Shown here one piece after another: positions 1 through 34,831 of a stretch of 34,831 bases of DNA. How positions within the stretch are numbered: position 1 is the first letter of the stretch; every line of letters begins with the position of its first letter. Source of the DNA: an uncultured Mycoplasmatota bacterium (GTDB lineage Bacteria; Bacillota_I; Bacilli_A; RF39; UBA660). The notes under the pieces are model-generated. The model ran no database searches, was not told where the DNA came from, and saw nothing but the letters and a program-made list of their open reading frames with translations. The position numbers and the translations under genes are program-made. Location: positions 1-34,831 of the forward strand of contig CAMVED010000009.1 of the NCBI GenBank assembly GCA_947166445.1. Reading direction: 5' to 3'.

Positions 1-50
1 TTTATAATATTACTTTTATTCTTTATAATAATCACTTTATTATATAGATA

Positions 51-92
51 AAAAAGGCATCTGATCTCAACCTCTGTTGATTTCAGATGCTC
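51..92 (-). terminator. Rho-independent terminator downstream of the 193..1017 gene
   Basis: Minus strand GCATCTGA-aa-TCAAC-agag-GTTGA-ga-TCAGATGC followed by CTTTTTT. Confidence 0.85.
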
Positions 93-192
93 TCAACTAT
101 TGGGAAACGTCTGATTGTCGCTTCAAACGTATCTCTTTTTATTTTATGAAGTTTCCTTCATATGTATACTATATCATAAATATCAATTAGTA

Positions 193-1017
193 TCAAGGTT
201 CTGTTTGTGTTTCTTCTTCCTCTTCCCATATTGCTTTCAATGTATGATTAGAAGTTTGTACTACTTTAGTATCTTCTGTAATATAGTATGGTTCATATTC
301 AGTAGCTGTTGAGCCTTCCTCAAGTTGAAAATTTGTAATTGTTCCTACATTCTGTGGTGCTACGTAGAAACCAATAATAATTTTTTCAGTAGTAGCGGTA
401 AATGAAAATGGATTTCCTTTATTATAAAATAAATTATTTCCCCATAATATATCATCATAAGCATATATATCAATAATATTAGTTCTATTACTCCAACTGA
501 CATAATATGTTTCATTAATCTCAAGATTAGAAACAGCTGCACCTATAAAATTATTACCAGATAAATTATTAGTTCCTGAGAGAGTCCCTGTATTTATATC
601 AATATTTGTATCGGTGGCATGATTAGTTCCGATTAAATTAGAGTCATTTGTTAGATATGCTAAATTTTTCCCATTCCAACCTTTAAAAGTATAGCCTTCT
701 TTAGTAGGTACTGGTAAATCTCCATATGTTAATCCTTTTGTTACTTCTTTTGTAGCAGTATTACCTGATCCTGTCCAAAACCTGCCTTCAGGTATTGTTC
801 CTCCATCTGGATCGAACGTTACAGTTTTAGGAGCTTCATAATGAAGAGTTAATGTTTTTGTACCCGTTACTTCGTCTGTAAATAATGCATATGAACTATT
901 GGTTAATTTATATGAGATAAATCCCATTAAGGTTATAAATAATAGCCCTAATAAAATCAATAGTTTTAAATTATACTCTTTTACATCTTTGTTTAATGCT
1001 TCTTTTAATTTTTCCAT
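193..1017 (-). CDS. Surface protein: single N-terminal TM/SipW-type leader, Flg_new/InlB-like repeat split by a carbohydrate-binding/phage-tail-like domain
   Basis: 274 aa; leader ...ISYKLTNSSYALFTDEVTG; VTFDPDGGTIPEG...YGDLPVPTKEGYTFKGW ... TSNHTLKAIW (Listeria-Bacteroides repeat halves); internal FQLEEGSTATEYEPY typical of phage tail/fiber-like domains. Confidence 0.75.
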   Translation of the reverse strand: MEKLKEALNKDVKEYNLKLLILLGLLFITLMGFISYKLTNSSYALFTDEVTGTKTLTLHYEAPKTVTFDPDGGTIPEGRFWTGSGNTATKEVTKGLTYGDLPVPTKEGYTFKGWNGKNLAYLTNDSNLIGTNHATDTNIDINTGTLSGTNNLSGNNFIGAAVSNLEINETYYVSWSNRTNIIDIYAYDDILWGNNLFYNKGNPFSFTATTEKIIIGFYVAPQNVGTITNFQLEEGSTATEYEPYYITEDTKVVQTSNHTLKAIWEEEEETQTEP

Positions 1018-1095
1018 TATATAGCACCTACTTTACTATTACATAATTATTATATAACAACTTAATAATTTGGTCAATTTAGTTTTATGTTTTTA

Positions 1096-1128
1096 TAAAA
1101 AAATAAGTATTATTTTACAATAACACTT
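1096..1128 (-). terminator. Terminator of the rplU-prp-rpmA operon
   Basis: Minus strand AAGTGTTATT-gtaa-AATAATACTT-ATTTTTTT; overlaps the rpmA 3' end. Confidence 0.7.
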
Positions 1129-1385
1129 ACTTGTTTTTTATCTTTTCCTAATCTTTCGTATTTTACTACACCATCTACTTTAGCAAATAAAGTATGGTCG
1201 TTTCCCATTCCAACATTTACTCCTGGGTAAATTCTAGTTCCTCTTTGACGATAGATTATAGATCCAGCTTTAGCAATTTGTCCATCTGCAATTTTAGCTC
1301 CTAGTCTACGACCAGCAGAATCTCTACCGTTTGCAGTAGAACCTCCACCTTTTTTATGAGCAAATAATTGGATATTTAATTTCAT
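1110..1385 (-). CDS. rpmA: 50S ribosomal protein L27 (with Prp-cleavable N-terminal extension)
   Basis: [34 protein letters not shown] aggagg. The second Met (1385) may be the start; the ORF track starts at 1388. Confidence 0.97.
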
Positions 1386-1398
1386 CATAATTATCCTC

Positions 1399-1695
1399 CT
1401 ATAAAAATTTTATGTTTTTTGGATACTGCTCTTCTAATTCTTTTAGTAAAGATATCATGTTTTCTATTAGTTTTTCTGTTATTTCATTTTCTTTTTCTAA
1501 TTTTAAACAAAATGGTTCTTCAGTATAACTAATAGAGTCTTTGTTTATTCTTTCTATAGCATTTACAGTAGTTATGACAATACTACTTACACTACTACAA
1601 ACTATATCTTTACCGAAATCATCATACATAGCATGTCCTGTTATAGAAATTTCTTCTATTTTATTATTATTTTCTTTTACTTTAATTTTAATCAT
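1399..1695 (-). CDS. prp: Ribosomal-processing cysteine protease Prp (YsxB family)
   Basis: [20 protein letters not shown] catalytic His/Cys signature; located between L21 and L27. Confidence 0.93.
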
Positions 1696-1699
1696 ATTA

Positions 1700-1999
1700 C
1701 TATCCTATTTTAGTAATTTCAACTTTTGTATAAGGTTGACGATGTCCTTGTGCTTTTCTAGTGCTTTTCTTTTTGTTAACATATTTAAATATTCTTATTT
1801 TTTTATTCTTTCCATGTTTAACAACTTTACCAGTAACTTTAGCACCTTTAAGTGTTTCTTTATCTACATTACCATCTAGCATTAATACTTCACTAAAAGT
1901 AACATTTTTACCTTCTTCAGCGTTTAGTTTTTCAACAAAGATTACTGAACCTTCTTCTACTAAATACTGTTTTCCACCAGTTTTGATAATTGCTTTCAT
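1700..1999 (-). CDS. rplU: 50S ribosomal protein L21
   Basis: MKAIIKTGGKQYLVEEGSVIFVEKL...QGHRQPYTKVEI. Confidence 0.97.
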   Translation of the reverse strand: MKAIIKTGGKQYLVEEGSVIFVEKLNAEEGKNVTFSEVLMLDGNVDKETLKGAKVTGKVVKHGKNKKIRIFKYVNKKKSTRKAQGHRQPYTKVEITKIG

Positions 2000-2004
2000 A
2001 CTTA

Positions 2005-2100
2005 CCTCCTTTATTTAAGTTAAGACTCACTCTTAAGGTGTCCAAAATGGAACTTCTACCTTTTCAATGTGGTTTAAAACCGAGGCCTTAAACATATAAG
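2005..2100 (-). ncRNA. Putative L21 leader (cis-regulatory 5'UTR of rplU)
   Basis: Structured 5'UTR: minus AAGGTAGAAGTTCCattttGGACACCTT and TTAAGagtgagtCTTAA hairpins just upstream of rplU. Not confirmed against a covariance model. Confidence 0.55.
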
Positions 2101-2129
2101 ATTTTATCACAATAAACCTTATAAGTCAA
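2101..2129 (-). promoter_or_regulatory. Sigma-A-like promoter for rplU operon
   Basis: Minus TTGACT (2129-2124), 17-bp spacer, TAAAAT (2106-2101). Confidence 0.7.
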
Positions 2130-2169
2130 ACACTTTAATTAAATTTATGTAAAAAAAGAAGAAGCTATG

Positions 2170-2649
2170 TTATATTACTATAGCTCCAGTTCCTACTCCA
2201 ATTACAAACATTGCAAATAGATATAATACAATAACAAATAGTATTATCCACAATGTTTCTTTTATATAATAAATAATATCATCAATATCGATCTTGTCTT
2301 TATAATTTGTAATTACAGCATATTTTTTACCAGTATATACTAAAACACCTATAATTACTATAAAGTAAATTAAAAATAAAACATGTCTTACAGTATCTGT
2401 TAGAATAGCATATCCGTATTTTACATCAAATATAGTAACACTAAAATCTACTGCGAAGAATAAGCAAATAAATAGTACTATTCCTAATAGCGAATCAACT
2501 GCATATTTTCCAAGCAAATACACATTTGTAAATGGAACTAGCGCATAATTTGTTCTTTCTTCATGATTAACAAATCTTAATTTGTCTACATACATTCCTA
2601 TAAAAGAATGCATAAACAATCCAATTATTAAAGAAATAATTAATTTCAT
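2170..2649 (-). CDS. Multi-pass membrane protein of unknown function
   Basis: 159 aa, about 4 hydrophobic segments; no recognised motif. Confidence 0.7.
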   Translation of the reverse strand: MKLIISLIIGLFMHSFIGMYVDKLRFVNHEERTNYALVPFTNVYLLGKYAVDSLLGIVLFICLFFAVDFSVTIFDVKYGYAILTDTVRHVLFLIYFIVIIGVLVYTGKKYAVITNYKDKIDIDDIIYYIKETLWIILFVIVLYLFAMFVIGVGTGAIVI

Positions 2650-2766
2650 ACCAATACCGCCTTTTCTTAAATTTAAGAATTATTATAAATCATAATTTTT
2701 TTGGTGTCAATTAACTTATTGTTTATTTTTCATTATTTTTAACCTATAATAAATTTGGTGATTTTT

Positions 2767-3633
2767 ATGAAATGTAACTTATGTATTAGAAACTGCAATA
2801 TAGATAGAGATGAATCTTTGGGTTTTTGTCACGCTAATAACAATATAAAAATTGCTAAATATATGTTATATCACTATGAAGAGCCCTGTATTTCTGGCGT
2901 CAAGGGAAGTGGTGCTATTTTCTTTTCTAATTGTAATCTAAAGTGTATATACTGTCAAAATTATGAGATTTCTTTAGAAGAATATGGTAAAGAGATAACT
3001 GTAGAAGAGTTTTCTAATATATGTTTAGAACTACAAGATATGGGTGCACTTAATATAAATTTAATTACTCCCGGTCACTATGCTTTAAAAATAAAAGAAG
3101 GACTAATTTTAGCTAAGAAAAAAGGTTTAACTATTCCTATTGTTTATAATACTAACTCTTATGAAAACGTAGATACTATAAAAAAACTTGCTGGTATTAT
3201 AGATATTTATTTACCAGATTTTAAGTATTATGATGATAAACTAGCTATTAAGTATTCAAGCGCTCCTGGATATATGGAAAATGCTAAGATGGTTATTGCC
3301 GAGATGTATAAACAAGTCCGAAATCCAATAATTGAAAAAGGAATTATGAAAAAAGGTGTAATTGTTAGACATTTAATGTTACCTACTCTTACTGAGGATT
3401 CTAAAAATATTATTAATTATTTATATAAAACATATGGCAATAATATTTATGTTAGTATTATGAATCAGTACACTCCTATGAAACACTTTGATGATGATAT
3501 TTTAAATAAAACTATCACAAAGGAAGAATATGAATGTATTATAGACTACGCTTATGATTTAGGCATTAGAAATTGTTTTGTTCAAGATGATGAGACTGCA
3601 AAAAAAAGCTTTATTCCAAACTTTAAGGAATAA
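2767..3633 (+). CDS. Radical SAM protein, PflA-like (COG1313-type putative pyruvate-formate-lyase activating enzyme)
   Basis: CNLCIRNCNIDR N-terminal Cys cluster and CNLKCIYCQN (CX3CX2C). Start at M after GGTGAT; the ORF track starts at 2755. Confidence 0.87.
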   Translation: MKCNLCIRNCNIDRDESLGFCHANNNIKIAKYMLYHYEEPCISGVKGSGAIFFSNCNLKCIYCQNYEISLEEYGKEITVEEFSNICLELQDMGALNINLITPGHYALKIKEGLILAKKKGLTIPIVYNTNSYENVDTIKKLAGIIDIYLPDFKYYDDKLAIKYSSAPGYMENAKMVIAEMYKQVRNPIIEKGIMKKGVIVRHLMLPTLTEDSKNIINYLYKTYGNNIYVSIMNQYTPMKHFDDDILNKTITKEEYECIIDYAYDLGIRNCFVQDDETAKKSFIPNFKE

Positions 3634-3645
3634 AGCTATTCTTTT
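3601..3645. terminator. Convergent hairpin terminator overlapping both gene ends
   Basis: Perfect AGCTTTATTCC (3607-3617) / GGAATAAAGCT (3627-3637); 7-A run on the left gives a U-tract for the minus strand. Confidence 0.75.
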
Positions 3646-4469
3646 AAAAGATTATCTATTTTTATAATCTCATATCCTTTTTGGTTTAAATGGATTAAAA
3701 TACTATTTAATTGTTTTATGTTATTTTTGTTTGCTTTTATTTCATATATTGAGCCACTCTTTTTATTACTTTTTAAATAATTATATATATCTCGTTTTAT
3801 CAATTCTGGTTTAATTGTATTTATTTTGAAATACTTACAGACATTTAAAAACTTATCATCTTTATATAAACAATAATTACTATAATTGAAGTTTTTAGAT
3901 AATAGATTTTTCATATACTTAGTGCTTACTGTGTCAAATATATTATTATAACTATATATACCTAATGATATATTATTATTTAATAATTCTTTTAATTCTA
4001 ATATATTGTCTTCTATTACTTTTCCATCTATATAAATAGTAGCTTGGGAATTATTCTTGTTTAATATATAAACAATTTGTTTTATTAAATTAATATCGTT
4101 TGTTGTAAATACTAATGATATTTTTCTTTCGTTTGTAGTTGACCCTATTACTAATTTATCATAATTATTCTCTTTTTTTATTGTAGGTTTAATATTAATG
4201 TATTCTAGAAGACTATCGTTATATTCTTTTATTTTTTTCATTTTTTCATAGCTGGTTTCAGTATCTATTTTTTGACCACTTACTCCTACAATTATCGTAT
4301 TATTATCTATAATACCATTTATTGGTTTTGTTTCTTTGGTTGCTTTTCTTTCTTTTATTTTTTCCATTATGGGATCTTTGTTTTTGGATAAATCTATTAT
4401 TTTTTCTATATAATAAAATCTAAAAATTTTAAATAAACTTATTACTATTATTTTTAATAATCTTTTCAT
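3636..4469 (-). CDS. Polysaccharide deacetylase-like (NodB fold) protein with degenerate active-site motifs, membrane anchored
   Basis: RKISLVFTTNDIN...QATIYIDGKVIED...NNISLGIYSYNN aligns by eye with KIALTFDDGP...ATFFV.G...GHEIGNHTYSH; N-terminal hydrophobic segment. Confidence 0.65.
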   Translation of the reverse strand: MKRLLKIIVISLFKIFRFYYIEKIIDLSKNKDPIMEKIKERKATKETKPINGIIDNNTIIVGVSGQKIDTETSYEKMKKIKEYNDSLLEYINIKPTIKKENNYDKLVIGSTTNERKISLVFTTNDINLIKQIVYILNKNNSQATIYIDGKVIEDNILELKELLNNNISLGIYSYNNIFDTVSTKYMKNLLSKNFNYSNYCLYKDDKFLNVCKYFKINTIKPELIKRDIYNYLKSNKKSGSIYEIKANKNNIKQLNSILIHLNQKGYEIIKIDNLLKE

Positions 4470-4588
4470 ATTAAATTATATTAAAAATGTTTTTAATTAT
4501 TATAAAAAGTGTAAATCACATATTAAAAAAACAATAATTATTACAAAAGAATAATATGTATGTTATAATTTTTTTAGGTGATATGCTT

Positions 4589-6211
4589 ATGAAAAAGGAC
4601 TCATTTTTAAAAGGAACTATTGTAGCCTCACTTGCTATTATAATATCTAAAATACTTGGAGTTTTATACGTAATACCATTTTACAAAATAATTGGAGAAA
4701 ATGGAGGAGTACTCTACTCTTATGCATATAACATATATAATTTGTTTTTAAATATATCTACTGCAGGTATTCCTATTGCTTTAAGTATGATAATAAGTGA
4801 ATATATTACTCTTGATAATATTGATGCTAAAGAGAGAACTTTTAAGATTGGTAAAAAAATAATACTGACTTTTTCTATTATTTCTTTCTTAGTTTTATTT
4901 ATATTTTCAGACTATATTGCAATGTTTATGATAAAAGATGTTGAAGGTGCTAATCCTATAAAGGATATAAGCTTAGTAATAAAAGCAATATCAATAGCAC
5001 TTATAATTACTCCATATATAAGTGTTTTAAGAGGTTATCTTCAAGGACACAAATTTATATCTCCTGGATCAATTAGTCAAGTATGGGAACAATTAATTAG
5101 AATTGCGGTTATTCTAATAGGATCATATTTATCAATCGAGGTATTTAATACAAGTATTCCTATCGGAGTATCTGTGGCACTTTCCGGAGCATTTTTCGGG
5201 GCACTTGGGGCCTATTTATATTTAAAACATGTTATTAATAAAAATAAAAAGTTATTTGAAACTAGTGATAAAAAGGATTCTATTACCAATAAGGAGATTG
5301 CTAAAAAAATTATTTATTACTGTATACCTCTTATAATTATATCTGTAACAAATGATTTATATAATATAATTGATATGAAACTTATTATAAAGGGATTATA
5401 CATGATAGGAATGAGTGCCAATACTTCAGAATTAATTGCTAGTATTATATGTACTTGGAGTCCTAAAATATGTATGATAATATCTGCGATTTCTATGGGA
5501 CTTGCTACTAGTTTGATGCCTCATTTAATTAGTAGTTATACAAAAAAAGATTATAAAGAATCAAATAAAATATTTAATGAAGCAATTAGTACAATGCTTG
5601 TCATAGCTTTGCCTCTTACAATAGGTATAATGATATTATCAAAAGAAGTTTATTATATTTTCTATGGTGCTAGTACATATGGGCCAAACATATTAATGAT
5701 TGCTGCTATTGTAAGTTTATGGATTGGAATTCTAACTGTTATGAATACAACAATTCAAGGATTTAAAAAGTTTAAATTAGTAATTATTAGTACTCTAATC
5801 GGCCTATTCATCAACACTGCGCTTGATATACCAATGATATTATTATTGAATAAAGTTAATTTTAGACCTTATTATGGTACTTCTATTGCTACAATTATTG
5901 GTGCTAGTGTCTCTGGATTAATAGTATTAATTTATTTGAAAAAAGAATTAAAATTTTCATATAAAGCAATAAGAACGCATTTAAGAAAAATGATTTTGCC
6001 ACTTGGTTTAATGACGGTATTAGTATTGTTACTTAATTATATTTTTAAATATCAAGAGAGCAGGATATATGACATAGTAAAATGTACATTAATTGGAATA
6101 TGTGGAGCGATTGTTTACTTCTATGTTTTAAATAGAAATAACGGATTGAATATGATTTTTGGTAAAGAAAGAATCAATAATATTAAAAAGAAGTTGTATA
6201 TAAAGCAATAA
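4589..6211 (+). CDS. MOP/MATE-type polysaccharide flippase, SpoVB/MurJ-like
   Basis: FLKGTIVASLAIIISKILGVLYVIPFYKIIGENGGVLYSYAYNIY typical of SpoVB/YtgP family; about 14 TMs. Start after aggtgat. Confidence 0.85.
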   Translation: MKKDSFLKGTIVASLAIIISKILGVLYVIPFYKIIGENGGVLYSYAYNIYNLFLNISTAGIPIALSMIISEYITLDNIDAKERTFKIGKKIILTFSIISFLVLFIFSDYIAMFMIKDVEGANPIKDISLVIKAISIALIITPYISVLRGYLQGHKFISPGSISQVWEQLIRIAVILIGSYLSIEVFNTSIPIGVSVALSGAFFGALGAYLYLKHVINKNKKLFETSDKKDSITNKEIAKKIIYYCIPLIIISVTNDLYNIIDMKLIIKGLYMIGMSANTSELIASIICTWSPKICMIISAISMGLATSLMPHLISSYTKKDYKESNKIFNEAISTMLVIALPLTIGIMILSKEVYYIFYGASTYGPNILMIAAIVSLWIGILTVMNTTIQGFKKFKLVIISTLIGLFINTALDIPMILLLNKVNFRPYYGTSIATIIGASVSGLIVLIYLKKELKFSYKAIRTHLRKMILPLGLMTVLVLLLNYIFKYQESRIYDIVKCTLIGICGAIVYFYVLNRNNGLNMIFGKERINNIKKKLYIKQ

Positions 6212-6241
6212 AAAATTGGTATATTTAATACCAGTTTTTTT
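6211..6241 (+). terminator. Rho-independent terminator
   Basis: aaaaaTTGGTATatttaATACCAgttttttt. Confidence 0.75.
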
Positions 6242-6276
6242 CGTTCTATATTTTTTTGAAGTGAATTCATGTTTTT

Positions 6277-7206
6277 TTATTTTTTAATGCTTTTCTTGGT
6301 TTGATATATCGAAACTAGTTGTTCATACATATCCTCGTTTAATATTTTATTTATGCTTTTAGCATATTTGTTTTTATCTTCTCTAGAAAATGACAACAAC
6401 ATATCATTTTCTAAGCAAACACATTTGTCACATATTAAACTTAAGTTTTCTATAACACTTTTTCCATATTTTTTTTCAAAATTATCATAATCTCCTATTA
6501 ATTCAAAATCATTTATTTCTTTTTGTAATTCATATTTTTCTTTTAATATGGATGCCACTGTATAAATTGAATCAAAATCATAGCACTTATAACTATCTGA
6601 ATATATTGATGATACTATTTTTTCTGTGTCATATAAGTTAAACCCTTCTTCTAAACCTTTGCCATAGTCTTCAATAAAGTCAAGAATTATTTCATTATCA
6701 TAAATTATTTTTCTTTTTTCATATGAAATTCCATATCTAATAGTCACAGTATTTTCATCAATAGTAATCTCATTGTTATAACTCTTTATTAAACGACAAA
6801 TAGCGCGTGTTAATACTTCAAGACCTTTTAAAGAATCATAATTATATGTATGACTTGTAACTATTACTCTATCTATTTTTTCTATCTCATAACAATTGTT
6901 TTCTTTATTGTATTTTATTTTAACATTTGGCACATATACGCTTTCTGCACGTTTTATGTCTATATCTGAAACCGGAGATCCTCCGACTAATTTAGTTAGT
7001 TTTCTTTCATTTAAAACTTTTGATATAGTTTGATGAGAATTGCAATAAATTATTTCACAATTGAAAATAGCATTTAATATTATTTCAGAGTATGCTTCTC
7101 CATAATAATTAATCAATGCTGGAATGATTAATGATAAAGCTTTAATTGTCTTTTCATCATAATTATATTTGTCTTTTAGTTTATTTACAAATGTGCTATC
7201 AAACAT
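6277..7206 (-). CDS. Hypothetical protein, no recognised family
   Basis: 309 aa intact ORF, plausible coding composition; no signal peptide or catalytic motif recognised. Confidence 0.65.
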   Translation of the reverse strand: MFDSTFVNKLKDKYNYDEKTIKALSLIIPALINYYGEAYSEIILNAIFNCEIIYCNSHQTISKVLNERKLTKLVGGSPVSDIDIKRAESVYVPNVKIKYNKENNCYEIEKIDRVIVTSHTYNYDSLKGLEVLTRAICRLIKSYNNEITIDENTVTIRYGISYEKRKIIYDNEIILDFIEDYGKGLEEGFNLYDTEKIVSSIYSDSYKCYDFDSIYTVASILKEKYELQKEINDFELIGDYDNFEKKYGKSVIENLSLICDKCVCLENDMLLSFSREDKNKYAKSINKILNEDMYEQLVSIYQTKKSIKK

Positions 7207-7323
7207 TTAACCACCCTATCTTAAATATAATTATACACTATAATTTAAAAAAACAAAAAGAAATATAGAAAAAATTATAAATTTTTGTTATACTGACATA
7301 AGTATAAGAAGGAGTTGTAACAA

Positions 7324-8496
7324 ATGAAGAGGTTTAGTTTTTTTATTCTTATATTTTTGTTATTAGTTTCAGTTAATTCCGTTTATGCAAACGAGATTAA
7401 TATAAGGTCTAATAATGCTGTTCTGTATAATTTGAATGATAATAAGATTATTTATGAAAAGAATAAAGATGAAAAAGTAAGTATTGCATCATTAACAAAA
7501 CTAATGACAGCTCTTGTTGCTATTGAAAATATTGATAATTTGAATGAATATGTAAGTTTTGTAAAAAGCGATTATGATGAATTAGCTAAACAAGATGCTT
7601 CTGGTTCTTCGCTTAAAAAGAATAAAAAATACACATATGAAGACTTACTATATGGATTAATATTAGAAAGTGGTGCAGACTGTGCCAATGCCTTAGCAAG
7701 ACTAACTGCAGGAAACGAAAAGAATTTTGTTAAAAAAATGAATCAAAAGGCTAAAGATTTAGGAATGGAAAACAGTAGTTTTTCTAACCCAATTGGTCTT
7801 GATAATAAGAACAATTATTCTACTGTACAAGATGTTGCAATTTTGTTAAAAGAAGACTTAAGTAATCCTATCTTAAATAGTATTTTAACAACTTTTAGTT
7901 ATAAACTTACTGATGGTACTGTTATTCATCACACAATATATGAATACATGAAATCGTATAAAATAAAAATCCCGAGTATAAAAGGCGGTAAAACTGGATA
8001 TGAATTAAAATCTGGTTATGCACTTGCTAGCATTGCTTCTCAAAACGGGACCACTTTGATGCTTATAACCTCTAAAGCTGATAATAAACCTGAGCACATA
8101 ATTGATGCTGAAAGTATTTATAAATACTATTTTAACAATTATAGTTATCAAACAATAATAGAAAAAGATGATGTATTAGTTTCTTTAAAAACTAAATACT
8201 TAAACAAAAGTGTTGTTAGTATTAAGGCAAACGATGATATTAAGTATTATTTAAAAAACGGTTATGATATAAATGATATACGAACTGAATATGAAGGCAT
8301 AACAACTATAACACTTAAGAATAAACAAAACGAGAAAATAGGCAATTTAAAAATATATTATAAGAATGAACTTATTATGAATTATCCAATAGTTTTAAAT
8401 CAACCTATTTATCCAAGTTTCTTAATCATGATTGTTGCAGTGTTTATACCATTGTTTGCATTTATAATTTTTAAATTAGTTTATTTCAAAAAATAG
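7324..8496 (+). CDS. D-alanyl-D-alanine carboxypeptidase (PBP5/DacA-DacF family)
   Basis: Signal peptide; IASLTKLMT (SxxK), SGADCANALA, GGKTGYE (KTG); C-terminal membrane anchor; RBS aaggag. Confidence 0.92.
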   Translation: MKRFSFFILIFLLLVSVNSVYANEINIRSNNAVLYNLNDNKIIYEKNKDEKVSIASLTKLMTALVAIENIDNLNEYVSFVKSDYDELAKQDASGSSLKKNKKYTYEDLLYGLILESGADCANALARLTAGNEKNFVKKMNQKAKDLGMENSSFSNPIGLDNKNNYSTVQDVAILLKEDLSNPILNSILTTFSYKLTDGTVIHHTIYEYMKSYKIKIPSIKGGKTGYELKSGYALASIASQNGTTLMLITSKADNKPEHIIDAESIYKYYFNNYSYQTIIEKDDVLVSLKTKYLNKSVVSIKANDDIKYYLKNGYDINDIRTEYEGITTITLKNKQNEKIGNLKIYYKNELIMNYPIVLNQPIYPSFLIMIVAVFIPLFAFIIFKLVYFKK

Positions 8497-8516
8497 GATG
8501 AAAATCTTATTTTTTT
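8488..8516 (+). terminator. Terminator after dacA-like gene
   Basis: aaaaataGGATgaaaATCttattttttt. Confidence 0.6.
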
Positions 8517-8519
8517 GCG

Positions 8520-8539
8520 AAAACGCATCTAAAACGCAT
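8520..8539 (+). repeat. Two direct copies of AAAACGCAT, 11-bp period, upstream of LytTR gene
   Basis: AAAACGCAT at 8520-8528 and 8531-8539. Confidence 0.6.
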
Positions 8540-8613
8540 TTTGTTTATATAATTTTACTAATTAAAATAGTTATTATATACTCTTGTTATTCACCTTTTT
8601 TAAGGAGGTCATC

Positions 8614-9321
8614 ATGATTAACTTTATAATATATGAAACGGATAAAAAAAGAAGAAATAAATATGAGTTAGCAATACTTAACTTTATTGGTATTAGAGAA
8701 GAAAAATTTAAAATTTTTAATTATTTTGATTACGAGGAAATTAATGAAACAAATAATATTTATATAATTAGTGATCACAATATTAAAAATGCTTTAAGAA
8801 TGGTTTCTAAAATTAGAAATAATGATGATTGGAACAGCCAGATAATAGTAATAAGTGAGTTTGATAATACAAATCTAAAATTATTAATAAATCAATTATT
8901 AGTACTTGATTATGTATATATCAATGGTGATTATACAAACAGATTAAAGAAGGATTTATATATAGCATACAAAATACTAACCAAAGATAAAACATTAAGT
9001 TTTTGTTCAAATAGTGAAGTTAATAAAATACCTTATAATAATATTTTATATATTGAAAAGAATAATAATCAAAACTATTGCACAATATATGGAAAGGATA
9101 ACGAATATATAATAAAGAATACAATCAATAATTTAGAGAAAGAACTAGATCGCGCATATTTTCTAAAAACTCACAGAAGTTGTATTGTTAATCTTTATAA
9201 CATAGAGCATTATAATTCTTCTGAAAATATAATCTATTTTATAGATGGTAAAAGAATAGATTTGGTTTCTAGAGATAAAAGAAAAATTTTAAAATCAAGA
9301 CTTATAGAAGAAAAAATATAA
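8614..9321 (+). CDS. LytTR-domain response regulator-like protein with degenerate receiver
   Basis: IPYNNILYIEKNNNQNYCTIYGKDNEYIIKNTINNLEKELDRAYFLKTHRSCIVNLYNIEHY is LytTR. RBS aaggaggtcatcATG supports start 8614 (track: 8584). Confidence 0.87.
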   Translation: MINFIIYETDKKRRNKYELAILNFIGIREEKFKIFNYFDYEEINETNNIYIISDHNIKNALRMVSKIRNNDDWNSQIIVISEFDNTNLKLLINQLLVLDYVYINGDYTNRLKKDLYIAYKILTKDKTLSFCSNSEVNKIPYNNILYIEKNNNQNYCTIYGKDNEYIIKNTINNLEKELDRAYFLKTHRSCIVNLYNIEHYNSSENIIYFIDGKRIDLVSRDKRKILKSRLIEEKI

Positions 9322-9345
9322 AAAGCTGTTAAGCTTTTTATATTT
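9320..9345 (+). terminator. Terminator downstream of LytTR gene (convergent with ileS)
   Basis: AAAAAGCT-gtta-AGCTTTTT then atattttttt. Confidence 0.65.
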
Positions 9346-12300
9346 TTTTAACATCTAAATATATTTCTAAATCATTTATATTATAACTGTTTTTAACAGA
9401 TTCATCCTTTATGATTTCTACAGATAAAGTTTCATCTTTTATATACTTTTCAAAAGCAGTTATTACTTTGTCAATGTTACTATCTCCGTTATAATATAGT
9501 TTTATTCTGTTTTCTATTTCAAAATCTTTTTCTTTTCTCAAATTTTGAACTTTAGAAATTATTTCTCTTGCTATACCTTCGGATATAAGTTCATCATTTA
9601 GAGTAGTATTTAAAATTATAAAATTATTATTTTGATTTGCACTACTCATTCCCTCTTTTGATTCAGTTATTATTTCTATTAAAGTTGGATCAATCAAAGC
9701 ATTCTCAAAATTAATTTCTTTCCCTTCTCTAATATCCTTGATTTGTGATTCATTTAGTCCTTGTAAGAAAGCATTAAAATCTTTCATTTTATTACCAAGA
9801 ACTTTTCCTGCTTCTTTAAAGTTAGGTTTTATTTTAAAATTCATATATTTAGATAAATCATCTTCAAAAACAATATTTTTTACATTTAATTCTTCTTTTA
9901 TTAAATCATCTAAACCTTTTAGTATTTCTTTATTTTTTCCATCGATTATTACTTCACTTAAAGGTTGTCTAACTTTTATTTTTTCTTGTTCACGTACATT
10001 TCTTCCAAGAGATATTAAATCTCTTACTAAATCCATTCTTGTCTCTATTTCTTCATTTATTAAATTTTCATCAAACTTAGGAAAACTAGCAAGATGTACA
10101 GACTTTTCTCCTGTTAAGTTTTGATATAGTTCTTCTGATAGGAATGGTACAATTGGTGCGATTAATCTAGAAAGACTTTCTAGCACATCATAAGTAATCT
10201 TATATACAGCCTTTTTAGAGTTATCAAGTTCACTACCCCAGAATCTTTTTCTATTTCTTCTTATGTACCAGTTAGACAAATCATCAGAAACAAATGAAGT
10301 AATTTCCCTAACTATTTTATGTAAATCGTATTCTTCAAAATAAGCAGTTACATTTTTTATAAGTTTATTATATTTTGATAGTAACCATTTGTCTATTTCT
10401 TCTAAAGAAGAATAGTCTATTTTGTAGTCTCTAGGATCAATTTTATCTATGTTGGCGTAAAGTGCAAAGAATGAATACGTGTTTCTTAATGTGTTGTAGA
10501 ACTTAGAATGCACTTCTCTTAAACCTTCATAATCAAACTTAAGCGGTGTCCAAACAGGTGATGCATATAGTAAATACCATCTTATTATATCAGCACCATA
10601 TTCTTCCATAATAGCTACTGGATCTATTATATTACCTACTGATTTAGACATTTTTTTGCCTTGAGCATCAAGCATCATATCATTGACTACTACATTCTTA
10701 AAACTTGATTCTCCAGATAGTATCGTTGATATTACGAGTAGTACATAGAACCAACCTCTTGTTTGGTCTACCCCTTCAGCTATAAAATTTGCTGGGAATT
10801 GTTTTTCAAATAATTCTTTATTTTCAAATGGGTAATGATATTGGGCATATGGCATAGATCCTGCATCAAACCACACATCCATTACATCAGATACTCTTGA
10901 TACTGTTTTTCCACATTTTGGGCATTTAATATGCAAATCATCAACATAAGGTCTATGAAGTTCTATACTTCTTACATCAACGTCTTCTAATACTTTTTCT
11001 TGTAGTTCATCAAGTGATCCAATTGTTTCAAAATGGCCACATTCACAAGACCATATTGGTAGCGGACATCCCCAGTATCTATTACGAGATATACCCCAAT
11101 CAATCATGTTTTCAAGCCAGTTGTTAAAGCGTTTTTCTCCAACATAACTTGGAACCCAGTTTATTTTATTATTGGCTTCAATTATCTTATCTTTATAAGA
11201 AGTATTATTTAAATACCAAGCAGGTTTTGCATAATAAATAAGAGGGTTTTTACATCTCCAACAATGTGGATAGTCATGAGTCATTTTTATTTTTTTGAAT
11301 AGTTTATCATTAGTTTTTAAATACTTAATGATATCTATTTCTAACTCAGGATCTGTTACTAATCTTCCCTTCCAAGGACCTTCAAGATATTTTCCATCAG
11401 TTCCAACTGGATTTACGAAAGTAACACCATTTTTTCTGCATACTCTGTTATCGTCATCACCAAAGGCAGGTGCAACATGAACTATTCCTGTACCATCACC
11501 ATCTGTTACATAACTATCTGCAATAACTACAAATGCTTTGCCTTCGACTTTTATTTCTGGTATTAATTGTTCATATTCTAGGCCTTCCAAATCTTTTCCT
11601 TTATATGTTTCAAGGACTTTATAGTCTTCTCCAAGAACAGAGTTTGCTAAGGATTCTGCTAGAATAAAATTATATCCTAAAGATTCAACTTTTATATATG
11701 TTAAATCAGGATTAACGCAAAGAGCAAGGTTTGCTAGTAATGTCCAAGGAGTTGTTGTCCAAGCAAGCATATATGTATCTTCATTTTTTAACTTAAATGG
11801 AACAATTACAGTATTAACAGATACTTCTTTATAACCTTGAGCAACTTCATGTGATGCTAGTTCAGTACCACATCTTGGGCAATATGGTAACACTTTTGAG
11901 CCATGATAGATTAATCCTTTTTTACTAAATTCTTTTATTATCCACCATTCTGATTCTATATAATCATTACGACATGTTATATATGGATTTTCATGATCAA
12001 TTAATTGTCCCATCATATCAGTCACTTTTCTAACTTCATCTATATTGCTATCAGTTTCTTTATTACATTCTTTACAAAAATTTTCTATTCCAAAGTTTTC
12101 TATATCAGATTTTGATTTGAATCCAAGTTTCTTTTCTACATTTACTTCAATAGGAAGTCCATGAGTATCAAGTCCAATTTTTCTTAATACTTTGTATCCT
12201 TGCATAGCTTTATATTTGCAAAATGAATCTTTGATTGTTTTGGCAAAGACATGATGTATACCAGGTTTCGCATTTGCATAGATTGGTCCATCATAAAAAA

Positions 12301-12415
12301 CAAAATAATCTTTTCCTTGTTTGATACTTTTTTCTAAAACATTTTCATCTTTCCAAAACTTAATGAATTTTTGATCAACGACACTTGTCTTATCTTTATC
12401 TAACTCTTTAAACAT
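9338..12415 (-). CDS. ileS: Isoleucyl-tRNA synthetase, IleRS2-like
   Basis: GPIYANAKPGIHHVFAKTIKD, GLDTHGLPIE, WVDQTRGWFY-like segment, KKMSKSVGN; RBS gaaggaggaaattATG at 12415 (track start 12430). Confidence 0.95.
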   Translation of the reverse strand: MFKELDKDKTSVVDQKFIKFWKDENVLEKSIKQGKDYFVFYDGPIYANAKPGIHHVFAKTIKDSFCKYKAMQGYKVLRKIGLDTHGLPIEVNVEKKLGFKSKSDIENFGIENFCKECNKETDSNIDEVRKVTDMMGQLIDHENPYITCRNDYIESEWWIIKEFSKKGLIYHGSKVLPYCPRCGTELASHEVAQGYKEVSVNTVIVPFKLKNEDTYMLAWTTTPWTLLANLALCVNPDLTYIKVESLGYNFILAESLANSVLGEDYKVLETYKGKDLEGLEYEQLIPEIKVEGKAFVVIADSYVTDGDGTGIVHVAPAFGDDDNRVCRKNGVTFVNPVGTDGKYLEGPWKGRLVTDPELEIDIIKYLKTNDKLFKKIKMTHDYPHCWRCKNPLIYYAKPAWYLNNTSYKDKIIEANNKINWVPSYVGEKRFNNWLENMIDWGISRNRYWGCPLPIWSCECGHFETIGSLDELQEKVLEDVDVRSIELHRPYVDDLHIKCPKCGKTVSRVSDVMDVWFDAGSMPYAQYHYPFENKELFEKQFPANFIAEGVDQTRGWFYVLLVISTILSGESSFKNVVVNDMMLDAQGKKMSKSVGNIIDPVAIMEEYGADIIRWYLLYASPVWTPLKFDYEGLREVHSKFYNTLRNTYSFFALYANIDKIDPRDYKIDYSSLEEIDKWLLSKYNKLIKNVTAYFEEYDLHKIVREITSFVSDDLSNWYIRRNRKRFWGSELDNSKKAVYKITYDVLESLSRLIAPIVPFLSEELYQNLTGEKSVHLASFPKFDENLINEEIETRMDLVRDLISLGRNVREQEKIKVRQPLSEVIIDGKNKEILKGLDDLIKEELNVKNIVFEDDLSKYMNFKIKPNFKEAGKVLGNKMKDFNAFLQGLNESQIKDIREGKEINFENALIDPTLIEIITESKEGMSSANQNNNFIILNTTLNDELISEGIAREIISKVQNLRKEKDFEIENRIKLYYNGDSNIDKVITAFEKYIKDETLSVEIIKDESVKNSYNINDLEIYLDVKKI

Positions 12416-12432
12416 AATTTCCTCCTTCAAAA

Positions 12433-12625
12433 TAAAAAGGTAGCTACCAAAGGGCGAACAATTCGCGGTACCACCTTAATTTTTACTTATTTGCGATAAC
12501 GAGCATACCGTTTTATCTTCATAAAAACATCAGAAGTGATCCTCCATATATTAGTTTGTTTCTTTTCACCAAACAGAAACTCTCTAAAAAACATCATATA
12601 CTTCCGCCTTCATCATTTGCTTTTT
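12433..12625 (-). ncRNA. T-box riboswitch leader of ileS
   Basis: Minus strand contains AAGGTGGTACCGCG (canonical T-box sequence), then a competing terminator (AAGGTGGTACC...GGTAGCTACCTTTTTATTTT); candidate specifier ATC (Ile) at 12538-12540 in GGAGGATCACTTCTGA. Confidence 0.93.
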
Positions 12626-12629
12626 TTGT

Positions 12630-12658
12630 ATAATAACATAACTTAAATATAAATTCAA
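12630..12658 (-). promoter_or_regulatory. Promoter of T-box/ileS transcript
   Basis: Minus TTGAAT (12658-12653), 17 bp, TATTAT (12635-12630). Confidence 0.65.
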
Positions 12659-12663
12659 GTATT

Positions 12664-13089
12664 TTATAAAACTTCAATATCTTCGATTATTTCAAGTTGT
12701 TCCATAAGAGCTGCTTTAACTTTTCTTTTATATACTTTTAAAGTTTGATTTAATCTTTCTCTGTCGTTAGTTAGTTTTTCTGCTTTTAATAGTGCATCAT
12801 TTACAATAGTGCTTGCATTATCTTTGGCTTCTCTGATAATTAAGTCAGCCTCATACTTTGCATTGGCTTTTATTTCGTTAGCGCTGTTCTCAATTTGATT
12901 TTGTATATACATATAGGATTCTTCTAATCTACTTAATCTTGCGTTTTCACTTTTAAGATATTCTATTTCTTCTTTTTGTTTCTTTATAGTAAGAATATTT
13001 TCTTCAGTCTTTTTTATTACATAATCTACAAAATCATTTACTTCTTGTCTATTGTACCCACCATCTTGAACATTAGAAAAGTTATTCAT
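12664..13089 (-). CDS. DivIVA-like cell division/polarity protein
   Basis: GGYNRQEVNDFVDYVI N-terminal motif followed by coiled coil; RBS gaggtgaagagtATG supports start 13089. Confidence 0.85.
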   Translation of the reverse strand: MNNFSNVQDGGYNRQEVNDFVDYVIKKTEENILTIKKQKEEIEYLKSENARLSRLEESYMYIQNQIENSANEIKANAKYEADLIIREAKDNASTIVNDALLKAEKLTNDRERLNQTLKVYKRKVKAALMEQLEIIEDIEVL

Positions 13090-13105
13090 ACTCTTCACCT
13101 CTTAA

Positions 13106-13525
13106 CTACCAATCAAGTTCAGCATCTTCATCCTTTTCAGTAGTTTTCTTTCCTTTTGTTTTTTCTTCTCCAGAAATATTTCCTTCAACATTAACATTAT
13201 TTGGTGTACAAAGGAAAATACCATTACCAAGTTTTTGAAGTCCTCCTCCAATTGCATAAACAGAACCACTTAAAAAATCCACTATTCTTTTAGCAACTTC
13301 CGGAGTTACTCTTTTTAAGTTGACAACTACTGTGTTTCTGGATTTTAAATAATCTGCAATTGTTTGAGCTTCAGAAAAAGCCCTTGGTTCTAATAAAATC
13401 ATTTTATTTCCTGAACCTGTTGTTTGTTTTAATGTATCTTTATAATATTCATCATTACTTACTTCTTCTACTATTGCTTCTTTGTCATCACCAATAAACT
13501 TTTGTATTTTATCTTTAAAAGCCAT
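13106..13525 (-). CDS. sepF: Cell division protein SepF
   Basis: ILLEPRAFSEAQTIADYLKSRNTVVVNLKRVTPEVAKRIVDFLSGSVYAIGGGLQKLGNGIFLCTP. Confidence 0.95.
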   Translation of the reverse strand: MAFKDKIQKFIGDDKEAIVEEVSNDEYYKDTLKQTTGSGNKMILLEPRAFSEAQTIADYLKSRNTVVVNLKRVTPEVAKRIVDFLSGSVYAIGGGLQKLGNGIFLCTPNNVNVEGNISGEEKTKGKKTTEKDEDAELDW

Positions 13526-13971
13526 TATTTCACCTCCATATTTTTAATATCTTTTATTTTATAATGATCAATTCTTTTTACATCTTTACTTTCAATTAAA
13601 GATACTGCTTTAAAATCATACACTTTATTCTTTTTAATTTCATTTAATCCTGTAACTGCCGTTCCCAGAAGTTTATTACTTTTATCATATAGATTAAATG
13701 TTATAATAGTAAATTGTTTGCTACTGTTTGCAGTTATTTTACCACTTATATAATAAGCAGTCTTTCCATCTCCTTTGTAACCTTCAACTGCATAGGCTGA
13801 ATCATATTTTTCTATTTTACCAGTGTGCCCTTCCAATATAGTATAATCATTGTACACTATTGGACCATCAGTTTTGGTAAAGAAAAGGCAATATATAATA
13901 ACTGCAATCATAATAAAAATAACAACTAATACGCCAATCATAAAAGATTTTTTTTCTAAAAGTGCTCTCAT
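13525..13971 (-). CDS. Membrane-anchored protein with FxLYD-like domain
   Basis: N-terminal TM; AYYISGKITANSSKQFTIITFNLYDKSNKLLGTAVTGLNEIKKNKVYDFKA. Confidence 0.6.
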   Translation of the reverse strand: MRALLEKKSFMIGVLVVIFIMIAVIIYCLFFTKTDGPIVYNDYTILEGHTGKIEKYDSAYAVEGYKGDGKTAYYISGKITANSSKQFTIITFNLYDKSNKLLGTAVTGLNEIKKNKVYDFKAVSLIESKDVKRIDHYKIKDIKNMEVK

Positions 13972-14003
13972 ATGTTCACCTCTGATTATATTAGTTTCAT
14001 AAC

Positions 14004-14049
14004 AAAAAGTATGATATTCTATACATAGTATAGTTTACCATACTTTTTC
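14004..14049. terminator. Nested hairpin, likely bidirectional terminator
   Basis: AAAAAGTATG (14004-14013) / CATACTTTTT (14039-14048) with inner CTATACatAGTATAG. Confidence 0.65.
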
Positions 14050-14070
14050 TATATCTTCAAGTTAAAATAA

Positions 14071-14514
14071 TTATTTTTCATTATCTCTTTCAGGATACTT
14101 CTTTTTTTCTTCCATCATATATTCTGTAATCATTGTTTCTATTTCATCTAAACTTCTTTTACTTAAATTAGATACATATACTTGTTCTTTGATAGTATCT
14201 ATTACGATTTGTCCCCAAACAAGTCCTGAAACTACAGTCAAGTCATTAAACATATCCGGAGTTATTGAGAAAAATAAATATCCAAATAGTACTCTTTTTG
14301 AAGCAACCATAATTCTTTTATTTGTTATTACAAAAATACCCGTAGTAACTATATCATAAAACTGATTATTACGTTGACCTACAAAAACATACTTTACTTC
14401 TTCGTCAGGATTAAGGTGTTGTTCTATTACTCTAGCGTGACTTTTTATTCTCCAAGCAACTGTACCTGGATACTTATTTTTAAATCTTAAAGCCTTTCTA
14501 TATACAATACCCAT
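14071..14514 (-). CDS. Bacterial PH-domain-like protein
   Basis: HLNPDEEVKYVFVGQRNN...TGIFVITNKRIMVASKRVLFGYLFFSITPDMFNDLTVVSGLVWGQIVIDTIKEQVYVSNLSK resembles the YokE-like PH fold. Confidence 0.7.
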   Translation of the reverse strand: MGIVYRKALRFKNKYPGTVAWRIKSHARVIEQHLNPDEEVKYVFVGQRNNQFYDIVTTGIFVITNKRIMVASKRVLFGYLFFSITPDMFNDLTVVSGLVWGQIVIDTIKEQVYVSNLSKRSLDEIETMITEYMMEEKKKYPERDNEK

Positions 14515-14515
14515 C

Positions 14516-15229
14516 CTATTCCACCACCTTATTATCTTTTAAAAACTGAATTAGTTCATTTGCTTCAACAAATCCATTTAATACATCAATTCTTTTACCA
14601 TCTTTATATAGCAAATTAAGCGGAGTCCCCCATTCATTTTCGCTCATATACTTATCAGTATTTATTAATTCATTAAACTCATCTTCTGAACTAAATGTAT
14701 CAGTGTCAATATAGTAAACCATGAAGTTATAGTTTTTCATTGCTTCTTTGATTGAATCTTTAAACTTTGTACAATATCCACATGTTTCTCTACCTATAAA
14801 CATAAAGTGATAACCTTTTTCTTTTATTAATTTCTTATACTCATCAAGTGTTACTGTTACATAAGTTTTAATAGCTATTCCTTGTTCCATTAAACTTTCA
14901 GTAAATTTATAACTGTCAAAATCACCATTATATTTGTATATTTCTTTACCATCTTTATACTCGTATAATGTACCTTCTTTTAAATCATTGTTTTTGCTTT
15001 CTTTTGAGTCTAAAAAACTAATTCTTAAATCATAATCTTTGGCAATACTTTTTACTAAATCCATGTTTTCACTTTTTCCATAGTATACAAAACCATCACT
15101 TGAACTAATTTTGTTGTAATCTTCCAAAGTTATAGTTTCTACTGATTTTTTACCTGTAGCAAATGATGCAGCAAGTAAAACTCCTACTATTAACACTATT
15201 AATAAGATTGTTTTTAAAGTTTTATTCAT
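14516..15229 (-). CDS. Membrane-anchored tandem thioredoxin-fold protein
   Basis: N-terminal TM; second domain HFMFIGRETCGYCTKFKDSI (CxxC); RBS gggaggttattATG supports start 15229. Confidence 0.82.
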   Translation of the reverse strand: MNKTLKTILLIVLIVGVLLAASFATGKKSVETITLEDYNKISSSDGFVYYGKSENMDLVKSIAKDYDLRISFLDSKESKNNDLKEGTLYEYKDGKEIYKYNGDFDSYKFTESLMEQGIAIKTYVTVTLDEYKKLIKEKGYHFMFIGRETCGYCTKFKDSIKEAMKNYNFMVYYIDTDTFSSEDEFNELINTDKYMSENEWGTPLNLLYKDGKRIDVLNGFVEANELIQFLKDNKVVE

Positions 15230-15347
15230 AATAACCTCCCAAAAAATATTACACTTATATATTACCATATTTATTGATTCCTAGCAAATGTTTTACAAAA
15301 AGATAAAAAAATAGTATAATATAAAATCAAAAAAAGGGAGTGATTTT

Positions 15348-15899
15348 ATGCCATATCCATGGGAATGTATGGATTGTGATGAATATAACAAATATTTAGT
15401 TAAAGATAATCAGTTTTATTGTAACAAAATGAGAAGATACGTATCTTTAAACGAAAGAAGTTGTAACACTTATTTTGTTAAGAGAGATAAAAATAAAGTT
15501 GATGTTAGACCTAATACTAGTTGTTATATAACTACTGCGGTATGTTATATTCTAGGATATGAAGATGATTGTCCTGTTCTTGAATCTTTAAGAAGTTTTA
15601 GAGACAATTATATGAAACATCAAGAATATTGCTTACCTCTTCTTAAGGATTATGATGTAGTTGGACCTTTAATAGGTGAAAAGTTACTAGAAGATAGAGA
15701 GTGCGTTAAACAAGCTAATAGATTGCTTAATGGTTTTATTAAAGAAGCGCTTGAAGCAATAAAAGATAGAGAATACGACACTGCTGTTGATTTATATGTA
15801 AATATGACTGAATTTCTTATGGGTTGGTATGATATTGATATGAGTTTGTTAAGTTATAATCAGAAAGGAAGACAAAGAAAAAGAGAAATTAATTATTAA
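15348..15899 (+). CDS. Cys-rich protein with CFI-box-like (CYITTAV) segment
   Basis: N-terminal CMDCDEY...FYCNKM, then TSCYITTAVCYILGYEDDCPVLESLRSFRDNYM; RBS aagggagtg. Confidence 0.7.
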   Translation: MPYPWECMDCDEYNKYLVKDNQFYCNKMRRYVSLNERSCNTYFVKRDKNKVDVRPNTSCYITTAVCYILGYEDDCPVLESLRSFRDNYMKHQEYCLPLLKDYDVVGPLIGEKLLEDRECVKQANRLLNGFIKEALEAIKDREYDTAVDLYVNMTEFLMGWYDIDMSLLSYNQKGRQRKREINY

Positions 15900-16782
15900 T
15901 TTCTCTAAACATATTTAATATTTCTAAAAATTTTGAAGGAGGATCTTGTTTAAATGACAAGGTCTCTTTTGTTATAGGATGAATAAATTTTAAACTGTAT
16001 GAATGAAGCATTTGTCCAAAATCATTAATTATTTTTCTTTTACCATATACTGGATCATTAACAACAGGATGTCCTATATAATTCATGTGTACTCTTATTT
16101 GATGTGTACGACCTGTTTCTAATTTGCACTCTATTAATGTAACTTCTTTTAGCCTTTCTAAAACACTAAAATTAGTAATAGAATCTTTACCATTTAAATC
16201 AGTAACAGCATATTTTTGTCTATCGTTAATGTCTCTTCCTATTGGAGCTTCGATTCTGCCTCTATCATGAGATACTACTCCCCAAACAAGTGCAAGATAT
16301 CGACGGTCCACTTCTCTATTTTTAATCATATCAGATAAAAGTTCATGGGTTTTATCATCTTTTGCTATTATCATAAGACCACTTGTATCTTTATCAAGTC
16401 TATGAACTATTCCTGGACGAATACTACCTTCTTTAGAAATACTATTAAAATGATACATGAGACCATTTACTAAAGTGTGACTATAATTTCCTACTGCAGG
16501 ATGTACTACTACTCCACTTGCTTTATTAACAACAGCAAGATAATCATCTTCATATATTATATCTATATCCATTTTTTCAGGAACTATATCTATTTCTTCT
16601 TCTTTTATATCAATAGTGACAAGATCATTTTCTTTAACCTTATAACTAGAAGAAATCTCTTTATTATTAACTAGAATAAAACCATCTTTTATAGCTTTAG
16701 CTATTTTAGTTCTAGAATAATCAGTAACTTTAGTTAAATAAGAATCAATTCTTTCTCCACTACTATCTACTTTTATTTCCAT
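15889..16782 (-). CDS. 23S rRNA pseudouridine synthase, RluD/YlyB family
   Basis: S4-like N-terminus; VNKASGVVVHPAVGN, GIVHRLDKDTSGLMIIAK, LETGRTHQIRVHMNYIGHPVVND. Start 16782 after ggagtgat. Confidence 0.95.
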   Translation of the reverse strand: MEIKVDSSGERIDSYLTKVTDYSRTKIAKAIKDGFILVNNKEISSSYKVKENDLVTIDIKEEEIDIVPEKMDIDIIYEDDYLAVVNKASGVVVHPAVGNYSHTLVNGLMYHFNSISKEGSIRPGIVHRLDKDTSGLMIIAKDDKTHELLSDMIKNREVDRRYLALVWGVVSHDRGRIEAPIGRDINDRQKYAVTDLNGKDSITNFSVLERLKEVTLIECKLETGRTHQIRVHMNYIGHPVVNDPVYGKRKIINDFGQMLHSYSLKFIHPITKETLSFKQDPPSKFLEILNMFREINN

Positions 16783-17218
16783 TTTTATCACTCCTTATAT
16801 AGTCTATTATTAATAAGAAAACTCCAATACAAATAAAGGTATCCGCTAAATTAAATATAGGAAAATAGTAAGAGCCAAATCTAAAAGATAAAAAATCTAT
16901 TACTTTTCCGTAAGCTACTCTATCAAATAAATTACCAATTATCCCACCTATAATAAGACTAAGATATAAAAAATGATTTACATCGGTAACAATAAATCTA
17001 TCTATATAAAATAGGACACCAATGGCAATTATTATAAACAAAAAGCCACTTCCAGAAAGAATAGAAAATGCCGCTCCAGTATTAGTCACCAAATCTATAT
17101 AAAAAAAATTGTTTATTATTTTATAAGGCATATTTATATCAATATTTGTTACTAGTATTTTAGATAATAAGTCTATTAAAAAAAAGATAAAGCTAAATAT
17201 ATATACTTTTTTTCTCAC
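16763..17218 (-). CDS. lspA: Signal peptidase II (prolipoprotein signal peptidase)
   Basis: VTNTGAAFSIL, GGIIGNLFDRVAYGKVIDFLSF, FPIFNLADTFICIGV. Start probably GTG at 17218 (VRKKVYIF); the track start at 17266 is likely too long. Confidence 0.93.
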   Translation of the reverse strand: MRKKVYIFSFIFFLIDLLSKILVTNIDINMPYKIINNFFYIDLVTNTGAAFSILSGSGFLFIIIAIGVLFYIDRFIVTDVNHFLYLSLIIGGIIGNLFDRVAYGKVIDFLSFRFGSYYFPIFNLADTFICIGVFLLIIDYIRSDKNGNKSR

Positions 17219-17244
17219 ATAATCACCATGTATATTATATATGA

Positions 17245-17280
17245 AAATATAAAAAAAGAAAACCATTTTTGGCTTTCTAA
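17245..17280 (-). terminator. Terminator between surface-protein gene and lspA
   Basis: Minus AGAAAGCC-aaaaat-GGTTTTCT-TTTTTT. Confidence 0.7.
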
Positions 17281-17284
17281 TTTT

Positions 17285-17899
17285 TTAAGCTTCTGTTCCA
17301 CTTACATTTATTTTAAATTTGTATTGTATTTGTGTATTAGTATTCCAGTTTTGAGCTGCAGGTGTTTTAGATTCATCTATCCAAGCTCTTAATTTAAATT
17401 TAGTTTGTGCAGATTCAGCGCTTGAACTATGAACATGTGAACCTGTATATAAAACATAATTAGTCAATGAACTTATTAAAGTTGGTGCTACTAATTGATT
17501 ACCTTCATAATCCTCTAGATAAACTTTTATATCACTATCATTTAATTGTGTATAACCTGTATCTGCAGTAAGTTTTTCTATAGTAAGTGTATAATTAATT
17601 GTTGTATTTCTTGTTGTATTTGAATTAACTGCAAAATCGAAAGTATCATTTTGATAAATTCCTTCTTCATCACTCATTGGAAGAGCATTAGTTATATTAA
17701 TTATTTCACTATTACTTTCTAGATAATCCATACTAATGTCTACTGTACTAATTCTATTTGCAGTTGTACCATTGTATTGCCATGTAAAAACTGCTAAAGA
17801 TGTGCCCATTATTAATAGTAATAACATAATAATTAATAATGCAACTCTCACTATAAGTTTTTTATTGTCTAATTGACTTTCACTTTTTATTTCATCCAT
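17285..17899 (-). CDS. TasA/camelysin-like secreted protein with SipW-type leader
   Basis: Leader LLIMGTSLAVFTWQYNGTTANRISTVDISMDYL; domain INYTLTIEKL...LRAWID. Confidence 0.65.
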   Translation of the reverse strand: MDEIKSESQLDNKKLIVRVALLIIMLLLLIMGTSLAVFTWQYNGTTANRISTVDISMDYLESNSEIINITNALPMSDEEGIYQNDTFDFAVNSNTTRNTTINYTLTIEKLTADTGYTQLNDSDIKVYLEDYEGNQLVAPTLISSLTNYVLYTGSHVHSSSAESAQTKFKLRAWIDESKTPAAQNWNTNTQIQYKFKINVSGTEA

Positions 17900-17927
17900 A
17901 GTTTACCTCACTTATCTATCATCAATA

Positions 17928-19118
17928 TCATTTATCAGTAAATCTAATATTTGCGATATCTATATAGCTATTTTCTCCATAGAGATTTGGATTATCATTA
18001 CCAATGTTTATTCTACCACTTGTTACTCCTTGTGGAACTGTAATAGTATCAGTTATTAAGTGCCATTGTCCATCATTATCAAAATTTTTGACAGATGATA
18101 ACTTTGTTTTAGTATTGTCATTCCATATAATATGTGTCATATTTTGATCAACATTTCTTGAATCTATATATTGCGTTACTTGGGCATTTTCACTTCTGAC
18201 ATAAAAACTTAGAGTATATTTACTTCCTGCAACTACAGAAATATCATTACTACCTGTTATTTGCCATGACGTATCAATAGCACTTGTTGAAGAGTTCCCA
18301 TGTATTCTATAGTATGGTTGATTAGTTAATCCATCAAAACTAGCATCGTTTTTGATTTCTGAAGTTGTTCTGTTTTGATAATGTGTAACTGTATAATTTA
18401 CACTATTTATCTCACTAGCTAAATTTATTTTCCCTTGTTCATATGTCAATCCTAGTTTGCCTTTATATACAATATTTTGATTGTTTTGAGCATTGTATGT
18501 GTTAGGTGTATTATGGTCTAGCCATACTTTCATTTTATAACTATTATAACCACCTTTTGCCAGGCTTCCAGTTTCTATTATATATTTGCTTTTTTCATTT
18601 CTTTCTATCACTTTGTAATCTGATGAACCAACTTTTAAACCTACCTTTATGTACTCATCTGGTATGCAAGCATCTATTCCATTACCAGTTGTACATATAT
18701 TATCTAATGTTATTGTATATGAAGCTGGTATTGTACCATTATTTCTTATATCAAAACTATATTCTTGTTCTTGTTGTAATCCGACTTGATCTTTTACAGG
18801 TACAGCATTCTCTAAACTTATTATATTTTGTTCATTTTGAAAAGTAAGTGCTAGTGTTCCAGCATCAAGTACTACTGTATTATTAGTTTTACTCACATAT
18901 TTTAAGTATGCGTAACTTGATCCCATAGTCATTGAAAGCATTGCACAAAGTGCTGATATTGCTACTAAATACTTCTTTTTATCTTTTTTATATCTAATTT
19001 TAAAACTATCAAATCTTTTTCTTTTAGATGTTACATTTATTTGAACATCATCTTCTTTTATTGCTGGTTTATTTTCTAGTTCTTGTTTCAATGATTTCTC
19101 ATCTTTTTCATCGAACAT
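17928..19118 (-). CDS. TasA/camelysin-like protein with C-terminal carbohydrate-binding-like domain
   Basis: Leader MTMGSSYAYLKYVSKTNNTVVLDAGTLALTF; IPASYTITLDN; C-terminal TSWQITGSNDISVVAGSKYTLSFYVRSENA...DGQWHLITDTITVPQG resembles CBM_4_9-like folds. RBS gaggtgaatagtATG supports start 19118. Confidence 0.7.
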   Translation of the reverse strand: MFDEKDEKSLKQELENKPAIKEDDVQINVTSKRKRFDSFKIRYKKDKKKYLVAISALCAMLSMTMGSSYAYLKYVSKTNNTVVLDAGTLALTFQNEQNIISLENAVPVKDQVGLQQEQEYSFDIRNNGTIPASYTITLDNICTTGNGIDACIPDEYIKVGLKVGSSDYKVIERNEKSKYIIETGSLAKGGYNSYKMKVWLDHNTPNTYNAQNNQNIVYKGKLGLTYEQGKINLASEINSVNYTVTHYQNRTTSEIKNDASFDGLTNQPYYRIHGNSSTSAIDTSWQITGSNDISVVAGSKYTLSFYVRSENAQVTQYIDSRNVDQNMTHIIWNDNTKTKLSSVKNFDNDGQWHLITDTITVPQGVTSGRINIGNDNPNLYGENSYIDIANIRFTDK

Positions 19119-19211
19119 ACTATTCACCTCACAAGTCTACTATTCTATTTGAATTTAGTATAACATAAAATAAAATCATAGTAAATAAATTTGCTTTTTT
19201 TTATATAAAAG

Positions 19212-19240
19212 TTGACTAAATTCTTGTTTTATGGTAAATT
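19212..19240 (+). promoter_or_regulatory. Promoter of rpmB-like gene
   Basis: TTGACT (19212-19217), 17 bp, TAAATT (19235-19240). Confidence 0.6.
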
Positions 19241-19267
19241 TATAGTGCTTATTAAAGGAGGGATATT

Positions 19268-19438
19268 ATGGCAAAAAATGAATCTAACAGAAAACCTAAT
19301 ATTAAAAATTTGCGTTCTCATGCATTAAATGCTACTAAAAAGAAACAAAAACTTAACTTACAAGTGGTAACTTTAGAAAATGGCGAAAAAGTTAAACTAT
19401 CTGCTAAAGAAATTAGAAATATGAAAAAAGCTGCTTAA
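19268..19438 (+). CDS. rpmB: 50S ribosomal protein L28, zinc-less (C-) form
   Basis: 56 aa MAKNESNRKPNIKNLRSHALNATKKKQKLNLQVVTLENGEKVKLSAKEIRNMKKAA; RSHALNATKKKQKLNLQ aligns with L28 RSHAMNASKRTWGANLQ. RBS aaggaggg. Absent from the provided ORF track, whose shortest entry is 60 aa. Confidence 0.85.
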   Translation: MAKNESNRKPNIKNLRSHALNATKKKQKLNLQVVTLENGEKVKLSAKEIRNMKKAA

Positions 19439-19452
19439 TTAGCAGCTTTTTT
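19424..19452. terminator. Bidirectional terminator between rpmB and dnaJ
   Basis: AAAAAAGCTGCT-taatt-AGCAGCTTTTTT, 12-bp stem with the rpmB stop codon at the loop. Confidence 0.85.
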
Positions 19453-19455
19453 GTT

Positions 19456-20583
19456 TTATTGTTTTACAAATTTGTTGTATTTATCTATTGTTTTATCTGA
19501 TAAATCTGTGTTTTGCAATTTTTCTATTAGTTTTTTTTGTTCTCTTGAAAGCTTTTTAGGAGTTATAACATTTATAATTACATAGAAATCGCCATGACTA
19601 TTATAGTTGACATCTTTTATTCCTTTACCCTTTATTCGGTGTTTATCACCAGAGTTTGTTCCAGATGGAACATTTAATGTAACTACTGAGTCTAATAGTT
19701 TTATGTCCTTTTTAGTTCCTAGAATGGCTTCAGTAATTGTAATAGGTAATTCTAAATAAACATCATTACCAATTCTTTCGTAAAAGTCATGTTTTTTTAC
19801 ATTAAACTCAACATATAGATCTCCATTTTCTCCGCCGTTTTGAGAAGCTTCTCCCATTTTAGATAATCTAATTCTATTTCCTGTGTTTACTCCTTCAGGA
19901 ATTTTAACATCTAGATCTTTTACTATTTTTATGCGCCCAGCTCCTTTACATTTTGAGCAGGTTTTATCATAAGTAATACCTTGTCCTTTACATTTTGAAC
20001 AAGTTGTTTTGGTCAAGAAACTTCCAAAGATGGTATTTTGCCTTCCAGTTATTGTTCCGCTTCCGTGGCATTCATCACATGTATGTTCAGAAAATCCACC
20101 TTTTCCATTGCATTCTGGACAGGTATCCATAGTTGTAATTTCTATTTCTTTGGTTGTTCCTAAAGCTGCTTCCATAAAAGTTATATCCATTTCTAAAAGA
20201 GTGTCTCTACCTTTAGTCTTTCTATTGCTTCTTCCTCTAGAAGAGAATCCAAACGATCCTCCGCCCATTCCAAAATCAAAAATATTATCAAATATATCAG
20301 AAAAATCAAAGTCAGAAAAGTCAAATCCACTAAAGCCATTTGGACCACCTGCCCCATTGTTTTCAAACGCAGCATGTCCAAATTGATTATATTGTTTTCT
20401 TCTTCCTTCATCGGATAAAACAGCGTAAGCTTCTTGTGCTTCTTTAAATTTTTCTTCTGCGCCAGGTTCTTTATTTACATCAGGATGATACTTTTTCGCT
20501 AGTTTTCTAAATGCTAATTTTATATCTTTTTCACTTGCGTTTTTATCTACTCCTAAAACTTCATAATAATCACGTTTTGCCAT
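19456..20583 (-). CDS. dnaJ: Chaperone DnaJ
   Basis: J domain with HPD, G/F region, four CxxCxGxG-type Zn repeats. Confidence 0.98.
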
Positions 20584-20596
20584 AAACTACCTCTTT

Positions 20597-22393
20597 CTAC
20601 TTAACTATTTCTTTAAACTCCCTTATAGTATCTCTAAACATTTCTACTGCTTTACCTATCGTATCATCATTCGCTATGTCAATTCCAGTTTTCTTTAGTA
20701 TTTCAAGTGGAAAATCACTTCCTCCACTCGATAAAAACTTCATATAATTATCAAGTGCTCCTTCTTTTTTGTTTAGAATATCACTAACTATTCTGCATGC
20801 TGTTGCAATTCCTGTTGCATATTTATATACATAAAAACTTGTATAAAAATGGGGAATCCTTGCCCATTCTAGTTTAATTAAATCATCACTTATTGCAGCA
20901 TCTGTAAAATATTTTTTATTTAATTCTAAATACGTTTGTGATAAAAGTTCTTCTGTTAATACTTCACCAGATTCTTCAAGATCATGAATTTTAAGTTCAA
21001 ATTCTGCAAACATTGTTTGCCTAATTAGAGTTGTTCTAAAATTCTCTAATAAATTATTTAAATAATATGCCTTTTCTTCTTTAGTTTCTGCATGAAGACT
21101 GCAGTATTTATTTAGAAATATTTCATTTACAGTAGAAGCTATTTCTGCAAGAAAAATTGGATAACCAGCATCATGGTATTCTTGATATTTATGTGAATAA
21201 AAACTATGCATTGAATGTCCAAGTTCATGGGCTACTGTTGAAACATCAGTGAACTTTCCTTCAAAGTTTAAAAGTACATATGGAAGTGTGTCATAACTAC
21301 CCCAAGAATAAGCTCCATTTCTTTTGTTTTCGTTGTTATAAACATCAATACAATTACTATTAAACAAATTCTGCAAGTCATTTATATATGTTTCTCCAAG
21401 AGGTTCTAGAGCTTTTAACACTAATTCTTTAGATTCTTCATAAGTAAACTTTTTAGTAACATTATTAACAAGTGGTGCATAAACATCATACATATGTATT
21501 TCATCTAAACCTAATATTTCTTTTCTTAAATTCATGTAATCTTCCATTATGTCTAAATTATTATGAACCTTTTCTATTAGTGAAGTATATAGTTTTTTAT
21601 CTATGTTGTCACTATATAAACTCATTTCTAATGGACTATTATACTTTCTAGTATTTGATATAAAGAAATTACTTTTTACATTTCCTTTTAAAAGTGACGC
21701 AAAAGTATGTCTAAAATTATTATATGAACTATATAAGCTTTCAAATGCTTCTTTGCGTACTCTTCTATCTTTTGATCTTAAATAAAGTGAATAATTACTA
21801 TTAGTTAATTCTACTTCTTCTCCATCTTCATTTTTTATACTTTTAAACTTTAAATCAACATCATCAAGCATTCTAAAAGTATTTTCTTCACTTGAAAATA
21901 TTTCTCCCATTCTAGCCATCATTTCTTCTTGTTCTAATGGAAGAATATGATCTTTTTCTCTAAATAATTCTTTAAACATGAAAGTATACTTTTCTAATTC
22001 TTTGTTTTCTTTGATAAACTTTTCAACATCACTATACTCTTTTTTTAAAAGTTCTGGCGTATAAAAAGCCAATTTTTCAGAGACTTCATCTGTAAATTTG
22101 TCAACCCTTCCCATAAGTGCTTCACTTGAGGCAATTGACTTATCTTCATCAGATTTCATATGTGAGTATACTACTAGTTTATCTATAATTCTTATTAGTG
22201 AAAAATACTCTTCTGTCGCTTTTAATAGAGTTTCACTACTATCTGCAAGATGATCTTTGTATTTTAAAAAATCTTCTGTTTTTTGTTTTACTTTTTCTAT
22301 ATCTTTTTTTACTTCTTCATCACTTTTATATATTTTTGTTAAATCCCATTTATACTTACTATCTATTTCTTCTCTTTTTTTTGTTTTTGACAT
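20597..22393 (-). CDS. pepF: Oligoendopeptidase F (M3 family)
   Basis: VAHELGHSMHSFYS (HExxH), GSYDTLPYVLLNFEGKFTDVST, FYTSFYVYKYATGIATA. Confidence 0.95.
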   Translation of the reverse strand: MSKTKKREEIDSKYKWDLTKIYKSDEEVKKDIEKVKQKTEDFLKYKDHLADSSETLLKATEEYFSLIRIIDKLVVYSHMKSDEDKSIASSEALMGRVDKFTDEVSEKLAFYTPELLKKEYSDVEKFIKENKELEKYTFMFKELFREKDHILPLEQEEMMARMGEIFSSEENTFRMLDDVDLKFKSIKNEDGEEVELTNSNYSLYLRSKDRRVRKEAFESLYSSYNNFRHTFASLLKGNVKSNFFISNTRKYNSPLEMSLYSDNIDKKLYTSLIEKVHNNLDIMEDYMNLRKEILGLDEIHMYDVYAPLVNNVTKKFTYEESKELVLKALEPLGETYINDLQNLFNSNCIDVYNNENKRNGAYSWGSYDTLPYVLLNFEGKFTDVSTVAHELGHSMHSFYSHKYQEYHDAGYPIFLAEIASTVNEIFLNKYCSLHAETKEEKAYYLNNLLENFRTTLIRQTMFAEFELKIHDLEESGEVLTEELLSQTYLELNKKYFTDAAISDDLIKLEWARIPHFYTSFYVYKYATGIATACRIVSDILNKKEGALDNYMKFLSSGGSDFPLEILKKTGIDIANDDTIGKAVEMFRDTIREFKEIVK

Positions 22394-22423
22394 AGCTTCT
22401 CCTTTTTATTTATTTTTTATAGG

Positions 22424-22453
22424 TTTTAAGCCTTACAAATGTAAGGCTTAAAA
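22424..22453. other. 13-bp perfect inverted repeat between dnaK and pepF
   Basis: TTTTAAGCCTTAC-aaat-GTAAGGCTTAAAA; no U-tract on the minus (transcribed) strand. Confidence 0.7.
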
Positions 22454-22462
22454 CTATTATTT

Positions 22463-24801
<2,339 letters not shown>

Positions 24802-24810
24802 ACATCCTCC

Positions 24811-25800
24811 TTACTTTTTGTTTAAATTATCTTTAATATATCCAAGAAGTGTAACCACTTTAGAATATTCCATTCTTTTTGGCCCTATTATAGCAATAGT
24901 TCCTTCATCATCATCTGTTTTATACTTTGTTTTTATAATTGTTACATCTTCATCTAAATTTGATTCATTACCAATGTAAATATTAATATCTTTATCATCT
25001 TCTTCAACAGATTGTAATAAATTTTCATCATCTAATTTATTAAATATCTTTTTTATTTTTTCTACATTGTTAAATTCTGGTTGATTAAGTATTTTAGTTT
25101 TTCCTACAAATGTTGCATCACTTTTTATAGCAAAATCATTAAACACATCAAAGAACGCATTATATAAAGCTTCATGTTGTTTTACATATTGATTAATTAT
25201 TGGCTTTATTTCAAACTCTAGTTTTTCTTTTATTTCGTGTATTGGAGTACCCACAATTAGTTTGTTGATAAGTTCAACTGTTTTTGTAATTTCTTCAAGT
25301 GATACCCCTTCAACTTTCATATCTTTATGCTCTACATGACCTTTGTCAGTAACAATAATTGCGACTAACTTTGACTCATTTATTGGAAGAACTTCTACTT
25401 TTTGTAGTTTATTATCAATAACACTGTTTCCTAAAACTACTGATGTATAATCGGTTATTTCTGAAATAATTTCTAGACTTTTTTTCAACACTTCATTTAA
25501 AGCAAGCTTATTATTATTAAATATCGTTTGAAGTTTTAGCATGTCTTCCCCAGTCATTTCTTTTGGTTTCATCAAATTATCTACATAATATCTATAGCCT
25601 TCTTGACTAGGAATTCTTCCCGAGGATATATGGGCTTTTTCAAGAAAACCTTCATTTTCTAAAGCTGCCATTTCGTTTCTAACTGTGGCAGACGAACAAT
25701 TTAACTCATCACAGATTAATTTAGAACCTACTGGAGTTACATTTTTGACATACTCTCGGATTATGATTTCTAATACTTTTTCTTGTCTTGTAGTAAGCAT
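24811..25800 (-). CDS. hrcA: Heat-inducible transcription repressor HrcA
   Basis: LTTRQEKVLEIIIREYVKNVTPVGSKLI...SSATVRNEMAALENEGFLEKAHISSGRIPSQEGYRYYVD. Confidence 0.98.
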   Translation of the reverse strand: MLTTRQEKVLEIIIREYVKNVTPVGSKLICDELNCSSATVRNEMAALENEGFLEKAHISSGRIPSQEGYRYYVDNLMKPKEMTGEDMLKLQTIFNNNKLALNEVLKKSLEIISEITDYTSVVLGNSVIDNKLQKVEVLPINESKLVAIIVTDKGHVEHKDMKVEGVSLEEITKTVELINKLIVGTPIHEIKEKLEFEIKPIINQYVKQHEALYNAFFDVFNDFAIKSDATFVGKTKILNQPEFNNVEKIKKIFNKLDDENLLQSVEEDDKDINIYIGNESNLDEDVTIIKTKYKTDDDEGTIAIIGPKRMEYSKVVTLLGYIKDNLNKK

Positions 25801-25813
25801 ACAAACACCTCTT

Positions 25814-25840
25814 TTAGCACTATTAATGTTTCAGTGCTAA
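25814..25840. promoter_or_regulatory. CIRCE element 1
   Basis: TTAGCACTa-N9-cAGTGCTAA, 27 bp; 8-bp perfect arms. Confidence 0.9.
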
Positions 25841-25844
25841 TCTC

Positions 25845-25873
25845 ATTATAATAGTATGTTTTAGCATTGTCAA
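25845..25873 (-). promoter_or_regulatory. Sigma-A-like promoter of hrcA operon
   Basis: Minus TTGACA (25873-25868), 17 bp, TATAAT (25850-25845); consensus boxes. Confidence 0.9.
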
Positions 25874-25887
25874 TATATGAGTGCTAA
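25861..25887. promoter_or_regulatory. CIRCE element 2 (one imperfect arm)
   Basis: TTAGCATTG-N9-GAGTGCTAA; overlaps the -35 box. Confidence 0.8.
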
Positions 25888-25902
25888 TTTTTTTGGAAAT
25901 TA

Positions 25903-25934
25903 TATAAAAAAGAAGTAAATGTGTTTTTACTTCC
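25903..25934 (-). terminator. Terminator of the 25936..27855 gene
   Basis: Minus GAAGTAAA-aacaca-TTTACTTC-TTTTTTATA. Confidence 0.75.
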
Positions 25935-25935
25935 T

Positions 25936-27855
25936 TTATTTTACGACTTTTACCGTAGTTCCTGTTGGTACATTATTATATATATATTTTGCTGTTTTGA
26001 AAGGTAAATTTATGCATCCATGAGAACCATTGTATGTATATATATCCCCTCCGAAAGTCCATCTCCAAGTTGCATCGTGTAATCCAATATCGCCATATAT
26101 TGGCATCCAATAGTTTACAAAACTTTTGTAGTCTGGACCTATTAGATAAATCTCTCTTGCTTTACCTCTTATTTTAAATGTTCCTGTAGGTGTATCATGC
26201 ACATACTTTTGGCCTGTTACTATCAATGATGTGTATTGTACTTTACCATATTTATAATACCATAATTTTTGTTTTGAAATTGATACTTTAATATATGGTG
26301 CAGGTGGTTTTTTCTTGAATTTTGCTACATATGTAAAAGATGAATTTTTTACTAAGGTGAAATTTGATTTTTTCGAAATTCTTTTGCTTCCTTTGTACCA
26401 CCCTAAAAAGTTATAATCACTATTTGGTTTAGCTTTCAGATAGTGTTTGCGCTTATTATTAGTCTTAGCATAATTAACAGAAATTGTACCACCTTTTTCT
26501 GCTTTGATAACTGCTTTTTGTTTCGTAGGCGCGAAATTGTATTCAATATATGTTATAGGATTATTAGCGGCTTTAATTGAATTTATATTTTTACTACCTT
26601 TTACTACTAGTTTTGTAATATTGTTGTTGGAAACGTTTACTTTTCTTAATGAAATAGCATCTGTTATATTTACTGATTTTATTTTATTGTTTGGCACAGA
26701 TATATTTTCAAGTGCAGTGAATGATTTTAGATTAAGTGATCCATATATTAATCTTTTTTCTGGCCAATATATTTTTTTAACTCTACCATAACCATTAGTT
26801 ATTGAATTAATATCGTTTTTTGAAAACCACGTAGCCGAATTACTACTGTCATATGCTGAATTTATTTTTTTACCATTTGATTTTCCATTTTCTTTAATAT
26901 TCATAAAAACTTTTAAAGCGCTTCGTTCACTACTTTTTGATATATATTTTATATTATTACTTCCAGCATATGTTTTGAAAGCTATATGAGTTTTTGATAG
27001 TTCTTCGATGTTAGGATCAAAATATTTGTTTTGATAGTCATCTGATTCATTTAATTCATTTTGATTTGGATTTTCGTTTTTATCTTCATCTTCCGTATCA
27101 TTATCTTGTATATCATCAATGTTTTCTTTTTCTGTTATTTCATTTTCTAAATTATCTATGTACTCACCTGTTATATCATTATACTCTTTATATGAGTCTG
27201 CTGTTGGATCAAACATTCTCCAGCAATTATCAACATAAGCTTCTGCCCAAACATGATTAATACTTTTATTATCTACATTGAATTCCCAGTCGTTGTAGTT
27301 ATCTCTTGCATTTTTATTGTAATATCCTCCTACCAAACGAGCAGGAATGTTTTGTGTTCTAGCAAGCGCTATTAATGTTGCTGTATATCCATTTGCTCTT
27401 GCCCTTACTTTTCCATAAATTTCATATTCATATATTAATAGATAATATGGGTTATCATATCTCTTGTCAAAAGATAAACCTGTTATACGATCTGGAGTTT
27501 CATAGTAATAATAATTATCTAAAATCCAATCATAAAACTTTTCTAACTTTTCTACGTCAGAAAAACTATTTGGATTCCCTTCCAAAATAGTATTGTTTGC
27601 TAAATCCTTAAGTTTGTTTTGTTGTGTTGTAGTTAATGCTGTGTAATTAGATTCTTCCAATTCTTTTAAAGATAAATCAAGATAACTACTTCTATAAACA
27701 CTACTCATGTTATTGGCTTCAGTTATCATTTTATTATTTTGATCGATTCTTGATTCAATATTTTCAAACGTGTCAGCTTTAACTGAAGAACACACGCAGA
27801 TTAAGGCAAAAAATAAAGAAGCATATATTATGTTTTTTAATTTTAACAAGTTCAT
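25936..27855 (-). CDS. Secreted multidomain protein: transglutaminase-like (Cys replaced) + LRR-like + InlB-B-like repeat + L,D-transpeptidase (YkuD)
   Basis: Signal peptide; RARANGYTATLIALARTQNIPARLVGGYYN...NHVWAEAYVDNCWRMFDPT; LKSFTALENISVPNNKIKSVNITDAISLRKVNVSNNNITKL; YNFLGWYKGSKRISKKSNFTL; TPTGTFKI...GLHDATWRWTFGGDIYTYNGSHGCINLP. Confidence 0.88.
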   Translation of the reverse strand: MNLLKLKNIIYASLFFALICVCSSVKADTFENIESRIDQNNKMITEANNMSSVYRSSYLDLSLKELEESNYTALTTTQQNKLKDLANNTILEGNPNSFSDVEKLEKFYDWILDNYYYYETPDRITGLSFDKRYDNPYYLLIYEYEIYGKVRARANGYTATLIALARTQNIPARLVGGYYNKNARDNYNDWEFNVDNKSINHVWAEAYVDNCWRMFDPTADSYKEYNDITGEYIDNLENEITEKENIDDIQDNDTEDEDKNENPNQNELNESDDYQNKYFDPNIEELSKTHIAFKTYAGSNNIKYISKSSERSALKVFMNIKENGKSNGKKINSAYDSSNSATWFSKNDINSITNGYGRVKKIYWPEKRLIYGSLNLKSFTALENISVPNNKIKSVNITDAISLRKVNVSNNNITKLVVKGSKNINSIKAANNPITYIEYNFAPTKQKAVIKAEKGGTISVNYAKTNNKRKHYLKAKPNSDYNFLGWYKGSKRISKKSNFTLVKNSSFTYVAKFKKKPPAPYIKVSISKQKLWYYKYGKVQYTSLIVTGQKYVHDTPTGTFKIRGKAREIYLIGPDYKSFVNYWMPIYGDIGLHDATWRWTFGGDIYTYNGSHGCINLPFKTAKYIYNNVPTGTTVKVVK

Positions 27856-27961
27856 AATATCACTCCTTTATTTTATGTTACATGTTTATAATATAGTAAT
27901 TTTTTAAATGTGTCAATTAATAATTAATTGTTTTACGTCTAATTGTCAATTGTTTTACTAT

Positions 27962-28492
27962 TTATTTAAAATAATAATTGTGTTTCTTTTCATGGCCCAA
28001 AGTAGTTTTATCTCCATGTCCTGGATATAATATAATATCATTATCATAATTCTTTATTTTTTCTAGTGAAGCAATCATATCTTGATAATTACCTCCGGGA
28101 AGGTCTACTCTTCCAATGCTATCTTTAAAAATGAAATCTCCTACTAGCATTATATTGTAATCTTTGAAATAAAATGTTAAGCAAGTATTAGAATGACCCG
28201 GAGTATAAATTACTTCAAAGTTAAAGGGCCCTATTTTTTTGTGCCCTTCAAACAGGTTTTTGTAATCATACACTTGAGCTTTGTAAAAAGAGCTTAGACT
28301 ATCGGCGCACATGGTATGATCAAAATGGTTATGAGTTAATAATATACCAATTGGTGTTACTTTTAGTTTATCTATTTTTTTGATAATATTATTTTCTTCA
28401 TCTCCAGGATCCACTATTAAACATTTATCATCTTCATATAAAATATAGCAATTTGTTTGTAGTTTACCAACTACTAAATTAAGCATTTTCAT
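27962..28492 (-). CDS. Metallo-beta-lactamase-fold hydrolase (glyoxalase II-like)
   Basis: LLTHNHFDHTMCADSL (HxHxDH), YTPGHSNTCL, LVGDFIF, LYPGHGDKTTLGHE. Confidence 0.93.
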   Translation of the reverse strand: MKMLNLVVGKLQTNCYILYEDDKCLIVDPGDEENNIIKKIDKLKVTPIGILLTHNHFDHTMCADSLSSFYKAQVYDYKNLFEGHKKIGPFNFEVIYTPGHSNTCLTFYFKDYNIMLVGDFIFKDSIGRVDLPGGNYQDMIASLEKIKNYDNDIILYPGHGDKTTLGHEKKHNYYFK

Positions 28493-29789
28493 TGTTTAAT
28501 CCTTCTTTATAAGCATCGATAAGCCATGTTGGGTCTTTGCATCCCATAAATGGAATTACCGCATTTTTATGTCTATATAATTTACCTATTTCTTCTTTTG
28601 ATATATGTTCTGCTCCTGGTATCTCATTAATTATTAAATCTGATGTAACTCCAGGATAGTCTTCAAATTTTTCACGAGCTGGTTCAATATCAGTTACATA
28701 TACTTTGTCTGCTGTTTTTAATACTTCTGCAAACTCTTTATAAAATGCTTCTGTTCTTGAAATAGTATATGGAATAAGAACAGGTACTAATTCTTTATTT
28801 GGATACTTTTGTCTTGCGGTTTTTAGTACAGTTGCTACTTCGTTTGGATGATGAGCATAGTCATCTACTAAAACAACTTCTCCAATGTGTTCTTCACTAA
28901 ATCTTCTTTTTGCTCCTTTAAAATCATTTAAATACTTAATAATATCTTCTTTTGATATTCCATTTAAGTATGCTACATAAATACATGCTAAAGCATTTTC
29001 TATCATATGTTCTCCAAAAATATTTAGATTAAAATTTCCGAATAGTTCATCGCCTATGTAAACATCAAAATTACTTCCATCTTCTCTTAATTCTTTAATG
29101 ATTCCTCTTACATAATTGCCTTCATTTAAACCATAGTATATAATTTTATCACTTACTAGTTTTTTAACATTTTCATTGTCCCCACAAGCTATTACTTTCT
29201 CTTTGGTTTTTTCAGTAAACTTTTGAAATGCTGATATGACATCATCTAAATCTTTATAATAGTCAACATGATCAAAAAAGATGTTGGTAATAATAGTATA
29301 TTTTGGACTATAGTTTAGAAAATGTCTTCTAAACTCACATGATTCTACTACAAAATTGTTTGAATCTTTATTAACATATCCAGTTCCATCACCAATTAAA
29401 TAGTTTGTACCAATAGTATTTTCTAATATATGTGACAGCATAGCAGTAGTTGTTGTTTTTCCATGTGTACCACAGATGGAAATTGTATCATACTTTCTAG
29501 TTAATTCTCCAACCATTTCATAGTATTCATACATAGTACACCCTAATTCTTTTGCTTTTTTTATAGCATAGTGATCTTTAGGTAAAGCTCCAGTGTAAAC
29601 AAAAATCATGTCATTTTCTAACTTTTCTGCATCTTTGTAAACAGGAATATTTCTTTTATCTAGTTCTTCTTTAGTAAATGAATATGTCTTAGCGTCATCA
29701 CAACCTATTACAACACTTCCTGAATCAAATAACATAGTAGCAAGAGAGGCCATTCCTGAACCTTCAATACCTGCGAAAAAATATCTCAT
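28479..29789 (-). CDS. murC: UDP-N-acetylmuramate--L-alanine ligase
   Basis: FAGIEGSGMASLA, ICGTHGKTTTTAMLSHIL, TNIFFDHVDYY, VDDYAHHPNEV. Confidence 0.9.
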   Translation of the reverse strand: MRYFFAGIEGSGMASLATMLFDSGSVVIGCDDAKTYSFTKEELDKRNIPVYKDAEKLENDMIFVYTGALPKDHYAIKKAKELGCTMYEYYEMVGELTRKYDTISICGTHGKTTTTAMLSHILENTIGTNYLIGDGTGYVNKDSNNFVVESCEFRRHFLNYSPKYTIITNIFFDHVDYYKDLDDVISAFQKFTEKTKEKVIACGDNENVKKLVSDKIIYYGLNEGNYVRGIIKELREDGSNFDVYIGDELFGNFNLNIFGEHMIENALACIYVAYLNGISKEDIIKYLNDFKGAKRRFSEEHIGEVVLVDDYAHHPNEVATVLKTARQKYPNKELVPVLIPYTISRTEAFYKEFAEVLKTADKVYVTDIEPAREKFEDYPGVTSDLIINEIPGAEHISKEEIGKLYRHKNAVIPFMGCKDPTWLIDAYKEGLNNENA

Positions 29790-29825
29790 ATTATCACTCC
29801 TAATTCATTATAATTATATAATTTT

Positions 29826-29868
29826 AAAAAAAAAAATACAAGTAAATGGACTATTTACTGATATTTTT
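29826..29868. terminator. Terminator downstream of the YlbL-like gene
   Basis: AGTAAAT-ggact-ATTTACT flanked by A and T runs. Confidence 0.65.
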
Positions 29869-30891
29869 TTATTTTTTCAAATAATTAATAGCATCATCAA
29901 AAGTTTTAACAGGCACTAGGACAAATTTATAATCGTTTTTATCATATATAGTTTTTGCTTCTTTATAATTATCAAATGGCACAAACACTATATCTGCCTT
30001 CTTTTTAGAGGCTGCTAATAGTTTGTGTTTCACTCCTCCAATTTCTCCAACATTTCCGTTTATATCTATAGTTCCTGTTCCTACAACTAATCTGCCTTTG
30101 GTAATGTCTTCTTTTACTAATTTATCATAAATAGTTAAAGCTATCATAAGTCCTCCAGATGGCCCTGCCTCTTTACCATTAAATTTTAGTTTAACTTCTG
30201 GATTACTTGTATATTTTATCTCATTAGATATAACAATGCCTAGTTTTTCTTCACCATTAATTTTTATCAATTTATTATTTGTTATTATTTCTTTGTTATT
30301 TCTTTTTACTGTTATTGGAATTGTATCTCCTGATTCTTTAATATATTTAACAATATCATCGTAAGTAGATATATTTTTATCGTTTACTTTTACTATTTCA
30401 TCTCCAACTTTTAGTTCTGTTTTTGAATCTTTATCTATATATATGATAAGAAATTTTGAGGATGATATTTTAACTTCTTTACCTGCTTTTTCAAAAGCTG
30501 TTTTAGTGGCCGCATCTATAGAGGATGTAAAATATAATTTTTCTCTATAATCATAATTTTTTTTGTCTTCGTCATTAATAGTTATTTCTTCTTGTTTTTC
30601 TCTATCATATGATGGAACTATATAAGAAAGTAAATAAGTTAATACTACTGCTTTTGACTCTCTAACATATAAAGCCCCAAAATGGCCATTTTTTCCTTCT
30701 TCTTTTATATCAATTTTATTTTCTAGCTTTATTATTCCTCCACCAAGTTTTACATAGTAAGGAAGTGGTATTAATAAGATTGCTGCTATTATAATTGGCA
30801 GAAAGAATGAGATAACTTCTTTAGGGTTCTTAAAGAACTCCTTTAGTTTTTTTGGTACTTGTTTTATTTTTTTGTGTTTTTCTTCTATCAT
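29869..30891 (-). CDS. PDZ + Lon-type protease domain protein (YlbL/SepM-like)
   Basis: TM, PDZ LKVGDEIVKVNDKNISTYDDIVKYIK; Ser/Lys dyad region GPSGGLMIALTIYDKLV...GTIDINGNVGEIGGVKHKLLAA. Confidence 0.9.
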   Translation of the reverse strand: MIEEKHKKIKQVPKKLKEFFKNPKEVISFFLPIIIAAILLIPLPYYVKLGGGIIKLENKIDIKEEGKNGHFGALYVRESKAVVLTYLLSYIVPSYDREKQEEITINDEDKKNYDYREKLYFTSSIDAATKTAFEKAGKEVKISSSKFLIIYIDKDSKTELKVGDEIVKVNDKNISTYDDIVKYIKESGDTIPITVKRNNKEIITNNKLIKINGEEKLGIVISNEIKYTSNPEVKLKFNGKEAGPSGGLMIALTIYDKLVKEDITKGRLVVGTGTIDINGNVGEIGGVKHKLLAASKKKADIVFVPFDNYKEAKTIYDKNDYKFVLVPVKTFDDAINYLKK

Positions 30892-30933
30892 AAAAATCTC
30901 TCCAATATAATTATAACAGGAAATGGGTGAAAT

Positions 30934-31893
30934 ATGAAAAAAAATATTTATTCAGTAATAGTTTTTAGTTCAATTATTATACTTATTGTAAATGTATTTA
31001 CAAAGTCACAGTATTTAACTAATATAATAGTTTTTAGTGTAAACATCTTTGTAAAAAACATATTTCCTTCACTTTTTCCTATGTTTGTTATATCTAGTGT
31101 TTTGGTAGAAATAGGATTCCCACAGTTTCTAGGAAGTATATTTAATAAATTGTTTAATTGTATTTTCAAGTGTTCCGGTATGGCTTCATTCGTTTTTTTT
31201 ATGAGTATGATTACTGGATTCCCAAGTAGTGCTAAATATATAGATGATTTGATTAAAGAAGGAATAATTGATAATAAGGAAGCGGAAAAAATGCTATTTT
31301 TTACTTTTTTTTCTAATCCTTTGTTTATAATAAATACTGTTGGTAACATTTTTTTAAACAATAAAGAAATGGGATTATTAATATTTGCTGCTCACTTGTT
31401 AGGAAATATAATTACTGGTTTAATTTATAGAAACTTTAACTGTAATGTAAAAAATATAGAAATAGTTAATAATTATTTAGCAAAAGACTTTATAGACAAA
31501 ACTAATAATACTGATATTTTTAAAACCATATTAAGTGGAATAAAAAGTTCATTAGAAATACTAATTAACATTTTTGGGATAGTTACTTTTTTTCTGATTG
31601 TTATAAATACAGTATTTAATACTCCGGATAGTTATTTGAAAATATTTATTACCGGTATTATAGAAATGACTACCGGTTTGAAATACTTATCTGTTTACAA
31701 CTGCTCATATAAACTTAAAGTATTGTCTTCTACTTTTTTTGTATCATTTGGGGGATTATCTGTTCATGCTCAAATAATGGATATATTAAAAGAAAAAAAG
31801 GTAAATTATTTACCTTTTCTATTCTCTAGAATTATACATGCTATTGTTAGTACTGTAATTATGTACTTATATATCGTTAATATATATGCTTAA
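30934..31893 (+). CDS. YlbJ-like integral membrane protein (nucleoside-recognition/Gate-like)
   Basis: FVKNIFPSLFPMFVISSVLVEIGF, FFMSMITGFPSSAKYIDDL, SVHAQIMDIL; multi-TM; adjacent to a ylbL-like gene. Confidence 0.8.
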   Translation: MKKNIYSVIVFSSIIILIVNVFTKSQYLTNIIVFSVNIFVKNIFPSLFPMFVISSVLVEIGFPQFLGSIFNKLFNCIFKCSGMASFVFFMSMITGFPSSAKYIDDLIKEGIIDNKEAEKMLFFTFFSNPLFIINTVGNIFLNNKEMGLLIFAAHLLGNIITGLIYRNFNCNVKNIEIVNNYLAKDFIDKTNNTDIFKTILSGIKSSLEILINIFGIVTFFLIVINTVFNTPDSYLKIFITGIIEMTTGLKYLSVYNCSYKLKVLSSTFFVSFGGLSVHAQIMDILKEKKVNYLPFLFSRIIHAIVSTVIMYLYIVNIYA

Positions 31894-31908
31894 ACTTTCT
31901 CAAAACTG

Positions 31909-32652
31909 TTAACTGACTCCATCATCTCCAGCTGTGTTGCTGTTTATTTTGGAAAAATTGTCATCAAATGGATATGATACTTTAAACCCATAGTTAACGT
32001 CACTACCAATTATGTAAATTGGATATTCAATTACAAGAAAATAATCTTCTATTTGTATAGTAAAATCTGTCTTTTTAAAATCAATATATTTTTGGTTTGG
32101 AAGTCTTTCAAAAGTATTATTGTATTTAATTCCGTATTTATCATCTGTTTTGTCTTTATTAGCAGCAATGACGCTATAACTTGGTACTATTGCACCATTT
32201 ACTTTTTCTGACGATACACTATCATAATAAGCATAAACTACACATGGGTAATAATTATTACACATTTCATTTAAATCTTTAGTACCTTGTATATTTAATA
32301 TATTATTTTCTTCTTGTTTTGAAACCTTAACTTTCAAAATACCATCAACTATTCCGCAAGAATTGTCACCAGAACCGCAATCATTATTAATGGTATAACT
32401 TTTATTATAATCTAAATACCAATTAGTTGAAGCATTTTGTTTAATGGCAATAGCAAATGGTTTTTTTGTTAGCAAATCATAATGAATATCATTGTTTAAA
32501 AAATTAGAGTATTCAGTTATATCTTTAGTAATTTGTTGGTTATCTAAATCTATTTTAGCATCTAAAATCAAGTTAAACATTCCTACAATTATTATCATCA
32601 GAAGTGAAAAAGTTATAAGCAGTTCTACTAAAGTCATTCCTTTATTATTCAT
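31909..32652 (-). CDS. Type IV prepilin-like protein
   Basis: MNNKG^MTLVELLITFSLLMIIIVGMFNLI: class III leader with Glu+5. Confidence 0.85.
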   Translation of the reverse strand: MNNKGMTLVELLITFSLLMIIIVGMFNLILDAKIDLDNQQITKDITEYSNFLNNDIHYDLLTKKPFAIAIKQNASTNWYLDYNKSYTINNDCGSGDNSCGIVDGILKVKVSKQEENNILNIQGTKDLNEMCNNYYPCVVYAYYDSVSSEKVNGAIVPSYSVIAANKDKTDDKYGIKYNNTFERLPNQKYIDFKKTDFTIQIEDYFLVIEYPIYIIGSDVNYGFKVSYPFDDNFSKINSNTAGDDGVS

Positions 32653-32673
32653 AACTATAATCCAACCTCCTTA

Positions 32674-34554
32674 CTAATTATCAATATAAGTAATATATTT
32701 TGTATTACTACCATTTTTATATATTGATATGGGACCATTTGTTGAAACAGCTTCTGTACATCCTGAATCTCCATAAAAAGCTTTGCACCAAGTGTTATTC
32801 CAGTTTGTAACAAGCGATATATTACTATTAATAATAATGTCTGTAGTATTATTACCTAATGTATAATTATCTCCAAATATGTTTTTACCAATATAAGTTC
32901 CATCTGTAATTAAATTTTGAGGAATTATAAACGTTTTAAACTTGTTGCCACTAAAAGCAAAATCTCCAATTGTACTTAGATTACTATTCTCTGTTAAACT
33001 ATCAAATACTATTCCTGATAAAGCTTGGTTTTCAAAAGCTTGGTTTCCAATAGTCGTCACACTAACAGGTATTTTAATACTTCTTGTTTCTATTTTTGTT
33101 TCATCAGTTTCTTTTACTTTTACTTTAAACGCAGAATTTCCAATGGTTTCCAAACTTGAATGTTCTTTTCCATCTGGCGTACTATTTGTCTCAAAGACTA
33201 ATGCTTCTATTTTTACATTTTCAAATGCAGAAGAAGATATTTTTTGAACTGTATGAGGAATTGATAAACTAATATAGTTATTAGGGTCAAGATTATCAAA
33301 TAATTCTTCATCTATTCCAAATGCAGAAGTTTCAATAGTATGAAGTCGACTTGGATTTGAATCACTATTTTCAAATCTTATTGAAGAGAATTGTATGTTT
33401 TTAAAAGCATTTGCTTGAATACTTGTTATGTTAGCAGGAATCACTAATTCAATTAAATAATTATTCGTTTTTCCAGTATTACCTTCTAAACCAAACATAT
33501 TTTTAGGAATATATTTATCAGGTGTAGTACTATCATAATCAAATTCTATTGCTTGTAATAAGTAATTGTTAGCAAAAGCACCTTCACTTATTTTAGTTAG
33601 ATTGCTTGGTATAGAAATATTAGTAAGTTTATTGTTACTAAAGGCATACTTTCCTATTGTTGTAACTCCTGGAGCATTATATTTAAAACTGAATTTCTTT
33701 ATATTGTTATCCTTAAAAGCATAATCTCCAATACTTGTTATATTTTTAGATAAATTAATGCTTGTTATTTCTTTATCTTGGAAGGCTCCTTTTTTAGTTT
33801 CATCATCACCCATAATAGCTGTAATTATACCTGTTTTAGCATTACTTCCAGTGCCTATAGTTATTTCATTAGGAGTAATATCAACATTTTGACCGCATCC
33901 TTTATGATAGTTTGTTATAATAAACTTGCCAGTGTTTAAACTATTTTTATCAAATTCAAAACAACTAACAGGTGTTAAAGGATCTGGTAGTATTTGGGTT
34001 GTGGCAAAACCAGACTTTGATTTTAATATTATTCTATATGGTTCTGCAACTTTGCCTTCATATACTGCCAAAGAGTAATATGGCAAATAATTTATATAGT
34101 TATATAATGAGCCAGAGCTTTTCTTATACCTAGTTGGAGCATTAGCCTCTTGGTTTCTTCCTTTTAAATTGTCTAATTTATAATTTGTTATAATTATTTC
34201 TTCAATATCATATTCATCAATTATATCTTCTAATTGGCTTTTTAATTCCCCAGATACAAGTTGGGCTTCGTCTATACTACTCTTTTTATAAACAGTATAG
34301 TAACTATCATGTGTCAAACCATCGTTAAGTGTAGCTTTAACTTGGGAATCTTCTAAAGCTGTTTTATATATTTTTCTAACATAAAATGCGCCATAATTAG
34401 CGGTAACATCAGTATATAAAATTCTATTTTCAAATTCTGATACTAATGGTAAATAATTAGCAAACAAAATAGAAAACAATAATAAAATTACTATAGAGGC
34501 TGCCAAAAGTTCAGACATTGCAAATCCTTTTATACCCAAAATATTTTTTTTCAT
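32674..34554 (-). CDS. Prepilin-like N-terminus fused to BspA-type leucine-rich repeats
   Basis: MKKNILGIKG^FAMSELLAASIVILLLFSILF leader, then repeats ITSIGDYAFKDN, VTTIGKYAFSNN, LTKISEGAFANN, ITSIQANAFKN, VQKISSSAFEN, LETIGNSAFK, VTTIGNQAFEN, LSTIGDFAFSGN. RBS gggaggg supports start 34554. Confidence 0.88.
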   Translation of the reverse strand: MKKNILGIKGFAMSELLAASIVILLLFSILFANYLPLVSEFENRILYTDVTANYGAFYVRKIYKTALEDSQVKATLNDGLTHDSYYTVYKKSSIDEAQLVSGELKSQLEDIIDEYDIEEIIITNYKLDNLKGRNQEANAPTRYKKSSGSLYNYINYLPYYSLAVYEGKVAEPYRIILKSKSGFATTQILPDPLTPVSCFEFDKNSLNTGKFIITNYHKGCGQNVDITPNEITIGTGSNAKTGIITAIMGDDETKKGAFQDKEITSINLSKNITSIGDYAFKDNNIKKFSFKYNAPGVTTIGKYAFSNNKLTNISIPSNLTKISEGAFANNYLLQAIEFDYDSTTPDKYIPKNMFGLEGNTGKTNNYLIELVIPANITSIQANAFKNIQFSSIRFENSDSNPSRLHTIETSAFGIDEELFDNLDPNNYISLSIPHTVQKISSSAFENVKIEALVFETNSTPDGKEHSSLETIGNSAFKVKVKETDETKIETRSIKIPVSVTTIGNQAFENQALSGIVFDSLTENSNLSTIGDFAFSGNKFKTFIIPQNLITDGTYIGKNIFGDNYTLGNNTTDIIINSNISLVTNWNNTWCKAFYGDSGCTEAVSTNGPISIYKNGSNTKYITYIDN

Positions 34555-34658
34555 AAAAACTAGCCCTCCCACTTGCCTATTTTCAAAATATATTATATAA
34601 TAAATTAAGAATAAATGCTAGTGGTTTATTAAAAAAGTATCAAAAAGGGGCAATTCAT

Positions 34659-34831
34659 ATGATGAAAGAGTTTAATTTTACAACTACACCGATTGTTAAT
34701 ATTGTAAACGAAATTATAATAGATTCAGTTGTCAGAAATGCAAGTGATATTCATTTTGACCCCGCTGAAGATTATTTAAAAATCAGAATTAGAATAGATG
34801 GAGATTTAAGAGATTATACAATTGTTGATAA
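34659..34831 (+). CDS. Type II/IV secretion / type IV pilus assembly ATPase (PilB/GspE/ComGA-like), truncated by window end
   Basis: MMKEFNFTTTPIVNIVNEIIIDSVVRNASDIHFDPAEDYLKIRIRIDGDLRDYTIVD...; ASDIHFDP and RIDGDL motifs; RBS aaaagggg. Not in the ORF track. Confidence 0.85.
   Translation, partial: MMKEFNFTTTPIVNIVNEIIIDSVVRNASDIHFDPAEDYLKIRIRIDGDLRDYTIVD

Follow-up and report, generated by a model that had tools for sequence, protein, structure and literature searches.

The 626-amino-acid open reading frame (ORF) at positions 32674 to 34554 on the reverse strand was predicted to encode a modular type IV prepilin carrying a leucine-rich-repeat (LRR_5) module. The reading that we favor, with a probability of roughly 70%, is that this protein is a minor pilin, probably of a tip complex, that displays its LRR solenoid outside the cell as an adhesive module, with a conserved carrier and an exchanged C terminus. 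The window (the whole 34,831-bp stretch of DNA analyzed) is the entire contig C9 of a 755-kb genome with an estimated completeness of 52.7%. The same pilB-linked gene is a slot found across this family of gut Bacilli and bears several kinds of module, of which the LRR is one; since the slot in relatives carries other domains (several of them lectin-like) or none, the gene resembles an exchangeable mount for pilus display. The protein is termed the slot pilin below.

The slot pilin ORF was complete, as delimited in the first-pass annotation, from an ATG at 34554 to the end of the stop codon at 32674, with GGGAGGG immediately 5' of the ATG. The predicted leader peptide (MKKNILGIKG; residues 1 to 10; positions 34525 to 34554, reverse strand) ends at a putative cut between G10 and F11. 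Direct reading of the N terminus, MKKNILGIKG|FAMSELLAASIVILLLFSILFANYLP, revealed a class III signal peptide (G or A at -1, a hydrophobic tract, and E at +5), here with G at -1, F at +1, and E at +5 ahead of the hydrophobic stretch. F11 and E15 were invariant in an alignment of nine slot pilin orthologues, and the -1 residue was G or A in most. The prepilin signature first reported for this ORF (here GIKG|FAMSE) held up. The Pfam N_methyl profile (PF07963), which had been proposed as a check, gave no matches to the slot pilin at an E value of ≤1; the prepilin encoded downstream does match, and L078, kin of a bare slot relative, was matched weakly (E = 0.002). The missing match was treated as insensitivity of a short profile to a divergent leader rather than as disproof, and because Pfam N_methyl misses such a leader, proteins combining a pilin with LRR_5 may be undercounted in databases. 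The slot pilin contained no LPXTG motif, in agreement with the proposal that its export does not involve sortase. An ordinary Sec-exported, membrane-anchored LRR protein with a merely prepilin-like N terminus is very improbable: the hydrophobic helix could serve Sec, and other LRR_5 proteins of the family have Sec-type N termini by eye (e.g., L136 of genome G309), but F+1 and E+5 are invariant in divergent orthologues, the sequences following the helix (ANYLP, SNFLP, RNFVP, and TNFYP) have no conserved AXA site, the gene stays tightly linked to pilB and to a further prepilin gene, and both leader and genomic position mark the bare orthologues as pilins.

The pilin module (residues 11 to 191; positions 33982 to 34524, reverse strand) was delimited by end-to-end alignment with bare orthologues of 150 to 230 amino acids. 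These orthologues align to residues 1 to 191 and end there, which identifies the pilin part as a unit. An alpha1 helix was predicted by AlphaFold2 with low to moderate confidence at residues 11 to 66 (positions 34357 to 34524, reverse strand). The full-length model contained helices at residues 8 to 44 and 47 to 66, followed by a small alpha/beta part (pLDDT 76, four sequences), and the module modeled alone contained helices at residues 6 to 42 and 50 to 66 (pLDDT 69, a weak model from only four sequences). The predicted head, a long helix with four strands, was of low confidence in both models and had no pilin match in the PDB; a fold search of the weak, four-sequence module model against the PDB produced no usable match. 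At best, the slot alignment profile weakly matched the helix of geopilin among solved structures (E = 0.02). Given the weak head model and the lack of a PDB match, pilin identity was assigned from leader, orthology, and locus, not from fold. Of the extended alpha1 helix docked to a pilin core that the first-pass annotation expected, the long helix was thus predicted, while helix and head remained of low confidence.

Behind this module lies an LRR_5/BspA solenoid with an N-cap (residues 192 to 570; positions 32845 to 33981, reverse strand), followed by a C-terminal cap (residues 571 to 626; positions 32677 to 32844, reverse strand) that was modeled as a helix and hairpin, contains C590 and C599, and has W-C and Y..K.I.Y motifs conserved in the genus. 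PF13306 (LRR_5) matched the slot pilin in three stretches (115.3 bits; cutoff, 27.7; E = 2e-33). IPR026906 is the InterPro entry for PF13306. Ten IxxxAF/MF cores were found in residues 196 to 626, whereas 10,000 shuffles gave 0.17 on average and never more than 3. The repeats are therefore not a product of chance, and the earlier estimate of about nine was right. AlphaFold2 modeled the solenoid from about residue 210 to 560, mostly with good confidence, and its nearest solved structures (Foldseek) were BspA-type surface LRR proteins, including pneumococcal PcpA. The solenoid is flanked by the cysteine pairs 198/220 and 590/599, which are retained within the genus and could be disulfide caps. 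The NCBIfam adhesin model HupY/LrrG matched partially (55.7 bits; cutoff, 1,250). The slot pilin was the sole LRR_5 protein in the examined part of the genome, and its PF13306 domain, which is not peculiar to pili, lies C-terminal to a pilin module that stands alone in relatives. Elsewhere in the window (positions 25936 to 27855), a 639-amino-acid protein had an unusual combination for a cell wall enzyme, with a transglutaminase core, weak LRR matches, an InlB B-type repeat, and a C-terminal YkuD L,D-transpeptidase.

The genes surrounding the slot pilin gene were those of a pilus locus. The start of pilB, annotated as encoding a GspE/PilB extension ATPase (PF00437), lies at positions 34659 to 34831 on the forward strand, divergent from the slot pilin gene, and continues on contig C6. 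The last 55 bases of C9 (positions 34777 to 34831) exactly match the end of C6 in reverse complement, and the pilB frame continues across them; the two contigs are very probably adjacent, with the assembly break inside pilB. A J/ComGF-like second prepilin of 247 amino acids, identified by synteny and an N_methyl match over the cutoff, is encoded 21 bp downstream of the slot pilin gene (positions 31909 to 32652, reverse strand) and scored 12 to 15 bits against the ComGE, ComGF, and ComGD models, below their cutoffs of 49 to 80. The divergent pilB at 34659, this second prepilin at 31909 to 32652, and the genus-conserved cysteine pairs are additions to the first-pass annotation. Contig C6 also holds genes for PilC and a prepilin peptidase (A24, with CxxC pairs), apart from the pilin pair, and the peptidase gene on which the original proposal depended is thus present in the genome. 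Four more prepilins above the N_methyl cutoff are encoded elsewhere in this genome. Two further ORFs of the same genome were observed: another large prepilin on contig C14 (478 amino acids; N_methyl and DUF6273; L036:5200-6636) and, on contig C10 directly downstream of a small prepilin gene, a 1,096-amino-acid protein with M23 peptidase, SpoIID, and C39-like peptidase domains (L037:6632-9922).

The same locus bears on whether the pilus is instead of the Com type and captures DNA for competence, with the slot pilin as a ComGD/ComGE-like tip subunit and the LRR as an auxiliary part for touching the cell wall or assisting in DNA holding rather than as an adhesin for host or partner cells. A ComEC gene was present in the genome (PF03772; E = 3e-45; contig C4) and in eight of nine relatives checked, no PilT was recognized beside PilB in the genome, and seven of nine slot pilins weakly matched the ComGD model (best E = 4.9e-4), the slot pilin of the window itself having no match to that model. 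In the Com pilus, the tip complex consists of four minor pilins, of which ComGD to ComGF bind DNA (PMC12153270). This alternative appears unlikely: the weak ComGD/ComGE matches may stem from nothing more than the N-terminal helix, the genes are not arranged as comGA to comGG, and the lectin-like, LRR, and glycine-rich modules found at the same place in relatives favor varied ligands over DNA alone. Com-type and adhesin roles of one pilus can coexist. As for a second pilus motor, the remaining strong hits to PF00437 were tentatively assigned to a Tad ATPase and not to PilT, based on match length and on TadE-like neighbors in genome G002. In G002, which is of the same genus, a T2SSE-type ATPase gene adjoins TadE-like small pilin genes (L114, contig C58), probably a Tad system, and neither a slot pilin match nor a close pilB was found.

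The fusion was not restricted to this genome. Three other species of the genus (G003, G004, and G001) carry the same fusion beside a divergent pilB in the same gene order, with 56, 39, and 41% identity to the protein in the window, and three public metagenome-assembled genome records (Bacilli/Erysipelotrichaceae) carry it as well, from rabbit, rumen, and goat omasum (rabbit and rumen being read from the record names). An assembly artifact as the source of the fusion was ruled out by these genomes and records. Among plasmid records, only partial LRR matches were found and no full-length relative of the slot pilin. Identity within the genus was lower for the LRR part (27 to 55%) than for the pilin part (47 to 65%) in every pair, and this faster divergence of the LRR was counted in favor of an adhesive minor pilin.

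Across the family, the pilin-module profile matched 224 of 243 genomes, and an open frame of at least 330 amino acids was present in 25 of 146 genomes (about 17%) among the matches listed. Twenty long stretches were read, and more long and bare forms were added from an order-wide search. Most of the other genera examined kept the order of pilB and the J-like prepilin gene, and the pilin between them was bare or carried a different module; in most relatives it was bare, and the gene in the slot between the divergent pilB and the J-like pilin then encodes 150 to 230 amino acids. A divergent pilB was the direct neighbor in 15 of 19 examined contexts of long slot pilins, and the four pilins without this direct neighbor (G140, G253, G062, and G244) have a weaker claim to being the same slot. 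The graft point was mostly right behind the last pilin strand (YRxI...Y/FATIEV). In one bare species of genus g75, the next gene follows within some 15 bp of the stop codon, while the slot pilins of G399 and G309 of that genus carry 444 extra residues.

The grafted modules were diverse. Laminin_G_3, a ConA-like lectin module, was found on the slot pilins of G261, G110 (on two slot genes), G155, and G227 and, by eye, G099. Pfam matches to an ALK/LTK glycine-rich module were found in G140, G253, G171, G206, G116, and G239, to DUF6273 in G241, G068, G399, and G309, to DUF7507 with CBM49 in G090, and to DUF285, another LRR-like repeat, in G373. The slot of G444 contained a weak Listeria-Bacteroides repeat and further sequence, and the modules of other long slots had no Pfam name. 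The modules at this graft point were mostly ligand-binding folds (Laminin_G_3, DUF6273, DUF285, and CBM49-like), which was also counted in favor of adhesion. DUF6273 has been modeled as C-type-lectin-like, and DUF6273 domains of phage tentaclins are targets of diversity-generating retroelements (PMC10743442). As a source of module variation here, such a retroelement was rejected for the examined loci: no reverse transcriptase ORF was seen by eye among the neighbors, and there was no clear template-like repeat of the module 3' end.

Modules were also found on the neighboring pilin. The J-like pilin carries a glycine-rich module in G171 and DUF6273 in G239, so that in some species both neighboring pilins have modules, and the modules on the J-like pilins of G210 and G171 are homologous to those of their own slots (L101:8170-9837, L104:4544-5716, and L112:5060-6124). 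In G148, a bare and a long slot pilin adjoin each other. In G110 (L098, contig C30), the slot and J-like pair is tandemly duplicated beside pilB, and its two lectin-type slot pilins (634 and about 795 amino acids) share 83% identity over the last 78 bp. In G012, a 989-amino-acid modular pilin with N_methyl, five Listeria-Bacteroides (InlB-type) repeats, and an ALK/LTK glycine-rich module (contig C15, L033:2150-5119) is encoded a few kilobases from a bare slot pilin.

An unrooted tree was built from 72 pilin modules, with the grafted parts excluded. It required nine changes between bare and fused forms (9 to 10 in bootstrap trees), at least 8 of which were forced by well-supported branches. It also required 20 module changes among ten module labels, which were assigned by hand from Pfam hits and include "unknown" as a mixed bin. 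Long forms and bare sister species were deliberately oversampled, and these counts accordingly describe the sample and not a natural frequency. The four LRR_5 pilins formed one clade (99/97) and grouped, with support (100/96), with the bare pilin of G031 among mostly bare neighbors in the tree; this placement fits a single gain in the genus, gain and loss being formally inseparable on an unrooted tree. On balance, we think it rather probable that the pilB-linked slot pilin is a standing, family-wide exchange site that has gained, lost, and regained LRR, lectin-like, and other domains many times over, in some cases inside a single genus or following duplication of the slot and with homologous modules on the J-like pilin, and that pilus specificity thereby evolves by cut-and-paste at one locus.

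From these observations, we infer that the prepilin peptidase would cut the slot pilin after G10 and that the mature alpha1 helix would enter a filament driven by PilB and PilC. The slot pilin would probably join the initiating tip complex together with the neighboring J-like pilin, and this would keep the C-terminal LRR_5 solenoid on the cell exterior as a ligand-binding (adhesive) module. The pilin portion would serve as the conserved carrier, and exchange of the following part in evolution would place lineage-specific binding domains on the same subunit. The first-pass proposal of an LRR adhesin in or on a type IV pilus-like fiber was partly supported, by the leader, the pilus locus, the prepilin peptidase, PilC, the lack of an LPXTG motif, the predicted alpha1 helix, and the BspA-type LRR matches. 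The N_methyl search gave no match, and the helix and head were of low confidence in both models. Neither a missing helix nor a missing prepilin peptidase gene, either of which would have told against the proposal, was observed. The absent N_methyl match, the weak head model with no PDB pilin, and the incompleteness of the genome (52.7% complete) were counted against a minor pilin. Mature pilins sit in the membrane before assembly, and it is conceivable, if quite improbable, that the processed protein acts outside a long fiber, either within a short pseudopilus or as a membrane protein, with the LRR on the cell surface and the pilin helix as its anchor. No fiber has been observed for this family, and a solenoid of 45 kDa would be a bulky addition to a shaft, but the gene is coupled to pilB and the J-like prepilin gene across the family, and E+5, which is required for pilin assembly contacts, is invariant. 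Bulky modules are also tolerated at the tip in the Streptococcus sanguinis models.

The fusion of a pilin with LRR_5 is by itself already known, contrary to the novelty implied at first: the combination of IPR012902 with IPR026906 is among the 15 commonest modular-pilin architectures tabulated in 2021 (Raynaud et al., PMC8179133). That architecture shares with the slot pilin an N-terminal class III leader and a pilin module with LRR_5 grafted behind it, but there it is a database count with no locus, relatives, or function. In the open-access papers searched, no description was found of one orthologous pilin that was repeatedly rearmed at a fixed place, nor of any closer counterpart. Experimental precedents are PilB (vWA) and PilC (lectin) of S. 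sanguinis, modular minor pilins for which binding was demonstrated and tip position was modeled (PMC8179133, PMC9934059), whereas the slot pilin is known from sequence and models. Like these, it combines a small pilin module with a bulky C-terminal module in a monoderm, and the ConA-like lectin module of PilC is of the same kind (Laminin_G_3) as those on several of its relatives; unlike these, it carries an LRR solenoid rather than a vWA or lectin module, and its conserved place is beside a divergent pilB.

The Com pilus (T4dP; tip ComGD-ComGE-ComGF-ComGG) is likewise a monoderm system with one recognized extension ATPase, few minor pilins, and ComEC, but its minor pilins, as described, are small and have no grafted domains (PMC12153270), and scores at the locus in the window were below the ComG family cutoffs. 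Its gene order (comGA-comGB-comGC-GD-GE-GF-GG) also differs from a pilB divergent from two prepilin genes, with the peptidase gene and pilC apart on C6. BspA-type LRR_5 surface proteins (PcpA and the Bacteroides and Eubacterium structures) share the repeat family and solenoid fold; the PDB examples are secreted or displayed on the surface and are anchored in other ways, whereas here the LRR comes after a pilin module in a protein that lacks LPXTG. The PilC/PilY1 tip adhesins of diderm T4aP similarly present, at the pilus tip, variable effector domains on a constant carrier, but their carrier is not a pilin, whereas the carrier here is itself one.

By itself, the protein adds one case to the known modular pilins, and its value lies in the natural series of bare and armed orthologues at one locus. 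Because the boundary between carrier and module can be read from this series, the cut-and-paste model of pilus versatility becomes directly testable. The series also suggests that many unnamed ORFs of 160 to 230 amino acids adjoining pilB encode minor pilins, and it offers LRR_5, DUF285, DUF6273, and the glycine-rich domain as candidate receptor domains through which uncultured gut bacteria may bind ligands of a host or partner.
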